Source: Pseudomonas baltica (GTDB lineage Bacteria > Pseudomonadota > Gammaproteobacteria > Pseudomonadales > Pseudomonadaceae). From it: a stretch of DNA of 64,000 bases. The DNA lies in NCBI RefSeq assembly GCF_031880315.1, contig NZ_CP134771.1:5142501-5206500 (forward strand), in the 5' to 3' direction. Of this stretch, positions 1 to 64,000 are shown in pieces; positions within the stretch are counted from its first letter, which is position 1, and the number at the start of each line of letters is the position of its first letter. Under the pieces are notes generated by a model. The model made no database searches, had not been told where the DNA came from, and saw only the letters and a list, made by a program, of their open reading frames with translations. The translations under genes and the position numbers were made by a program.

Positions 1-974
1 AGGGGCAAGGCAGCCTGGGTGGAACCATCGACTGGGCCCAAGGGTTGGCGGTGAACGTCGATCTCAAGGGCACCGGCCTGCCAGTAACGGTGGAGCCTTA
101 TGCGACTCTCGAAGTCACGCCGGCGCTCAACGTGCATATGAGTGGCGGTCGCCTGGCGGTTTCGGGCAACGTCGCCATTCCCAAGGGCAGTATCCTGGTA
201 CGCGAGTTGCCACCCTCAACGGTCAAGGTGTCGGACGATGCGATCATAGTCGGCACTCAGACGCAGGAGGGCAAGGCGCCCCTGGCGATCGCCATGGATA
301 TCAATGTCGATGTCGGCCAGGACAAACTCACCTTCAATGGTTTCGGCCTCAGCGCCAACCTGGTCGGGCGCGTGCACATCGGCGACAACCTCGACACCCG
401 CGGTGAGCTCAACCTCAAGGACGGCCGTTATGCCGCCTATGGCCAACGCCTGACCATCCGCCGGGCCCGGTTGTTCTTTGCCGGGCCTCTCGATCAGCCC
501 TATCTGGACATCGAGGCGATCCGTCAGGTCGATGATGTGATTGCTGGCATTCGCTTGACCGGCAGTGCCGAGCAGCCCACCAGTGAAGTCTTCGCGGAAC
601 CGGCGATGAGTCAGGAGCAGGCGTTGTCCTATCTGGTACTGGGTCGGCCCCTGAGCACCACGGGTGAAGATAACAACTTGCTGGCGCAAGCGGCGCTGGG
701 CCTGGGGCTGGCGGGCAGTTCGTCATTGACGGGGTCGGTGGCCAAGGACCTGGGTATCCAGGATTTCCAGCTCGACACTACCGGCAGCGGCACCACCACC
801 AACGTCGTGGCCAGCGGCAAGATCACCGATAAGCTCAGCTTGCGCTATGGGGTGGGTGTTTTCGAACCGGCCAACACCATCGCGTTGCGCTACCTGTTGA
901 GCAAGAAGGTCTATCTGGAGGTGGCCAGCGGCGTGGCCAGCTCGTTGGACATTTTCTACAAACGCGATTTCTAG
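1..974 (+). CDS. tamB: TamB, C-terminal part (5' truncated by window)
   Basis: The reading frame is open from the window edge, so only the last ~320 residues of a much larger protein are visible. The segment is beta-rich and ends with the typical TamB/DUF490 C-terminus, with an FxGPLDxPxLDIxA-type stretch, a LGRPLS segment and a final aromatic residue (KRDF). TamB is an inner-membrane-anchored, periplasm-spanning protein that works with the BamA-like TamA in outer-membrane protein assembly and lipid transport. The TTG at 45 is internal, not a start. A 7-bp hairpin (996-1012) lies between this gene and the convergent Mor-family gene. The family call rests on motif and character rather than on the full length. 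Confidence 0.85.
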   Translation, partial: GQGSLGGTIDWAQGLAVNVDLKGTGLPVTVEPYATLEVTPALNVHMSGGRLAVSGNVAIPKGSILVRELPPSTVKVSDDAIIVGTQTQEGKAPLAIAMDINVDVGQDKLTFNGFGLSANLVGRVHIGDNLDTRGELNLKDGRYAAYGQRLTIRRARLFFAGPLDQPYLDIEAIRQVDDVIAGIRLTGSAEQPTSEVFAEPAMSQEQALSYLVLGRPLSTTGEDNNLLAQAALGLGLAGSSSLTGSVAKDLGIQDFQLDTTGSGTTTNVVASGKITDKLSLRYGVGVFEPANTIALRYLLSKKVYLEVASGVASSLDIFYKRDF

Positions 975-1025
975 CGTCACGCCCGTGTGCCTGAAGCGCT
1001 GCTGGGCAGCGCTCCAGGCGCGGCA

Positions 1026-1406
1026 TTATCTGGTCACGGTATCCATGCGACGAATGTTGCCGATCTGGCGCAGGCTCAGCCCGTATTTGTCGGCCAGCGC
1101 TGTGCGCGAGCATCCGCGCATGCTGTCTTCATGGATCTGCTGATTGCGAAGTTGACGGGCGAAATGATCGGCCTTGGGGATTTCCAGCGAGGCACCGGCG
1201 AAGCGGTTGATCAGCGCGCGCAACGATTTGGGCGGTAGCGATTTGGCCAGCTTGGTGCGTTCGGCGTGCTTGGGGATGTACTTGGGGCGCCCGCCGAACA
1301 GCCGGGTAAGGCGGTAGGCCTGTTCGACACCGAGGCAATCCACCAAGGCTTGCAGGGATTTCGGCAGGTGAGTGACGTCGATACGTTTCAAGTCTTCGAT
1401 GTTCAT
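1026..1406 (-). CDS. Mor transcription activator family protein
   Basis: A 126-residue protein. The start was chosen at the ATG at 1406 because it is preceded by AAGGAAG; the same frame stays open upstream but without a good start. The N-terminal half contains LPKSLQ and GRPKYIPK segments. The C-terminal half has a helix-turn-helix ending in SRTALADKYGLSLRQIGNIRR, as in the Mor/C family of Mu-like phage middle and late activators. It stands alone on the chromosome with no phage genes beside it, so it is probably a domesticated regulator. Targets cannot be inferred. Confidence 0.7.
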   Translation of the reverse strand: MNIEDLKRIDVTHLPKSLQALVDCLGVEQAYRLTRLFGGRPKYIPKHAERTKLAKSLPPKSLRALINRFAGASLEIPKADHFARQLRNQQIHEDSMRGCSRTALADKYGLSLRQIGNIRRMDTVTR

Positions 1407-1723
1407 GGGACTTCCTTGTACAGCAGCAGAAAAATGAAAGTTGAGTCTTGGGCAAGACGCATTCTTTCCCAGCACTGCAGCTGGCTCTAGGTAACAAGGT
1501 CGTCGTATAGCGGGGATGTTTCTGATTGATCTGTAGGGGATTTTCCTTGGCGCTGTAGGGCGAATCTGCAGCAGTCGGCTCGACACCACTGAATGCCTGC
1601 AACCCGCGCCGAATGGGCTGCGCAGCCTAACGGAATGGCGGCATCTAGCAAAGTCTTGTGACATTCCCGTCGCCGATCTGGCAAAAAAACGGCGGGCTCA
1701 TCAGGAGCCCGCCGTCTTGGTTT
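1407..1723. other. Intergenic region upstream of the Mor-family gene
   Basis: This 317-base gap holds the 5' region of the Mor-family gene on its left and the terminator of the glycine-rich lipoprotein gene on its right. No convincing coding sequence or further repeat was seen. The frame upstream of the Mor-family ATG is open to 1664, but its translated sequence is unlike a protein of this organism. Confidence 0.5.
1683..1715 (-). terminator. Rho-independent terminator of the lipoprotein gene
   Basis: A perfect 11-bp stem (1689-1699 with 1705-1715) closes a 5-base loop. On the minus strand it is followed directly by a run of seven T, placed just past the stop of the glycine-rich lipoprotein gene. 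A T-rich run on the plus side could make it bidirectional. Confidence 0.85.
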
Positions 1724-1909
1724 TTATCGTCCCTGGAAACCTGGGCCGCCGCCAGGTCCGTGGCCGCCGCCACCACCGCCGCCGCCATAGCCGCCACCGC
1801 CACCACCGCCGTGACCGCCACCACCACCGCCTGGTGGCATGAATATCCAGCACCCACTCAACGTGAGGGTCAGTAGAATAGGAATCAACATTGTGATTCG
1901 ACGAAGCAT
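1724..1909 (-). CDS. Small glycine-rich lipoprotein
   Basis: A 61-residue protein starting at the ATG at 1909 behind GAGGA. The N-terminal stretch MLRRITMLIPILL leads into a lipobox LSGC, so it should be lipid-anchored after signal peptidase II cleavage. The mature part is almost entirely glycine with a few His and Tyr in GGGGH/GGGGY units, so it is low-complexity and probably disordered. No enzymatic function can be inferred. Proteins of this composition are common in Pseudomonas envelopes. A strong terminator follows. Confidence 0.65.
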   Translation of the reverse strand: MLRRITMLIPILLTLTLSGCWIFMPPGGGGGGHGGGGGGGYGGGGGGGGHGPGGGPGFQGR

Positions 1910-2064
1910 CTGCAAGTCCTCATGTTCGTAAAGGCGCCTGTGCCAAATCGGCTTCCGGCGCTGTAACATGTGACCGCATAATCGCCTTGGCATCCCGCGC
2001 ACTGGGTATGCAGTTGGTGAGAGGGTTGATACAGACTCGATACAAACGCAATCAGGAACCGGTA

Positions 2065-2256
2065 ATGACTCAGTCCCAACGCATCAAATACTCCCTGTTG
2101 ATCGCCGTGGCCACGCTGGCCATCATGCTCGGGTTGTCCTATCTGCAAGCCCATGGCGTGATCACTGAAAAGGCCTTTCAGTACCTCGCCATGGGTGTCG
2201 CCGTGGTGGTCGTGATCATCAATGGGGTCATGCGCCGCAAAGTCATTCGTTCCTGA
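2065..2256 (+). CDS. Small inner-membrane protein, function unknown
   Basis: A 63-residue protein. The ATG at 2065 is preceded by AGGA at good spacing, so it is preferred over in-frame triplets upstream. It shows two hydrophobic helices (about residues 9-25 and 37-54) with a short loop and a basic C-terminus (MRRKVIRS), suggesting a two-pass protein with a cytoplasmic tail. The family is not recognised. Confidence 0.7.
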   Translation: MTQSQRIKYSLLIAVATLAIMLGLSYLQAHGVITEKAFQYLAMGVAVVVVIINGVMRRKVIRS

Positions 2257-2265
2257 GACGGCCGT

Positions 2266-2649
2266 TCACGGTGCTTTCATTTGCAGCAAGGCCTCGGCGT
2301 CGGCACTCAGGCAGTAGTGCTTGTCGATATCGAGGAGGATCACGCCATCACTGCCCAGGCGCTTGAGCACCTCGCGCACGCTCAGGAATGATGAGCTCAC
2401 GCCATGGGCATCCAGGTAACTGTGCACGCCACGTACGCCGATCTTGAGTTGGTTGCGGTGGGCATCGAGCAGGGCATCGAGCACCTTCAAGCGAATCAGG
2501 CTGGTGCGCAGGCCAAAGTGCTTGAGCAGCGCCTTGATGCCATCGTAATCCACCCGCTCGACCGACGAGCCTTCCTCGCTGCTGCGTGAGCGGCGCTGCA
2601 GCGTTCTGCGCTGTGAGCGGTCGATGGCGGGAGAGCCGAGGTTGTGCAT
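2266..2649 (-). CDS. Fur-like winged-helix protein lacking the metal/dimer domain
   Basis: A 127-residue protein. After a basic, Ser/Arg-rich N-terminus of ~30 residues it carries a winged-helix region resembling the Fur DNA-binding domain: GLRTSLIRLKVLDALLDAH, then SSSFLSVREVLKRLGSDGVI and a beta wing. The His/Cys-rich dimerisation and metal-binding half of Fur/Zur is absent. Pseudomonas homologues are usually called Fe2+/Zn2+ uptake regulation protein. Metal regulation is uncertain because the sensing ligands are not visible. It lies downstream of, and on the same strand as, the large toxin-like gene, 140 bases away. Confidence 0.6.
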   Translation of the reverse strand: MHNLGSPAIDRSQRRTLQRRSRSSEEGSSVERVDYDGIKALLKHFGLRTSLIRLKVLDALLDAHRNQLKIGVRGVHSYLDAHGVSSSFLSVREVLKRLGSDGVILLDIDKHYCLSADAEALLQMKAP

Positions 2650-2789
2650 GCGAATGCTCCTTTTCAGTCAGTCCGGAAAACAGTCTCTCTAGACAAGACG
2701 AACGAAACGGCGAAATCCACACCCTTGTGCAAAAAAAGATGTGGATCGGCTGGTTTGATTGCGCTCGCGGCATGCGTTATATCCGGCCG

Positions 2790-5700
2790 CTACGGGCGCC
2801 CGGGCTGGCTTCGGGACAGCAGCGTTATCAGCAGCGCAACTGAATCTGCATTGGCGAGGATGATACGCTGACGCACCGCATCGTTGTGCATGAAAGCCTG
2901 TCGAGCGTCCTGCAGGTTTTTCTGCTTGCTGGTTTTGAGCACGAGACTGAAAGCCGGGCCATCGGCATCGGTGATGTCACGTCTGACACCGTTGTCCAGC
3001 ACGGTAAAGAGCTCGGCTGTCGGCGTTTGGGCATTGAGTGCCTGATTCTGCGCCTTGGCGATGGTCTGCAGCAACGCCTGACCGTTGGGGCCCGTCGCGT
3101 CGATCATGTCCAGATAGGGCGCCGAGGCTTCCAGGTAGGCGATGTCTTCGGTGCCACTGACAATGTGTGAAAGTTCGTGAATCAACGAGGTCGCGCGAAA
3201 GTGCGAAGGGATGTCGAAGCTGCGCTGGCTACGCCGCACGGCACCGCGCAAGACCGGCGGTATATCGAAAAACGTATCGGTGAGGAAGATTCGGCGGCGC
3301 ACATCCTTCGGGTCGGTGGAGGCGACGATAAACGACACCCCTGGCTTGTTGAGGCCGAATACATAGCGGGGCGAAGTCTGTGTATCCATGCTGGCATCCA
3401 TCAGTTCGGCCAAGATCTGGCCGGTCGCGCGCCTGACGTCATTGACCAACTTTGCCGGCACCGTGGTCAGCGAAAAGAATTGCTTGAGTACCTCCTGGCT
3501 GGTGCTCGGTATGCTTGACTGCCCTGGCGCGACATTCAGGGCGTCCATGCAGCGTTCGAGATAACGCTGCGCCCTGGCATGGGCGCGGACAAGTTTTTTG
3601 GCATTGCCGGGATAATACCGATGCATGTCCGCCATGCCTGAGGCCTGGGTGATGAACACCGCATCGATTTCGCGCTGCAGTGTTCGCTGGTCGTTCTGGT
3701 TGCTCCACGCACAGCCACCCCCCGCCAGGCCTTGGCGTATTTCCATCTCCCAATGGCCTTGGGCAGTGCGGCGCAGCGGTGGCCCCTCGCGGTGATCATC
3801 GACGATCGTCAAGCGGCCCTCAAGTTTGCGCACCTGATACACCTTACCGGCGACGGCGGCGTAGCGTTTTGCGGTCACCGCGTCGAGATAGATGCCGGCG
3901 GTGGAGTCGGTCTGCAGTGATCCAAGGGTAATATCGGTTGCTACGAATTCCTGCAGGCGCACCTTCAATTCGGGCGGAATATCATTGAAACGCCATGAAA
4001 ACTCGGTATCGACGTCGGAGACTGTGTTCGCCAGCAAGGCGTCGGTACCTAGTCGCTGCCGGCGGGACGTGCGCTGCGCGATCAGGCTCACTATGGCGGC
4101 GCTGAACTGCGACATGGCTTGCCCCCATTCATGCTGGGCCAACGCTGTGGCCGAGCCCCTGATCCACTGCGCACTTTGCCAAGCGCATAACACCAGGGCG
4201 ACCCGGCCATTGGCAAATGACAACCCGGTTGCGACCAGTTGTTTCAACAGGCCGGCGGTGACCGCATAATCCCGTTGCTCGCTGGTAACGATCTGGCTTC
4301 TGGCCAGGCGCAGCAAATACGCTAGCGAATCCTTGAACAGGTAATCGACGACATTGCCGGCGACGGGCTGATAGGTGAGGCGCGTTTGGGCGGGACGTGG
4401 CATGGGGTGTTCGAAATCCGGGCCGGTGCTGGTCTCGAACCGTGGCACCGTGAGGCCGCCGTGGCTGTATCGCGAGCGCACGGCACCGTCGATTCGCTGC
4501 AGCACCAGATCCTGTAAATCACCGCTGCCACGCATTTTTTCCATGAGATCTGGCTCGTCACGATACTCGCGAAACACGAAGCCGGTGTGGAAGGTGGCGA
4601 GCAATACCAGCGGGCCGGACGTCTGCGCGGCGTTACCGAGTAGATAGACCCCGGCGACCCGGTCAGGAGCCACGTGGTCGGCAGCCAGCAGGCACAGGGG
4701 ACGAATGACGTAGTTATCGCCTGGTGGCGCCTGGCGAGCCAGCGGGTCGGGCATGTCCAGGAGGGCTTCGATGAGCGTGTAGGCCTGGATACTGAGTTCG
4801 CCTTTGAGTTTTGCCTCGATCGCGGCATCCAGCAGGGTCAGCGGGATGTGTCGATGGAAGAGCGTACGCCGCTGGGCGTAGTCGGCATCGCCCGGCAGGA
4901 ATTTGTTTTCCAGTTGGCTCAAGTAGTGCCTGCCTATGTCCAGGCGCTGCGCCAGTTCGGTGACATAGTCGGGTGTCAGCCCTGCGGGGACCGGCGTCTG
5001 GCCGCGCAGGCTGATCTTGATCGGGATGCCTGGCGCTGCCATGGCGCGGTGCAGCGCGTATTCGGCCAGCGACAGATCGAGCGCAGGAAAACTGACGCCC
5101 CCGGCGCCGCTGATCAGGCCTTCGGCCGCGGCGCTGAAGTAGAATCCGGACTTGAATTTTTCCGCTACTTGCACGCGAATCTGACCGACCTCCAGCTTTG
5201 CCGAGGGAAAGCTCAGGGTCAAGGCCGCTTGCAGATGTTCGGTGGCGTAACCGATGGCCGACTGGATGCCGAACAGGTAGTGTGACTCGCGTGTTTGGCT
5301 GAATGTGAGACGCTGCAGGTTGTCCAGGTAAAGTTTGACGTCGGTGCTGCTGGCATTACGAATCCAGGAGGGGATCAACTGTTTCAGGTGATCGCTGTAC
5401 AGGGTGCTGGCTATTTCATCGAGCTGGTAGTCGAGCCCTAGTGGGGCGGCACATCGATCAACATACGCAAGCCACAACGCACCGGGGTAGCGAGTCTTGC
5501 GTGCTCGATTGAAGGCCCCCTCGGCGGTGAATATCTGCCGGGTCTCGTCGCTGCGTTGCAGGTATCGGGCATAGTCAGCCTCTTCGACGAATGTCTCGAT
5601 CTGCAGGGGCTGTTGCGGCTCGCTCTGCAGGTTGCCCGACAATGCCGGGTGGAATCGCTCGGCGATCAGCGTCAGCCAGCCAGCCTGTGTTTGCGGGGCC

Positions 5701-7916
5701 CGCAACAGGCTTAACAACTCGGCCTTGCAGTCGGCCAGCGAATCGAACGCCACCGCGCCCATGAGGTGTGAGCACAGCACTACCCGGCCTTCTGGCTCCA
5801 GGCCGAGGCTGAGGACAATGACATTGCTCAGAGGAATCGCGAAAGCATTACCGGGCAAGCGCAGGTTGACGCGGTTAACCTCGATTCGTTGGTCCCCGAG
5901 CGCAAAGCGCATGGCGCGCTTCGGACGGTCCACCACCTGCCTGAGCCAGGTCCTGACCCATGCGTTGGCTTGATCGGCCTCGTCGCCCATGGTCAATTCT
6001 TCGCGCAACAGGGCCTGGCGAATCTGCAGGCTTTCGCCATGGGCATCGATCTGTGTGGCACCCACCCGTTGCGGGTAATTGTTGAAACGATGAAATTGCC
6101 CGACCCAGGCATTCTTTGCGCCTTTGGCCACATTATCGAGCAGACGATTGAGCAGGTGTGCGTCCAACCGTTCGATGACGCATTCGTCGTCATCGGTGAT
6201 CACACAGTCGTCAGGCAATACGGTGGCGGGGCTCCGGGCCAATCGACCCAGTACCAGGGTCAGCAGTGTTTCGCGCGCACGGTCGTCGCCTGCGGGCGCT
6301 GACGAATCAGATACCCAGATGGATTCGGCCCGCAGCCAGGGGGGACCGAGCATGGCCAGTTGCAAATCGATCTGGTGGTTCAGACAGCGCTTGAGGTCAG
6401 GCTGGGAGGCGCGAATTTCACTGAACCGGGTCTGCAGTGCGAACACTCGCAGGTAGGCAGCGGATGCTGGCGTCGTGGCGCGCGGCGTCGAGGTCGTAGA
6501 GACCTTACTGGCCCACCGGGATGATTGGCGCAGTTGCAGCAAGGCGGGCGCCAACAGGCCGCGGATATCCAAGGCGTCATCCAGGCTGGCCGTAACTTCA
6601 TCAGGGGCAGTGCCGCGCTGCGCTATGGCCAGTGCCAGATTGCTTTGCTGGGTGGTGACGATCGAGCGCAGGCGCTCGACGAACACCGGTTCAGTAATGT
6701 GGACGAGCCGAACTTCGATGTTTTTCATGACATTCAACGGCGCCAGGTTCTGACCGCCGATGGCTTCGTCGAGTAATACCTTTTGCGCCGGGTCGGTGAG
6801 CCAGGTGCTCAATGCCTGTGCATCGGCACAGTGCAGCAGGCCGACACGGGCACTGAACAGGAACAACGCTGTGCTGGCCGGATTACTGTCGGTCAGGGCA
6901 AAGGTGCCGGCGAGCTCTATGCTCGCCAGCGCTCCGGAATGCAAGGCGATCCGGTGGGCGCGCAGAGGTGTCGCGCTGTTCACCGGGTTGGCACGCAACA
7001 AGCTGCGCAACCAAATCAGGCTGACAGTATCAATCGTTTGCTCGTGCGCGCCCTGCAGTAGGGCCACGTAGTAGTGGTGCGCCAGTGCCCGGGCGGCCTG
7101 TTGCAGGCGAGATCGGCCCTGGCTGTCCTCAGTCGCCCAGAAATTGCCGAGGGCATCTGCAAAAGAGGTGTTGAGACGGTTGATCGAAAAGCTGAAGGCA
7201 TCGTCGAACGCGTTCTGACGCTCCGTCGACAACAGCTCGCCCTGCGGGTCGACCAACCGGGTGCGGGTGTCATGGGGCGACGGTACAGCGCAGAAATCGT
7301 CGAGTGCGACGTCCACGAGTCGGCGCGTCTGCCGCACATCGGTGGCGTCTTGCAGCGCAGTGACCTGATAGACCCAACTGTCAGGTTCGCTGTCCAGCGT
7401 CGCAGCGAGCCTGGTCAGGTCGCTGTGCAGACTGTCCTGAAGGACCCCGCGCAGACCGGGCAGTCGCAATAAGGTAGCGTCCCAGCCTTGGAGCAAGCCT
7501 TGCTGGCGGCTGAGGAAATTTTCCATCCAGTAGTCGAAAGGTGAGCTGGACAGCAGCTCGGCGCTGACCTGTTGGTCGTCACCTTCGCCATAGCGTTCGA
7601 TCAACGCCAGATCGAGCAGATGACGGTCGGCGAACCGCTCGACCGCGCAGAGTGGCAAGCACAGGTAGACCGTTGTGATCGCTATGTCGGTATGGCTGAT
7701 CATCAAGGCATCGGCGAATTCATGGCAGGTCCAGCCGGGAGCGCTCAGGCGATCGATGCGTAGCGGCGGCGACGTTTGCCAGGGCGTCTGGCAGAGCGCC
7801 GCGAGGATCTGGGCTTCGTTGATGGACAGTTCGTTGGTTTGGCGTGCATGGGCCAATTGGCGTGCGAAGGCGTTGCGCAGCGAGTGGGCGTGGAAGCAGG
7901 GCAGGGTGGTGGTCAT
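2790..7916 (-). CDS. Large toxin-like protein with dermonecrotic-toxin-type region and aspzincin metallopeptidase domain
   Basis: A 1708-residue protein with no evident signal peptide or membrane-rich segment. The N-terminal and central regions resemble the large Pseudomonas proteins annotated as dermonecrotic toxin domain (DUF6543) proteins; examples are the PGALWLAYVDR block and the segment around DNYVIRPLCLLAADHVAPDR. Near the C-terminus IHELSH (His1580-His1584) is followed by GTEDIAYL. This is the zinc motif of the aspzincin (M35-like) peptidases, where the GTxD aspartate is the third ligand. The inferred role is a secreted or injected effector that cleaves a host or competitor protein. 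It is a single gene with no visible immunity partner or secretion genes next to it. Confidence 0.65.
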   Translation of the reverse strand: MTTTLPCFHAHSLRNAFARQLAHARQTNELSINEAQILAALCQTPWQTSPPLRIDRLSAPGWTCHEFADALMISHTDIAITTVYLCLPLCAVERFADRHLLDLALIERYGEGDDQQVSAELLSSSPFDYWMENFLSRQQGLLQGWDATLLRLPGLRGVLQDSLHSDLTRLAATLDSEPDSWVYQVTALQDATDVRQTRRLVDVALDDFCAVPSPHDTRTRLVDPQGELLSTERQNAFDDAFSFSINRLNTSFADALGNFWATEDSQGRSRLQQAARALAHHYYVALLQGAHEQTIDTVSLIWLRSLLRANPVNSATPLRAHRIALHSGALASIELAGTFALTDSNPASTALFLFSARVGLLHCADAQALSTWLTDPAQKVLLDEAIGGQNLAPLNVMKNIEVRLVHITEPVFVERLRSIVTTQQSNLALAIAQRGTAPDEVTASLDDALDIRGLLAPALLQLRQSSRWASKVSTTSTPRATTPASAAYLRVFALQTRFSEIRASQPDLKRCLNHQIDLQLAMLGPPWLRAESIWVSDSSAPAGDDRARETLLTLVLGRLARSPATVLPDDCVITDDDECVIERLDAHLLNRLLDNVAKGAKNAWVGQFHRFNNYPQRVGATQIDAHGESLQIRQALLREELTMGDEADQANAWVRTWLRQVVDRPKRAMRFALGDQRIEVNRVNLRLPGNAFAIPLSNVIVLSLGLEPEGRVVLCSHLMGAVAFDSLADCKAELLSLLRAPQTQAGWLTLIAERFHPALSGNLQSEPQQPLQIETFVEEADYARYLQRSDETRQIFTAEGAFNRARKTRYPGALWLAYVDRCAAPLGLDYQLDEIASTLYSDHLKQLIPSWIRNASSTDVKLYLDNLQRLTFSQTRESHYLFGIQSAIGYATEHLQAALTLSFPSAKLEVGQIRVQVAEKFKSGFYFSAAAEGLISGAGGVSFPALDLSLAEYALHRAMAAPGIPIKISLRGQTPVPAGLTPDYVTELAQRLDIGRHYLSQLENKFLPGDADYAQRRTLFHRHIPLTLLDAAIEAKLKGELSIQAYTLIEALLDMPDPLARQAPPGDNYVIRPLCLLAADHVAPDRVAGVYLLGNAAQTSGPLVLLATFHTGFVFREYRDEPDLMEKMRGSGDLQDLVLQRIDGAVRSRYSHGGLTVPRFETSTGPDFEHPMPRPAQTRLTYQPVAGNVVDYLFKDSLAYLLRLARSQIVTSEQRDYAVTAGLLKQLVATGLSFANGRVALVLCAWQSAQWIRGSATALAQHEWGQAMSQFSAAIVSLIAQRTSRRQRLGTDALLANTVSDVDTEFSWRFNDIPPELKVRLQEFVATDITLGSLQTDSTAGIYLDAVTAKRYAAVAGKVYQVRKLEGRLTIVDDHREGPPLRRTAQGHWEMEIRQGLAGGGCAWSNQNDQRTLQREIDAVFITQASGMADMHRYYPGNAKKLVRAHARAQRYLERCMDALNVAPGQSSIPSTSQEVLKQFFSLTTVPAKLVNDVRRATGQILAELMDASMDTQTSPRYVFGLNKPGVSFIVASTDPKDVRRRIFLTDTFFDIPPVLRGAVRRSQRSFDIPSHFRATSLIHELSHIVSGTEDIAYLEASAPYLDMIDATGPNGQALLQTIAKAQNQALNAQTPTAELFTVLDNGVRRDITDADGPAFSLVLKTSKQKNLQDARQAFMHNDAVRQRIILANADSVALLITLLSRSQPGRP

Positions 7917-8080
7917 GTTCGCGGCTCCTGGCGACGGGGAGTGGCCGACGCTGGGCCACGGAGCCTGGGAGCATAGGGTTGCCAGCAGGTGGCGCTGCGC
8001 TAGATATTGCTAGTGGATTGACAGCCCGGCTGTGGCCAGGAATTAATGGCAGCCGGTACATCCAACGGGAGGGACGAGCC

Positions 8081-9112
8081 ATGTCGCAGACAAGCCACGC
8101 TGCAGATGCATCGACGGTGCATCTTTCGTTCGTCGAGTTGACCGCGCTGCTGCAGCGGATTTTCGAGCGTCATGGCACCCGCCCTGAGGTGGCGCAATGC
8201 CTGGCGTTCAACTGCGCCAGCGCGCAACGCGATGCGGCGCACAGCCATGGCGTCTTTCGTATTCCGGGTTACCTGTCGACCTTGGCCAGCGGCTGGGTGG
8301 ATGGCAAGGCCGTACCGGTGGTCGAGGACATCGCCAGCGGTTTCGTTGGTGTCGACGCCGCCAACGGCTTCGCCCAGCCGGCATTGGCCGCTGCGCGCGG
8401 GCTGCTGATCGACAAGGTGCGCAGCGCCGGGATTGCCGTGCTGGCGATCCGTAATTCCCATCACTTTGCCGCGCTGTGGCCCGATGTCGAGCCCTTCGCC
8501 CGTGAGGGGCTGGTGGCGTTGAGCGTGGTCAACAGCATGACCTGCGTGGTGCCGCACGGCGCCAGGAAGCCGGTGTTCGGCACCAATCCGATAGCATTCG
8601 CTGCCCCTTGTCACGGTCGTGATCCGATCGTTTTCGACATGGCCACCAGCGCCCTGGCCCATGGCGATGTGCAGATCGCCGCGCGCGACGGTCATGAGGT
8701 CCCGCCCGGCAGCGGCGTCGATCGTTTGGGTCATCCGACTCAGGACCCTGAAGCCATTCTCGACGGTGGCGCGTTGCTGCCCTTCGGCGGCCACAAGGGC
8801 TCGGCCTTGTCGATGATGATCGAACTGCTGGCGGCCGCCCTCACCGGCGGGCATTTCTCTTTCGAGTTCGATTGGTCTGGCCACCCAGGCGCGAGGACGC
8901 CCTGGACCGGGCAGCTGATCATCGTCATTGATCCAGATAAAAGCCGGGGCGCACCTTTCGCTCAGCGCAGTGAAGTCCTGGTCAAACAGATGGAGGCAGC
9001 TGGGTTGACGCGAATGGCGGGGGATCGACGCTATGCGGCGCGTGCTCGAGCTGAAGTGGAGGGTATTGCCTTGCGTGCCAGCGAGCTGCGCGATCTTGAA
9101 GGGTTCTTGTAA
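8081..9112 (+). CDS. Malate/L-lactate dehydrogenase family oxidoreductase (piperideine/pyrroline-2-carboxylate reductase-like)
   Basis: A 343-residue protein; the ATG at 8081 follows GGGAGGG and is chosen over a long upstream extension. It has the fold signature of the Ldh_2 family: an AHSHGVFRIPGY motif near residue 50, the SHHFAALW segment and a GGHKGSALSMMIELL block near residue 250. Family members of this length in Pseudomonas include DpkA, an NADPH-dependent reductase of cyclic imino acids in D-lysine and D-proline catabolism. The exact substrate is inferred. It is monocistronic and divergent from the toxin gene. Confidence 0.75.
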   Translation: MSQTSHAADASTVHLSFVELTALLQRIFERHGTRPEVAQCLAFNCASAQRDAAHSHGVFRIPGYLSTLASGWVDGKAVPVVEDIASGFVGVDAANGFAQPALAAARGLLIDKVRSAGIAVLAIRNSHHFAALWPDVEPFAREGLVALSVVNSMTCVVPHGARKPVFGTNPIAFAAPCHGRDPIVFDMATSALAHGDVQIAARDGHEVPPGSGVDRLGHPTQDPEAILDGGALLPFGGHKGSALSMMIELLAAALTGGHFSFEFDWSGHPGARTPWTGQLIIVIDPDKSRGAPFAQRSEVLVKQMEAAGLTRMAGDRRYAARARAEVEGIALRASELRDLEGFL

Positions 9113-9162
9113 CGGCGCTTGCTGCATGCAGCGAGAGGCAGGCCCCTCACTGCATCACTGGA

Positions 9163-9480
9163 TCAGCGGCGACCCAGCAGCAGGCCGACGACCAGGCCAA
9201 ACCCGGCCGAAACCGCCACGGTCTGCCACGGATGGCCACCGATGTAGGTCTGGGTCGCTTCGATGACCGGCTGCGCTCGCTCGCGGGCTCCGCTGACTGA
9301 TTCACGGGCCTGCTTGAGCTTCTGCGACACCTGTTCACGCAGGCTGTCCGCCTCTTCGCCCACCAGAGACGCACCGTCCTTGAGGAGTTTTTCGGACTCT
9401 TCGATCAGCGATGCCAGCTCGCTGAACGCTTGGTCCTTGATTTGATCTTCGGCTACCTGAGCAGCAGTCTTGCGAGCCAT
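9163..9480 (-). CDS. DUF883 (ElaB/YqjD) family membrane-anchored protein
   Basis: A 105-residue protein with AAGGAG ahead of its ATG. It consists of a long charged amphipathic helix (about residues 10-75) followed by one C-terminal membrane helix with glycines (SAGFGLVVGLLLG) and a short RR end. This is the architecture of ElaB/YqjD, C-tail-anchored inner-membrane proteins that associate with ribosomes in stationary-phase E. coli. A similar stress or stationary-phase role is inferred. Confidence 0.85.
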   Translation of the reverse strand: MARKTAAQVAEDQIKDQAFSELASLIEESEKLLKDGASLVGEEADSLREQVSQKLKQARESVSGARERAQPVIEATQTYIGGHPWQTVAVSAGFGLVVGLLLGRR

Positions 9481-9618
9481 CTGGATACTCCTTGATAAAT
9501 ATATGGCAACAGGCTGTTGAGTCCTGTCGGTCTGGAAAGTTGCAGTGGGTTTGCAGCAAACCCAGGTTCGGGGTGTAAAATGCTCCCCACTTTTTCACCC
9601 CGGCAGCGAGCACGAGCG

Positions 9619-9873
9619 ATGAGTTTCAATCTGGCCAACAAGTCCTTTGCCGAGCGGGCAATGATCGAAGACGAGAAGGCACGTCTTTATGAACTCTGGC
9701 AGCAGAACATCGGCCGCGCCAAGGGCGATGCAGCCCGACTGATCGCCGAAAAACCACGGCGCAAAGGCCGGTGGTCGGAGTGGGTCAGGGCCGAACTGGA
9801 CGCCATGTCGCCGCCCGAATACGCCAACATGGTCAAAAGCGAAGTGAACAAGCTGATGGCGGCGGCCAAATAA
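9619..9873 (+). CDS. Conserved small cytoplasmic protein, function unknown
   Basis: An 84-residue protein starting at the ATG at 9619. It is helical, basic and hydrophilic, with a KPRRKGRW patch in the middle that could bind nucleic acid. No domain is recognised. It is read away from the DUF883 gene, with ~140 bases of shared upstream region. Confidence 0.6.
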   Translation: MSFNLANKSFAERAMIEDEKARLYELWQQNIGRAKGDAARLIAEKPRRKGRWSEWVRAELDAMSPPEYANMVKSEVNKLMAAAK

Positions 9874-9894
9874 TTCAAGCGTTGCCTGAGCGTT

Positions 9895-10368
9895 TCAGGG
9901 CACCTGCCCCAGGGTGCCCAGGTCGATCACACCGCTTTCCTTGAAACGTACCGTGCCAAACAATCCCCCCGCCAGTTTCCCCCGTACCACGTAGGGCAGG
10001 CCTTGCAGCCCCTGACTTTGGCTTAGCCCCAGCGCCTGACGCAACGCCGAAAAAGCCGATACGCTGACCGGGACGGTCAATACCGCCTCTGAAAAACGCC
10101 CGATCGAGCCGTGCTGGTCGCTCACACCCGACGCCAGACCGCGGCCGTTGATGTCCAGATCCAAGGCCACACCGTCGTAATCGATGACATTGTCATTGGG
10201 ATTCTGCAGGCGCAGCTTTACTGCCAGGCGCAACTCGAGATCCTGTGAGGGCAATGGTTCGAACCCGACTACGCTGATGTTGACCGGATCGCGCTGGGGC
10301 AATAATGCGCAAGCGCTCAGGGTCAATAGCAAAGTGGCCGTGAGGCAGGTGCGCAGCATTGAAGGCAT
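9895..10368 (-). CDS. LEA type 2 (WHy-domain) lipoprotein
   Basis: A 157-residue protein. The signal peptide MLRTCLTATLLLTL ends in lipobox LSAC (the first ATG at 10368 or the one three codons later could both serve). The mature part has the beta-rich LEA_2/WHy pattern, with LRLQNPNDNVIDYDGVALDL as the key stretch (hydrophobic strand, NPN, then a strand). Such proteins sit in the periplasm anchored to a membrane and are linked to desiccation or stress tolerance by family only. Confidence 0.75.
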   Translation of the reverse strand: MPSMLRTCLTATLLLTLSACALLPQRDPVNISVVGFEPLPSQDLELRLAVKLRLQNPNDNVIDYDGVALDLDINGRGLASGVSDQHGSIGRFSEAVLTVPVSVSAFSALRQALGLSQSQGLQGLPYVVRGKLAGGLFGTVRFKESGVIDLGTLGQVP

Positions 10369-10594
10369 GATGTTCTCTTGGGCGGCAGATGAAATTCGCG
10401 AAGGGTGGCGGTGACTCGCTACCTAACTGCGACCACTTCTGGCATAAGGGGTTCGGCAGATTGGGTGTTGTCGTTCGCTGCACTGATGTCACAGCTGGAA
10501 ACACCTGAGTCGGTCTGTTTGCTTCCATTCGATGCCATGGCTTCTATGCTTGCCCAGACAACCGCAATCAACCTTACCGCAAGGACCGTTGTTC

Positions 10595-10918
10595 ATGAGT
10601 GTCGTGGCTCGCTGTATCTTTCTATGGCTGCTGATCGCAGCTCCCTGGAGCCTGGCCCAGGCGGCCACGGGCGGCATCGACTGGCTGGCCGCCAACGATC
10701 AGGCCAATCCGTACAGCAGCCCCATTCGGCGTATCAACCCGAACTCCCTGCAAGGTACCGAGCCGCTCGCACCGCAGTCGCCTGCCCAGCGCCAGCAGAT
10801 CAACCCGCGACCCCCTACGCTGCAAAACGGTGGCGTAGGCAACGGCCAGAATTTACGGCCGACGCCAAAGGCTCCGCAGCTCGAACCCATTCATCCTCCC
10901 CGTCCCATTACGCCTTGA
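10595..10918 (+). CDS. Small secreted proline-rich protein, function unknown
   Basis: A 107-residue protein. The ATG at 10595 follows AAGGA. An N-terminal signal peptide (IFLWLLIAAPWSLAQA) is followed by a mature part rich in Pro, Asn and Gln, ending HPPRPITP, probably disordered. It lies 28 bases upstream of the PQQ sugar dehydrogenase gene on the same strand, so the two may be cotranscribed. Confidence 0.6.
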   Translation: MSVVARCIFLWLLIAAPWSLAQAATGGIDWLAANDQANPYSSPIRRINPNSLQGTEPLAPQSPAQRQQINPRPPTLQNGGVGNGQNLRPTPKAPQLEPIHPPRPITP

Positions 10919-10946
10919 ACGCCGCGAGATGCAAAAGGAATCCTCG

Positions 10947-12098
10947 ATGACCCCAACAAAAATGCTGGCCAGCCTCTGCGCCGTCGCCTGTTTCACCCTG
11001 CCACTGCTGGCCAGCGCCGGGCCCGTGCATGAATCCCCCAGCGAAAACGGCAAGCTCACCGTCGAAACGGTGGCCGAGGGGCTGCACTTCCCGTGGGCAG
11101 TGGCTTTCCTGCCTGACAACAAGGGCATGCTGGTGACCGAACGTCTGGGTTACCTGCGGGTGGTGACGGCAGATGGCAAGGTATCAAAGGCCATTCATGG
11201 CACGCCCAAGGTCTGGGAGAAGGAGCAGGGCGGCTTGTTGGACGTGGCCCTGTCGCCCAGCTTTGCCGAGGATCGCCTGGTCTATCTCTCCTACGCCGAA
11301 GGGGGCGGGCCCAACGGTGGTGCCGGTACCACCGTTGGCCGCGGCAAGCTGTCGGCCGACCTGACCCGTCTTGAAGACTTTCAGGTGATCTTCCGCCAAG
11401 AGCCAAAACTGTCCATGGGTAACCATTTCGGTTCACGGCTGGTGTTCGACAACGACGGCTATCTGTTCATCGCCCTGGGCGAGAACAACAAGCGCTCCAC
11501 CGCGCAGGATCTGTCCAAGCTGCAAGGCAAGGTGGTGCGCATATTCCCGGACGGCAAGATTCCGCCGGACAACCCCTTCGTCGGCCAGCCGGGTGTGCGC
11601 CCGGAAATCTGGACCTACGGCCATCGCAATCAGCAGGGTGCGGCGCTCAATCCCTGGACCGGTACCCTCTGGACCAACGAGCACGGCCCGCGGGGCGGTG
11701 ACGAGATCAACATCATCGAGAAGGGCAAGAACTACGGTTGGCCGATTACCACCCATGGCATCGACTACACCGGCCAGCCGATTCCCGAGTCCCGTGGCAA
11801 GACCGCTGATGGCGTTGCCGGGCCGCACCATGTGTGGCTCAAGTCGCCCGGTATCAGCGGCATGACGTTCTATAGCGCCGATCGCTTCAAGGCCTGGGAT
11901 CATGACGTGTTCATCGGTGCGTTGGTCAGCAAGCAGTTGCTGCGCCTGCACTTCGATGGCGACAAGGCCGTGCACGAGGAGCGCTTGTTGACACCGCTCA
12001 AGGCGCGCATCCGCGATGTGCGCCAAGGGCCCGATGGCTACCTTTACGTGCTCACTGACGAGCCCGACGGCCAGTTGCTCAAGCTCGGCCTGAAATGA
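10947..12098 (+). CDS. Periplasmic PQQ-dependent aldose sugar dehydrogenase
   Basis: A 383-residue protein; the ATG at 10947 is chosen because AAAGGA precedes it. A Sec signal peptide covers about residues 1-24. The rest is the six-bladed beta-propeller of the soluble glucose/sorbosone dehydrogenase family, with FPWAVAFLPD, GNHFGSRLVFD (the family's catalytic His region), a YGHRNQQG block and NEHGPRGGDEIN. It resembles E. coli YliI (Asd), which oxidises aldose sugars with PQQ in the periplasm. The length fits the family. The electron acceptor is unknown. Confidence 0.85.
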   Translation: MTPTKMLASLCAVACFTLPLLASAGPVHESPSENGKLTVETVAEGLHFPWAVAFLPDNKGMLVTERLGYLRVVTADGKVSKAIHGTPKVWEKEQGGLLDVALSPSFAEDRLVYLSYAEGGGPNGGAGTTVGRGKLSADLTRLEDFQVIFRQEPKLSMGNHFGSRLVFDNDGYLFIALGENNKRSTAQDLSKLQGKVVRIFPDGKIPPDNPFVGQPGVRPEIWTYGHRNQQGAALNPWTGTLWTNEHGPRGGDEINIIEKGKNYGWPITTHGIDYTGQPIPESRGKTADGVAGPHHVWLKSPGISGMTFYSADRFKAWDHDVFIGALVSKQLLRLHFDGDKAVHEERLLTPLKARIRDVRQGPDGYLYVLTDEPDGQLLKLGLK

Positions 12099-12109
12099 CC
12101 TGACAGCAA

Positions 12110-12152
12110 GGAGAGCTGGCCAACCCATGCGCCAAGTGGGTGCTGGCTCTCC
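12110..12152. terminator. Stem-loop between convergent genes
   Basis: An imperfect inverted repeat with GGAGAGC at 12110-12116 and GCTCTCC at 12146-12152, extended inward by partial pairing, fills the gap between the convergent sugar dehydrogenase and hydroxyacid dehydrogenase genes. There is no clear T-run, so it may act as a transcript-end stabiliser rather than an intrinsic terminator. Confidence 0.45.
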
Positions 12153-13106
12153 CTACAACAGTCTGATCGGCGTACCCGCATGCCAGGCCAATACGTCCTC
12201 GATCATGTGCTCGAAAAACTGCCGGTAGTTGTTCTGTGTGACATAGCCGATATGCGGCGTGGCCAGCAGGTTAGGCAGGCTGCGCAACGGGTGGTCGGCG
12301 GGCAGGGGCTCCCGTGCGAACACGTCGAGGGCCGCGCCCGCCAGGCGTTGGTGTTGCAGGGCGTCAATCAACGCCTGCTCGTCGACGATCGGCCCTCGCG
12401 AAGTGTTGATCAACAACGCGGTCGGCTTCATCCAGCCCAGCGCCTGGGCGTTCACCAGGCCCTGGCTGCGTGGGCTGAGGACCAGATGTACTGTGAGGAT
12501 GTCGGCCTGTTCGAACAGCTGCTGTTTGCTGACCCATGTCACGCCAGCCTCGCTGGCGCGGGCTTCGGTGAGGTTTTCGCTCCAGGCGATCACGCGCATG
12601 CCGAATGCCTTGGCGTAACCGGCGACTTTCTGGCCAATGCTGCCCAGGCCCAGGATACCCAAGGTCTTGCCGTACAGGTCGCCGCCCAGCCCGACCTGCC
12701 AACCGCCGCTGCGCAGGGAATTGGCCTCGGCTACCAGGTTGCGCTGCAACGCCATCAGCAGCGCCCAAGTCAGCTCCGGGGCGGCATGCTTGTAGCTGTC
12801 GCTGCCACACACCAGCACGCCACGTTCACGGGCTGCGTTCAGGTCCAGCGCGGCATTGCGCATACCGCCAGTGGCCAGCAGTTTCAGGCGTGGCAAGCCG
12901 TCGATCAGCGCCTTGTCGAACACGGTGCGCTCGCGCATCACGCAGATCACGTCGAAGTCCTTCAGGCGCTCGATCAAGACGGCCGTCGCGGCCGGGTAAT
13001 CGTGCACGAACACAAGCTCGCCCAATGCCTGCAGGGGCGCCCAGTTCACTACCTGGCTGGCGACGGCCTGCCAGTCATCCAGCACCGCAATGCGCAATGC
13101 GCTCAT
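12153..13106 (-). CDS. D-2-hydroxyacid dehydrogenase family protein
   Basis: A 317-residue NAD(P)-dependent oxidoreductase of the D-isomer-specific 2-hydroxyacid dehydrogenase family. The dinucleotide-binding motif LGLGSIGQKVA lies near residue 150. The catalytic triad positions are visible as the Arg in NTSRGPIVDE, the Glu in FAREPLP and the His in TPHIGYVT. The substrate is not determinable; annotations range from glycerate to phosphoglycerate dehydrogenase-like. It is followed on the same strand, 35 bases away, by the tail end of no other gene; the alpha/beta hydrolase lies upstream. Confidence 0.85.
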   Translation of the reverse strand: MSALRIAVLDDWQAVASQVVNWAPLQALGELVFVHDYPAATAVLIERLKDFDVICVMRERTVFDKALIDGLPRLKLLATGGMRNAALDLNAARERGVLVCGSDSYKHAAPELTWALLMALQRNLVAEANSLRSGGWQVGLGGDLYGKTLGILGLGSIGQKVAGYAKAFGMRVIAWSENLTEARASEAGVTWVSKQQLFEQADILTVHLVLSPRSQGLVNAQALGWMKPTALLINTSRGPIVDEQALIDALQHQRLAGAALDVFAREPLPADHPLRSLPNLLATPHIGYVTQNNYRQFFEHMIEDVLAWHAGTPIRLL

Positions 13107-13141
13107 CGAGTTTGCTCCTGATCGATATCATTGGGTCTGCT

Positions 13142-14149
13142 TCAATTGGTACTTCCCAGCCAGCTCAGCAAAGCCTGGTGAAACTGTGCGGGTTGTTCCA
13201 TTTGTGGTGCATGGCCCAAGCCCGGGAACTCCACCAGGGTGCTGTGGGGAATCATCTGCGCCACCTGTTTGCCCAGCACATTGTAGTGACCGATGCGCGC
13301 CTTGACGTCGGCTGGCGCAATGTCGCTGCCGATCGCCGTGGTGTCGGCATCGCCGATCAACAGCAGGGTCGGCATCTTCAGGTCCTTGAACTCGTAGACC
13401 ACCGGCTGGGTGAAGATCATGTCGTAGATCAGCGCCGAGTTCCATGCCACCACGTTGTGCCCCGGGCCCTGGTTGAGGCCGGCGAGCATGGTCACCCAAC
13501 GGTCGTATTCGGGCTTCCAGCTGCCGGCGTAATACGTGTGCTGCTCGTACTTGCGAATGCTCTGGGCATCGAGCTTGGTCTCGCGGTCGAACCATTGGTC
13601 GACCGTGCGATAAGGTACGCCCAGGGCTTTCCAGTCTTCCAGGCCGATAGGGTTGACCAGCGCCAGGCGCTCGACCTCGGAGGGGTAGAGCAGCGCGTAG
13701 CGAGTGGCGAGCATGCCACCGGTGGAGTGGCCAAGGATAGTCGCTTCCTTGACTCCCAGATCATTGAGCAATTCATGGGTGTTGTCAGCCAGTTGCTGGA
13801 AGCTGTACTGGTAGTGCTCGGGCTTGCTGGAGGTGCAGAAGCCGATCTGGTCCGGTGCGACGACCCGGTAACCGGCGTCGGTAAGTGCCTTGATCGAGCT
13901 TTCCCAGGTCGCCGCGCAGAAGTTCTTGCCGTGCAGCAATACCACGGTGTGACCGTTGGCTTTGCCGTTGGCGGCGACGTCCATGTAACCCATTTGCAAG
14001 CTGTTGCCCTGCGACTCGAAGGTGAAGTGTTTCAAGGTGTAGGGGTAGTCGAAGCCTTGGAGTTCAGGCCCGTAGGTGGGAGCGGTTTCGGCGGCCATCG
14101 CACTGGTGCCCATCAGGCAGGACAGCAGCAGGGCGGAAAAACGGTACAT
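13142..14149 (-). CDS. Secreted alpha/beta hydrolase
   Basis: A 335-residue protein. The ATG at 14149 is preceded by GAGGAA; a longer start at 14173 would add 8 residues in front of the signal peptide and is less likely. After the signal peptide (LLLSCLMGTSAMAA) come the oxyanion-hole HGKN, the nucleophile elbow GHSTGG, an acidic GDADTTA region and the catalytic His in LGHAPQ. This is a complete Ser-Asp-His set for an esterase/lipase-like enzyme in the periplasm. The substrate is unknown. It diverges from the AraC-type regulator. Confidence 0.8.
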   Translation of the reverse strand: MYRFSALLLSCLMGTSAMAAETAPTYGPELQGFDYPYTLKHFTFESQGNSLQMGYMDVAANGKANGHTVVLLHGKNFCAATWESSIKALTDAGYRVVAPDQIGFCTSSKPEHYQYSFQQLADNTHELLNDLGVKEATILGHSTGGMLATRYALLYPSEVERLALVNPIGLEDWKALGVPYRTVDQWFDRETKLDAQSIRKYEQHTYYAGSWKPEYDRWVTMLAGLNQGPGHNVVAWNSALIYDMIFTQPVVYEFKDLKMPTLLLIGDADTTAIGSDIAPADVKARIGHYNVLGKQVAQMIPHSTLVEFPGLGHAPQMEQPAQFHQALLSWLGSTN

Positions 14150-14338
14150 GGTCGATTCCTCGGGGTCGTTCATCGGGGCGGCGTTGCAGCCACAGACCTT
14201 GAGTGGGCGCTACGGTTGCATGGCCCACTGACTTTTGCCCGGCAGCCCCCTAAGATGGCGCAGTGACACGGGCCCGCTATCAGCCGGACAATGCCTGGCC
14301 GCAGTTGCCCACAATAAGACATCGAACAAGGTAAGACC

Positions 14339-15373
14339 ATGGCACAGCGGGACAGCATTTCCATGCAGATGGTGCGTGAAGCGCTGCTGCAAAGCGGTTT
14401 GTCGAGCGCTGAGGTGGTGCCGATGCTGACCAGCGCCGGGGTCGACCCGCAACAGTTGCAGCAGATCGACGCCCGGGTGTCGGCGCGTGCCTATGCGCGG
14501 TTGTGGCGCCTGTTGGCGCGGCGCCTGGACGATGAATTCTTCGCCATGGACCCACGCCCGCTGCGCAGCGGCAGCCTGGCGTTCATCTGCCGTGGCGCCA
14601 TCGCCCAGCCAACCGTGGCGCACGGTCTGGAATCGATGCTGACGTTTCTGTCGTTGATGCTCGATCGCTTCGCCGCGCGCCTGACCCGCCACCAGGGGCT
14701 GGTGGAAATCGTCATCCACGACGTCGCGGCGCCGCCTGTGCGCGCCTTTGCCTGCTTCACGTTCTGGATGATCGTGCACGGTGTGCTCTGCTGGCTGGCC
14801 GGGCGACGTATTCCGATCCTCACCCTGGACCTGCGTAGCGCAGCGCCGGATGACTGTGGGGATTATCAGGTGATGTTTTCCGAGCACCTGCGTTTCGCCC
14901 AGCCGCGTACCCGGATGATGTTCGCCGATGAATGCCTGGACCTGCCGATCCGCCGCAGCGAGGCCGATCTGCAACGGTTTTTGGCGCGGGCCCCGGGTAA
15001 TATCCTGGTCAAATACCGCGATCCCGACAGTTTCGCCCAGCGCGTCAAAGCCCAATTGCGCGCCCAGGCACCCGCGCTGTGGCCCGAGACTGACACCCTG
15101 GCGCAGCAGTGGTGCATGTCGCCCGCCACTCTGCGACGGCGGCTGGCCGATGAAGAGCAAACCTATCAACGCCTCAAGGACACGGTGCGCAAGGAGCTCG
15201 CGGTGGCCGCAATGGCCGATGCCCGGCTGAGTTTTGCCGATATCGCCCAGACGCTCGGGTTTGCCGACACCAGTTCGTTCTACAAGGCGTTTCGCAAGTG
15301 GTCCGGTGCCAATCCGGGCCAGTATCGGCAGTTGATCCTCGGCGCCAACGGCCAAACCGCTCAGGCTGATTGA
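14339..15373 (+). CDS. AraC family transcriptional regulator
   Basis: A 344-residue protein of the large AraC/OruR type: an N-terminal arabinose-binding-like domain (about residues 20-200) and a C-terminal double helix-turn-helix with SFADIAQTLGFADTSSFYKAFRKWSG. It sits 72 bases upstream of, and on the same strand as, the beta-oxidation operon and divergent from the alpha/beta hydrolase. It is therefore the likely local activator of one or both. The effector is unknown, presumably an acyl compound. Confidence 0.85.
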   Translation: MAQRDSISMQMVREALLQSGLSSAEVVPMLTSAGVDPQQLQQIDARVSARAYARLWRLLARRLDDEFFAMDPRPLRSGSLAFICRGAIAQPTVAHGLESMLTFLSLMLDRFAARLTRHQGLVEIVIHDVAAPPVRAFACFTFWMIVHGVLCWLAGRRIPILTLDLRSAAPDDCGDYQVMFSEHLRFAQPRTRMMFADECLDLPIRRSEADLQRFLARAPGNILVKYRDPDSFAQRVKAQLRAQAPALWPETDTLAQQWCMSPATLRRRLADEEQTYQRLKDTVRKELAVAAMADARLSFADIAQTLGFADTSSFYKAFRKWSGANPGQYRQLILGANGQTAQAD

Positions 15374-15445
15374 GTGTTTTGACCATTGCCGGTGGCTACC
15401 TTGCGGGGGGATAGTTTTCTCCATTCAAGCAAGGAGCAGGGCCCC

Positions 15446-16213
15446 ATGCACATCGACAGCCAACGATTCCTGGTCACTGGCGCCGCCTCCGGCCTCGGCG
15501 CGGCCACCGCCACTTTGCTGGCCGAGGCCGGCGCTCGGGTGATGCTGGTCGACCTCAACGCCGAGGGCCTGGCGCAACGGGTGCAGGCCCTGGGCAGCCA
15601 GACGCGCTACAGCGTGGCGGATATCTGCGTGGAGGCCGATGCTCAGGCTGCCATCGATGCTGCCACCGAAGCCTTCGGTGGCCTGGACGGGCTGATCAAC
15701 TGCGCGGGCATCGTCAGTGGCGGCAAGATTCTCGGCAAACGCGGCGCCCATGATCTGGCGACCTTCGCCAAGGTCATCAACGTCAATCTGATCGGTAGCT
15801 TCAATATGTTGCGCCTGGCCGCCGAAGCCATGGCCCGCAATACGCCGAACGCCGAGGGCGAACGCGGGGTGATCATCAATACCGCTTCGGTAGCGGCCTA
15901 TGATGGTCAGGTCGGCCAGTCTGCCTACGCGGCTTCCAAGGGCGCCATCGCCAGCCTGACCTTGCCGGCCGCGCGGGAGCTGGCGGCCCAAGGTATCAGG
16001 GTCATGACCATCGCCCCAGGAATCTTCGAGACACCGATGATGGCTGGCATGACCGAAGAGGTCCGCAGCGCCTTGGCCGCTGATGTACCTTTCCCGCCAC
16101 GCTTGGGGCGCCCGGAAGAATATGCCGCATTGGTGCGACATATTCTCGAGAACTCTATGCTCAATGGTGAAGTCATCCGCCTTGATGGCGCGTTACGAAT
16201 GGCCGCACGTTGA
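15446..16213 (+). CDS. SDR 3-hydroxyacyl-CoA dehydrogenase (FadB2x/HSD17B10-like)
   Basis: A 255-residue short-chain dehydrogenase; the ATG at 15446 follows AAGGAG. It has the TGAASGLG cofactor motif, NCAG, an active-site Ser in NTASV and YAASKGA (Tyr and Lys). The C-terminal part ([25 protein letters not shown]) is typical of type II 3-hydroxyacyl-CoA dehydrogenases such as HSD17B10 and P. putida FadB2x. It should oxidise (possibly 2-methyl-branched) 3-hydroxyacyl-CoA with NAD+. First gene of a four-gene degradative operon. Confidence 0.82.
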
Positions 16214-16257
16214 TACGTGCAGCTCGCAGCTGCCGTCAATGCAATAAGGAACCCATA

Positions 16258-17451
16258 ATGACAATAAGCAATGATCCAGTGGTCATCGTCAGTACCGCTC
16301 GCACCCCGATGGGCGGTTTCCAGGGCGACCTGGCCAGCCTCAGCGCGACGCAGCTGGGCGCTGCGGCGATACGGGCGAGCGTCGAGCGGGCCGATATCAA
16401 CGCGGACAGCGTCGACGAAGTGCTGATGGGCTGCGTGCTGCCTGCGGGCCTCGGCCAGGCACCGGCGCGTCAGGCCGCTCTGGGGGCGGGGCTAAGCCAA
16501 GGCACGCCGTGCACCACGCTCAACAAAATGTGTGGTTCCGGCATGCAGGCCGCCATTCTCGGCCACGACCTGCTGTCGGCTGGCAGCGCGCGGCGGGTCA
16601 TTGTCGGCGGCATGGAAAGCATGTCCAATGCGCCGTACCTGCTGGACCGCGCTCGCTCGGGTTATCGCATGGGTCATGGCCGAGTCATCGACCACATGTT
16701 TCTCGATGGCCTGGAGGATGCCTACGACAAGGGCCGGCTGATGGGCACCTTCGCCGAGGACTGCGCCCAGGCCAATGATTTCAGCCGCAGCGTGCAGGAT
16801 GACTACGCAATCACCTCGCTCAAGCGTGCGCAGCAGGCGATCGAGCAAGGCTGGTTTCGCTCGCAGATCGTTCCGGTAGAAGTCACTCTCAACAAGCAGC
16901 AACGCTTGATCACCGACGACGAGCAACCGCCCAAGGCCCGTCTAGACAAGATACCCACGCTCAAGCCGGCCTTTCGCGAGGGCGGCACGGTGACCGCTGC
17001 CAATTCCAGTTCGATCTCCGATGGCGCGGCGGCCTTGCTGCTGATGCGCCGTTCCGAGGCCGAAGCGGCAGGCTTGCGGGCGCTGGCTATCATTCATGGG
17101 CATGCGGCCTTCGCCGCTGCGCCGGGGCTGTTCCCGCAAGCGCCGGTGGGTGCCATAGAGAAACTCATGCAGCGCACCGGCTGGCGTCTGGACGATGTCG
17201 ATCTGTTTGAAATCAACGAAGCCTTCGCCGTGGTCGCGCTGGTGACCATGGCCCGGCTCGGCCTGCCTCACGACAAAGTCAATGTGCACGGCGGCGCCTG
17301 CGCACTTGGGCACCCGATAGGCGCCTCAGGGGCGCGCATCCTGGTGACCTTGCTGGCGGCGTTGCGCCAACGCGGTGTGCGCCGCGGCGTCGCTGCCATC
17401 TGCATCGGCGGCGGCGAAGCCACGGCCATGGCCCTCGAATCTCTGGAGTAA
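16258..17451 (+). CDS. Acetyl-CoA C-acyltransferase (thiolase, FadAx-like)
   Basis: A 397-residue thiolase; the ATG at 16258 follows AAGGA. The catalytic Cys sits in [10 protein letters not shown] near residue 87, the His in [14 protein letters not shown] near residue 350 and the second Cys in CIGGGEA near the C-terminus, so the active site is complete. It cleaves 3-ketoacyl-CoA to acetyl-CoA (or propionyl-CoA) plus a shortened acyl-CoA, the last step of the pathway encoded here. It is 44 bases from the SDR gene and 4 bases from the acyl-CoA dehydrogenase gene. Confidence 0.9.
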
Positions 17452-17455
17452 AACC

Positions 17456-18583
17456 ATGCTACCTGACGAACAACAACGACAAATTCGCGATGCGGCCCGA
17501 GATTTCGCCCAGGAGCGCCTGCGGCCCTTCGCGGCTGAGTGGGACCGCGAGCACCGTTTTCCCCATGAAGCCATCGCCGAAATGGGTCAGCTCGGCTTCT
17601 TCGGCATGCTGGTGCCTGAAGAGTGGGGCGGCTGTGATACCGGCTATGTCGCCTATGCCATGGCCATCGAGGAAATCGCCGCCGGTGACGGCTCGTGCTC
17701 GACCATCATGAGCGTGCACAACTCGGTGGGCTGCGTGCCGATCCTGCGCTTTGGCAGCGATGCGCAAAAGCAGCGTTGGCTCGAGCCCCTGGCCAGTGGA
17801 GCCATGCTCGGCGGCTTTGCCCTGACCGAGCCCCAGGCCGGTTCCGATGCCAGCAGCCTCAAGTGCCGCGCGCGCCGCGAGGGTGAGTATTACATCCTCA
17901 ATGGCGCCAAGCAGTTCATCACCTCCGGCAAGAACGCTGGCATGGTCATCGTCTTTGCGGTCACCGATCCGGCGGCAGGCAAGCGCGGCATCAGTGCCTT
18001 TCTGGTGCCCACCGACACCCCCGGTTACCAGGTGGTGCGGGTCGAGCACAAGCTTGGCTTGCATGCCTCGGACACCTGCCAGATCCAACTCGACGAACTG
18101 CGCATTCCGGTAGAGAACCGCCTGGGCGAGGAGGGCGAGGGCTATCGTATCGCCCTTGCCAACCTTGAAGGCGGACGTATCGGCATCGCTGCCCAGGCGG
18201 TCGGCATGGCCCGTGCGGCCTTTGAGGTGGCGCGCGACTATGCCCGCGAGCGCGAAAGCTTCGGCAAGCCCTTGATCGAGCATCAGGCGGTGGCTTTTCG
18301 CCTCGCCGATATGCTGACCCAGATCAGCGTGGCGCGGCAGATGGTCTACCATGCCGCCAGCCTGCGCGATGCCGGCGAGCCGGCGCTGGCAGAGGCGTCG
18401 ATGGCCAAGCTGTTCGCGTCGGAGATGGCCGAGACAGTCTGTTCCCAGGCGTTGCAGACCCTCGGCGGTTATGGCTATCTCAATGACTTCCCTCTGGAGC
18501 GCATCTATCGTGATGTGCGGATTTGCCAGATCTACGAGGGCACCAGCGATATCCAGCGCCTGGTGATTGCCCGCAACCTGTAA
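17456..18583 (+). CDS. Acyl-CoA dehydrogenase (FadEx-like)
   Basis: A 375-residue flavoprotein of the short/branched-chain type; the ATG at 17456 lies 4 bases past the thiolase stop, with the SD GGAG overlapping the end of the thiolase gene. It has family signatures [14 protein letters not shown] (FAD/substrate), QFITSGKNA, the [20 protein letters not shown] signature and the YEGTSDIQR tail that carries the catalytic Glu of this subfamily. It catalyses the first oxidation of acyl-CoA to trans-2-enoyl-CoA, passing electrons to ETF. Confidence 0.9.
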
Positions 18584-18603
18584 CTGCCAAGGAGTTCTCG
18601 ACC

Positions 18604-19377
18604 GTGTCCTATCAAAGCATCCTGCTCGAAACCCGTGACCGCGTGGCGCTGATTACCCTCAATCGCCCCGAAGCCCTCAATGCCCTCAATGGCCAGATGG
18701 TCAGCGAGCTCAATCATGCCCTCGACGTGTTGCATGCCGACGCCGGCATTGGCTGCATCGTGCTCACTGGCTCGGCCAAGGCGTTTGCCGCAGGAGCGGA
18801 TATCAAGGAGATGGCCGAGCGCACTTATCCACAGATCTATCTGGATGATCTGTTCGTCGAGGCCGATCGTGTGGCCAACCGGCGCAAGCCGATCATCGCC
18901 GCCGTTTCAGGTTTTGCCTTGGGGGGCGGCTGCGAGCTGGCGATGATGTGCGACTTCATCCTGGCCGCCGATACGGCCCGTTTCGGTCAGCCGGAAATCA
19001 AGCTCGGGGTCTTGCCTGGCATGGGCGGCACCCAGCGCCTGACCCGTGCGATCGGCAAGGCCAAGGCGATGGAGCTGTGTCTCACCGGGCGCTTGATGGG
19101 GGCCGAAGAGGCCGAACGCGCCGGGCTGGTAGCGCGGATCGTGCCTCAGGCCGAGCTATTGGAGGAGGCGCTCAAGGTCGCTGCCAGCATCGCGGAAAAA
19201 TCCCTGCCAGTGGCGATGATGGTCAAAGAGAGCGTCGAGCGCGCCTTCGAGGTCAGTCTGAGTGAAGGGATTCGTTTCGAACGCCGAGTGTTCCACGCGG
19301 CGTTTGCGACCGAGGATCAGAAAGAAGGCATGGCGGCGTTCGTCGCCAAGCGCGAGCCGCAGTTCAAGCATCGTTGA
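18604..19377 (+). CDS. Enoyl-CoA hydratase (FadB1x/crotonase family)
   Basis: A 257-residue crotonase. The start is a GTG at 18604 with AAGGAG just upstream; no better ATG gives the full family N-terminus ([21 protein letters not shown]). It has the [11 protein letters not shown] oxyanion segment, [11 protein letters not shown] and the two acidic catalytic residues in [18 protein letters not shown]. It hydrates enoyl-CoA and is the last gene of the operon. A REP-like inverted repeat follows its stop. Confidence 0.88.
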
Positions 19378-19410
19378 GGCCGTGACGCTGGGATGTTCTC
19401 GCGGGCGCCT

Positions 19411-19476
19411 TCGCGGGCAAGCCTTGCTGCCACAGGTTGCACAGTTCCAATTTGTCGGAGCAAGGCTTGCCCGCGA
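19411..19476. repeat. REP-like inverted repeat
   Basis: Two perfectly complementary 18-base arms (19411-19428 and 19459-19476), built on TCGCGGGCAAGCC, surround a 30-base spacer in the gap after the enoyl-CoA hydratase gene. The same GCCCGCGAAG-type core recurs at 25169-25211 and 26833-26876. This is the usual form of Pseudomonas REP elements at gene ends. It may also form a transcript-ending hairpin for the operon. Confidence 0.75.
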
Positions 19477-19511
19477 AGAGGCGGTAAGGAGCGCTGATCA
19501 CCTGACGGCGA

Positions 19512-20186
19512 TCACTCCACCCGCAGTTCGATCGTCTCGCTCAGGCAGTAGCCGAACCCGCGTAACGTCTGCAGCGCATGGGGCGCATTGAGTTGCCCGA
19601 GCTTGCGGCGAAGATTGCAGATATGCCGCTCGATCAGCGTGCTGCGGCTTGAATCATTGCTGCCCCACACCGCTTGCTCGATGGCGTCACGGCTGATGGC
19701 GCCGTTTTGCCGGGCCAGCAGGATCAGCAGGCGCTGTTCGGTGACCGTCACGGCCACCACGCCACCGTCCCTGCCGCGTCCCAGCAACAAGCGGCTGTTG
19801 GATAGCCACAGTTGCTCGGTGGCAGCGCTGGTGTCGCTGCGATGATCGCGGCTGAGGGCTTCCATTCGGGCCTGCAGCTCGAGCAGGCTCAGCGGCCGTG
19901 ACAGGCACATGTCGGCCCCGGCGCGCAGGGTTTCGATACGGGCCTGGCGATCACTGTCGGTCAACAGCACCAACAGCTCCGCTGCGCCGCGATGAGCGAC
20001 GCACAGCGCCAGTAATTCCGGCCGCAGCTCTACCAGGTCGAGCAGAATAAAGGCATAGCCACCGCCCTTCAGCGCGCGCTCGGCATCCACCGGCTCCGCA
20101 GCAGTGACCCGTTGGCCTTCACTGCACAGACCGTGGAGCAACTGCGCGTCCCGTTGTTGCGCGATATACAGCAGGTTCGTGTTCAT
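19512..20186 (-). CDS. Response regulator with degenerate receiver and winged-helix DNA-binding domain
   Basis: A 224-residue protein; the ATG at 20186 overlaps the kinase stop by 4 bases (ATGA), so translation is coupled. The C-terminal OmpR-type winged helix (about residues 120-218) is good: VTEQRLLILLARQNGAISR, RHICNLRRKLG and the RGFGYCL wing. The receiver (1-110) keeps an Asp in FILLDLVEL. It lacks the acidic pair near the N-terminus (AQQRD instead of EDD), and the conserved Lys of the KP motif is Arg (SRPLS). It may be phosphorylation-independent or respond weakly. Confidence 0.8.
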   Translation of the reverse strand: MNTNLLYIAQQRDAQLLHGLCSEGQRVTAAEPVDAERALKGGGYAFILLDLVELRPELLALCVAHRGAAELLVLLTDSDRQARIETLRAGADMCLSRPLSLLELQARMEALSRDHRSDTSAATEQLWLSNSRLLLGRGRDGGVVAVTVTEQRLLILLARQNGAISRDAIEQAVWGSNDSSRSTLIERHICNLRRKLGQLNAPHALQTLRGFGYCLSETIELRVE

Positions 20187-21574
20187 ACCAGCGCCTTGGT
20201 CTGCCGACACAACAAGGTCAAACGCGCGCCCCCTTCAGGGCTGGCGCCGACGTCCAGAGTGAATCCATGCAAATTGACGATGGCTGCGACGATCGACAGC
20301 CCGAGACCGAAGCCGCTCTGGTTGCTGCTATCGTCACTGCGGTAGAAGCGCTGGAAGATTGCCTCGCGCTCGGAGGCCGGAATCCCCGGGCCGGTGTCCT
20401 CGACATCGATGCGTGTAGCACCCTGTTCGACACTCGCCCGTACCGTGACCACGCCGCCCTTGGGGGTGAACTTGATCGAGTTGCTCAGCAGGTTGCCGAT
20501 GGCTTCGAACAGCAACGCCCGGTCGCCATGCAGCTGGGGCACCGAATTGGGCAGTTGCAGTTCCAGCGTCAATTCACCTTCCTCGGCCAGGGGCAGATAA
20601 AAGTCGTGCAGCTCCTGTAACAGTGCCAGGGGATCGAGCTGGACGAAGCCTGAGCGGCGCCGGTGATCCTCGATCTCCGAAATGCGCAGCAAGCCGCGAA
20701 AACGGGCCATCAAGGTGTCGGTTTCGCTGATCACCTCGTCGAGCTGTTCGCCCAATTGCGGGTCCCGGTCGTTTTGCTGCTTGATCCGATAGATCTGCGC
20801 ACGCAGTCTGGTCAGAGGGGTGCGCAGGTCGTGGGCGATGTTGTCGCACACGCCCTTGACCTCCATCATCAGCCGTTCGATACGGTCGAGCATGGTGTTG
20901 ACGATGGCGGCCAGGCGATCCAGTTCGTCGCGCCGGTCCGACAGCGGCAAGCGCTGGGTCAGGTCACCGGCGACGATGGCATCGGCGCTGTCCTGAATCG
21001 CACGGATACGCCGCAGCGGCCGGCGCCGCAGGAAGTGGAAGGCCAGCGCTCCAGGAATGATGGTCAGCGACATGCCCCACAGCAATGCATGGAGAATGAT
21101 GCGGGTGACGGCGAACAACGAGCCGTTGTCACGCACCAGCACCAACCAGCGACCGTCACGGGTCGGCATGGCCACTGCGTCGCAGGCGTCGTCAGGTATG
21201 TTGTCGTTGTCCGAGTCGATGCACTTGTCCAGCTCATAGATCTGCCCGTCGAGCGGCAGGCCTTTAGGGATACGCAACAGCTCGCCCGCCAGGGGATTGA
21301 GGCGATCGTCGAACAGGCCATAGGCGTCGAAGGCGCGGTCGTCGAAGGTCGAACTGGCGGCCAGCGCATCTTCCAGATCACGGCCCTGAAAGCGCGAGAA
21401 CAGCTGTTCGCGCTGCATCAGCGAATGCCGTGCGAGGCTGTCCAGGTAGGTGAACACCTCGTAGTACATGACGCCCATGAGGATGCTCCCCCAGGCCACG
21501 AACAGAAAACTGTAGAGCGCCAGCAGCCGGCTGCTGGAGGAGCGCCAACCCTCAGAGGGGTTCGGCAATGACAT
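20183..21574 (-). CDS. Membrane sensor histidine kinase with a calcium-loop-like periplasmic motif
   Basis: A 463-residue kinase. It has TM1 at about 17-38, a periplasmic domain 39-155, TM2 156-181, HAMP ~182-235, an H-box with His248 in NIAHDLRTPLTRL, an N-box NLLSNSIKFT, DTGPGIP and GFGLGLSI. The periplasmic domain contains Cys118 and Cys131 bracketing a DSDNDNIPDD stretch that looks like a thrombospondin type-3/EF-hand calcium loop. It overlaps the upstream response regulator gene by 23 bases and the downstream one by 4, forming a three-gene operon. The signal is unknown; divalent cation sensing is an inference. Confidence 0.88.
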   Translation of the reverse strand: MSLPNPSEGWRSSSSRLLALYSFLFVAWGSILMGVMYYEVFTYLDSLARHSLMQREQLFSRFQGRDLEDALAASSTFDDRAFDAYGLFDDRLNPLAGELLRIPKGLPLDGQIYELDKCIDSDNDNIPDDACDAVAMPTRDGRWLVLVRDNGSLFAVTRIILHALLWGMSLTIIPGALAFHFLRRRPLRRIRAIQDSADAIVAGDLTQRLPLSDRRDELDRLAAIVNTMLDRIERLMMEVKGVCDNIAHDLRTPLTRLRAQIYRIKQQNDRDPQLGEQLDEVISETDTLMARFRGLLRISEIEDHRRRSGFVQLDPLALLQELHDFYLPLAEEGELTLELQLPNSVPQLHGDRALLFEAIGNLLSNSIKFTPKGGVVTVRASVEQGATRIDVEDTGPGIPASEREAIFQRFYRSDDSSNQSGFGLGLSIVAAIVNLHGFTLDVGASPEGGARLTLLCRQTKALV

Positions 21575-22235
21575 AGCCAGAACCTCGAACGGTCTTGATC
21601 AGAGGCACGGTGCCGGCGGGGTCGATTTTCTTGCGCAGGCGGCCGATATGCACGTCGATGAGGTTGGTACCCGGATCGAAGTGGTAACCCCAGACTTCCT
21701 CGAAAATCATCATGCGAGTGAGGATCTGGCCAGCGTTACGCATCAGGAATTCGAGCAGCTTGTATTCGGTGGGCAACAAATTCAGCGATTGCTCGCCACG
21801 TTTGGCTTCGCGGCTGATCAGGTCGAGTTCCAGGTCGGCGACCTTCAGACCGTTGCTCGGCGCTGCCGTGGTGCTGTTGCGGCGCAGCAGGACTTCAACA
21901 CGTGCGGCCATTTCGTCGGAGGCGAATGGCTTGGTCAGGTAATCGTCGCCACCGGCACGCAGGCCGCGGACACGTTCGTCGACATCTGACAGGGCGCTGA
22001 TCATCAGGATAGGCGTGGAGACGCCGATCGTGCGCAGGGTGGTGACGATCGCCAGACCGTCGAGTTCCGGCAGCATGCGGTCCAGGGTGATGACGTCATA
22101 GACGCCACTGACCGCTTTGACCAGTCCTTCACGGCCATTGTCGACCCAGTCGACCTGCAGGCCATGGCTACTGAGTTCTGCCACGATTTCCCTGGCAGTT
22201 ACGGCATCGTCTTCGATGGTCAATACGCGCGTCAT
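21552..22235 (-). CDS. OmpR-family response regulator
   Basis: A 227-residue canonical two-component regulator. The receiver has IEDD near the N-terminus, the phospho-acceptor Asp in VITLDRMLPELDG and LTKPF with the conserved Lys. The winged helix ends in RLRKKIDPAGTVPLIKTVRGSGYVI. It is the first gene of the operon and presumably the partner of the kinase, whose start lies inside its last codons. Target genes cannot be told. Confidence 0.9.
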   Translation of the reverse strand: MTRVLTIEDDAVTAREIVAELSSHGLQVDWVDNGREGLVKAVSGVYDVITLDRMLPELDGLAIVTTLRTIGVSTPILMISALSDVDERVRGLRAGGDDYLTKPFASDEMAARVEVLLRRNSTTAAPSNGLKVADLELDLISREAKRGEQSLNLLPTEYKLLEFLMRNAGQILTRMMIFEEVWGYHFDPGTNLIDVHIGRLRKKIDPAGTVPLIKTVRGSGYVIAEPL

Positions 22236-22486
22236 GGTGTGATCTACCCAGAGGTTTCGGCTTTAGACACAATCATTGTGCCAACAAATACTGCATGACA
22301 TTCTGAAGATTGTTTCATATTGACGGCTGAGGCCAAGTGATGCTAGCCCCGATCCCAGGGTTCTGCCGTTCACGGTTATGTATCTGTTTGTATCCTTGAC
22401 GTTACCCGATAGTGCTCAAGACCTGCGCCGCAAAGCCGATGGACTGTCCGCTAGAACTCTTTTTCCACTCTAGGGATGAACCCACT

Positions 22487-22954
22487 ATGGTCAGCGTTTC
22501 GCTCAGCTCCAGTCAGAGTCTATCGACCCTGGCGCTCACCACTACCGCCAAGGCCAAGGCTGCGGCAGAAGACACTACCGCCAGCACCGATGCCACTGCC
22601 ACATCGTCGACCACAGCGACCGCTGGCGCCAGCGCTGCTACCAAGACTTCCGCCGGCGCGGGCACAGGTGGGTCTGGTGACTCTTCCAGCACCGATACCA
22701 CCAGCGATACCGTCAAGCAGCTAAAGCAGCAGATCGCTCAGTTGCAAAAGCAGTTGCAACAAGAGCAGCAGGCCCTGCAAAAGGCTCAGTCCAGCACCCA
22801 GAGCGCAGAAGCCAAGGCCGCAGCCGTCGCCCAGGCATCGGCTCAGGTGAGCAGTGTTTCAAGCGAGCTGCAAACCGCCAATGCCGCTTTGTTGCAAGCG
22901 TTGACGGACGAAGGCAGTAGCACGTCGGGCACATCGGTCAGCACCACTGCCTGA
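22487..22954 (+). CDS. Ser/Thr/Ala-rich coiled-coil protein (FlxA-like?)
   Basis: A 155-residue low-complexity protein. Residues 1-80 are Ser/Thr/Ala/Gly-rich. Residues ~80-125 are a Gln/Lys heptad-like coiled coil (LKQQIAQLQKQLQQEQQAL), and the tail is Ala/Ser/Thr-rich again. No signal peptide is obvious. The coiled coil resembles the FlxA-like family by composition only, so the assignment is weak. Confidence 0.55.
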   Translation: MVSVSLSSSQSLSTLALTTTAKAKAAAEDTTASTDATATSSTTATAGASAATKTSAGAGTGGSGDSSSTDTTSDTVKQLKQQIAQLQKQLQQEQQALQKAQSSTQSAEAKAAAVAQASAQVSSVSSELQTANAALLQALTDEGSSTSGTSVSTTA

Positions 22955-23110
22955 TGTGTCCTTGTGGCGAGGGGCTGGTCCGCGACGAATCTGCCAGGCG
23001 CATACAGGGCGTCAGGTAAATAGGTTTCGCGGGCAAGGCCCCCGTGACAGTGAGCGGGCACGCCTGCATCGATCAGCTAGGCTTAGGGCTTCACCTGCCT
23101 GGAGGTTCCG

Positions 23111-24082
23111 ATGCTTGCACCTGCTCAGCCTGCCAACGAGTATCAGCGCATTGCGACACTGCGTTCGCTGCAGATTCTCGACACGCCCCCGCAAGAGCGT
23201 TTCGACCGCCTGACACGCCTGGCGCGGCGACTGTTCGATGTGCCTATCGCCTTGATCAGCCTGGTCGACAGCAACCGTCAGTGGTTCAAGTCCTGTTCCG
23301 GCCTGGGCGTCAGCGAGACCCCGCGAGAAGTGTCCTTCTGTGGCCATGCCATCCTCAATGATCAGATACTGCTGATCCCCGATGCCGGTAGCGATGAGCG
23401 TTTTGCCGATAATCCGCTGGTCACCGGTGCCCCCAATATTCGCTTCTATGCGGGCTGTCCGCTGAAAGTCGGTGACGGCAGCAACGTCGGAACCCTGTGC
23501 CTGATCGACACCCGCCCGCGCACCCTGGACGCCGAGGAGCGCGAGTTGTTCAAGGACCTGGCGAGCATGGCCGTGCAGGAAATCGAAGCTGTGCGCATCG
23601 CTACCATCGATCACCTGACGCACATTGCCAACCGGCGCGGTTTCGAAACCCTGGCTGCGCATTCCTTGAGTATCTGCAAGCGCATGGACACCCCGGCATC
23701 GCTGCTGTTTTTCGATCTGAATCAGTTCAAGACGATCAACGAGCGCTTCGGTCCCGGTGAGGGCGATCGCGCTCTGGTGACCTTTTCCGAGGTGCTGGCC
23801 TCGGTGGTGCGTGAGATGGACACCATCGGTCGGCTTGGCGCTGACCAGTTCGTCGCGCTGCTGATGGGCTCGGCAGAGCCGGACAGCCGTTTGATCATCG
23901 AGCGTTTTCGCGCTGCGCTGGCGGCCCGGAACGAGCATGAGAGGCGGGGTTACGAGATCTGTTGCAGCATGGGCATGACCGCGTATGACCCGGGCCGGCA
24001 TGTCACCGTGCAAGCTCTGCTCGGTGAAGCCGACTCGGCGATGCTTCAGCAAAAACTGGCGTCACGCAGACGCAACCTCTAG
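23111..24082 (+). CDS. GAF-GGDEF protein with degenerate active site
   Basis: A 323-residue cytoplasmic protein; the ATG at 23111 follows GGAGG. A GAF domain (about 20-155, with RFYAGCPL and VGTLCLIDT) is followed by a GGDEF domain (about 165-320, starting DHLTHIANRRGFE). The signature loop is GADQF (243-247) instead of GGDEF, and the metal-binding Asp in FDLD is Asn204. An RxxD motif (234-237) sits exactly five residues before the loop, matching the inhibitory c-di-GMP site. It is probably not a cyclase but may be a c-di-GMP receptor. Confidence 0.85.
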   Translation: MLAPAQPANEYQRIATLRSLQILDTPPQERFDRLTRLARRLFDVPIALISLVDSNRQWFKSCSGLGVSETPREVSFCGHAILNDQILLIPDAGSDERFADNPLVTGAPNIRFYAGCPLKVGDGSNVGTLCLIDTRPRTLDAEERELFKDLASMAVQEIEAVRIATIDHLTHIANRRGFETLAAHSLSICKRMDTPASLLFFDLNQFKTINERFGPGEGDRALVTFSEVLASVVREMDTIGRLGADQFVALLMGSAEPDSRLIIERFRAALAARNEHERRGYEICCSMGMTAYDPGRHVTVQALLGEADSAMLQQKLASRRRNL

Positions 24083-24177
24083 CGAGAGGGCTTGCCCCTA
24101 GTTGTGGTTAACGGCCAAGGCAATGTCGCTGGCGGACCACTGGGGCACACTCTCCTCGCTACAGGTCACTGCGCCTG

Positions 24178-25095
24178 TCACTCCATCGCCTGGCGTTCGC
24201 CATGCTTGTCGAGCTTGTACTGGATCGCTACCGCCGGAGCTTTGGTGCTCTTGCCGGTTTCCATCCAGCTGCGCATGCGCGCGGCATCGGCGAAGTGGGT
24301 GTATTTGCCGAAGGCATCGAGGATCACCATCGCCACTGGCCGCCCGGCCATGCTGGTCACCAGCACCAGACAGTGGCCGGCTTCGTTGGTGAAGCCGGTC
24401 TTGGTCAGCTTGATATCCCAGTTGCTCTTGTTCAGCAGGTGATCGGTGTTGTGGAAACCCAGGGTGTAGTTGGGCTTCCTGAAGGCCACGGTCTTTTCCC
24501 GGGTGGTACTCAAGTCGCTGAGCATCGGGTAGCGACGTGCGGCGATCAACAACTTGCTCAGGTCACGTGCGGTCGACACGTTGTGGATCGACAGCCCGGT
24601 CGGCTCCACGTAATGGGTGTGGTCCATGCCCAGCGAGCGCGCCTTGGCGTTCATGGCGGCGATGAACGCGCTGTAGCCACCTGGATAGTGATGAGCCAGG
24701 GTCGCTGCCGCGCGGTTTTCAGACGACATCAGGGCAATCAGCATCATGTCATGGCGGTTGAGCGTGCTGCCCAGCTTGACCCGCGAGAATACGCCGCGCA
24801 TTTCCGGGGTCTGGCTAATGTCGACGGTCAGGTCTTCGGTCATCGACTGCTTGGCGTCGAGGACCACCATGGCGGTCATCAGCTTGGTCACGGAGGCGAT
24901 CGGCAGGACCTGGTCGGCTTTGCTCTGGTAGATGACCTTGCTGGTCTGCAAGTCCACCAGCAAGGCACTGCCCGAGGCCAGGTGCAATTGCGCGGGGTCG
25001 CGCTGCAGGGAAGCTTCGGTGGCGAGGGCATTCGACGTCACGGCAGCGCCTGTCAGAACCAGCAACAGGCTCAGAATCGAAAGAGATTTTTTCAC
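24178..25095 (-). CDS. pbpG: D-alanyl-D-alanine endopeptidase PbpG (PBP7/8)
   Basis: A 305-residue protein starting with a GTG. A signal peptide ([19 protein letters not shown]...NALA) is followed by a peptidase S11 domain with all three penicillin-binding motifs: SVTKL (SxxK), SEN (SxN) and [11 protein letters not shown] (KTG). Its length and the [23 protein letters not shown] neighbourhood fit PbpG, a periplasmic endopeptidase that cuts DD-crosslinks in peptidoglycan. It is monocistronic. Confidence 0.9.
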
Positions 25096-25387
25096 GTGTA
25101 GCGCTCACCTGGAAAAAGTGGGTAATAACAGCAAATGGTTCTGCGTTTCCGGAGCTGATTGCATGAACGGGCTCTGCCCGCGAAGCCCGGAGAGCTTCAC
25201 GTGCAGAACCCGCTCCTGCAAGGTTCATCGTTGGCGCAAAAAATAGGGTGGTAAAAAACCGTTACATTTTATGAGTATGGCCCCACAACTGTCGATTGGC
25301 TGTAGAAGTTAAATCTTTTTCATTGAAAACCAAGACAATTGCCGTTTGCAGGGGCCTCGAAGCGTCAATATCGGTAGGCGCTGGCCA
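25096..25387. other. Intergenic region upstream of pbpG
   Basis: The gap between pbpG and the glycine-rich gene holds the pbpG 5' region, a REP-like inverted repeat (25169-25211) and an AT-rich stretch around 25240-25340. The terminator of the glycine-rich gene closes it on the right. No coding sequence is convincing. Confidence 0.5.
25169..25211. repeat. REP-like inverted repeat
   Basis: Two 17-base arms (25169-25185 and 25195-25211), about 14 of 17 positions complementary, are centred on CTCTGCCCGCGAAG, separated by 9 bases. It is related in sequence to the element at 26833-26876. Confidence 0.6.
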
Positions 25388-25411
25388 TAAAAAACCCCGC
25401 ACTAGGCGGGG
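25388..25411 (-). terminator. Rho-independent terminator of the Gly/Pro-rich protein gene
   Basis: A stem CCCCGC/GCGGGG (25395-25400 with 25406-25411) is followed on the minus strand by a T-run, 40-odd bases past the stop of the gene at 25454-25810. Confidence 0.8.
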
Positions 25412-25453
25412 CTATGGGTGAGCAGCGGGCCGGAGCGCTCCCCGGCTCGCTGA

Positions 25454-25810
25454 TTACCAGCGTGGTGGGCCGTAGTAGCCGCGCGGGGCGTAGTAGCCCG
25501 GTGGTGGCGGCGGTGGTGCATAGTAGACCGGCGCTGGCTGGTAATAGACCGGCTGTGGTGGCGCCTGTACATACACCGGTTGCGGGGCGACATACACCGG
25601 GCGCTGTTCGACATACACGGGTGCAGGTCGGGTAGCCACTACTGCACCGACGACCGCTGCGCCGAGTACAGCACCCAATACACCTGCGCCTGCACCGCCG
25701 CCGCCCCAGCCGCCGCCACCCCAATGACCACCATACGGGTGTGCAGAGGCTTGGCCGGCGGCAGCGAGAGCGCCGACCAACAAGGCAATTTTGGGAAGAT
25801 GACGAATCAT
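25454..25810 (-). CDS. Secreted glycine- and tyrosine/proline-rich protein
   Basis: A 118-residue protein with CGAGGAA ahead of the ATG. A signal peptide (LPKIALLVGALAAAGQASA) is followed by a Gly-rich segment (HWGGGGWGGGGAG), a hydrophobic Gly/Ala/Val helix (VLGAVLGAAVVGAVVA) resembling a glycine-zipper membrane segment, and a tail of repeated PVYV/PVYY units. Probably an envelope protein; function unknown. Confidence 0.65.
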   Translation of the reverse strand: MIRHLPKIALLVGALAAAGQASAHPYGGHWGGGGWGGGGAGAGVLGAVLGAAVVGAVVATRPAPVYVEQRPVYVAPQPVYVQAPPQPVYYQPAPVYYAPPPPPPGYYAPRGYYGPPRW

Positions 25811-25979
25811 GATGGTTCCTCGTATTACGACCTGGCGCTTAAGCTCTCTGTGAGTTCAAGGTCCGCCGTACAAACTATGACAGTAAAATTGTAAAAAATT
25901 GCGAAAGGGAACGGTAAATATTGTGTAAGGTCCAACGCCGCTCCCGCTGAGCTGGCGAATCCCCACACAGGAGTATTAG

Positions 25980-26801
25980 ATGTCGACACCACCCAACAAG
26001 GACACAGTGCTGTGCATATCGCTCGCCGGACGGCCCGGTACTTTCGGCGTGCGCTTCCACAACCATCTTTATCAACAGTTGGGCCTCAACTACTACTACA
26101 AGGCCATGACCACCACGGATCTGCCCGCAGCTGTGGGCGGTATCCGCGCGCTGGGCATCCGTGGTTGCGGCGTATCGATGCCGTTCAAGGAAGCCTGTAT
26201 CCCTTTGGTCGATGAAATGGACCAGTCGGCAGCGGCGATCCAGTCCATCAATACCCTGGTCAATACCGACGGACGGCTCAAGGCTTACAACACCGACTAT
26301 ATTGCAATTCGTCAGTTGATCGACCGTCACAATCTGGACCCTGACACCTCCTTTGCCTTGCGCGGCAGTGGCGGCATGGCCAAGGCGGTGGCGTCGGCGT
26401 TTCGTGATGCGGGCTTCAAGCGCGGGACACTCATTGCCCGTAACACTCAAACCGGACCGGCGCTGGCGCGCAGTTGTGGCTATGACTGGCGGCACGAGTT
26501 GGGGCAGTTGCGCCCGCAGATGTTGATCAATGTCACGCCGGTGGGCATGAGTGGTGGGCCGCAGGTCAATGACCTGGCGTTTCCCCGTGACGCGGTCGAG
26601 GCTGCGCAAGCAGTATTCGACGTCGTCGCCTTGCCTGCGCAGACACCGCTGGTGTTGCTGGGGCAGGCGCTCGGCAAGCAGGTGGTTACCGGGCTTGAGG
26701 TGATTGCCATCCAGGCGTTGGAGCAATTTGTGCTGTACACCGGCGTTCGTCCCAGTGACGAGCAGGTGCGGCTGGCCACGGAGTTCGCGCGGGCGCAGTG
26801 A
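25980..26801 (+). CDS. Shikimate dehydrogenase-like protein (AroE paralogue)
   Basis: A 273-residue protein with AGGAG before its ATG. The C-terminal Rossmann part has RGSGGMAKAV. The catalytic Lys is in SMPFKEA and the Asp in NTDY, both conserved in the shikimate dehydrogenase superfamily. The N-terminal HSxSP-HN motif that binds the shikimate carboxylate is changed to GTFGVRFHN, so both serines are missing. It may thus act on another substrate, as in the SdhL-like class described from P. putida. Housekeeping AroE would be elsewhere. Confidence 0.75.
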   Translation: MSTPPNKDTVLCISLAGRPGTFGVRFHNHLYQQLGLNYYYKAMTTTDLPAAVGGIRALGIRGCGVSMPFKEACIPLVDEMDQSAAAIQSINTLVNTDGRLKAYNTDYIAIRQLIDRHNLDPDTSFALRGSGGMAKAVASAFRDAGFKRGTLIARNTQTGPALARSCGYDWRHELGQLRPQMLINVTPVGMSGGPQVNDLAFPRDAVEAAQAVFDVVALPAQTPLVLLGQALGKQVVTGLEVIAIQALEQFVLYTGVRPSDEQVRLATEFARAQ

Positions 26802-26832
26802 GCCCTGTGGGCGCTGAAAACCGTGTGGAAAC

Positions 26833-26876
26833 GAGCTCTGCCCGTGAAGTCTCGAGACGCTTCGCGGGCAGAGCTC
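26833..26876. repeat. REP-like inverted repeat
   Basis: Arms 26833-26849 and 26860-26876 pair at 16 of 17 positions (core CTCTGCCCGTGAAG / CTTCGCGGGCAGAG) around a 10-base spacer. It sits between the convergent shikimate dehydrogenase-like and yceH genes, a typical REP position. Confidence 0.75.
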
Positions 26877-26898
26877 GCTCCACAAGGACAGCCAATGA

Positions 26899-27549
26899 TC
26901 AGCCTTCCAGTCGTGCCAGCCGCTCTTCAAGGGCGGCAATACGCGCTTCCAGTTCGTCGATCCGCTCAATGGCCGCCGCGCTAGCCTGCGCGCGTTCCGG
27001 GGTGCCTTGGCGCGCGGCCAGCACGGCTTCGATGTCCGCAGGGTCGCCCAGTGCGTGGCAATAGCGGTCCTCGCGTTGCCCCGCCTGGCGCGGTATCAGC
27101 ACCGCGAGCCCGCGGCCGATCAAGCGTTCGAGCTGGTGCACTACTTGTTCAGTATCTTCGAAGTCATGCAGGCGGTTGCTGCGCGTCAGCAGTTCGCTGA
27201 CCGTCTGCGGGCCCCGCAGAAACATCAGGCCCATCAGCGTCAATTGCGCAGGCACCAGCTCCAGCGCCTTGTCGAGCCGCTGCTCCCAGCGATCGGCGCG
27301 GCTGCCCATGACCAGGCGGGTCATGCCCCGGCCTTCGAGTGCACGCAGGCTTTGCCCGACCTGTCCCTGGGTCAGTTGCATGACGGGCTCGCGGCTGGTC
27401 TTCTGATTGCAGGCCAATACCAGCGCATTGAGCGTCAGCGGATAGGTTTCCGGGTTGCTGGCCTGCTTTTCTATCAGCGAGCCCAGAACACGAATTTCAG
27501 TACGGTCGAGCTCAATGGTCGTGGTTGCGGTATCGTGTTCGGCGGACAT
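26899..27549 (-). CDS. yceH: YceH family (DUF480) protein
   Basis: A 216-residue protein. It begins with the family's [26 protein letters not shown] block, followed by two winged-helix-like segments ([27 protein letters not shown]) and ends in a short Glu/Leu coiled coil ([17 protein letters not shown]). The fold suggests nucleic-acid binding or protein-protein contact; the function is not established. Confidence 0.88.
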
Positions 27550-27653
27550 AGCGCGGTTCCTATGCAGTAATGCCCACAGCCTAGGGCCTGACCCCGATAA
27601 AATACAAGCGGGGCGGGCGTTTACGTGATTCTCTCGACCTTTCAGGATGCCCC

Positions 27654-28163
27654 ATGACGATCTCCCTTTACGCTGCCTCGATTCCTGTCTTCAAGCAACT
27701 GCTCACCGCCCTGGGCGATGTGCTCAACAAGGCCGAAGCCCACGCTACCGCGCGCAAGATCGAGCCCGACGCGCTGTTGCAGGCGCGCCTCTACCCGGAC
27801 ATGTTCCCGCTGATCCGTCAGGTGCAGATCGCCGTCGACTTCGCCAAAGGCGTCTCTGCGCGTCTGGCGGGTGTCGAGGTGCCATCGTTCAGCGATGACG
27901 ACAAGACCTTCGCTGACCTGCAAGCCAAACTGGCCCAGGTGCTGGGCTTCATCAATGGTCTGGATGCCGCATTGATCGACGGCCAGGAAGCTCGGGAAAT
28001 CATCACCCGCCCTGGTACCGACAAAGAGAAACGCTTCACCGGCCAAAGCTACCTGCTGAGCTACGGCTTGCCGCAGTTCTTCTTCCACGTCACCACTGCC
28101 TACGCCATCCTGCGCCACAACGGCGTCGAGATCGGCAAGCGCGATTTCATGGGCGCGTTCTAA
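27654..28163 (+). CDS. DUF1993 family protein
   Basis: A 169-residue protein with AGGA before the ATG. It has the DUF1993 pattern: [19 protein letters not shown] at the start, [23 protein letters not shown] in the middle and [27 protein letters not shown] at the end. The family is a four-helix bundle related to DinB-like proteins; activity unknown. Convergent with nhaR. Confidence 0.85.
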
Positions 28164-28170
28164 GTCAGCA

Positions 28171-29067
28171 TCAAGGGGTGAATAGCTCGCGGCGCGCGCC
28201 CTCGGTGATGGCGACGATGCCGGGGTGTTTCACCTTGCGGTCTACGGCAATCGCGTAAAAGGATTCCGTGACCGCATCGGTGTGGCCGATGAGGCGCACG
28301 TTGAGGGTGTGACAGACCTCCTCGGCGATTACGCTGGGGGCGATGAACACCCCGCTGCCCGATTGCCCGAAAGCTTGCATCAACGCGCTGTCGTCGAACT
28401 CCCCGACAATGCGCGGGTGCACCCGCTGGTCGCCGAACCAGCGGTCCAGGCGGTTGCGTACCACGGTTTCGGCTCCGGGAATCAGCAGCGGCGCACCCTG
28501 CAGACAAGCAGGGAAGTCACCCGCGTACTGCGCGACCAAGGCTGGTGTGGCGAAAAAGCTGATACCGCATTCGCCCAGCTTCTGACTGTATCCTTTAATG
28601 TCCAGGTGTGCCGGCATGGGGCGGTCGGAAATCACCAGATCCAGGCGCTGGATAGCCAGGTCGGCCAGCAGGCGCTCAAGCTTGTCCTCGCGGCAGGTAA
28701 TGCGCAGCGGTTCAGCCAACTCCATGGTGGGCGCCAACAAGCGATAGACGATCGATTTGGGCACTACATCGGCGACACCCACGCGAAACAGAATCGGCTG
28801 CTCCTTGGGTTGCGCGCGCAGCAGCGCTTCCAGTTCGTTACCCAGTTGAAACATCTGCTCGGCATAGGGTAGGGCCTGGCGCCCGGTATCGGTCAATTCC
28901 AGGTGCCGGCCGACTTTCTTGAACAGCTCGGTACCAAACGTTTGCTCCAGCAGGCTGATCTGGCCGCTGATGGTCTGCGGGGTAAGGTTGAGCTGCTCGC
29001 AGGCGCGCACGATGCTGCCCGTCTTGGCGACGACCCAGAAGTAATGCAGTTGGCGATAGTTGAGCAT
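28171..29067 (-). CDS. nhaR: LysR-family regulator, NhaR type
   Basis: A 298-residue regulator. The start is taken at the ATG at 29067 (MLNYRQLHYFW), the usual NhaR N-terminus. An in-frame start at 29145, behind GAGGA, would add 26 residues and cannot be excluded. The helix-turn-helix lies at about 15-65 (ACEQLNLTPQTISGQISLLEQ), followed by the effector domain. NhaR responds to sodium/pH in enterics. Here it is divergent from the TerC gene, so TerC is a candidate target. Confidence 0.8.
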   Translation of the reverse strand: MLNYRQLHYFWVVAKTGSIVRACEQLNLTPQTISGQISLLEQTFGTELFKKVGRHLELTDTGRQALPYAEQMFQLGNELEALLRAQPKEQPILFRVGVADVVPKSIVYRLLAPTMELAEPLRITCREDKLERLLADLAIQRLDLVISDRPMPAHLDIKGYSQKLGECGISFFATPALVAQYAGDFPACLQGAPLLIPGAETVVRNRLDRWFGDQRVHPRIVGEFDDSALMQAFGQSGSGVFIAPSVIAEEVCHTLNVRLIGHTDAVTESFYAIAVDRKVKHPGIVAITEGARRELFTP

Positions 29068-29188
29068 CGGAGATTCCGGCGACAGTTCGGTATCCTCGAA
29101 GTATAGCGCTTGAAAATACGAATTTTCCTGAATATTCATGCTCATTAGACTGCGTCCTCATCGACCCCCGACATGAGTGCGCATCCGC

Positions 29189-29944
29189 ATGGAATATCTA
29201 CTTGAACTGGCCACGAGCCCCGCTGCCTGGATTGCTTTGGCCACCCTGGTGGTCATGGAAATCGTATTGGGCATCGACAACCTGATCTTTATCTCGATCC
29301 TCACCAACAAGTTGCCCGTGGAGCACCGCACCAAGGCGCGCCGCGTCGGCATCGGCATGGCGCTGATCCTGCGCCTGGGCCTGTTGAGCACCGTGGCCTT
29401 TATCGTCCAACTGACGGAGCCGGTGATCGAGGTGCTGGGTCAGGCGTTTTCGTGGAAGGACATGATCCTGATTGCCGGTGGCCTGTTCCTGTTGTGGAAG
29501 GCCACGACCGAGATCCATCACAGCGTGGACCCAGTGGCGCAGCAAGAAGCGCATGTGTCGTCCAAGGTGACCATGGGCTTTGCCGCAGCGATCGGACAGA
29601 TCCTGATGCTCGACCTGGTGTTCTCGATCGACAGCATCGTCACGGCTGTAGGCATGACTCAGCATTTGCCGATCATGATCATCGCAGTGGTTGTGGCGGT
29701 ATTGGTGATGTTGCTGGCATCGGAACCTTTGGCCCGGTTCATCAATGACAACCCGACCGTGGTGATGTTGGCGCTTGGCTTTTTGATCATGATCGGCATG
29801 ACGCTGATCGCCGAAGGCTTCGGTGCCCATGTGCCCAAGGGCTACATTTATTGCGCCATGGGCTTCTCGGCTGCTATCGAATGCCTGAACATCTGGGCCC
29901 GCAAGGCTCGCGTGCGCAAAGAGCAGAAGCTCGCCAGCGCTTGA
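29189..29944 (+). CDS. TerC family integral membrane protein
   Basis: A 251-residue protein with about seven membrane helices. It contains the TerC hallmark acidic motifs in membrane segments: [16 protein letters not shown] near residue 20 and [16 protein letters not shown] near residue 135, a pair of intramembrane Glu/Asp sites found in metal (manganese or other cation) exporters of this family. The ATG at 29189 is chosen over a GTG at 29177 by family N-terminus; its SD is weak. The substrate is inferred only. Confidence 0.87.
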
Positions 29945-30052
29945 TCAACAGCGGGTGGGCTAGCCCCGAAAAATCTGTCGGCCACCAGTCATCTAAGGGA
30001 TTGCTGGTTTTCGGGGCCAATCCCCCTCGCTACACGCATCGGCGGGGAATCA

Positions 30053-30226
30053 TCAATGCAAATGGGCCACCTGGTGCCGTGGCTCCCGCTGCGGTCGTGC
30101 TTTGAGCTGCAGGCGGGTAACAGGGTGGTGGTGACGGCGGCTGACGCGCAGCACTCCCCACAACATGGCACCGGCTACGGCCAGCCAGGCGCTGATCAAC
30201 ATCAGAATTGTCACTGTCGGGCTCAT
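30053..30226 (-). CDS. Small single-pass membrane protein
   Basis: A 57-residue gene with a very strong SD (AAAGGAGG) before its ATG at 30226. One hydrophobic helix (VTILMLISAWLAVAGAMLWGV) is followed by a basic, His-rich tail (RRHHHP...), giving an N-out/C-in single-pass protein. Family not recognised; the coding call rests on the SD and the clear membrane helix. Confidence 0.55.
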   Translation of the reverse strand: MSPTVTILMLISAWLAVAGAMLWGVLRVSRRHHHPVTRLQLKARPQREPRHQVAHLH

Positions 30227-30445
30227 AAGGGCCTCCTTTGGCCAAACAAACGCGTGCGCTTGTTATAGATGACATTCTAGGCCAGCCCGTGTTTCAGTCC
30301 ATTGACCAATGGTATGGGGCGCCTGCATTCATATCGGCACAACCTTTAACGGCGAGACACTGTACCGACGGGCGGCGGCCTTCTATGATCAGTGTTCCGC
30401 TCGGGCCCTTAGCCGCCCGGCACCCCCATGGATAGAGAGCGCCAG

Positions 30446-31132
30446 ATGTCGTCGGGATCCACGCACAGCACTTCGTTTTACGCACCCTTGTTGACCCTTC
30501 TCGTCCTGATCGGCGCCCTCGGTGGTTGCACTAGCACGCCTGCGCCGGGCATGTCCGGCTTGCCGGATCGGGTCGAGCTCAATAGCGTGCCGTATTTCCG
30601 CGGCAAGGCTAACCACAGCGGAGCAATGGCCTTGGCTGCGTTGTTGCGCCAGCAAGGTGTAGAGATCACCCCAGGGCTGCTCGACAAGCCGCTGCACCTG
30701 CCGGAACAGGCCGACCAGCTCCAGGTCTCGACCCAGAGGGTCGCGCGTGAATACGGCATGGTGGTATATCCGCTCGACGGCAACCTGCGCGCGTTGCTGG
30801 CCCAGGTTGCGGCCGGCTACCCGGTACTGGTGCGTTACACCGAAGGCTCGCTGTTCTGGTCCGAACCGCGCTATGCAGTCCTGGTGGGCTATGACCGCTT
30901 CAAAGATAACCTGGTCCTGCGCTCTGCCGAGGAGCGCCGCAAGCTGATGAAATTCTCCGGCTTCGAATCCAAATGGCGCGATGCCGGCAGCTGGGCCGTG
31001 CTGATCCAGCGGCCGACGCAACTGCCCGCCGAAGTGGATCGTCAGCGCTGGTTGACGGCGGCCGACGAGTTGGCCAGGACCGGCCAGGAAAGCGAGGCCG
31101 CGAAGGCGGTAAAGGCCATCGCCGGTCATTAA
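30446..31132 (+). CDS. C39 peptidase-like lipoprotein lacking catalytic residues
   Basis: A 228-residue protein; the ATG at 30446 is preferred over 30428 because an AGAGAG SD precedes it. A signal peptide ends in lipobox GALGGC (Cys28). The mature part follows the peptidase C39-like layout (FRGKANHSGAMALAALLRQQG, later RYAVLVGYDR). The catalytic Cys position is Ser58 and the His position before AVLVGY is Arg. It is therefore probably a non-enzymatic scaffold or binding protein anchored in the envelope. Confidence 0.7.
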   Translation: MSSGSTHSTSFYAPLLTLLVLIGALGGCTSTPAPGMSGLPDRVELNSVPYFRGKANHSGAMALAALLRQQGVEITPGLLDKPLHLPEQADQLQVSTQRVAREYGMVVYPLDGNLRALLAQVAAGYPVLVRYTEGSLFWSEPRYAVLVGYDRFKDNLVLRSAEERRKLMKFSGFESKWRDAGSWAVLIQRPTQLPAEVDRQRWLTAADELARTGQESEAAKAVKAIAGH

Positions 31133-31147
31133 GCCAAAGTTGTCGAC

Positions 31148-32431
31148 TCAGACCCCGAACTTGTCCCGCAGGCTGTAATACCAGGCGCCCAAGGCCGTCA
31201 ACGGCGTGCGCAGCAACTGGCCGCCCGGGAATGGGTAGTGGGGCAGGCCGGCGAAGGCGTCGAAGCGTTCGGCCTGGCCGCGCAGTGCTTCGGCGAGCAC
31301 CTTGCCCGCCAGGTGTGTATAGGTCACGCCATGGCCGCTGCAGCCCTGCGAATAATATATGTTGTCGCCCAGCCGCCCCACCTGGGGCAGCCTCGACAGG
31401 GTCAGCAAGAAGTTGCCGGTCCAGGCATAGTCGATCTTGACGTCCTTGAGCTGCGGGAATGACTTGAGCATTTTCGGCCTGACGATTGCCTCGATATTGG
31501 CTGGGTCACGGGCGCCGTACACCACGCCACCACCGAAGATCAGGCGCTTGTCGGCGCTGAGGCGATAGTAGTCGAGGAGGTAGTTGCAGTCCTCGACGCA
31601 GTAGTCCTGGGGCAGCAAGCTGCGGGCCAGTTCGTCCGAGAGTGGCGCCGTGGTGATCACTTGTGTGCCGCAGGGCATGGACTTGGCCGCCAGTTCAGGG
31701 ACCAGATTACCCAGATAGGCATTGCCAGCGACGATGACGAATTTCGCTCGCACCTGGCCGCTGGCCGTGTGCACCACCGGGTTAGCGCCACGGTCGATGC
31801 GCAGCGCTGCGGATTGTTCGAAGATACGCCCGCCCAATGATTCCACAGCAGCGGCCTCGCCGAGGGCCAGGTTGAGCGGATGGATATGGCCGCCGCTCAT
31901 GTCCAGCAGGCCGCCGATGTATTGCTCGCAATTCACGCTGGCGCGAATGCGCTGTTGATCGAGCAGCTCCAGTTGGGTGTTGCCGTAGCGTTCCCACAAA
32001 CGCTTCTGGGCTTGCAGATGGTCCATCTGCTTGGCGGTCAGTGCGGCGAAGATCCCGCCGTCCTTGAGATCGCACTCGATGTTGTAGCGCGCCACGCGGT
32101 CGCGAATGATACGTCCCCCCTCGAACGCCATATCGCCCAAGAGTTGCGCCTGGCTGGCACCGACGGTCTTCTCGATGACATCGATGTCGCGGCTGTAACT
32201 GTTGACGATCTGCCCGCCATTGCGCCCCGATGCGCCAAAGCCTACCCGCGCGGCTTCGAGCACCGTGACCGAAAAGCCATGCTCCAGCAAAAACAGCGCA
32301 CTGGACAGCCCGGTATAGCCTGCACCGATGATGCATACATCGGTTTCGAGCTGCTCTTGCAGGGGGGGACGTGCAGGGGCGGGCTTGGCCGAGGCCGCGT
32401 AGTAGGACTGGGGATAGGGGGTGTTCGTCAT
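31148..32431 (-). CDS. FAD-dependent oxidase, gamma-glutamylputrescine oxidase (PuuB/PauB)-like
   Basis: A 427-residue flavoprotein of the DAO family. The dinucleotide-binding motif IIGAGYTGLSSALFLLEHG lies near residue 35, followed by GFGASGRNGGQI and a C-terminal YSQGCSGHGVTYTHLAGK segment typical of PuuB/OrdL enzymes. These oxidise gamma-glutamylated amines such as gamma-glutamylputrescine in polyamine catabolism. Pseudomonas has several paralogues, so the amine specificity is uncertain. Confidence 0.83.
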   Translation of the reverse strand: MTNTPYPQSYYAASAKPAPARPPLQEQLETDVCIIGAGYTGLSSALFLLEHGFSVTVLEAARVGFGASGRNGGQIVNSYSRDIDVIEKTVGASQAQLLGDMAFEGGRIIRDRVARYNIECDLKDGGIFAALTAKQMDHLQAQKRLWERYGNTQLELLDQQRIRASVNCEQYIGGLLDMSGGHIHPLNLALGEAAAVESLGGRIFEQSAALRIDRGANPVVHTASGQVRAKFVIVAGNAYLGNLVPELAAKSMPCGTQVITTAPLSDELARSLLPQDYCVEDCNYLLDYYRLSADKRLIFGGGVVYGARDPANIEAIVRPKMLKSFPQLKDVKIDYAWTGNFLLTLSRLPQVGRLGDNIYYSQGCSGHGVTYTHLAGKVLAEALRGQAERFDAFAGLPHYPFPGGQLLRTPLTALGAWYYSLRDKFGV

Positions 32432-32613
32432 CCTGCAACCTCTGTTCTATATTTTTTACGAGTGCACCGATGCTACCTGAGATAAAAATCGACGACCACC
32501 GGGGGAGCCGTACCGCTGCACGGAACGACCTAAAAAATACGCTTATTCATAGGCTTAGCCTAAAAAAACGAGTTGACAGCAGCGCACAGATCCGTAGAAT
32601 GCCGCCTCACAGC

Positions 32614-32690
32614 AGGCACGTAGCTCAGTTGGTTAGAGCACCACCTTGACATGGTGGGGGTCGTTGGTTCGAGTCCAATCGCGCCTACCA
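32614..32690 (+). tRNA. tRNA-Val (GAC)
   Basis: A 77-base cloverleaf with CCA encoded. D-arm GCTC/GAGC, anticodon stem CCACC/GGTGG around TTGACAT (anticodon GAC), T-arm GTTGG/CCAAT with TTCGAGT. The acceptor stem AGGCACG/CGCGCCT has one A-C mismatch at pair 5-68; all other pairs are sound. Confidence 0.95.
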
Positions 32691-32720
32691 AACAAAATCC
32701 GCTCTGCTGGGCGGTGAAAA

Positions 32721-32750
32721 AAGGGCGACCCGAAAGGGCCGCCCTTTTTT
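32721..32750. terminator. Rho-independent terminator after tRNA-Val
   Basis: An imperfect GC-rich stem (GGGCGACCC/GGGCCGCCC) with a GAAA loop is followed by six T, 30 bases past the tRNA. A-rich sequence on the other flank allows function for the minus-strand gene ending at 32803 too. Confidence 0.85.
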
Positions 32751-32802
32751 GTCGTGCGCATTTTGTCCTGCACGGGCAGGAGCACGCTCCCACCCGCAGC
32801 GG

Positions 32803-33096
32803 TCAATCCAGTTCGTTGAGCTGGCGATACTCGTCCCAGTCCATGCCCAGCGCCTCGGCCACTTCCTGATGCACCTCCAGGCGCATGGCCTTGAGTTCCT
32901 CAGGCGACTCGGCGACCAGCTCCAGCACCAGTTCCCACGGCTCCTGGCCCTGTTCCTGGGCAGCATCTTCCAGCGCCCACAGCGTCTGCTCCTTTTGTTC
33001 CTTTTCGCTCAGAACCTGGATTTCCTCGCGCAGATCGGGGTGCTGCTCGAGAAATCTTTCGAGGGCGATAGCTTGGCGCTGCTGCTTGGGGATCAT
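32803..33096 (-). CDS. Acidic conserved protein (DUF6388-like)
   Basis: A 97-residue, very acidic, Gln/Glu-rich helical protein (ERFLEQHPDLREEIQVLSEKEQ..., ending EALGMDWDEYRQLNELD). It looks like a small family known mostly from Pseudomonas; the DUF6388 label is from memory and tentative. No catalytic motif or signal peptide. Confidence 0.65.
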   Translation of the reverse strand: MIPKQQRQAIALERFLEQHPDLREEIQVLSEKEQKEQTLWALEDAAQEQGQEPWELVLELVAESPEELKAMRLEVHQEVAEALGMDWDEYRQLNELD

Positions 33097-33209
33097 GCGG
33101 GTCTCTCAGGTGTTGGAAGGTCTCGATGGGAAATGATGCCACAGCGCAGCGCCCCGGTTCGAATCCGATGGTGATAAAATCGCCGCTTTATTTTTCCGGG
33201 AGAGGGCGT

Positions 33210-33779
33210 GTGCGCAGATTGACGGCAGTAGCGGCGATGGTGCTGATGGCAGGGTGCGGCAGTGATGTCTCGACGTCCAGCAAGGCCGTGTCCCAACTCC
33301 TGGAAAACCCGGCTACGGCCAGGTACACCAATGTCCGCGTCACGCCTGAGGGTAATGTCTGCGGGCAGGTCAAGAGCAAGGACGCTTCCGGCAACTTCGG
33401 CGGCTTCCAGAGTTACGTAGCGTTGAAAACCGCCGATGGCTTCAAGGCTATTCTCGACAAGGACGGCAACAACGCCGAGGTTCAGGCCGCCTGCGGGCCT
33501 TCGTTGCGACCCGCCCCCGTGGTCGCGGGTAGTGGCACTGCGGCCGGTTGGGAAGTGCAGATCGTGCAAGGCAGCAACATGGGCGCCTTGAGCGACATGA
33601 CCTCGCGCCTGGTCGAACATGGCTTCATGGCCAGCATTGCCCAGCGCGATGGCGTGACTCAGGTGTACCTCGGGCCCTTCGCCGACAAGGCCGAAGCGGA
33701 TGCCAAGCGCGCTGAATTGATGGCCTCCCAAGGCATCGAGTCGGTGGTCGTGGCGCACCAGGCGGTCCCTGCCCAATAA
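33210..33779 (+). CDS. SPOR-domain lipoprotein
   Basis: A 189-residue protein. The start is set at the GTG at 33210, which follows GAGAGGG and gives a short standard signal peptide (VRRLTAVAAMVL) ending in lipobox MAGC; an ATG at 33168 would add 14 residues. The C-terminal ~70 residues (GWEVQIVQGSNMGAL...VYLGPFADKAEADAKRAEL) form a SPOR domain, which binds denuded peptidoglycan at division sites. The middle has two Cys (NVCGQ, AACGP) in the mature part. Confidence 0.78.
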   Translation: MRRLTAVAAMVLMAGCGSDVSTSSKAVSQLLENPATARYTNVRVTPEGNVCGQVKSKDASGNFGGFQSYVALKTADGFKAILDKDGNNAEVQAACGPSLRPAPVVAGSGTAAGWEVQIVQGSNMGALSDMTSRLVEHGFMASIAQRDGVTQVYLGPFADKAEADAKRAELMASQGIESVVVAHQAVPAQ

Positions 33780-33961
33780 GGCTGATTGTGCTGCTGGCGC
33801 AGAAGCGGCCCGGTTCTTGAAAGGGATAGAGTTCTGGAACCAGCATCAACCGGCGTGCCCGATCAAGCGGTCATTGACCGCCATCGGCGCGCCCGCTGAC
33901 GGCCACTGTCGATGTCGTTTGCGCTGATTTGATGCGGTCACTCACCACCTGCGAGGTGAAA

Positions 33962-34891
33962 ATGGCTGCCTACAACCTTCGACAACTGAAATATTTCATC
34001 ACCACGGTCGAATGCGGCAGTGTGGCCGAGGCCTCACGCAAGCTTTATATCGCTCAGCCGTCGATTTCTACCGCAGTGAAGCATCTGGAAGAAAGTTTCG
34101 GGGTCCAGCTGTTCATCCGCCACCATGCCCAGGGTGTGACACTGACTCCGGGAGGCGCGCGTTTCTACCGCAAGGCCCTGGAGCTGCTGCGGGTCGCCCA
34201 TGAGTTCGAGCAGAACGCCCTGGCCGACAACGAAGTCGTCGGCGGGCAGATCGACATCGGTTGCTTCGAGACCGTAGCGCCGCTGTACCTGCCGCGCCTG
34301 ATCGCCGGTTTTCGCGATCGCTGGCCGGGAGTGGAAATCCGCATCCGCGACGGTGAACAGCAGGAGCTGGTCCAGGCGCTGACGTCCGGCAGTATCGATC
34401 TGGCAATGCTCTACGAGCATGATCTGGACAGCACCATCGACACGGTACCGCTGATGGCACCGCAACAGCCCTACGCCTTGTTGCCCGAGGGGCATCGTTT
34501 TGCCCGGCAGGCCAAGGTGTCGTTGAGCGATCTGGTGCTTGAGCCCATGGTATTGCTGGATGTCTTGCCAAGCCGCAACTACTTCGTGAGTATTTTCGAG
34601 GAGCGTGGGCTGACCCCGAACATCCAGTTCAGCTCACCGTCGATCGAGATGGTGCGCGGTATGGTCGGCTGCGGATTCGGCTTCTCGATCCTGGTGACCC
34701 GCCCACACTCGCCCTATACCTACGATGGGCACAAGCTGGTCTGCGTGCCCTTGGCCGAGCGGGTCACCAGCTCGGGCCTGTCGGCGGCCTGGCTGCGTCG
34801 CGGGCAATTGACCAAGCCGGCGCAGTTGTTCGTCGATCACTGCCGCGAGGTGCTGGCACCCAAGGTGGCCGAGCCCGTCCTGCTGGCTTGA
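33962..34891 (+). CDS. LysR-family transcriptional regulator
   Basis: A 309-residue regulator; the ATG at 33962 follows GAGGTGAAA. The N-terminal helix-turn-helix (SVAEASRKLYIAQPSISTAVKHLEESFG) is followed by a periplasmic-binding-like effector domain. It lies tail-to-tail with the DUF1028 gene and ~930 bases from the ABC/monooxygenase operon, of which it is a plausible regulator. The coinducer is unknown. Confidence 0.85.
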   Translation: MAAYNLRQLKYFITTVECGSVAEASRKLYIAQPSISTAVKHLEESFGVQLFIRHHAQGVTLTPGGARFYRKALELLRVAHEFEQNALADNEVVGGQIDIGCFETVAPLYLPRLIAGFRDRWPGVEIRIRDGEQQELVQALTSGSIDLAMLYEHDLDSTIDTVPLMAPQQPYALLPEGHRFARQAKVSLSDLVLEPMVLLDVLPSRNYFVSIFEERGLTPNIQFSSPSIEMVRGMVGCGFGFSILVTRPHSPYTYDGHKLVCVPLAERVTSSGLSAAWLRRGQLTKPAQLFVDHCREVLAPKVAEPVLLA

Positions 34892-34903
34892 TGGCCTGAT
34901 GGC

Positions 34904-35578
34904 TCATTTATCGCCAGGCACGCCGTAGCTCGGGGCTTTGGCCGGGTCGAGAGCACGCAGGATGTAATCGTCCATTTGCGGGCGATACGCCGCCCAGAGC
35001 AGGGCCAGTTGGCCGATGGGATCCTGCGCCGCCCAGTCGATGCGCAGATCGACGATGGGCCAGGTCAATTCCCCCACCACCACTAACGCCGCCGAATGCA
35101 CCGGGCCGGCTTCGCCACCCGCAGCGAGTGCCGCTTGCAGCGCCGCCAGTAGCCGATCCGCCAGTTGCCCGCCGGTGGTCTCGAAGCCATGCACCAACGC
35201 CTCGATCACCGACGCACTGGCCAGCAGGTTACCGGCGCCCACGCACTGCTCGCCCGCCAACGCGCGATGGGTGCCCAGGGTTTCGCTGCCGGTGAAATGC
35301 GCGGTGCGGCCCAGATGATCGATGGCCGACAGCTGTCGGAACGGGTTGAAGCCATTGTGGATTAGCGTGCGCTCCAGTGCCAGTGTCGGCTCCAGGCCAA
35401 ACTCCATGTGTTCGAGCACTTGCGGACCTAGCGCCGGCAAGGTGATGTTCTGCGTCACCACGGCGCCCACACCCGGCCGCAGCCAAGGGCAGCGAGCGCC
35501 TACGGCAATGGAGGAGGAGCTGATCGCAATGCCCAACTGACCGGTTTCGGCGCAACGGCCGACGATTGAGAACGTCAT
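34904..35578 (-). CDS. DUF1028 family protein (Ntn-hydrolase-like)
   Basis: A 224-residue protein with the DUF1028 signatures: TFSIVGRCAETGQLGIAISSSSIAVGARCPW at the N-terminus, VTQNITLP, and GEQCVGAGNLLA. The family has the Ntn-hydrolase fold and often neighbours amino-acid or amide catabolism genes. It is divergent from the ABC importer/monooxygenase operon, so it may act on the same compound. The hydrolase activity itself is inferred. Confidence 0.85.
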   Translation of the reverse strand: MTFSIVGRCAETGQLGIAISSSSIAVGARCPWLRPGVGAVVTQNITLPALGPQVLEHMEFGLEPTLALERTLIHNGFNPFRQLSAIDHLGRTAHFTGSETLGTHRALAGEQCVGAGNLLASASVIEALVHGFETTGGQLADRLLAALQAALAAGGEAGPVHSAALVVVGELTWPIVDLRIDWAAQDPIGQLALLWAAYRPQMDDYILRALDPAKAPSYGVPGDK

Positions 35579-35820
35579 CCAGGTTTTCTCTGTTCGCCAG
35601 GTGTGCCGTTATCGTGTCCATAGGCGGTGGCGGGCGAAACGAGCTTTTTTGTAGTGCTTGCCACGCTAAAAGGTCGTTAGCGATGAGGGCGGGCTAGCAA
35701 AGCTTTTTCCTGCCTTGGGACCATAAAAAACCTACTTTCGCTATCCCCGTTCTCTCAACAGCATGCAGCGACCAGCCACATTTCTGTAGGTATAGCCAAC
35801 GCCAGGCCAGCACGGGAGAA

Positions 35821-36939
35821 ATGATATTGAGCACGCTGACCCAGCTACCGCACGCATCGCCAGGCCAAGCCCCTGTCCAGTCCGTCAACGGCGCAGCGGT
35901 CAAGCTTCGAGTCGAGGGCCTGGGCAAGCGCTATGGCAATATCGACGCCTTGCATGCCCTCGACCTGCAAGTGCGCAGCGGCGAATTGCTGACCCTGCTC
36001 GGGGCTTCGGGCTCCGGCAAGACCACACTCTTGCAGATCATCAGCGGCCTGGTCGCGCCCACCAGCGGCCGAATCCTGATCGATGATCGCGACCAGACCC
36101 ACGCCCCGGCGCACCAGCGCGACATCGGCGTGGTATTCCAGAATTACGCGCTGTTCCCGCACCTGACCGTCGCCCAGAACGTCGGCTTTGCCCTGGACAT
36201 GCGCGCAGTCTCGCGCAATGAAGCGCAACGGCGCATCAGCGAGGCGCTGACCATGGTCGGCCTCGATTCCATGCATCAGCGTTTCCCGCGCGAACTGTCC
36301 GGCGGCCAGCAACAACGGGTCGCGCTGGCCCGCTGCTTCATCTACAAGCCTTCGCTGATCCTGATGGACGAACCGCTGTCTGCGCTGGATCGCAAGCTGC
36401 GTGAAACCATGCAGATGGAGATCAAGCGTCTGCACCGCGAAACCGGCTCGACGATCATTTTCGTCACCCACGATCAGGACGAAGCGCTGGCGCTGTCTGA
36501 CCGCATCTGCATGATGCACAACGGTCGCATCGAGCAGATCGATGATCCGCAGACGATGTACGAGCGCCCGCGCACCCTCGCCGTGGCGCGCTTCATCGGT
36601 ATTTCCAACGTGCTGGAAGGCAAGGTGCTGCCCGGCAATCGCCTCGACGGCGCCGATGGCAACGTCGCACTGCCCGAGGGCCATGGCGCGCAGGCGAACC
36701 AGTCCGGCGCGCTGGTGATCCGCCCCGAACACCTGCATGCAGTGGCCGCCGAGCAGGGCGCCTTGCAGGGGCAAGTCGTCGACTCGGTGTACGCGGGCGT
36801 CGAGACCCGTGTGGTGGTACGCCTGGCTTCAGGCAATTTGTTGGTCGTGCGCCGTTCGGGCGGCGATGCGCCATTGACGATCGGCAGTCGAATCGGTCTC
36901 GAATGGCTCGCGCAGCACGCTCGCTTTCTTCCCGCGTAA
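35821..36939 (+). CDS. ABC importer ATP-binding protein, PotA type
   Basis: A 372-residue ATPase with Walker A GASGSGKTT, Q-loop VVFQNYALFPHLT, signature LSGGQQQRVALARC, Walker B LILMDEPLSALD and a C-terminal TOBE-like domain (about 290-370). This layout matches the spermidine/putrescine-type (PotA/PotG) importers. It is the first gene of a five-gene operon with the binding protein, a monooxygenase, a fused permease and a flavin reductase. Confidence 0.9.
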   Translation: MILSTLTQLPHASPGQAPVQSVNGAAVKLRVEGLGKRYGNIDALHALDLQVRSGELLTLLGASGSGKTTLLQIISGLVAPTSGRILIDDRDQTHAPAHQRDIGVVFQNYALFPHLTVAQNVGFALDMRAVSRNEAQRRISEALTMVGLDSMHQRFPRELSGGQQQRVALARCFIYKPSLILMDEPLSALDRKLRETMQMEIKRLHRETGSTIIFVTHDQDEALALSDRICMMHNGRIEQIDDPQTMYERPRTLAVARFIGISNVLEGKVLPGNRLDGADGNVALPEGHGAQANQSGALVIRPEHLHAVAAEQGALQGQVVDSVYAGVETRVVVRLASGNLLVVRRSGGDAPLTIGSRIGLEWLAQHARFLPA

Positions 36940-37015
36940 GGCCGTCGTTGTCGCCTGCGTTGGCTTTATCAGCCTGCCAAATCATTCGAAAGTCTATTTA
37001 TTCGGGGAAGCAGTG

Positions 37016-38086
37016 ATGTCAGATGCCAAGAGTTTTTCGCGCCGCAATGTGATCAAGGGGGCCGGCGTCGCGACCGCCGGCGTGGCGCTTTCCAGCATGT
37101 GGAGCGGTAATCGCGCGTTTGGCGCCGAGACCATCACCGTGGCAGACGTTGGCGGCTCGGTCGGCCCGACCCTGCGCAAGGCGTTTTATGATCCCTTTGA
37201 AAAGGAAACCGGCATCAAGGTGATCAGCGTCGCCCATGACTCCGATCCGGTGACCCAGTTCAAGCTGCTCGTCGATGCCAAGACCTACATCTGGGACGTC
37301 AGCATGGTGACCCAGGACCACGTGGCGCGCCTGACTTCGCCCAAGAACTACCTCGCCGACCTGAATATTCCTGCCGGCAAAGGCCAGGATGTGCTGCCGG
37401 GCATGCTCAAGAGCAACTGGCTGGGCTTCTCGGTGTTCGGCATCATCATGGCCTACAACACCAAGACCTACGCGGGCAAAACGCCGGCCACCTGGGCCGA
37501 TTATTGGGATACCAAGCAGTTTCCGGGGCGCCGCGGCCTGTACAAGAGCCCTTGGGGGACCCTGGAAATGGCCTTGCTCGCCGATGGCGTGGCCGGTAAG
37601 GATCTTTACCCGCTGGATGTCGATCGCGCGTTCAAGAAGCTTGACCAGATTCGCGATGATGTCTCCGTCTGGTGGTCCGCCGGCGCGCAGAATACGCAGA
37701 TCCTGCAAAGTGGCGAAGTCGACATCGCCGATACCTGGACCTCCCGTGGCTACGCCGCCAAGGTCTCCGGCGCTCCTGTGAACATGGTGTTTCAAGGCCT
37801 CTATTCGGTAGATGGCTGGTCGATCCCGGTGGGCACCCCCAAGCTCGACCTGGCGCGCAAGTTCGTCGAATTCTGCATGCGTCCCGAGCAGCAGGCGGTG
37901 TATTCGTCGCTCAGTGCCAATGGCCCGAGCAACAAGCGCGCGTTCGAATTCATGACCCCTGAGCAGGCCGCCGTCCTGCCCAGCTCCCCGGACAACCTCA
38001 AGCACCTCACCGAATTGGATTCCACCTGGTGGGGCAGCAACTACGACGCCGTCGTTGCACGCTTTCAGGAATGGATGCTGGGTTGA
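37016..38086 (+). CDS. ABC importer substrate-binding protein (Tat-exported)
   Basis: A 356-residue periplasmic protein; the ATG at 37016 follows GGGGAAG. The N-terminus has a twin-arginine motif (SRRNVIKGAG) and cleavage after FGAET. The mature part belongs to the PotD-like extracellular solute-binding group (TWADYWDTKQFPGRRGL, WSIPVGTPKLDLARKFVEFCM). The ligand is unknown; such proteins bind polyamines or other organic cations and acids. Confidence 0.87.
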   Translation: MSDAKSFSRRNVIKGAGVATAGVALSSMWSGNRAFGAETITVADVGGSVGPTLRKAFYDPFEKETGIKVISVAHDSDPVTQFKLLVDAKTYIWDVSMVTQDHVARLTSPKNYLADLNIPAGKGQDVLPGMLKSNWLGFSVFGIIMAYNTKTYAGKTPATWADYWDTKQFPGRRGLYKSPWGTLEMALLADGVAGKDLYPLDVDRAFKKLDQIRDDVSVWWSAGAQNTQILQSGEVDIADTWTSRGYAAKVSGAPVNMVFQGLYSVDGWSIPVGTPKLDLARKFVEFCMRPEQQAVYSSLSANGPSNKRAFEFMTPEQAAVLPSSPDNLKHLTELDSTWWGSNYDAVVARFQEWMLG

Positions 38087-38131
38087 TCCCGGCGTCATCG
38101 CCACACGTCCACTGACTCCAGGAACCTGTAC

Positions 38132-39463
38132 ATGAGCACCACTCGACACATGGCCTTGGCCACCCTGATCCAGGGGACCGGCGCCCATCCGGCCTCGTGG
38201 CTGCAGACCGGTACGCCGGACGATGCTTCCACCAGCATCGAGCATTTCATCTCCATGGCGCAGCTCGCCGAGCGTGGCTGTTTCGACATCTTCTTCATCG
38301 CCGACACCCCCGCTGCGCGCACCGACAATCTGTACGCCTGGAAGCGCTTTCCGTTCTTCATGAACGTGTTCGAACCCATTACCCTGCTGTCGGCGCTGGC
38401 AGTGGCGACCAAGCACATCGGCCTGGGTGCCACGGCTTCAACCAGCTTCATGGAGCCCTACAACCTGGCGCGCCAATTCGCTTCCCTCGATCACCTCAGC
38501 CACGGCCGCGCGGCCTGGAACGTGGTCACCAGCGCCAATGACTACGCGGCGCGCAACTTCGGCCTCGACAAGCTGCCGCCCCACGCTGAACGCTATGATA
38601 AGGCCAAGGAATTCATGGAAGTGGTCGAGGCGCTCTGGGACACCTGGGAAGACGATGCCTTCGTCCATGACAAGGCCAATGTCCTGAACTTCCTGCCTGA
38701 AAAACAACACGCGGTGCACCACGACGGCAAGTACTTCAATGTCCACGGTGCGCTTAACATCGCCCGCGCACCGCAGGGCAAGCCGGTCATCATCCAGGCC
38801 GGTGCTTCGGAAACCGGCAAGGACTTCGCGGCGAAAACCGCTGAAGTGGTATTCGCCTCCGATCCGACCGTGGAAAAGGGCAAGGTCTTCTACGACGATC
38901 TCAAGAGCCGGGTAGTCAAGTTCGGGCGTTCTCCTGACGAACTGAAGATTCTCACCGGTCTGTCGGTGGTCATCGGCGCGACCCCTGAAGAGGCAGAAGC
39001 CAAGTACCAGCACCTGCAAAACATGATTCATCCCGACGTCGGCCGCATGCGCCTGGCCCAGGACCTGGAAACCGATCTGTCCGATCTGCCGCTGGACGAG
39101 CCGATTCCGGAAGAGCGCATCCCGGCGACGTCGAATTTCCATCGCGCATACTTCGATTACATCGTCAACATGATCCGCGTTGAGAAGCTGACCCTTAGGG
39201 AAATGTGCATGCGCTACGAGCGTGGCAACGTGACCTTCCGTGGGACCGCCGTGCAGGTGGCCGATCACATGCAGGAATGGCTCGACGGCGGTGCGGCGGA
39301 CGGCTTCATGATGATTTTCCATACCATGCCGGGCGGCATGCAGGACTTCGTCGAGCAGGTCGTGCCCTTGCTGCAGGAGCGCGGGCTGATGAAGCGCGAA
39401 TACACCGGCAAGACCCTGCGTGACCACCTGGGCCTGGCGCGGCCTGCCAATCGGCACGTTTGA
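38132..39463 (+). CDS. LLM-class flavin-dependent monooxygenase (NtaA/SnaA/DszA type)
   Basis: A 443-residue bacterial-luciferase-like monooxygenase of the NtaA/SnaA/DszA/EmoA branch (HMALATLIQGTGAHPASWL, FDIFFIADTPA, HLSHGRAAWNVVTS, GKPVIIQAGASETGKDFA, EVVFA). These enzymes use reduced FMN from a separate reductase to oxidise C-N or C-S bonds in xenobiotic or sulfur/nitrogen compounds. The reductase is two genes downstream. The substrate presumably comes through the ABC importer encoded around it. Confidence 0.88.
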   Translation: MSTTRHMALATLIQGTGAHPASWLQTGTPDDASTSIEHFISMAQLAERGCFDIFFIADTPAARTDNLYAWKRFPFFMNVFEPITLLSALAVATKHIGLGATASTSFMEPYNLARQFASLDHLSHGRAAWNVVTSANDYAARNFGLDKLPPHAERYDKAKEFMEVVEALWDTWEDDAFVHDKANVLNFLPEKQHAVHHDGKYFNVHGALNIARAPQGKPVIIQAGASETGKDFAAKTAEVVFASDPTVEKGKVFYDDLKSRVVKFGRSPDELKILTGLSVVIGATPEEAEAKYQHLQNMIHPDVGRMRLAQDLETDLSDLPLDEPIPEERIPATSNFHRAYFDYIVNMIRVEKLTLREMCMRYERGNVTFRGTAVQVADHMQEWLDGGAADGFMMIFHTMPGGMQDFVEQVVPLLQERGLMKREYTGKTLRDHLGLARPANRHV

Positions 39464-39484
39464 ATCCACCTGCAGGAGGTCGCT

Positions 39485-41266
39485 ATGACTGAGCTGGCGA
39501 TACAAACCGTAGGGTCCAAGGCCCCTCGGGCACCCTGGCATGCGTTGAGCGCGATCTGGCTGGTAGTCCCGGGCGTGGTGTTTCTCGCGGCATTTCTACT
39601 GTATCCATCGTTCCAGTTGCTGGTGGTCAGTCTTCAGGATCCACGCAGCGGCGCATGGACCCTGGCCGCGTTCCACAAGGTGTTCGCCGGTGGTGTGTAT
39701 ACCCGCACGCTGGGCGTGACGTTTTCAATCGCCTTGCAAACCACCTTCTGGTGCATGCTTGCGGGCTATCCGCTGGCGTACTGGCTGGCCCGCATGAGCC
39801 CCAGGCGGCAGCGGATATCGGCGTTGTTCGTGCTGCTGCCGTTCTGGACCAGCGCGCTGGTGAAGAACTTTGCCTGGCTGGTGTTTCTAGGGCGCAACGG
39901 TGTGGTCAACGATTTGCTGGCGGTCATGGGATTTACCCATGGCGAGCTGTTGTTTCAGCGTGCCACCGTAGTGTTTTCGATGATTCATACTCTGTTGCCG
40001 CTGGCCGTGGTGGTGATGCTGCCGATCATGAATCAAATCGATCGACAGCTGAGTCAGGCAGCGGATACGTTAGGAGCCAGCGCACCGCAACGCTTCTGGC
40101 GGATCTATCTGCCGTTGTCGATGCCGGGGGTGGCGGCGGCCGGTTTGCTGGTGTTCATCAGCGCGCTGGGTTTTTTCATTGCTCCAACCTTGCTGGGTGG
40201 GGCGAAGGACACCATGCTCAGTCAGTTGATCATCGTGCAGATCAATCAACTGCAGAACTGGCAGATGGGCGCGGCCATCGCGGTGATGCTGGTACTGGCA
40301 GCGCTGGCCACTTGCTTCATCTATGACCGGACTTTCGGCCTGTCGACCTTGTCCGGTGCTTCCAGTGACCGCCATCAGCGTGACGGCCTGACGCGCCGAC
40401 TGGGGCTTGGGTTGGCGGCGACCATGGGTAATCTGTGCGACGGCCTGGCGCGGGCCTGGTTGCGGCTGTTCGGCGCACGCGACGCGGGCTGGATCCTGTC
40501 GAGCTATGCCTGGTTGGTCATGGCGGTCCTGATCGTGCCGATCCTGGCCTTTGTGCCTATGGCCTTCACTTCATCGAATTTCCTCACCTTCCCGCCGTCA
40601 GGCCTGAGCTTCAAGTGGTTCGCTCAATACCTGCAGTCGCCGCTGTGGGTGGGGGCGACCCTGCGCTCGTTCGGTATCGGCATCGTTACCGCGCTGATCA
40701 CGGTAATGCTCGCCACCCTGGCGGCGTTCGGCCTGGCCCGTAGCCGCAGTCGCCTGGGTGGCGTGGCGTTTCTGCTGTTCATGACGCCGATGATCGTGCC
40801 ACCTATGGTCATCTCGGTGTCGCTGTTTTATTTGTTCGCGCACATGTCACTGGTCGCCACCAATCTGGGGATCATCATCGGACACACCGTGATTGCCTTG
40901 CCCATGGCCTTCGTGGTGTTACTGGCGACGTTCAAGCACTATGACTGGCGTCTCGATCAGGCTGCCGCTACTCTGGGCGCCGCGCCGTGGCGAGTGTTCT
41001 GCAAGGTGACGTTGCCGTTGATCAAGGGTGGGCTGTTCGCCGGCCTGGTGACGGCGTTCCTGCAATCGTTCGAAGAACTGACCGTGGCGATGTTCATCGG
41101 CGGCGGGCTCAAGACCACGCTGCCCAAGCAAATGTGGGACGATATCCTGCTGCAGGTGACGCCGACGCTCGCTGCCGCTTCGGTGGTGGTACTGTTGATC
41201 GTCTGTGTGCTGTTCTCCCTCATGGAATATTTCCGTCCTGCCGATCATCAAGCGAGTGCATCGTGA
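39485..41266 (+). CDS. Fused two-domain ABC permease (PotB-PotC fusion)
   Basis: A 593-residue protein about twice the length of a single PotB or PotC permease. It contains two complete permease modules: residues ~1-300 with an EAA-type loop QAADTLGASAPQRFWRIYLP, and ~320-590 with a second QAAATLGAAPWRVFCKVTLP. Each module has about six membrane helices. One polypeptide therefore supplies both membrane subunits of the importer. AGGAGG precedes the ATG. Its stop overlaps the GTG start of the reductase gene. Confidence 0.9.
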   Translation: MTELAIQTVGSKAPRAPWHALSAIWLVVPGVVFLAAFLLYPSFQLLVVSLQDPRSGAWTLAAFHKVFAGGVYTRTLGVTFSIALQTTFWCMLAGYPLAYWLARMSPRRQRISALFVLLPFWTSALVKNFAWLVFLGRNGVVNDLLAVMGFTHGELLFQRATVVFSMIHTLLPLAVVVMLPIMNQIDRQLSQAADTLGASAPQRFWRIYLPLSMPGVAAAGLLVFISALGFFIAPTLLGGAKDTMLSQLIIVQINQLQNWQMGAAIAVMLVLAALATCFIYDRTFGLSTLSGASSDRHQRDGLTRRLGLGLAATMGNLCDGLARAWLRLFGARDAGWILSSYAWLVMAVLIVPILAFVPMAFTSSNFLTFPPSGLSFKWFAQYLQSPLWVGATLRSFGIGIVTALITVMLATLAAFGLARSRSRLGGVAFLLFMTPMIVPPMVISVSLFYLFAHMSLVATNLGIIIGHTVIALPMAFVVLLATFKHYDWRLDQAAATLGAAPWRVFCKVTLPLIKGGLFAGLVTAFLQSFEELTVAMFIGGGLKTTLPKQMWDDILLQVTPTLAAASVVVLLIVCVLFSLMEYFRPADHQASAS

Positions 41267-41775
41267 CTGAACAACTGATTGAAACCCCACAGGTAGCCAT
41301 CGCTACCTTTCGTGATGCCATGGCCCGCCTGGGAGCTGCCGTGCACGTGGTCACCAGCAATGGGTCGGCCGGGGAAACCGGTTTTACCGCTACGGCGGTG
41401 TGCAGCGTGACCGATACGCCGCCGACTTTGGTGGTGTGCCTGAACCGCAATGCCTCGGCGTATGCCGCTGTGGTGCAGAACGGCGTGCTGTGCGTCAACA
41501 CCCTGGCATCGCAGCAGCAGGAGATCTCGCAGGTATTCGGGGGCAAGACATCCATGGCCGAGCGCTTCGCCAAAGGGCAGTGGACCACCTTGCAGACCGG
41601 ATCACCGGTACTGCACGGAGCCATTGCCAATTTCGACTGTCGGATAGTGCAGACCTTGCAGGTGGGTACTCATGACCTGTTGATCTGTGAGGCAGTGGCG
41701 ATCCTCTGCGAGGCCGATTCACCCGGCCTGCTGTACGTGGACCGCAACTATCATGCGGGGCCTGCCGGTCAGTGA
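41263..41775 (+). CDS. Flavin reductase (monooxygenase component B)
   Basis: A 170-residue flavin reductase-like protein (RutF/HpaC/NtaB group). The start is a GTG at 41263 overlapping the permease stop (GTGA), so expression is coupled. It shows FRDAMARLGAAVHVVTSNG, GFTATAVCSVTDTPPTLVVCLN, FCVNTLA-like LCVNTLASQQ and HGAIANFDC. It supplies reduced flavin to the LLM monooxygenase of the same operon. Its end overlaps the convergent small secreted protein gene by 7 bases. Confidence 0.88.
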   Translation: MTEQLIETPQVAIATFRDAMARLGAAVHVVTSNGSAGETGFTATAVCSVTDTPPTLVVCLNRNASAYAAVVQNGVLCVNTLASQQQEISQVFGGKTSMAERFAKGQWTTLQTGSPVLHGAIANFDCRIVQTLQVGTHDLLICEAVAILCEADSPGLLYVDRNYHAGPAGQ

Positions 41776-42164
41776 GCGTGCTTGCTGCCCCCGGACTTGG
41801 TCGGCTCGGCTCTGGGCTTTGACCTGGCGGCGGCAGCGCGTTGGCGCTTCTCGTGGGCGATACAGCCATCCAGGTAGGTCTTGCTGACCACGGCAGGTTT
41901 GACGCGGCTTTTGCTGGCAAACGTCTGGTTAGTGATGCCCACCTCCATTTTGCTCATCGCGGGATTGGGGTATTTTTTCTCCAGCAAGTGCTTGCGTGTG
42001 CTGTAAAGCGTCTTGCCACTGAGTTTTGCCTGCTGCGCCTGAGCGGCGATACCCGCCCCCCATTTGCACAGTTTGAGATCGGCAGGGGCGATGTCCTTCG
42101 CTTCGGCTGAAGCCATGGCCCCTAGGCACAACAGCGTTGCGCCCAGCAATACTGTAAAACGCAT
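41769..42164 (-). CDS. Small secreted basic protein, function unknown
   Basis: A 131-residue protein with a signal peptide (MRFTVLLGATLLCLGAMASAEA). The mature part has two Cys (KLCKWG, LDGCIAH), a YPNPAMSKMEVGITN segment and a Lys/Arg/Ala-rich tail ending in His. Not recognised. Its last 7 bases overlap the flavin reductase gene on the other strand. Confidence 0.6.
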   Translation of the reverse strand: MRFTVLLGATLLCLGAMASAEAKDIAPADLKLCKWGAGIAAQAQQAKLSGKTLYSTRKHLLEKKYPNPAMSKMEVGITNQTFASKSRVKPAVVSKTYLDGCIAHEKRQRAAAARSKPRAEPTKSGGSKHAH

Positions 42165-42173
42165 GCATCCCTC

Positions 42174-43016
42174 CTAGTTTTTTCCGACCGCCAGAGTATT
42201 GGTGAACTGCGCTTGCATAAAGATCGGCGCGTGGTCCGACACGGTCTTGCGCGCTTTCTCGTGGGTCATGCCAAGGAACGCCGGGTAGTTGAAGATCTGC
42301 GTACTCTTCACTTTGATCGGGCTGTCGTTGGCAACGATGATGTTGTCGTACAGATTGGCGAACTTGCCATCCTTGACCGATAGCGTGCTGGCGCCGTCAG
42401 TGACCAGTGGCGAAGCGCGGGTGCGGATATCAGCCCAGGCCGGCGATATGGGTTTGGTGTTGAAGTCGCCCATCAACAGAATTGCTGGCTTTTTGGTATA
42501 GGTCTGGCCGAGCCAGTCCCAGTAGTCACCCAAGGCGGTAATTTCCTTGGAGCGGTCCTTGGTGGATTTGCCGTAGACGATATGCACGGTGGCGGCAACG
42601 AACGCGCTTTTATCCGCCGTGGATTTGAAGCGGGCCGAGAAGGGCTCTCGGGCGAACAGATCGCGACGGTCAATGTAAGTGGTCGCGCCGTCCAGGTAGG
42701 TCACTGCACTGTCGCGCCAGACGAAACCGTACATTTCCTTGTATGAACTGCGCCCCGAGGCATCCGACGCGAGCATCGACCATTTCTCGTGGGTGACTTG
42801 CTCCAGGGCATTCTTGAGGGCGAGCAGGCCCTCCTCACTCATTACTTCCTGGACCGCGAGAAAGTCCACGTGCTGGGCGACCTTGGCAATACTGGGGATG
42901 TCCTTGTTGGGGCGGACACTGAGATGCTCGAGGTTCCAGGTGCCGATTCGTACATCGGCGAAGGCTTGGGCAGACAGGGTCAGCAGCATCAGCGCTGCCA
43001 GGAAAATCTTTTTCAT
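42174..43016 (-). CDS. Secreted endonuclease/exonuclease/phosphatase family protein
   Basis: A 280-residue protein with a signal peptide (MKKIFLAALMLLTLSAQAFA). The DNase I-like fold motifs are in order: GTWNLEHL, FLAVQEV (metal-binding Glu), LLMGDFNTKPIS and the C-terminal SDHAPI (catalytic Asp-His). It should be a periplasmic or extracellular Mg-dependent nuclease or phosphodiesterase. It lies 53 bases downstream of a LexA-box-controlled DUF1654 gene on the same strand with no clear terminator between, so it may belong to the SOS regulon. Confidence 0.82.
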   Translation of the reverse strand: MKKIFLAALMLLTLSAQAFADVRIGTWNLEHLSVRPNKDIPSIAKVAQHVDFLAVQEVMSEEGLLALKNALEQVTHEKWSMLASDASGRSSYKEMYGFVWRDSAVTYLDGATTYIDRRDLFAREPFSARFKSTADKSAFVAATVHIVYGKSTKDRSKEITALGDYWDWLGQTYTKKPAILLMGDFNTKPISPAWADIRTRASPLVTDGASTLSVKDGKFANLYDNIIVANDSPIKVKSTQIFNYPAFLGMTHEKARKTVSDHAPIFMQAQFTNTLAVGKN

Positions 43017-43069
43017 GGTTATCCGAAAAGCGGGAGGGTATTGACGGGCCGTATCGTTGAAGGCGTGTT

Positions 43070-43315
43070 TCAGTCTTCCTTGGGAACGGTCCAGAACAGC
43101 TGTACACCGCCGTCATCGCGGTGGGCGAGGGTGACGTTGTCGTTTTCAGCGATCTCTTCCAGCAGGTTGCCCCAGTCGTCGTCGGACTCTTGCGGTAGCT
43201 TGAAGATCAGCGCGCTTTTGGATTTTTGCGCGTTGGTGCCGTTGATGATTTTTTGTATGCGGGTGCCCATGACTGCAAAAGAGCTGAGAGCGGGGGCTGC
43301 AGAAGTTTTCGCCAC
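43070..43315 (-). CDS. DUF1654 family protein
   Basis: An 81-residue protein starting with GTG (43315) behind AAGGAG. It carries the DUF1654 core: GTRIQKIINGTNAQKSKSALIFKLPQES, DDWGNLLEEIAENDNVTLAHRDDGGVQLFW. The family is Pseudomonas-centred and of unclear function. A perfect CTGT-N8-ACAG LexA box lies 21 bases upstream of the start, so DNA-damage induction is likely. Confidence 0.8.
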   Translation of the reverse strand: MAKTSAAPALSSFAVMGTRIQKIINGTNAQKSKSALIFKLPQESDDDWGNLLEEIAENDNVTLAHRDDGGVQLFWTVPKED

Positions 43316-43335
43316 GAAGCGGCTCCTTGGGTTGC

Positions 43336-43351
43336 TGTATGTGCATACAGT
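43336..43351 (-). promoter_or_regulatory. LexA (SOS) box
   Basis: CTGTATGTGCATACAG matches the gammaproteobacterial consensus CTGT-N8-ACAG exactly and is itself fully palindromic. It ends 21 bases before the GTG of the DUF1654 gene, a normal place to block its promoter. Confidence 0.8.
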
Positions 43352-43524
43352 ATTTCACTGCAGAACTTTTCGCAACAGGGAGGAGGGCAAGAAGCGCTTC
43401 AGACAGCGATTTTGCAATTTTGCTGCAGGAGTTGGGAAAAAAATACAGGGTGAACAAGGAGATAGGGAAAATCGAGGAGTAGCGCCTGGCGCTCGCATGG
43501 GCGGGCGCCAGATGGCGGGAGGGC

Positions 43525-43755
43525 TCAGCTCGCGTGAGAGACTTCACCCGAGGTTTGGGTGTGGGACACGTGCTGTTGGGCGAAATAACGTTCGAAGTGC
43601 TTGCCGACGAACAAGTGCGCGGCCTCGATACCAAGCTCACGAATCAGCAGGTCGATACCGATGATCGCCAGTTCTTCGGGGTTGCCCGGGCTGTAGTTGG
43701 ACTGCCCCTGAGGCCACGTCGCATCGATTCGGGAGTGTATGGTTACGTTTGCCAT
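43525..43755 (-). CDS. Small conserved protein, function unknown
   Basis: A 76-residue protein starting at the ATG at 43755 (MANVTIHSRIDATWPQG). It is soluble, with no signal peptide; NYSPGNPEELAIIGIDLLIRELGIEAA suggests a helix-rich centre and the tail is His/Ser-rich. Not recognised. Divergent from the next gene. Confidence 0.6.
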   Translation of the reverse strand: MANVTIHSRIDATWPQGQSNYSPGNPEELAIIGIDLLIRELGIEAAHLFVGKHFERYFAQQHVSHTQTSGEVSHAS

Positions 43756-43946
43756 GGGGTTCTCGCAGTGCCTGCTGTGCGTGGCGGTGCCTTGTGGCCG
43801 AGGCCTTGGGGCGCTGGGTGGCGTGGCGCGGCCATGCCGATCCGATGGGTGCAGTAAACCATTTTGCGCAAGGTTTCGCACCTGCACGTGGGCATCACGC
43901 CGACGACATGCCACACTTGGGGCTTTTTGAATTCAGGAAAACTGTC

Positions 43947-44252
43947 GTGCAGATCGATCTCAAAGAGCCTGACCAATTTACCGAGTCGGCGGTCCGTCTA
44001 TTGATCGCCAGCGGCCAGGATTCGGTGCACAACCAGCTGCGGGTCAGTTCGGCGGGGATGGCCTATCTTTCTGTCGATGCGATAGGTGGGGCGGCGATCG
44101 AAGGATTGTGCTTTCGCTTTGAGACCTGGTCGGCGGGGTCCGGCTGTGTCGGTGAGGTTGCGGCGTGTGATGAGGTATGGGTGCGGCAGATCTTCAACGC
44201 GCTGCGTGAGCACTGGACCAATCCCGGGCAAGACTACATCGATGTCTATTGA
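43947..44252 (+). CDS. Conserved protein, function unknown
   Basis: A 101-residue protein; a GTG start at 43947 follows AGGAAA. The frame is open upstream to 43749, but that part lies over the opposite-strand gene and has no SD. It is acidic and mixed alpha/beta, with DLKEPDQFTESAVRLLIASGQDSVHNQLRVS at the start. Not recognised. Confidence 0.6.
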   Translation: MQIDLKEPDQFTESAVRLLIASGQDSVHNQLRVSSAGMAYLSVDAIGGAAIEGLCFRFETWSAGSGCVGEVAACDEVWVRQIFNALREHWTNPGQDYIDVY

Positions 44253-44391
44253 GTTCTTGCGGGGTTGGTAAACATCCTGACACGATTGCGCCGTCATGCA
44301 AGGCGTCTATCTCGGGCAAAATTGGGGCCTTTTGCAACATGACGGCAGTGATGTTGTCGCACGAAAGGCAAATTTCACTCTAGGAGGCTTC

Positions 44392-44721
44392 ATGCCCTGC
44401 ATGCGCGTTTCATCCCTTCCCTTGCTCGCGGTACTGGCGTTGGCTGGCTGCTCTACCGGGGGGGCCGACAAGTCGCCGGTTGCCGATCCTGCATCCGCGC
44501 CGGTCGTAGCGACTGATGGCCGCTGCGATTCCGACCTGGCAAAATTCGCCGTGGGCCAGATGGCCAGTTCGGCTTTGCTGCAACAGGCTCAGCAACGCTC
44601 GGGAGCGCAAACGGCACGTATTCTTCGGCCTGGGGACATCATGACTTTGGAGTATCGCTCGGAGCGCTTGAATCTCAATGTCGACGCTCAGGGCGTGGTG
44701 GCACGCGTCAACTGCGGTTGA
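44392..44721 (+). CDS. I78-family peptidase inhibitor lipoprotein
   Basis: A 109-residue protein with a strong SD (TAGGAGG) before the ATG at 44392. A signal peptide ends in lipobox LALAGC. The C-terminal half matches the I78 (potato inhibitor I-like) family: CDSDLAKFAVGQ, then AQTARILRPGDIMTLEYRSERLNLNVDAQGVVARVNCG. It should inhibit serine proteases in the periplasm or at the outer membrane. Confidence 0.82.
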   Translation: MPCMRVSSLPLLAVLALAGCSTGGADKSPVADPASAPVVATDGRCDSDLAKFAVGQMASSALLQQAQQRSGAQTARILRPGDIMTLEYRSERLNLNVDAQGVVARVNCG

Positions 44722-44765
44722 TCGAAAGACCGGCCCTGGAAGAGTTTTAGGTAAATTACAAGCAT

Positions 44766-44794
44766 AAAAAAACCCGTCCGAAGACGGGTTTTTT
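44766..44794. terminator. Bidirectional rho-independent terminator
   Basis: A 10-bp stem AAAACCCGTC/GACGGGTTTT with a CGAA loop has A-runs on one side and T-runs on the other. It lies between the convergent I78 inhibitor and cold-shock genes and can serve both. Confidence 0.88.
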
Positions 44795-44808
44795 CAGTTT
44801 CGGGGAGA

Positions 44809-45021
44809 TTACTCGCCGCGAACCTGAGCAGCCTGCATACCTTTCTGACCTTTCTCGGCCACGAAGGAAACAGTCTGGCCTTCTTTCAGGCTTTTGAAAC
44901 CGTCGGATTCGATAGCTTTGAAATGAACGAACAGGTCGTCACCGCCACCTTGAGGAGTGATGAAGCCGAAGCCTTTCTCATCGTTGAACCACTTTACGGT
45001 GCCGGTTTGGCGATTAGACAT
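44809..45021 (-). CDS. Cold-shock protein (CspA family)
   Basis: A 70-residue single cold-shock domain. It has RNP1 KGFGFI and RNP2 LFVHF, with [15 protein letters not shown] at the start and [16 protein letters not shown] at the end. It binds single-stranded RNA/DNA and acts as an RNA chaperone. The ATG at 45021 follows TTGGAGA. The upstream region (45022-45300) is long and AT-rich, in keeping with the long 5' leaders of this family. Confidence 0.93.
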
Positions 45022-45310
45022 GGTGAATCTCCAAGAAACATAATATTCAGTAGTGCTGTGCTGCTCAGGCCAACTGGGCACACCGAGCTATCATAGTCTA
45101 AATGCCGGCTGTGTAGCTCCCTGAATGCAGTATTTGCGAAGCGTAATCACTCTGTCGGCACCTAGGTTTTGCGAATAGCCCTTATTTTACAGGGGGTTGA
45201 CGATCGACCGAGGGTGAAAAAAAACCCGTAAATTATTTAAAAAAAATCTCTACAGGGCAGTTTTTTGTCTGCAATCGGGCGCAAAAAGCCATTTTTGCGC
45301 CCCATGCGGG

Positions 45311-45610
45311 CTATTTTTGTACTTGGCAGGCGCTCACGGCAGCCATCATTCTGCCCTGCAACTCTTCGCTGGGGGCGGTCGGCCCCGTCAACGCTTTTAT
45401 GTCAGCATCGCTGAGTTTCTTGGCGATGGCATCGGCGCTGCAGGTGCAATGCTGCTTGGCGATGGCGGCAGATACGTGCTGGCCAGCGGTGTCCTCGCAC
45501 TGTTTCAGGAAAGTGTCCTTGGTGCCCGCTGGCCACGTGCCCGCCTGGGCGCTGGCGAATGGCAGAATGGCGGCGAGGGCGGTCAGGGTGATGAGGGACT
45601 GAAGACGCAT
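45311..45610 (-). CDS. Small periplasmic protein with four cysteines, function unknown
   Basis: A 99-residue protein with a signal peptide (LITLTALAAILPFASAQA). The mature part has Cys in KQCED, HCTC and SACQ, enough for two disulfides, and a TFLKQCEDTAGQHVS helix. Not recognised. Confidence 0.65.
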   Translation of the reverse strand: MRLQSLITLTALAAILPFASAQAGTWPAGTKDTFLKQCEDTAGQHVSAAIAKQHCTCSADAIAKKLSDADIKALTGPTAPSEELQGRMMAAVSACQVQK

Positions 45611-45990
45611 GCGAAGTGCTCCTTGTTATCGATAAGGATGGTGAGGATTATTCAACACATCAGAACCAGGCAGTGGCGCGCAAGTTCACCGTGCGGCGGC
45701 TTTTTGCACTGTTGTGGCGCCTTGTAACAACACCTGCGCGCAATCCGCGCCTCTATCTATGCTAGGATGGCCTCCCGCAACGCTCTGGGGCGCCGCAAGG
45801 CACCGTTCTGTTGCGGGCTTAACCCTTTTTCGCACCATCCAGTCACTCTGGTTCGTACTCGTTGGGCTTGGCGACAACTGCCACTGTGAGGCAGGCGTTT
45901 GCCATCAAGCAGGCCCGATGCGGATCTTGTACTGGCTCATCCCAACCCACGTGACCTTTGGTAGGGGTCACCACTAGGAGAGGAGGCGCC
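45611..45990 (+). promoter_or_regulatory. thrS upstream region with structured leader
   Basis: A 380-base gap with no credible gene. A TATGCT-like -10 element lies near 45758. Just after it an 8-bp stem (45774-45781 with 45810-45817) encloses an inner GGCGCC-GCAA-GGCACC hairpin, followed by CTTAACCCTTTTT. This could be an attenuator or a structured leader for the thrS operon. The promoter and the regulatory role are inferred. Confidence 0.4.
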
Positions 45991-47913
45991 ATGCCCACCA
46001 TTACTCTTCCCGACGGTAGTCAACGTTCGTTCGACCACGCAGTGTCTGTTGCAGACGTTGCCGCTTCCATTGGCGCCGGTCTGGCCAAGGCCACCGTTGC
46101 CGGCAAGGTCGACGGCAAGCTGGTCGATGCCTGTGATCTGATCCAGGGCGATGCCAGCCTGCAGATCATCACGCCGAAGGACCAGGAGGGGCTGGAGATC
46201 ATTCGCCACTCTTGCGCTCACCTGGTTGGCCATGCGGTCAAGCAGCTGTATCCGACCGCCAAGATGGTCATCGGCCCGGTCATCGACGAAGGCTTCTATT
46301 ACGACATCGCCTTCGAGCGCCCTTTCACCCCCGACGACATGGCCGCTATCGAAGCGCGCATGCGCGAGCTGATCGATCACGACTACGACGTGATCAAGAA
46401 GGTCACCCCGCGCGCCGAAGTCATCGAAGTGTTCAAGGCGCGTGGCGAAGAGTACAAGCTGCGCCTTGTCGAAGACATGCCCGATGAGCAGAACATGGGC
46501 CTGTACTACCACGAAGAATACGTCGACATGTGCCGCGGTCCGCACGTGCCGAACACCCGTTTTCTCAAGTCGTTCAAGTTGACCAAGCTGTCCGGCGCCT
46601 ACTGGCGCGGCGACGCCAAGAATGAACAGCTGCAACGCGTCTACGGCACTGCCTGGGCGGACAAGAAGCAGCTGGCCGCCTACATTCAGCGCATCGAAGA
46701 AGCCGAAAAGCGTGATCATCGCAAGCTGGGCAAGCGCCTGAACCTCTTCCATCTCCAGGAAGAAGCGCCAGGCATGGTGTTCTGGCATCCTCAAGGCTGG
46801 ACGGTGTACCAGGTGCTTGAGCAGTACATGCGCAAGGTGCAGCGTGAAAACGGCTACCTCGAGATCAAGACCCCGCAAGTGGTCGATCGCAGTCTGTGGG
46901 AGCGCTCCGGGCACTGGGCCAACTACGCCGAGAACATGTTCACGACTGAGTCCGAGAGCCGCGACTACGCCATCAAGCCGATGAACTGCCCTTGCCACGT
47001 GCAGGTGTTCAACCAGGGCCTGAAGAGCTACCGCGAGCTGCCGTTGCGCTTGGCCGAGTTCGGCGCCTGCCACCGCAACGAGCCTTCAGGCGCGCTGCAC
47101 GGCATCATGCGTGTGCGTGGCTTCGTCCAGGACGACGCCCACATCTTCTGCACTGAAGAGCAGATGCAATCCGAATCGGCGGCGTTCATCAAGCTGACCA
47201 TGGACGTCTATTCCGATTTTGGTTTCAAGGACATTCAGCTCAAGCTGTCTACTCGCCCTGAAAAGCGCGTTGGTTCCGATGAATTGTGGGATCGCGCCGA
47301 GTCGGCATTGGCCGCTGCGTTGGATCATGCTGGCCTGCCGTACGACCTGCAGCCCGGCGAGGGCGCCTTCTACGGCCCGAAAATCGAATTTTCGCTGAAG
47401 GATTGTCTCGGTCGAGTGTGGCAGTGCGGTACACTGCAGCTCGATTTCAACTTGCCGATCCGTCTGGACGCCGAATACGTGTCCGAAGACAACAGCCGCA
47501 AGCATCCTGTGATGCTGCACCGTGCGATCCTCGGATCGTTCGAGCGCTTCATCGGTATCCTGATCGAGCACTACGAAGGCGCATTCCCGGCCTGGCTGGC
47601 GCCGACTCAGGCGGTGATCATGAATATCACTGATAAACAAGCCGATTTTGCCCTGTCCGTGGAAAAAAATCTGACGGAAAGCGGTTTTCGTGCCAAGTCT
47701 GACTTGAGAAATGAAAAGATCGGCTTTAAAATCCGCGAGCATACTTTGCTCAAGGTTCCGTATCTCCTGGTCATCGGAGATCGTGAAGTTGAAACGCAAA
47801 CTGTCGCTGTGCGTACCCGTGAAGGCGCAGACCTGGGCTCCATGCCCGTCGCCCAATTCACCGAGTTCCTCGCACAAGCGGTTTCCCGGCGTGGTCGCCA
47901 AGATTCGGAGTAA
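45991..47913 (+). CDS. thrS: Threonyl-tRNA synthetase
   Basis: A 640-residue class II aminoacyl-tRNA synthetase; the ATG at 45991 follows GAGAGGAGG. It has an N-terminal TGS domain (1-60), an editing domain with [11 protein letters not shown] and a catalytic core whose zinc ligands are visible as the Cys in NCPCHV, the His in DDAHIF and the His in LHRAIL; motif 2 is in HRNEPSG. The C-terminal anticodon domain begins near 540. It charges tRNA-Thr and edits Ser-tRNA-Thr. First gene of the translation operon. Confidence 0.97.
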
Positions 47914-47918
47914 TTACT

Positions 47919-48464
47919 ATTAAGCGTGAAATGAGACAAGATAAACGAGCTGCACCGAAGGCCCCGATCAACGAGAATATCTCGGCACGCGAGGTTCGGT
48001 TAATTGGCGCTGACGGCGAGCAGATTGGCATCGTCTCGATTGATGAAGCGCTTCGTATCGCTGAAGAAGCGAAGCTGGATCTGGTAGAAATTTCTGCCGA
48101 CGCGGTACCGCCTGTCTGTCGTGTGATGGACTACGGCAAGTCGATCTTCGAGAAAAAGAAGCAGATCGCCGCGGCGAAGAAAAACCAGAAGCAGATTCAG
48201 GTTAAAGAAATCAAGTTTCGTCCAGGGACGGAGGAAGGGGATTACCAGGTAAAACTTCGCAACCTGGTACGTTTCCTGAGTGATGGGGACAGGGCCAAGA
48301 TTTCCTTGAGATTTCGCGGTCGTGAGATGGCGCATCAGGAGCTGGGCATGGAACTGCTCAAGCGGGTCGAACAAGATCTGCTGGAGTACGGTTCCGTTGA
48401 ACAGATGCCGAAGATGGAAGGACGCCAGCTGATCATGGTCATCGCCCCCAAGAAAAAGAAATAA
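47919..48464 (+). CDS. infC: Translation initiation factor IF-3 (AUU start)
   Basis: A 181-residue IF-3. The start is placed at an ATT at 47919: CGGAG (47906-47910) precedes it at 8 bases, whereas the ATG at 47931 has no SD. An AUU start is the hallmark of infC, since IF-3 represses its own translation by rejecting non-canonical starts. The N-domain ([13 protein letters not shown]..., VCRVMDYGK), Lys-rich linker and C-domain ([18 protein letters not shown]) are intact. It lies 5 bases after thrS. Confidence 0.93.
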
Positions 48465-48524
48465 CCACCAGGGCACGGCAGGCCTTGCGGTTATGTTTAT
48501 CAACTGAATGCGGAGTATCCGAAC

Positions 48525-48719
48525 ATGCCAAAGATGAAGACTAAAAGCGGTGCAGCTAAGCGGTTTTTGAAAACCGCCAACGGCATCAAGCACAAGCACG
48601 CTTTCAAGAGCCACATCCTGACCAAAATGTCGACCAAGCGTAAGCGTCAATTGCGCGGAAGCAGCCTGCTGCATCCGTCTGACGTTGCAAAAGTCGAGCG
48701 CATGCTGCGCCTTCGTTAA
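48525..48719 (+). CDS. rpmI: 50S ribosomal protein L35
   Basis: A 64-residue, very basic protein with the L35 pattern [19 protein letters not shown] and [15 protein letters not shown]. Part of the large ribosomal subunit. In the conserved order infC-rpmI-rplT, where L20 represses rpmI-rplT translation in other gammaproteobacteria. Confidence 0.97.
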
Positions 48720-48748
48720 TTTTTGGTTAAGAATAGAGGAATTTACTC

Positions 48749-49105
48749 ATGGCTCGTGTAAAGCGTGGCGTCATTGCCCGTAAGCGTCACAAAAAGATTC
48801 TGAAACTGGCTAAAGGTTACTACGGCGCTCGTTCGCGCGTATTCCGTGTAGCCAAACAAGCGGTCATCAAGGCAGGCCAATACGCCTACCGCGACCGTCG
48901 TCAGAAAAAACGTCAGTTCCGCGCTCTGTGGATCGCTCGTATCAATGCTGGTGCTCGTGTTAACGGTCTGTCCTACAGCCGTTTCATCGCTGGCCTGAAA
49001 AAAGCTTCCATCGAGATCGACCGTAAGGTTCTGGCTGATCTGGCTGTGAACGAAAAAGCGGCGTTTGCTGCGATTGTCGAGAAAGCTAAAGCCACCTTGG
49101 CCTAA
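48749..49105 (+). CDS. rplT: 50S ribosomal protein L20
   Basis: A 118-residue protein beginning [19 protein letters not shown], with [28 protein letters not shown] in the basic N-terminal helix and GLSYSRFI in the globular domain. An early assembly protein of the 50S subunit and translational repressor of its own operon. AGAGGA precedes the ATG. Confidence 0.98.
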
Positions 49106-49125
49106 GTACCCACGACAATCACTGG

Positions 49126-49143
49126 CGAGCGCTTCGGCGCTCG
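49126..49143 (+). promoter_or_regulatory. UUCG-tetraloop hairpin after rplT
   Basis: A perfect 7-bp stem CGAGCGC/GCGCTCG (49126-49132 with 49137-49143) closes a TTCG loop 20 bases after the rplT stop. It is a very stable hairpin without a T-run, so more likely a 3'-end stabiliser or processing boundary than a terminator. Confidence 0.6.
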
Positions 49144-49160
49144 ACGGTGTTAAACGTCAT

Positions 49161-50230
<1,070 letters not shown>

Positions 50231-50257
50231 CCGTAACGAATCTTTCAGGAGAGCAGG

Positions 50258-52636
50258 ATGAAATTCAGTGAACAATGGCTGCGTGGCTGGGTAAGCCCGC
50301 AAGTGTCCCGGGACGAGCTGGTGGCGCGTCTGTCCATGGCCGGCCTGGAGGTCGACAGCGTGACCCCGGCCGCGGGCGTTTTCAGTGGCGTGGTGGTCGG
50401 CGAAGTGCTTTCAACCGAGCAGCACCCCGATGCCGATAAATTGCGTGTGTGCCAGGTCAGCGATGGCGCAGAGACGTTCCAGGTCGTGTGCGGAGCGCCC
50501 AATGTGCGCCCGGGCCTGAAAATTCCGTTCGCCAAGATCGGTGCCGAGCTGCCAGGCGACTTCAAGATCAAGAAGGCCAAGCTGCGTGGTGTCGAGTCCA
50601 ACGGCATGCTCTGCTCGCAGTCCGAGCTGCAAGTGGGCGAGGGCAATGACGGTCTGATGGAGCTGCCGGTCGATGCACCGGTGGGCGAAGATCTGCGTGT
50701 GTACCTGCAGCTTGACGACGTTAGCATCGAGGTCGACCTGACCCCGAACCGCGGCGATTGCCTGTCCTTGGCAGGCCTGGCTCGTGAAGTCGGCGCCTTG
50801 TACAACTCGCCTGTAACTCGTCCAGTGGTGGCCACTGTGGCCCCGGTCAGCGACGAAGTCCGCTCCGTTGAAGTCGTCGCGCCAGCCGCATGCCCGCGAT
50901 TCCTCGGCCGTGTGATCCGCAACGTCGATCTGGCCAAGCCTACGCCACTGTGGATGGTCGAGCGTCTGCGCCGTAGCGACGTGCGCAGCATCGATGCCGC
51001 GGTCGACATCACCAACTACGTGATGCTCGAGCTCGGCCAGCCGATGCACGCCTACGACCTCGCCGAAATCGACGGCGGTATTCGGGTGCGTATGGCAGAA
51101 GAGGGTGAAAAGCTGGTCTTGCTCGACGGCCAGGAAGTCACCCTGCGCAGCGATACCCTGGTCATCGCCGACCATAGCCGTGCTCTTGGCATCGCTGGCG
51201 TGATGGGTGGTGAGCACAGCGGTACCTCGGGCAAGACCCGGGACATCTTCCTTGAGTGCGCCTTCTTCGAGCCGATTTCCGTCGCCGGCAAGGCTCGTTC
51301 CTACGGGCTGCACACCGATGCCTCGCATCGTTTCGAGCGTGGCGTCGATTCGCAGCTGACCCGTGAAGCTATGGAGCGCGCCACTGGCCTGCTGCTGGAA
51401 ATCACGGGTGGTGAGCCTGGTCCGATCATCGAAGTGGTCAGCGAAAGCCACTTGCCAAAGATCGAGCCTGTGCTGCTGCGCGCCGAACGCGTCAGCCAGA
51501 TGCTCGGCATGGAGTTCCCGGCCGCAGATATCGAACGCCACCTGAAGGGCCTGGGTTTGACCCTTGCTTCTCAGGGTGAAGGCCAATGGCTCGTCGGCGT
51601 ACCAAGCCATCGTTTCGATATCAGCCTGGAAGTCGATCTGATCGAAGAGCTGGCCCGTCTGCACGGTTACAACCACCTCCCGGTCCGTTACCCGCAAGCG
51701 CGTTTGGCCCCGCAAGCCAAAGCAGAAGCTGCTGGCGACTTGCCGCTGCTGCGCCGCCTGTTGGTTGCGCGTGGCTATCAGGAAGCAATCACTTATAGTT
51801 TCATCGATCCGAAGTGGTTCGAGCTGTTCAACCCAGGCGTTGAACCGCTGCTGTTAGCGAACCCGATTTCTGCCGACATGGCGGCGATGCGCTCGTCGCT
51901 GTGGCCGGGCCTGGTCAAGGCATTGCAGCACAACCTCAATCGTCAGCAGGATCGTGTGCGGCTGTTCGAGAGTGGCCTGCGCTTTGTGGGCCAGCTCGAG
52001 GGCCTCAAGCAAGAGCCGATGCTGGCCGGTGTGGTCTGCGGTTCGCGTCTGCCGGAAGGCTGGGCGCAAGGTCGCGATGGCATCGATTTCTTCGATGTGA
52101 AGGCGGATCTGGAAGCGGTGCTCGGCTTTGCCGGTGCACTGGATGAATTCACCTTCACGCCCGGCAAGCACCCAGCACTGCACCCCGGCCAGACCGCTCG
52201 TATCGAGCGTGACGGCCGCGAAGTTGGCTATCTGGGCGCACTGCATCCAGAGCTGGTGAAGGGCCTGGGGCTGGATCGTCCGGTATTCCTGTTTGAAGTG
52301 ATATTGGCTGAAGTGGCTGTGGGCCGGCTGCCTAAATTCCATGAACTTTCGCGCTTCCCGGAAGTGCGTCGTGACCTGGCGCTCGTAGCTGATCGCGATG
52401 TGCCAGCCAGCGCGGTACTGGATGTGATTCGTGAAAAGGCCGGTGAATGGCTGACAGACCTCAGGCTGTTTGACGTCTACCAGGGTAAAGGTATTGATCC
52501 GCATAGAAAAAGCCTTGCAGTTGGCTTGACCTGGCAGCATCCATCGCGCACTCTTAATGACGATGAGGTGAACTCCACGACGCAAGACATCCTCACCTCG
52601 CTCGAACAAAGGTTGAACGCCACGTTAAGGAAGTAG
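50258..52636 (+). CDS. pheT: Phenylalanyl-tRNA synthetase beta subunit
   Basis: A 792-residue protein of normal length. Domains in order: N-terminal tRNA-binding/EMAP-like (about 40-150, QHPDADKLRVCQV), B3/B4 editing (RFLGRVIRNVD...), B5 (LGMEFPAADIERHLKGLG), a degenerate synthetase core (VDLIEELARLHGYNHLP) and a C-terminal FDX-ACB anticodon-binding domain (ELSRFPEVRRDLALV). Followed by ihfA after 3 bases. Confidence 0.98.
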   Translation: MKFSEQWLRGWVSPQVSRDELVARLSMAGLEVDSVTPAAGVFSGVVVGEVLSTEQHPDADKLRVCQVSDGAETFQVVCGAPNVRPGLKIPFAKIGAELPGDFKIKKAKLRGVESNGMLCSQSELQVGEGNDGLMELPVDAPVGEDLRVYLQLDDVSIEVDLTPNRGDCLSLAGLAREVGALYNSPVTRPVVATVAPVSDEVRSVEVVAPAACPRFLGRVIRNVDLAKPTPLWMVERLRRSDVRSIDAAVDITNYVMLELGQPMHAYDLAEIDGGIRVRMAEEGEKLVLLDGQEVTLRSDTLVIADHSRALGIAGVMGGEHSGTSGKTRDIFLECAFFEPISVAGKARSYGLHTDASHRFERGVDSQLTREAMERATGLLLEITGGEPGPIIEVVSESHLPKIEPVLLRAERVSQMLGMEFPAADIERHLKGLGLTLASQGEGQWLVGVPSHRFDISLEVDLIEELARLHGYNHLPVRYPQARLAPQAKAEAAGDLPLLRRLLVARGYQEAITYSFIDPKWFELFNPGVEPLLLANPISADMAAMRSSLWPGLVKALQHNLNRQQDRVRLFESGLRFVGQLEGLKQEPMLAGVVCGSRLPEGWAQGRDGIDFFDVKADLEAVLGFAGALDEFTFTPGKHPALHPGQTARIERDGREVGYLGALHPELVKGLGLDRPVFLFEVILAEVAVGRLPKFHELSRFPEVRRDLALVADRDVPASAVLDVIREKAGEWLTDLRLFDVYQGKGIDPHRKSLAVGLTWQHPSRTLNDDEVNSTTQDILTSLEQRLNATLRK

Positions 52637-52639
52637 CGC

Positions 52640-52942
52640 ATGGGGGCTCTGACGAAAGCTGAAATGGCGGAACGTCTTTATGAGGAGCTGGGCCTGAATA
52701 AACGGGAGGCCAAGGAATTGGTCGAACTGTTTTTTGAGGAAATCAGGCACGCTCTCGAAGATAACGAGCAAGTCAAATTGTCCGGTTTTGGCAATTTTGA
52801 CTTGCGCGACAAACGCCAGCGGCCTGGCCGCAATCCAAAAACGGGAGAAGAAATCCCGATCACGGCTCGCCGTGTGGTCACCTTTCGTCCAGGGCAGAAG
52901 TTGAAGGCCCGAGTTGAGGCATATGCTGGAACCAAGTCATAA
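52640..52942 (+). CDS. ihfA: Integration host factor alpha subunit
   Basis: A 100-residue HU/IHF-family protein ([54 protein letters not shown]). The Pro-tipped beta arm (RPGRNPKTG) that inserts into the DNA minor groove is present. It forms a heterodimer with IHF-beta and bends DNA by ~160 degrees. TTAAGGAAG precedes the ATG. It overlaps the MerR-like gene by 20 bases. A perfect IHF consensus lies only 550 bases downstream, in the phage attachment region. Confidence 0.97.
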
Positions 52943-53279
52943 CGACGAACTCCCGCCGATCCCTGGCAAGCGCTACTTCACCATTGGTGAAGTTAGCGAC
53001 TTGTGCGCGGTCAAGCCCCACGTACTGCGGTATTGGGAGCAGGAATTCCCTCAACTCAACCCGGTAAAGCGCCGCGGCAACCGCCGGTATTATCAGCGCC
53101 AGGATGTGTTGATGATCCGTCAGATCCGTGGTTTGTTGTACGAACAAGGTTTCACCATCGGCGGTGCTCGTTTGCGCTTGTCGGGTGATGAAGCCAAGGA
53201 CGACAGCAATCAATACAAGCAACTGATCCGCCAGACCATCTCGGAACTTGAAGATGTGCTGTCGGTGCTGAAGAAATAA
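52923..53279 (+). CDS. MerR-family transcriptional regulator
   Basis: A 118-residue protein; the ATG at 52923 lies inside the end of ihfA. The N-terminal winged helix is [28 protein letters not shown] with [11 protein letters not shown], followed by a short helical dimerisation tail without metal-binding Cys. This gene follows ihfA throughout gammaproteobacteria; its signal and targets are unknown. Confidence 0.92.
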
Positions 53280-53398
53280 ATCCGGAAAAAATCCTTCCAT
53301 ATTTCAAATGGTTAAGGTATATTTTTCGCGCTTTCAGTGGTTTGGGAGCGGCTTTGGAGCTAAGGTTTCAGGGCTTGATTGTAAGAGTTACGCTCGGT

Positions 53399-53475
53399 CG
53401 GGGCGTAGCGCAGCCCGGTAGCGCACTTGCATGGGGTGCAAGGGGTCGAGTGTTCGAATCACTCCGTCCCGACCA
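53399..53475 (+). tRNA. tRNA-Pro (GGG), phage integration site
   Basis: A 77-base cloverleaf with CCA encoded. Acceptor CGGGGCG/CGTCCCG (one G-T), D-arm GCGC/GCGC, anticodon stem CTTGC/GCAAG around ATGGGGT (anticodon GGG) and T-arm GAGTG/CACTC with TTCGAAT. Its 3' half is the presumed attachment core, since the integrase gene lies just downstream, facing it. The gene is intact. Confidence 0.95.
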
Positions 53476-53490
53476 TTTATTCCTGAGTAA

Positions 53491-53503
53491 AATCAGACAC
53501 TTA
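53491..53503 (+). promoter_or_regulatory. IHF binding site in attL
   Basis: AATCAGACACTTA matches the IHF consensus WATCARNNNNTTR at every defined position. It lies 16 bases after the tRNA and 33 bases before the tandem arm-type repeats, the same relative order as core-H'-P' in lambda. Confidence 0.65.
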
Positions 53504-53529
53504 AGCCACTTCTTGAAAGTGGCTTTTTT
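53503..53529 (+). terminator. Rho-independent terminator downstream of tRNA-Pro
   Basis: A 9-bp stem AAGCCACTT/AAGTGGCTT (53503-53511 with 53517-53525) with a CTTGA loop is followed by a T-run. It ends the tRNA-Pro transcript 28 bases past the CCA and may also stop readthrough into the integrase gene from the left. Confidence 0.85.
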
Positions 53530-53535
53530 GTGCCC

Positions 53536-53568
53536 GCGCAAAATATGCGCAAAACTGGCGCAAAACTA
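53536..53568 (-). repeat. Three tandem 11-bp repeats, candidate integrase arm-type sites
   Basis: GCGCAAAATAT (53536-53546), GCGCAAAACTG (53547-53557) and GCGCAAAACTA (53558-53568) follow each other without gaps, each with an invariant GCGCAAAA. The last overlaps the integrase stop codon. Consecutive ~10-bp direct repeats next to an IHF site are the form of lambda P'1-P'2-P'3 arm sites bound by the integrase N-terminal domain. Confidence 0.65.
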
Positions 53569-54672
53569 TCCCGCAATACCGCTGATATCCAAGTCCGCTT
53601 CGACCTCAGACCAGACCACGTCCGCGTGATCCCGCTGATAGTTGCGCGTCATCTCCTCGCTGGCATGACCAGCTATCTTCTGCCCGTCCTTTCCGGCGCG
53701 CTTGTACAGGTGCAGCGACAGGGCGCGGATCTCGTGAAAGCCTGGCAACTCTTCCTCTTTCCATCCCTTGTAGCAACCCGCCGCCTCGCGCGCATCCTTG
53801 AACGCCCTGGTCAGGAATCGCTCGTCGACCTTGGTCCAGTGGTCCTTTCCCTCGCGCTTTTTCTTCCGTTCGGGCCGGCGGTGGACCAGGTAGGGCGATA
53901 GCACGTCATCACGGCACCGGGTGAGCACGGCCTGCAATTGAGGCGTGATCTTGATCTTGAGCCAGCCCGCGTCGGCCGCCTTGGCCGTTTTGTTCTGCAC
54001 CACGAACAGGAAGCCATCCCGGGCGTCTTCAAATTTCATGTCGAGAATGTCGCCACGGCGCTGGGCGGTGATCAACGCCAGGTCGATCGCGTTCTGAAGC
54101 CACAGCGGGGTCTTGCCTCGAATGGCAGTCAGACCATCGACCGTATGGCGCTTGCGCTGCTTCTTCTCGATCTTGGGAATGGTGCTGGCGGCCGGGTTAT
54201 CGGGGCACAGGCCTTTGGCGGCCGCATGCGTGAACACGTCGGCGAGCAGGGCGCGCGCCTGGTTCGCCGAGCGTGCCGTGAGCGGCTCAAGGAACTCAGC
54301 CACCATGCGGATGGTGATTCGATCAATGACCATGCTCCCCAGCGCTGCGCGGATCTGCTTGAAGCGGACTTTGTACAGGTCGAGCGTGGCCTGGGCGAGC
54401 TCGCGCTGCGGCAGCACCTTGCTTTCGTAGTCGTCGAGGAATCCGCCGAGGGTGATGCTGTGTTCGTCCAGCACGGCGGATACCAAGTCACCGCCGCGCA
54501 GGAATGTCAGGTTCAGTTGCTGGGCGGCGTCGATCGCGCGCGCGCGGTCGGCGCCAAACTGAAACCATTTGCCGTCCGTGGGCCGCCGGTAGCGATACGA
54601 GCCCCGGCGCGCATCGAAGTACAGGTTCACCGGCAAGCCCTTGTTGGCCTTGTTGCGCGGGCGCGGCACCAT
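53566..54672 (-). CDS. int: Phage tyrosine integrase
   Basis: A 368-residue tyrosine recombinase. The N-terminal ~65 residues form an arm-DNA-binding domain (NLYFDARRGSYRYRRPTDGKWF), as in lambda-type integrases. A SAM-like core-binding domain follows (about 72-160). The catalytic domain shows Arg205/206 (AQRRGDIL), Lys228 (NKT), His313-x-x-Arg316 (HEIR), His336 (GHAS) and nucleophile Tyr345 (TRNYQ), so it is complete. It faces tRNA-Pro, overlaps the excisionase stop and belongs to an early-region operon. Confidence 0.95.
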   Translation of the reverse strand: MVPRPRNKANKGLPVNLYFDARRGSYRYRRPTDGKWFQFGADRARAIDAAQQLNLTFLRGGDLVSAVLDEHSITLGGFLDDYESKVLPQRELAQATLDLYKVRFKQIRAALGSMVIDRITIRMVAEFLEPLTARSANQARALLADVFTHAAAKGLCPDNPAASTIPKIEKKQRKRHTVDGLTAIRGKTPLWLQNAIDLALITAQRRGDILDMKFEDARDGFLFVVQNKTAKAADAGWLKIKITPQLQAVLTRCRDDVLSPYLVHRRPERKKKREGKDHWTKVDERFLTRAFKDAREAAGCYKGWKEEELPGFHEIRALSLHLYKRAGKDGQKIAGHASEEMTRNYQRDHADVVWSEVEADLDISGIAG

Positions 54673-54884
54673 CAGGCGGCTCCTTTCATCACCATGTCGA
54701 CCAAGGGGTTACCCGTCAGCCGCAGGTAAGCGGCCCAGTCAACGTACCAGATATTTCCGATGCGCTCGCCGGGGATCTTCCGGTCGCGCAGGTAGTTGCG
54801 GATCGCCTGAGAGCAGAGCGGGGTGCCGTTCTCCCCCCACTTGCGGCGCTGAAACTCGCTGATCTTGATCAGTTCTTTTTTCAT
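54672..54884 (-). CDS. Excisionase (Xis)-like DNA-binding protein
   Basis: A 70-residue basic protein with a MerR-like winged helix: KISEFQRRKWGENGTPLCSQAIRNYLRDRKIPGERIGNIWYVDW. This is the lambda/phage excisionase pattern (EFQRRKWG..., IPGER/WYVD wing). It would direct Int towards excision. Its stop (TGA) overlaps the integrase ATG by one base, and the integrase SD (AAAGGAG) is inside its last codons. Confidence 0.85.
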   Translation of the reverse strand: MKKELIKISEFQRRKWGENGTPLCSQAIRNYLRDRKIPGERIGNIWYVDWAAYLRLTGNPLVDMVMKGAA

Positions 54885-55220
54885 CGTGCACCTGGTAGCC
54901 GCCCAGTGGCGGCAGAAGGGGTTAATAGTTCACAAATGAACTGGGATAAGTTCGGCGGCGGGGTTGCGGTAGGTTGCAACTCGATCCACAGCCCAATGGA
55001 TATTTGGTGTTTTCTCAGCGGACTGTAGGTCGCCCCGAGCTCGCAGCGGGGCGTGCTCCGATTGCAGAGTTTTGCTTTCGCGCATACGGAACAACGACGC
55101 GTCGCCATACAGTCGGATCCATAGACTATGGATTCGAGTAGTCAGGGAACGTCTGGGCTGGGGAATTTAAGTTCGAAACGTAGGTCCGAAGAGTCCATAC
55201 AACAGAAGGCGGGGTTCGTG
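54885..55220. promoter_or_regulatory. Prophage control region upstream of xis-int
   Basis: A stretch without a convincing gene. It holds two palindromes: AGTTCA-CAAA-TGAACT (54927-54942), 43 bases upstream of the excisionase start, and ATCCATAG-A-CTATGGAT (55117-55133), a perfect 17-base inverted repeat. Both are candidate operators for phage regulators or for Xis. No repressor gene lies beside them. Confidence 0.45.
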
Positions 55221-55439
55221 ATGCTCAATGGTGTATTAGTAGACTACGGTAGCCGATGCCTGCTCGAGGAATTACAAGACTCTACCGTGGAAATGATGTG
55301 TTTACCGGTGGAGTCGGTGACCACGGCCGTCTGGCAGGCGGCCCGAACGCGTCAGCACCAAGCATTCCAAAAATGGTTGGCGTATTTATTTTCCCAGACA
55401 CAGCGGAAACCCAGGCAGGTCACGTTATCAACTGTCTGA
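55221..55439 (+). CDS. Small phage protein, uncertain
   Basis: A possible 72-residue protein from the ATG near 55221 (MLNGVLVDYGSRCLLEELQ, VWQAARTRQHQAFQKWLAYLF). The frame is open from an earlier ATG at 55128, inside the palindrome. The SD is weak and no family is recognised. It is on the plus strand, opposite to most of the prophage genes. The amphipathic helical content is protein-like, but the call is tentative. Confidence 0.35.
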   Translation: MLNGVLVDYGSRCLLEELQDSTVEMMCLPVESVTTAVWQAARTRQHQAFQKWLAYLFSQTQRKPRQVTLSTV

Positions 55440-55490
55440 ATCACCTTGTGGCGTTCTTCCGCGCCTCAGTAGCGGCTGCACACTCCCCCA

Positions 55491-56162
55491 TTAGAGTTTG
55501 CGAAACTCGATGACCCAAACCCACGGGTTCGAGACCCAGTCGCCGCCGGTTGCCTCCCACAGGCCCCGACATGCAGCCGGATACCAGTCTCGATAGTTTG
55601 GTGAGACGTCGTCGCTTGCGAGTTCCGACGGGCACTCCAGGCCTTCGGCACGAATATCGGCCCTGCTGATGGCCTGCAGCCGCTCAACGCGCACGTCGGT
55701 GATCTCCAGGAAGATGCGGCTGGCCCAGCGCGGCATGTGGATGCTGGGCCGCCACATCATGCCGCCGCCTCCCCATCCCTCTCGGTAAAGGCATTGCCCA
55801 GGATTTTGCAGTGCTGGCGGTACATCCTTGATTTTGCTGCCGCAGCCAGCCCAGCTGTAGTAAGTCTCGGTATGGCCATACCATGCAGCGTGGTCGGCAT
55901 CTGGATCTGGCAACCAAGTCTCGCGCACCCACAGCCGGTCACCGGGCTGGCCGTATGGGTAATGACTCTTGACGAAGTGCTTCGTCATCGGTGTGCGGTC
56001 CAGGTCCTGGCCGTAGTTGTACTGCCCTACACACAAATTCCCGCTTGCATCGATATGCGGCTGCACCTTTAACACGCGGCGCGTGACCGTCTTTCGACCT
56101 TCCAGGATGGCGCGCACCATCGGTGCCGAGAACAGGATGGGGCGTTCTTTGGGCTGGGTCAT
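55491..56162 (-). CDS. Phage ASCH-like protein
   Basis: A 223-residue protein starting at the ATG at 56162, which overlaps the upstream gene's stop (ATGA). It starts ERPILFSAPMVRAILEGRKTVTRRVLK and has GDRLWVRETWLP and PRWASRIFLEITDVRVERLQ, the pattern of phage ASCH-domain proteins (RNA or nucleotide-binding beta-barrel). Such genes are common in phage early regions; the role is unknown. Confidence 0.65.
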   Translation of the reverse strand: MTQPKERPILFSAPMVRAILEGRKTVTRRVLKVQPHIDASGNLCVGQYNYGQDLDRTPMTKHFVKSHYPYGQPGDRLWVRETWLPDPDADHAAWYGHTETYYSWAGCGSKIKDVPPALQNPGQCLYREGWGGGGMMWRPSIHMPRWASRIFLEITDVRVERLQAISRADIRAEGLECPSELASDDVSPNYRDWYPAACRGLWEATGGDWVSNPWVWVIEFRKL

Positions 56163-56764
56163 GGCGTCACCACTCGGCGAGCCCACCAGCAGACGGGGCC
56201 TTCATCGGAATCATGGATCGCGAGGCAGAACCAGCCTTTACCATCGGGGCGATCGGGCTCCCAGTAGCTGCAGTCTGGATCGCCCGCCTCGAAGTAACGC
56301 TCTGAAATTGTCTCGTCGCTGTGGTATTCGAGCTCAACCATCGCCACTTCCAAACTCTGTTCGGCGATCCACGCCTTGCACTTGGCGCCGTCACCTTCTT
56401 CGAAGTCGGGCATGTCCGGGTGTTGAAACATGCCGTTCTCATCTCGCCGCACTGGCCAGTGCTTGATCAGCGGCAGCCGGTCGAGTCGCTCGATCTCTGC
56501 CAAAAGTAGGGCCGCCGCCTTCACCAGGTCGCGCCGACGGTCGCTACCGGGCTTGAATGTTTCCGCACCCCATGGCCAAAGGGTCGTCATGCTTCTGGGC
56601 TGACCGGCGCACGTAGCGTAAGCGGCTGCCGCATCGGCCATCTGGCCATTGATATAAATGTCGTCGCGAAATAGTGAATAACCTTCGCTGGACACTTGGC
56701 GAAGACGCTCAGCAATGACGTCGCGCGCGGCGCTATTGAGACGCTGCGAATTTTCTTCAGGCAT
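56159..56764 (-). CDS. Phage protein of unknown function
   Basis: A 201-residue protein. The N-terminal ~95 residues (DVIAERLRQVSSEGY..., QMADAAAAYATCAGQ, DLVKAAALLLAEIERLDR) follow a pattern found in many siphophage early-region proteins. The C-terminal part (MVELEYHSDETISERYFEAGD, GWFCLAIHDSDEGPVCWW) looks like a second domain. No catalytic motif recognised. Coupled by ATGA to the ASCH-like gene. Confidence 0.65.
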   Translation of the reverse strand: MPEENSQRLNSAARDVIAERLRQVSSEGYSLFRDDIYINGQMADAAAAYATCAGQPRSMTTLWPWGAETFKPGSDRRRDLVKAAALLLAEIERLDRLPLIKHWPVRRDENGMFQHPDMPDFEEGDGAKCKAWIAEQSLEVAMVELEYHSDETISERYFEAGDPDCSYWEPDRPDGKGWFCLAIHDSDEGPVCWWARRVVTP

Positions 56765-56821
56765 AGCGAATACCTCACCGCCAAAGCGGCAGACAAATTA
56801 GAAGGGGGTGTTGATCTGGAG

Positions 56822-56923
56822 TTATCGGGCGACGACTGCAGAATGGCGAATGGCGCGCCCTATGAGCGGGCCGGCGATGCATGAGGCGGCGAACCAGGCG
56901 CCGAGGTAGGGGAGCAGGGTCAT
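56822..56923 (-). CDS. Phage 33-residue membrane peptide
   Basis: A very small gene: the ATG at 56923 overlaps the stop of the DUF4406 gene (ATGA) and has a strong SD (GGAGG). The product is one hydrophobic helix (LLPYLGAWFAASCIAGPLIGRAI) with a short basic tail. The coupling and SD make it more likely real than chance; the role is unknown. Confidence 0.5.
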   Translation of the reverse strand: MTLLPYLGAWFAASCIAGPLIGRAIRHSAVVAR

Positions 56924-57237
56924 GCAGCCTCCGCGCACTGCTCTGTGATACTGCTGGCTATGGCCACTTTGATTTCGAGCTGCTGGGCCAGTAGGATTTC
57001 CAGCCGGGCGCCACGTGAGTCGATCCAGCCTGGCAGCTTGGCCAGCAGGTCGCAGGTCATCAGCTGCGCAATGTCCTTCTTCATGCATTCTTGCCAGATA
57101 CCGCCGCTGGGGTTGATCTCGGCAGGGCTGACCACTTCATAACCCAGGGCCCGGAGGCGCGCTGCTTCGGCAGCGAAGGCGGGGTAGTTGAGTTCGGGAA
57201 GGCCCGTCATCGGGCCGCAAACGTAAATTCGGGTCAT
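56920..57237 (-). CDS. DUF4406 (nucleoside 2-deoxyribosyltransferase-like) phage protein
   Basis: A 105-residue protein with the DUF4406 pattern: RIYVCGPMTGLPELNYPAFAAEAARLRALGYEVVSPAEINP, DIAQLMTCDLLAKLPGWIDSRGARLE. The fold is that of nucleoside 2-deoxyribosyltransferases, including the GPMTG and the acidic D-x-(A/L)-x-x-P-G-W region. It could act on nucleotides during phage growth. Ends in AEAA, whose codons form the SD of the next gene. Confidence 0.82.
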   Translation of the reverse strand: MTRIYVCGPMTGLPELNYPAFAAEAARLRALGYEVVSPAEINPSGGIWQECMKKDIAQLMTCDLLAKLPGWIDSRGARLEILLAQQLEIKVAIASSITEQCAEAA

Positions 57238-57255
57238 ATTCGCTCCGGGTCGGTG

Positions 57256-58539
57256 TTATGAGGCGAACAGGTTGAGCTGCTGCTCTTCCTGGGCTTTGGC
57301 TTGCTGGCGCTGCTGGACTGCTGCAAGTTCGTGTTCGATGCGCGCGCGGGCGATCGCCATATAGGCTTCGTCCATTTCGCAGCCGATAAAATTGAAGCCT
57401 TCGCGCATGGCGGCCTTACCAGTGCTGCCGCTGCCCATAAACGGATCGAGCGCCGTGCCGCCGGGTGGCGTGACCAAGCGCAGCAAGTAGGCCATCAGGT
57501 CGGTAGGCTTCACCGTTGGGTGGTTGTTGCCCTTGGTGTTGGTGAGCGCGACCTTGCGCAGCGTGTTGCCCTGTTCGAACTGGGCGCCAGGGTCTTCTAG
57601 GCCTTCGTGGCGATCGGCCCGGCTTGTTTTGGCGCAGTAGAAGAAGCGCGCCGCTGACCCCGCATCGATCCTGCGAGACCCTGGCTTCATCTGAAAACCA
57701 ACCACGCCGTCGTTGCTGCTACCGGCTGAAGGCTCGCCGGCACGTCCTCGGTACATCGCACCGTATGCGTTCTGCCCTGCGCGGGGCGTATCGTTCACGC
57801 TCACCGGTGCCAGCTGGCCGGGTGCGTCCGGAAATGCCGCTAGTACTTCATCGCTGCCGTCGTGGACCAGATTCGCCGGCCAGCGCCCGAGGGTCGATGC
57901 TTCAGTTGCTAGCGCCACGCCAGCCGATCGGCCGCCGACGTAGTTCCCGCCGCGCATGTCGCTGGTGGTGGGTCGCTCCCAGTTCCTGGCCAAGGCGTCA
58001 TGGTCGATCGCCGTAACGCGGCACGCGTCGATATTGATGGCGCCGGTGCCGTGAGTGAGGACGTTTTCGGCAACGGTTCCGATCAGCGGCTTGCGGGCCA
58101 CGGTGATCGGCTCTAGGGATGGCTTCAGCGCCGTTCCCCACCCGGCCATGCCTTGCACATCCTTGCCGACGTTCCTCGACTTGGGGAAGCCTGAGCCGTA
58201 CACCCAGGCGATCATGTCGCGGATCTCGAACCCCGCATCCTCGATGCGGACAGCCATACGATGCTGGGTTCGGGTACCCGCGAAAGCCAGCAGGTGTCCG
58301 CCGGGCTTGAGAACCCGCAGGCACTCCGCCCAAATCTCAATGGTCGGTACATCGCCGTCCCACGCTAGACCCATAAATCCTTTCATGACCGCACCTTCTG
58401 TGGCTGCGCTCCTGCCGCCAGGTCTCCGACTAGTCAGTCCATAGGGTGGGTCGGTGACGATGCTGTCGACCGAGTTGTCGGCCATGGCGCGCATGGCCTC
58501 GAGGCAATCGCCTAGGTGAAGCTCATGCGATGGATTCAT
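57256..58539 (-). CDS. Phage DNA adenine/N4-cytosine methyltransferase
   Basis: A 427-residue amino-methyltransferase. The catalytic motif TDPPYG (29-34) comes near the N-terminus and the AdoMet-binding FMGSGSTG (367-374) near the C-terminus, the order of the beta group. The target domain lies between. There is no restriction enzyme gene beside it, so it is an orphan, likely protective or regulatory. Its ATG overlaps the stop of the cytosine methyltransferase gene (ATGA), with GGAGG as SD. Confidence 0.9.
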   Translation of the reverse strand: MNPSHELHLGDCLEAMRAMADNSVDSIVTDPPYGLTSRRPGGRSAATEGAVMKGFMGLAWDGDVPTIEIWAECLRVLKPGGHLLAFAGTRTQHRMAVRIEDAGFEIRDMIAWVYGSGFPKSRNVGKDVQGMAGWGTALKPSLEPITVARKPLIGTVAENVLTHGTGAINIDACRVTAIDHDALARNWERPTTSDMRGGNYVGGRSAGVALATEASTLGRWPANLVHDGSDEVLAAFPDAPGQLAPVSVNDTPRAGQNAYGAMYRGRAGEPSAGSSNDGVVGFQMKPGSRRIDAGSAARFFYCAKTSRADRHEGLEDPGAQFEQGNTLRKVALTNTKGNNHPTVKPTDLMAYLLRLVTPPGGTALDPFMGSGSTGKAAMREGFNFIGCEMDEAYMAIARARIEHELAAVQQRQQAKAQEEQQLNLFAS

Positions 58540-60617
58540 GCTGCCTCCGCTCTAGTTGCGCTCTTACGCCATGGATCGTTCGCCCGTGCCAGCGCCGCCA
58601 TGGGCGGTGGGCTGACACTGTTGCCGCACATGTGCACTTGCTCGGTCTTCGTGAATTTCCGGCCATCGGCGCCCTTGTCGATGATGTAGTCGGCGGGGAA
58701 GCCCTGGGCGCGGTAAAGCTCATGCGGCTGCAGCATCCGCAGGCAGATGTCGACGATCACATACGGGGTGCCCTTGACGATGACGGTGACCAGGCCCAGA
58801 CGGTCCTTGGTGGTGATGGTCGCCGAAGGCTCGCCGATGTCGCTTGCGTGGCTGGCACCGTAGTAGCTGATCAGGAACGCGGCAACGCGCAGGGCGCCTT
58901 CCTCGTGCTCGGGCGAAAGCTTCAGCTCAACCAGCGAGCTTTTGCCGCCGCCGCCCGCTGTGATAGTTGGCGCTGGCTCATCAATGGCCTGCCCAACGCT
59001 GGCGCCGAACTGGCGCTCCATGAACGCCGTCATCAGACCGTGGTGTGTGCCGCCGGCGCTGACGGTGTGAAGTGGGGCCTCGACGTCACGCGCATCGCAG
59101 TTGCCGCGCAAGTGCACCAGGTTGGCGGACACCAGCTGCTGCTGACTGCCGGTGTTGGTGACCGTGGTCATAGGCTCGTCCAGCGGCTTGGCGTCGGTGG
59201 TGTTGAAACCGCCGTTCATCTGCGCCATGAAGGCTGTGCAGACGCCCATGGCGTGCGCGGCGCCGGCCGGGCGTTGGTAGTTGCCGCCGCTGGTGATGGT
59301 CGGCAGCGGCTCGTCGAGGGCCTTGCCCGCGTCATCGAAGCGGAACTTCACCAGATGCGCGGCAGCGATCGCGGTGTCGGCCTTGGCCGTGATTGTGTAG
59401 GCCGGTTCGTTTCCGGGGCGGGGCTCGGTCTGGCCGGCGCGGCCTCCGACGCCCACCATTAGAAGGCTGATCAGCGTCAGCTCGCCGCGGTTGGCACATG
59501 TCACGGTCGGCAGCGGCTCGAGCGGGTCGTTCACGCGGTCGCTGCCCTGGTGCGTAGCCGGCGCGATGATGGGACTGGCCATGGCAAACGACCCGCCGCG
59601 CGGCCAGGCGGTCACCGTTCGCAGCGGCTCGTTGGCGGACTGGGCCAGCTCGCCAGACCAATTCGCAATTGGCACGATGAACGGGTCAGCGCTGTCGATG
59701 ACGAACTTTTTCAGGCCCTTGGCCACGCGCCGCAGCGTGGCTGGGGCCAGGTCCTTCTTGCGGCCGAAGATGCTTTTGCTCGGCACGGTCCAGTCGATGC
59801 AGTCGGCGGCCGTGCGCCACTTCTGCTGGCCCTTGGCGGGCTGGCGGGCGTGGGTAGGCCCTGGCCACACGATTGGCTGGCCATCGCACCGGGCGATCAT
59901 GAACAGGCGCTCGCGGCTGGTCGGCGCGCCGAAGTCGCAGGCCTTGATCACACGCCATTCGACGGCATAGCCCATGCCTTCCAGCAGAGCCACGAAACGG
60001 TGCCAGGTCGTGCCGCGGCGCTTCGGGTTTGGCACCAGGAATTGCTCGTGCACCGGCACAATCTCGCCAGGCGCCGCGACCACATGCTTGATGGTCTGCT
60101 TGCCCTTGGCGTCGGTGACCGTCACGAGCTTGATTACTCGGCCGCTGGCCTTGTCGCGCTTTGCGATCAGCGGGCCCCATTGCAGGATCTGCTTCACATT
60201 TTCCAAGCTGATGACCCGAGGGCGCTTCTTGCCGGCCCATTTCAGGCCGATCCACGACAGATTGCGGATCTCGCGCTTGCGCGGCTGGCCGCCAGCCGCC
60301 TGGCTGTGGTGGGTGCAGTCGGGGCTCATGTGGAACCAGCCCACGGCGTGGCCGCCGCATTCCTCGTCCGGATCGCCCTCGAACACGTCGGTGGTGTAGT
60401 GCCGGGCCGCCGGGTGGTTGGCGGTGTGCATGCTGATCGCTGCAGGGTTGTGGTTCTTGGCCACGGTCACCGCGCGGCCCAGGCCGATCTCCAGCCCGGT
60501 ACCGGCGCCGCCGCCACCACAGAAGAAGTCCACCACGATCTCTTCATCTTGAGGATCGAAGCCCAGTCTGTACTGTGTTTTAAAATCATGCTGGTGCTTT
60601 TTCTGGTGTGCATACAT
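58536..60617 (-). CDS. Phage DNA cytosine-5 methyltransferase with repeated EPxxTIT units
   Basis: A 693-residue C5-methyltransferase. Motif I is DFFCGGGGAGTG (~30-41). The catalytic Cys101 is in SPDCTHHS, the pattern of this phage group instead of PCQ; then ENV (139-141), SRERLF (motif VIII), RAQGFP (IX) and GNSVSPP (X). Between VIII and IX, residues ~329-602 contain eight units of the form (D/N/G)EP-x-x-T(I/V)T-x-x, spaced 30-48 residues. It is longer than standard Dcm (~470). Probably methylates phage DNA against host restriction. Confidence 0.9.
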   Translation of the reverse strand: MYAHQKKHQHDFKTQYRLGFDPQDEEIVVDFFCGGGGAGTGLEIGLGRAVTVAKNHNPAAISMHTANHPAARHYTTDVFEGDPDEECGGHAVGWFHMSPDCTHHSQAAGGQPRKREIRNLSWIGLKWAGKKRPRVISLENVKQILQWGPLIAKRDKASGRVIKLVTVTDAKGKQTIKHVVAAPGEIVPVHEQFLVPNPKRRGTTWHRFVALLEGMGYAVEWRVIKACDFGAPTSRERLFMIARCDGQPIVWPGPTHARQPAKGQQKWRTAADCIDWTVPSKSIFGRKKDLAPATLRRVAKGLKKFVIDSADPFIVPIANWSGELAQSANEPLRTVTAWPRGGSFAMASPIIAPATHQGSDRVNDPLEPLPTVTCANRGELTLISLLMVGVGGRAGQTEPRPGNEPAYTITAKADTAIAAAHLVKFRFDDAGKALDEPLPTITSGGNYQRPAGAAHAMGVCTAFMAQMNGGFNTTDAKPLDEPMTTVTNTGSQQQLVSANLVHLRGNCDARDVEAPLHTVSAGGTHHGLMTAFMERQFGASVGQAIDEPAPTITAGGGGKSSLVELKLSPEHEEGALRVAAFLISYYGASHASDIGEPSATITTKDRLGLVTVIVKGTPYVIVDICLRMLQPHELYRAQGFPADYIIDKGADGRKFTKTEQVHMCGNSVSPPPMAALARANDPWRKSATRAEAA
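58812..59633 (-). repeat. Eight-fold EPxxT(I/V)T repeat region inside the cytosine methyltransferase
   Basis: The units read NEPLRTVTA, LEPLPTVTC, NEPAYTITA, DEPLPTITS, DEPMTTVTN, EAPLHTVSA, DEPAPTITA and GEPSATITT. Single copies of a PxxTIT segment occur near motif IX in ordinary C5-methyltransferases. Here it appears multiplied across the target-recognition region. Confidence 0.75.
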
Positions 60618-60701
60618 GAAAAGTCCTTGCCTATCTGGCGCGGGTCAAGTTATTGGGGTATTAATAATGTGAAATCCAGAAGCTAAAAAAGGTGGGGCGG
60701 C

Positions 60702-61721
60702 ATGCTCAAGGAAGCGCTTAAGTCGTTGTATAAACAGGAATTCGTCTCAGAAGAAATTATTACTTCTATGTTTGCGAAGCGAGGATTAAATTTTGAGTTT
60801 CGTTCCTACCAGTTTGGAGCCGTTACTGGTTTTTTAATTGAGGGGCTCGGAGAACAAGCGTTTGTGCCAACTAGAAGTGTGTCTTATCTTAATAAAAGGC
60901 TTGGGCGGGTTACCACGAGCCAGCTGCGTGCCTTAGAAAGCAAAATACCCCTGCCGCTTTTTATGGGATTTGGAGATATGGAGTCTCAGATTCACAGTGT
61001 TCAAAAAGCAGGGGGGACGGCAGCAGACCTGTGGCTCGTTGAAATATTTACCCCGGCGGTGGCTTCTGTTTACATGCGCCGATACTTTGAAAAGAGTCAC
61101 GCGCTCAGTCCTTACTTACAAATTATTTATGAGAGCGTCGAAGCATATTTTATGGAGATGGATCATGTCGCAATAATGGCGCTATTGCCTGTTATTGAAG
61201 GTGGGCTGAGAAACGTTCAAGAGATCAATTTGGGGCATTCAGATTCGAATGTCAGAACTGAAGAGTTTGGGAAGCGTCTCGGTGAAATGATCATAAAGCA
61301 CGGAGAAAGCCAAGCTCCTGGTGTGAGTATTTATCCGGGCTCGTCAAGCGCCGACAACGTGAGCTTAGATTTTTTTTCACATGTGAATCCACAGTGCGAT
61401 GTGATCAATGCATTTAGAATATTCTTTAAAGAGGTTTTGTATAAACCGAGTTATGGCGCCTCGGATAGTTTTAATCGGCATTTGATCCTGCATTTGCTAA
61501 GGAGCGATTTTGCCTCCCCGGCTAATTATGTCAGGGTTTTTCTGCTCTTGGCCTACATCACATTTTGTGAACGTTTGACCAACTTCTCCATCCCTATGCT
61601 TTGGCCGGGTTCGGATGAGGGAAGTGTACGTATTGCAGAGTATTTCGCTGAGCTTTCTCTTAAGGTAGGTCAGCCTAGAAGCCGAATGTGGCGTCCAGGC
61701 GAACCTATTCTGTGCAAGTAA
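60702..61721 (+). CDS. AT-rich phage cargo gene with HEPN-like RX4H motif
   Basis: A 339-residue protein read opposite to the prophage early operon and visibly richer in A/T than all neighbours, so probably a transferred cargo gene (moron). It has no signal peptide or membrane helices. The C-terminal third has SFNRHLILHLLRSDFASPANYVRVFLLLAYITF: Arg259 and His264 form the RX4H spacing of HEPN ribonucleases, followed by the long hydrophobic helix usual in these domains. An EGGLRNV segment lies near residue 165. A defence or superinfection-exclusion role is inferred, not shown. Confidence 0.6.
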   Translation: MLKEALKSLYKQEFVSEEIITSMFAKRGLNFEFRSYQFGAVTGFLIEGLGEQAFVPTRSVSYLNKRLGRVTTSQLRALESKIPLPLFMGFGDMESQIHSVQKAGGTAADLWLVEIFTPAVASVYMRRYFEKSHALSPYLQIIYESVEAYFMEMDHVAIMALLPVIEGGLRNVQEINLGHSDSNVRTEEFGKRLGEMIIKHGESQAPGVSIYPGSSSADNVSLDFFSHVNPQCDVINAFRIFFKEVLYKPSYGASDSFNRHLILHLLRSDFASPANYVRVFLLLAYITFCERLTNFSIPMLWPGSDEGSVRIAEYFAELSLKVGQPRSRMWRPGEPILCK

Positions 61722-61786
61722 ATATCGATATAATGGAATGACACTGTAGGCGTCCGAGGAGTGATCCCCCGGAAGTTATTATCGGC

Positions 61787-62602
61787 TTACTTCGCGTCAA
61801 ACGCGCCCAGCGCCAGTGTTGCATTGGCCCCTACTTGTTGCTGCAGCACCGTCTTGAACTCCTGAGCAATATCCTCACGCTGCACTTCCTCACCGAGCCA
61901 GCGCAACTTCAGGACCGGTTGAGAGCCGCTGGTGATCACCGAGATACGCAACTGAATCTGCTGCTCGGTCAGACCTTCGAACGGAATCACGTTGAACAGC
62001 AGCGCGGTCGGCAGGGTTTCTTTGCTGCGGGCTTCTATCTGGTCCATCGCGCTACGGCTGGCGCTGGTCTCGCCGACGCTAGTTTCGGATTCGCTGGTGG
62101 CCTTGACCGTGATGGTGCGCACCGCGGCGATGGCCTTGGCCACCGGAATAGCGGTCCCTTCGGCGTCGACAGGCGTCAGATACTGGTGCCAGTCCTCGAT
62201 CCAGTCGCTGAGGTCTTTCTGGGACATGGCGCGCCCGCCGATCTCCTGTGCCGCCTTGTAGCCTGCGGAGGGCTTCAGCTTCAGCACTGCCCGATCATCT
62301 GCGTGGCCAGGCGCTTTCTCGTCGCCTAGGTTGAACAGCAGGATGCAGGTCATCTGATCTTGGTCGATGAATCCCTTCGCCGTTTTTATAGAGCGGTCGG
62401 CAACGTAGGCGCTGAAGTCAGCCAGCGAGTGCGTCGAGTAGATGCCACGGAAGCGACTGCGACCGGCCTGCCATTTCTCCAGCGCTACGACTTGGTATTC
62501 GTTCGGCAGCACCACGATGGGGGTCTGCGCTTCTAGGGTTTTGCCGGCCGCCGCCAGGGCGGTATCGGTGATGAGCTGGATCGCTTCTTTGGTGAGGGAC
62601 AT
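61787..62602 (-). CDS. DUF2303 family phage protein (YfdQ-like)
   Basis: A 271-residue protein of the DUF2303/YfdQ family: VVLPNEYQVVALEKWQAGRSRFRGIYST, LADFSAYV, AVLKLKPSAGYKA, SQKDLSDWIEDW. These are found in temperate phage early regions, often beside recombination genes. Function unknown. Confidence 0.8.
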   Translation of the reverse strand: MSLTKEAIQLITDTALAAAGKTLEAQTPIVVLPNEYQVVALEKWQAGRSRFRGIYSTHSLADFSAYVADRSIKTAKGFIDQDQMTCILLFNLGDEKAPGHADDRAVLKLKPSAGYKAAQEIGGRAMSQKDLSDWIEDWHQYLTPVDAEGTAIPVAKAIAAVRTITVKATSESETSVGETSASRSAMDQIEARSKETLPTALLFNVIPFEGLTEQQIQLRISVITSGSQPVLKLRWLGEEVQREDIAQEFKTVLQQQVGANATLALGAFDAK

Positions 62603-62622
62603 TCGTCGTTTCCTTGGCTAGA

Positions 62623-62970
62623 TTAGTTGCGGGGTTTGATCGGGGCTTCGTCGCGGCTGAACAGCTGGTCGTGCTTTTCTTGGAAGAGGGTGATCCTGCC
62701 GCCGGAGCCGACGCACATCGGGGTGTCGAGGCTAGTGTTTTCGCTCCGGGTGCCGCGCTTGGTGGGCACCTTGTAGTCGAGCTTGTGCTTGATCTTCACC
62801 TGGTGGGATTCGCCGATCTGGCTGAAGTCCAGCGTAATGACCAGCTTGCCGGCCTTGCCGTGGTCAATAACCCCCGCAGCTACTTCAGAGAGGGCGTGGC
62901 CGATCTGGCTGGCGAAGGCGCCGCCGTTGAGCTCTTCGAGGAATTCGGCTGTGTCGGTTGGGGTGGGCAT
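62623..62970 (-). CDS. Phage protein of unknown function
   Basis: A 115-residue protein: an N-terminal helical part (EFLEELNGGAFASQIGHALSEVAAGVIDHGK), a central beta segment (LVITLDFSQIGESHQVKIKHKLDYKVP) and a C-terminal GGRITLFQEKHDQLFSRDEAP. It sits 20 bases upstream of the DUF2303 gene on the same strand, a pairing common in phages. No enzyme motif. Confidence 0.7.
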   Translation of the reverse strand: MPTPTDTAEFLEELNGGAFASQIGHALSEVAAGVIDHGKAGKLVITLDFSQIGESHQVKIKHKLDYKVPTKRGTRSENTSLDTPMCVGSGGRITLFQEKHDQLFSRDEAPIKPRN

Positions 62971-63075
62971 GGCGACGGTTCCTTGGGCATCAGCCCGCTT
63001 GGTGGTAGATGGAGTTGTTCTTTCCGACGGCGCTGGCGCACCTGGTTGTTGATGCGCCTCACTTCAGGCCGACAA

Positions 63076-63363
63076 TCATGATTCGAATCCCGAGCCTTCG
63101 ATCAGCGCTTTGGCGTCGGCGCGCGATTCCATTTCCTGAGCGAAATTGCTCGCCGCTTTCCAGGTGCTGCGGAAACCAGCCACCTTGCCGGTGGCCAGTT
63201 CCTTGATGTGGTAGGCGCCTTGGCCCTTGCCCACGATCTGATAGCGAATCTTTTGCACTGGTGAATGTCTCCCGATGCGGGTGAAGAGGTCGACGGTGTT
63301 GGTGTTCATTCGGGCGCGCATGGCCTCGAGGACCGTTACGCGCTGGTGCATAAGTGCGTGCAT
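63076..63363 (-). CDS. Small phage protein, function unknown
   Basis: A 95-residue protein; the ATG at 63363 follows GGGAGAA. It reads MNTNTVDLFTRIGRHSPVQKIRYQIVGKGQGAYHIKEL in the middle and SFAQEME-like SNFAQEMESRADAKAL near the end; small alpha/beta, basic. Not recognised. Confidence 0.6.
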   Translation of the reverse strand: MHALMHQRVTVLEAMRARMNTNTVDLFTRIGRHSPVQKIRYQIVGKGQGAYHIKELATGKVAGFRSTWKAASNFAQEMESRADAKALIEGSGFES

Positions 63364-63431
63364 GCATTTCTCCCTGGCTGAAGGCATTGGTCAGAACCCT
63401 ATCCAGGGTGCTGGCGAATAACGGCAGGCGT

Positions 63432-63458
63432 AAAAAAGCCCGGTGTCGCCCGGGCTTT
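63432..63458. terminator. Rho-independent terminator in the prophage
   Basis: A 9-bp stem AAAGCCCGG/CCGGGCTTT (63435-63443 with 63450-63458) has a run of six A on its left, giving a T-run for minus-strand transcripts, and a weaker TTTCCTTTT on the right. It insulates the minus-strand operon starting at 63363 from whatever lies further right. Confidence 0.75.
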
Positions 63459-63662
63459 CCTTTTCGTGACTACGTACCACCGTACGTCAAGTGTTTCTGA
63501 GCGGCGCCGCATTAGGCGGGGCCGGCTGGCTGTGGTTTACATGGTCGTGTCCTCTTAAGTCGACGGAGGCGCGCCTAGGCGCGTAGTGATTCGATTCTGT
63601 AACACTCGATTGGCTGTATGATCTAAAATAAGTGATGTTTTTGGCTGTTTTTTGGAGTTTCA
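63459..63662. promoter_or_regulatory. Prophage intergenic region with two palindromes
   Basis: It contains ACGTAC-CACC-GTACGT (63472-63487) and the perfect 14-base palindrome CGCGCCTAGGCGCG (63570-63583), then an AT-rich stretch (63600-63655) that likely holds the promoter of the zinc-ribbon gene. No coding sequence with a start and SD was found. Confidence 0.4.
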
Positions 63663-63893
63663 ATGGCGTTCTGCATAGGTTGCATCGCATTGCAGGCAAG
63701 TGATCCGAAATACCATGGGTTTGCTGACGTGTATAGGATGGAGAGAGCTGGCCCCATGATCAGGACTGGTGACCGGGATTGCCTCCCTATGATCTGTACC
63801 ATCTGCAGTGCCAAATGGATCCGGTGGTCGCCGAATCAATACACCTTCACAGAACTATGGGAGCTAGATAAGCCTCGTCCTAAACCCTGTTAG
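63663..63893 (+). CDS. Small zinc-ribbon-like phage protein
   Basis: A 76-residue protein with GGAG before the ATG. Two CxxC pairs are visible, CIGC near residue 4 and CTIC near residue 45, followed by a Trp (KWIRW); this is a zinc-ribbon or treble-clef arrangement. It is on the plus strand, opposite to the preceding genes. Function unknown; small zinc proteins of phages often bind host transcription or replication factors. Confidence 0.6.
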   Translation: MAFCIGCIALQASDPKYHGFADVYRMERAGPMIRTGDRDCLPMICTICSAKWIRWSPNQYTFTELWELDKPRPKPC

Positions 63894-64000
63894 CTATCGG
63901 GCATAGATCAACTGAGAAAATGAGAACAGCCCGGAATCCATCGGCGCACATGCTGATCACCCGCAACACCGCGTCGATGAGCGCCACACCGATGAGCAGG
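63880..64000 (-). CDS. Possible partial phage membrane protein at window edge
   Basis: An open minus-strand frame runs from the right edge to a TAG at 63880-63882, reading LLIGVALIDAVLRVIS... in its visible part. It overlaps the end of the zinc-ribbon gene by 14 bases. The hydrophobic stretch is protein-like, but the start is outside the window. Confidence 0.25.
   Translation of the reverse strand, partial: LLIGVALIDAVLRVISMCADGFRAVLIFSVDLCPIANRV

Follow-up and report, generated by a model that had tools for sequence, protein, structure and literature searches.

The window analysed here, a stretch of 64,000 nucleotides of the Pseudomonas baltica chromosome, includes one gene (60702..61721, plus strand) which runs against its prophage neighbours and differs from them in base composition. 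What does this gene encode, and what could a prophage gain from carrying it? A preliminary description made from the sequence had proposed an undescribed anti-phage RNase or a superinfection-exclusion factor. Here we examine the gene, its protein family, the genomic homes of its relatives and the site at which it is inserted.

A counter-oriented gene of low GC in a prophage

From its ATG start, the gene is open over 339 codons (339 aa). The host genome holds a single copy, and the best named relative is a protein of Pseudomonas sp. PS01301 (94%). Compared with the copy at locus L001, pS is 0.76 and pN 0.20; dS is saturated, so that dN/dS is not given. With pS far above pN, the intact frame is under purifying selection. 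The GC content of the gene is 0.449; the remaining prophage sequence of the window has 0.611, the chromosomal part 0.607. Nine of ten minus-strand ORFs scanned at 53.5-63.4 kb belong to phage families, the other being an ORF of 70 aa without match. Other long plus-strand ORFs of this interval overlap minus-strand genes in antisense, and the majority of those genes have a family match. The ORF scan and the GC values thus confirm a lone long plus-strand gene of low GC within a minus-strand early operon, as the preliminary description had it. Scanning for promoters and terminators yielded 1 and 0 sites, respectively, with 1.6 and 1.7 expected.

The status as prophage cargo is likewise supported. 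An integrase gene (53566..54672, minus strand; phrog_7244, E 1e-37) and a left att repeat of 54 bp (53428..53481, plus strand), which lies in the 3' part of tRNA-Pro (53399-53475), are present in the window, and a second, exact copy of the repeat starts 49.4 kb further on at G000:C1:5245359. Between the repeats lie genes for a terminase, a portal protein, a tail tape-measure-like protein and, on the minus strand, an S24 repressor. Comparison of 20 kb of the structural region with phages gave one 41-bp match only. The right end (L018:16812-19876, approximately 98311-101375 in window-equivalent coordinates) is AT-rich, with an ORF GC of 0.46-0.47. It contains one minus-strand ORF for a DUF6236 protein and, on the plus strand, three ORFs that match neither Pfam nor PADLOC. 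This stretch is possibly further cargo.

Family, motifs and predicted fold

Nothing was found for the window protein in Pfam, PADLOC (v2.0.0, 2023; 0 families), PHROGs or NCBIfam at E <= 10. The family is undescribed in the sense that it has no model in these four libraries. Scattered matches were taken as chance, namely eight Pfam families (each for 1 to 3 of 33 members, E 0.044 or worse), PADLOC Orf5 (one of 33 members, E 0.004) and two phmmer rows (E 0.023 and 0.65). The profile found no match among PDB sequences, and tblastn none in 50,697 phage records; three of 72,556 plasmid records match, one of them over 80% of the query. Protein searches retrieved 32 and then, by profile, 93 proteins related to the window protein. 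Within the genus, 8 of 298 genomes match at E <= 0.001, three closely (own genome, G256 and G076) and five remotely; the G076 copy is in two pieces, one with an internal stop.

The HEPN-type RX4H motif of the preliminary description, with R259 and H264 at the positions it gave, is borne out by the family. RX4H alone is a weak signal within chance, because 39% of 5000 shuffles of the window protein hold at least one (mean 0.47 per shuffle); the signal is its conservation. Of 94 sequences, the window protein among them, 92 were aligned and two of <200 aa left out. In this family alignment, N258, R259, H260 and H264 of N258-R259-H260-x3-H264 (61473..61493, plus strand) are invariant in all 89 covering sequences, the window protein again among them. 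Free variation of the motif residues among homologues, which had been named as a reason to abandon the claim, was looked for and does not occur. The other R-x4-6-H pairs of the window protein, 126/133 and 127/133, are not conserved. A second HEPN motif, E166-x3-R170 (61197..61211, plus strand), accompanies the first, P163, E166, L169 and R170 being invariant in 92/92 aligned sequences.

According to PMC3710099, the Rx4-6H motif of HEPN domains closes helix 3, ahead of helix 4, and R is typically followed by N, D or H; many families, not all, show in addition an Ex3[KR] motif whose acidic residue is in helix 2. Here, R259 is followed by H260 and x3-H264. In the model the motif helix 257-266 precedes helix 273-291, and E166-x3-R170 is located in helix 154-177, a predicted arrangement which agrees with that layout. 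The structure search placed the HEPN domain of sacsin first for both models, followed by RnlA, TM0613 and 3c18, with AbiV and Csm6 lower; Foldseek at E <= 0.001 gave no match in PDB or viral models. The predicted fold is a helical bundle, and the solved structures that align best with it are HEPN domains. We conclude that the window protein is likely a HEPN protein. A BFVD model of an unnamed 217-aa phage protein (A0A8S5NQ77, Siphoviridae sp. ctpbe1) has a Foldseek probability of 1.00, TM-target 0.62 and E 0.025.

Two further regions were considered. Residues 1-60 (60702..60881, plus strand) are modelled as an alpha/beta region with helices 2-11 and 17-27 and strands 32-38, 41-48 and 51-56, a candidate for the trigger-sensing part. 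Their mean entropy is 2.01 bits, that of the motif-bearing helices 0.96 to 1.15 bits. Since the C-terminal end is equally variable (2.11 bits), variability alone is no mark of a sensor, and the sensing role is one that we infer. The long hydrophobic helix noted after the motif exists in the model (273-291). Over 19 residues its hydropathy reaches no more than 1.37. On this ground a membrane helix was rejected, and the segment resembles a helix buried in the protein core more than one that spans a membrane. Superinfection exclusion by way of a membrane helix is not supported.

A search with a mixed alignment gave 51 proteins, 45 of which, together with one locus, make up two remote groups, a shorter one of about 330 aa with 16 rows and a longer one of about 480 aa with 30. 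By hhalign they align to the window family with 99.9% and 98.7%, respectively. NRHxxxH is invariant in both (16/16 and 30/30) and followed by G in 16/16 and 29/30. Ex3R is invariant in the shorter group; in the longer one E is invariant and the basic residue stands one position further on (+5) in 29/30. The longer group (L024, L027, P0095-P0136) has a conserved C-terminal extension after NRHxxxHG without Pfam match, and one of its members is named PcfJ-like by one source. The window family, probably one of HEPN proteins, is unnamed and unclassified but of a known kind; its two remote relatives likewise gave no Pfam match in the searches made here.

Homes of relatives and the slot 3' of DUF2303

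The surroundings of relatives were taken from nine genome loci and six viral contigs. In Vibrio (L002), the gene stands in an array with attC-like repeats on either side, which we take to be integron cassettes. At L007, the gene adjoins TniQ, TniB and a protein that combines TnsA-like with integrase-core domains, and because of these neighbours the locus, judged from its gene content, is a Tn7-like element. smpB is found near the relative at L006. The relative at L012 is flanked by a tail sheath gene and a tail fibre gene. Among 5426 E. coli genomes, five carry this gene at 100%; in both of the two examined, it sits between the sheath (FI) and tail-fibre assembly (G) genes, i.e. at the Z/fun site of P2. 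The gene order of P2 is FI, Z/Fun, G, H (PMC3091744), and according to PMC9519451, P2-like phages have a second locus enriched in defence genes, the one that holds fun. The hotspot described in PMC9122126 is a different one, near cos.

The settings of relatives thus range from tail genes and the vicinity of smpB to a presumed integron array and a transposon, a distribution of mobile cargo. The position next to two methyltransferases had been taken to suit a sensor of foreign nucleic acid; neither such a sensor nor methyltransferases as partners are supported, as relatives adjoin other genes. The GC content of the gene is lower than that of its surroundings by 0.03 to 0.19 in the 12 loci compared of the 15 fetched. 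Relative to the nearest phage gene, it is oriented against in six (window, L043, L012, L010, L005, L001) of the seven loci with an identified phage gene close by, and with in L015; L013, assessed by eye only, is co-oriented. Directly downstream of relatives, L005:11054-11746 and L014:8925-9611 are similar ORFs (AAAYIGARATS in common, by eye) which are absent from the window and possibly represent an accessory gene.

In the window, the gene occupies a cargo interval (60618..61786) between the start of a DNA methyltransferase gene (58536..60617, minus strand; phrog_116, E 9.4e-101) and the stop of a DUF2303 gene (61787..62602, minus strand; PF10065, E 8.8e-63; phrog_210). Similarity to L035 breaks off at 60617 and sets in again at 61787; L035, L057 and phage SC_9_H1H8_2017 (L029) have short ORFs in this slot in place of the HEPN gene. 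The DUF2303 protein is encoded in 36 of 298 genus genomes at 38 places, and 30 loci were used for a count of slot ORFs (>=150 aa, GC up to 0.50, within 1.5 kb; loci counted irrespective of prophage intactness). On the 3' side of DUF2303, 15 of the 30 loci, our own included, have a counter-oriented AT-rich ORF and none a co-oriented one; the same test on the 5' side gave 2 counter-oriented and 0 co-oriented. The longest slot ORFs per locus fall into 14 groups, only the window gene and L043 being related by BLASTP. Fourteen of the 15 slot ORFs were scanned with PADLOC, and the ORF of L043 is one residue off P0007, itself scanned. At E <= 1e-5, four slot ORFs match and the other 11 do not. The four matches are to PtuB (L049, E 9.5e-72), PDC-S31 (L046, E 3.4e-23), OLD/AriA/GajA-like (L054, E 7.9e-12) and SLATT-like (L045, E 8.6e-7) families. 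The PtuB of L049 presumably belongs to a Septu system.

Hence the slot 3' of DUF2303 looks like a hotspot for defence cargo. Among titles and abstract beginnings on DUF2303 and prophages, none dealt with a hotspot. Half of the examined loci hold AT-rich, counter-oriented genes of unrelated families in this compact slot, some of them known defence genes, and it can be mined for new systems. Moreover, the constant orientation of its cargo offers a direct test of how prophages escape their own defences.

Proposed function and known systems

We favour, with a probability of roughly 0.7, the view that the product is a HEPN endoribonuclease acting on its own and that the prophage carries its gene as cargo against other phages. 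The anti-phage part of this proposal, as put forward in the preliminary description, is likely by location, which is where its support lies: relatives at the Z/fun locus of P2 and a slot holding a PtuB gene elsewhere. By analogy with HEPN enzymes, the protein would dimerise and stay quiet in the lysogen. An infecting phage would switch it on, perhaps through the variable N-terminal region; RNA would then be cut in a metal-independent manner with R259 and H264, and phage growth would be stopped at the cost of the cell. Anti-phage RNases would thereby gain one unclassified HEPN family.

More tentatively, and with odds well below even, single-protein, infection-sensing HEPN RNases of this kind may be spread by prophages, integrons and Tn7-like elements, with a hotspot 3' of DUF2303 in which cargo opposes the early operon, so that upon induction the DUF2303-to-methyltransferase transcript, antisense through the RNase gene, would shut the RNase off. 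If true, this would be a built-in self-immunity switch without an inhibitor protein. A scan of the DUF2303-methyltransferase interval found no terminator-like site. DUF2303 and methyltransferase, if on one transcript, would be antisense to the RNase gene, and shut-off at induction would then be a possibility.

An unlikely alternative is a toxin-antitoxin module with the protein as its toxin, a partner-restrained HEPN RNase serving prophage maintenance and not defence. HEPN toxins of HEPN/MNT modules are described as common (PMC7641770), and the relative in G256 is immediately preceded, on the same strand, by another ORF, which contains RNTMAHG (L021:2560-3195). By eye, however, no partner gene recurs beside the RNase gene in the loci compared, and a search for minus-strand ORFs of at least 60 aa found none inside the window gene. 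The upstream ORF of G256 (minus strand) encodes a 211-aa protein without Pfam match and with a weak match to PADLOC RTasHEPN (E 0.0072), which may be a second HEPN protein.

It is improbable that the protein is a nucleic-acid-binding or regulatory phage protein of HEPN fold without RNase activity, e.g. one controlling the early operon. The gene sits among early genes, and some HEPN domains only bind nucleic acids; PMC3710099 assigns this role, however, to domains without conserved charged residues, and here both motifs are invariant. Relatives outside phages, in the integron array and the Tn7-like element, and the absence of the gene from the same slot in related loci argue against this reading as well. 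Exclusion genes are often carried by prophages, but a membrane-linked protein blocking phage entry, suggested by the hydrophobic helix after the motif, is very improbable, as the low hydropathy maximum (1.37 over 19 residues), the place of this helix in a confident globular model and the invariant polar residues, which exclusion leaves unexplained, all speak against it.

Among known systems, DUF4209 (PF13910) has a similar layout by eye, a P-x2-E-x3-R stretch followed by an R-N-rich motif which ends in HG in several members. It was rejected as parent family, since hhalign is not significant (probability 2.0 and 0.95); the window protein has no match to the PF13910 model in Pfam at E <= 10, and the own genome none to PF13910 at E <= 0.001. 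ApeA-type HEPN (PF18739) was also considered, with two loci. RnlA and AbiV, both defence-related HEPN RNases, are set apart from the window family by the profile, which matches no PDB entry, and in AbiV the motif is typically without its H (PMC3710099). With P2 fun the comparison is one of site: the E. coli relative, WP_023156269.1 of a P2-like prophage, occupies the same position, FI to G, whereas the window gene is in another slot, beside DUF2303. DefensePredictor reports four validated systems with HEPN domains, DS-11 being CBS and HEPN, and one of its other HEPN systems may correspond to the window family (PMC13092281).

The closest worked example for the mechanism, by analogy, is Tha, a tail-activated HEPN anti-phage system of S. 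aureus prophages in which H270A abolishes protection (PMC11087260). No sequence relation was found (BLASTP E 0.11, hhalign probability 0.4, with one Tha-1 sequence), and Tha has an antisense inhibitor gene, ith, whereas the window gene has no antisense ORF of at least 60 aa inside; the 80alpha gene annotated as excisionase has 201 bp, or 66 codons. Yet both are single proteins carried by prophages and of similar length (Tha 301 aa, window protein 339 aa). Both combine an unassigned N-terminal part with a C-terminal HEPN domain containing R-x4-H (RNSIMH in Tha), the Tha translation has, by eye, an E-x3-R stretch (ELMCR), and in both the gene is opposed by an antisense transcript, which in the window would be that of the early operon.
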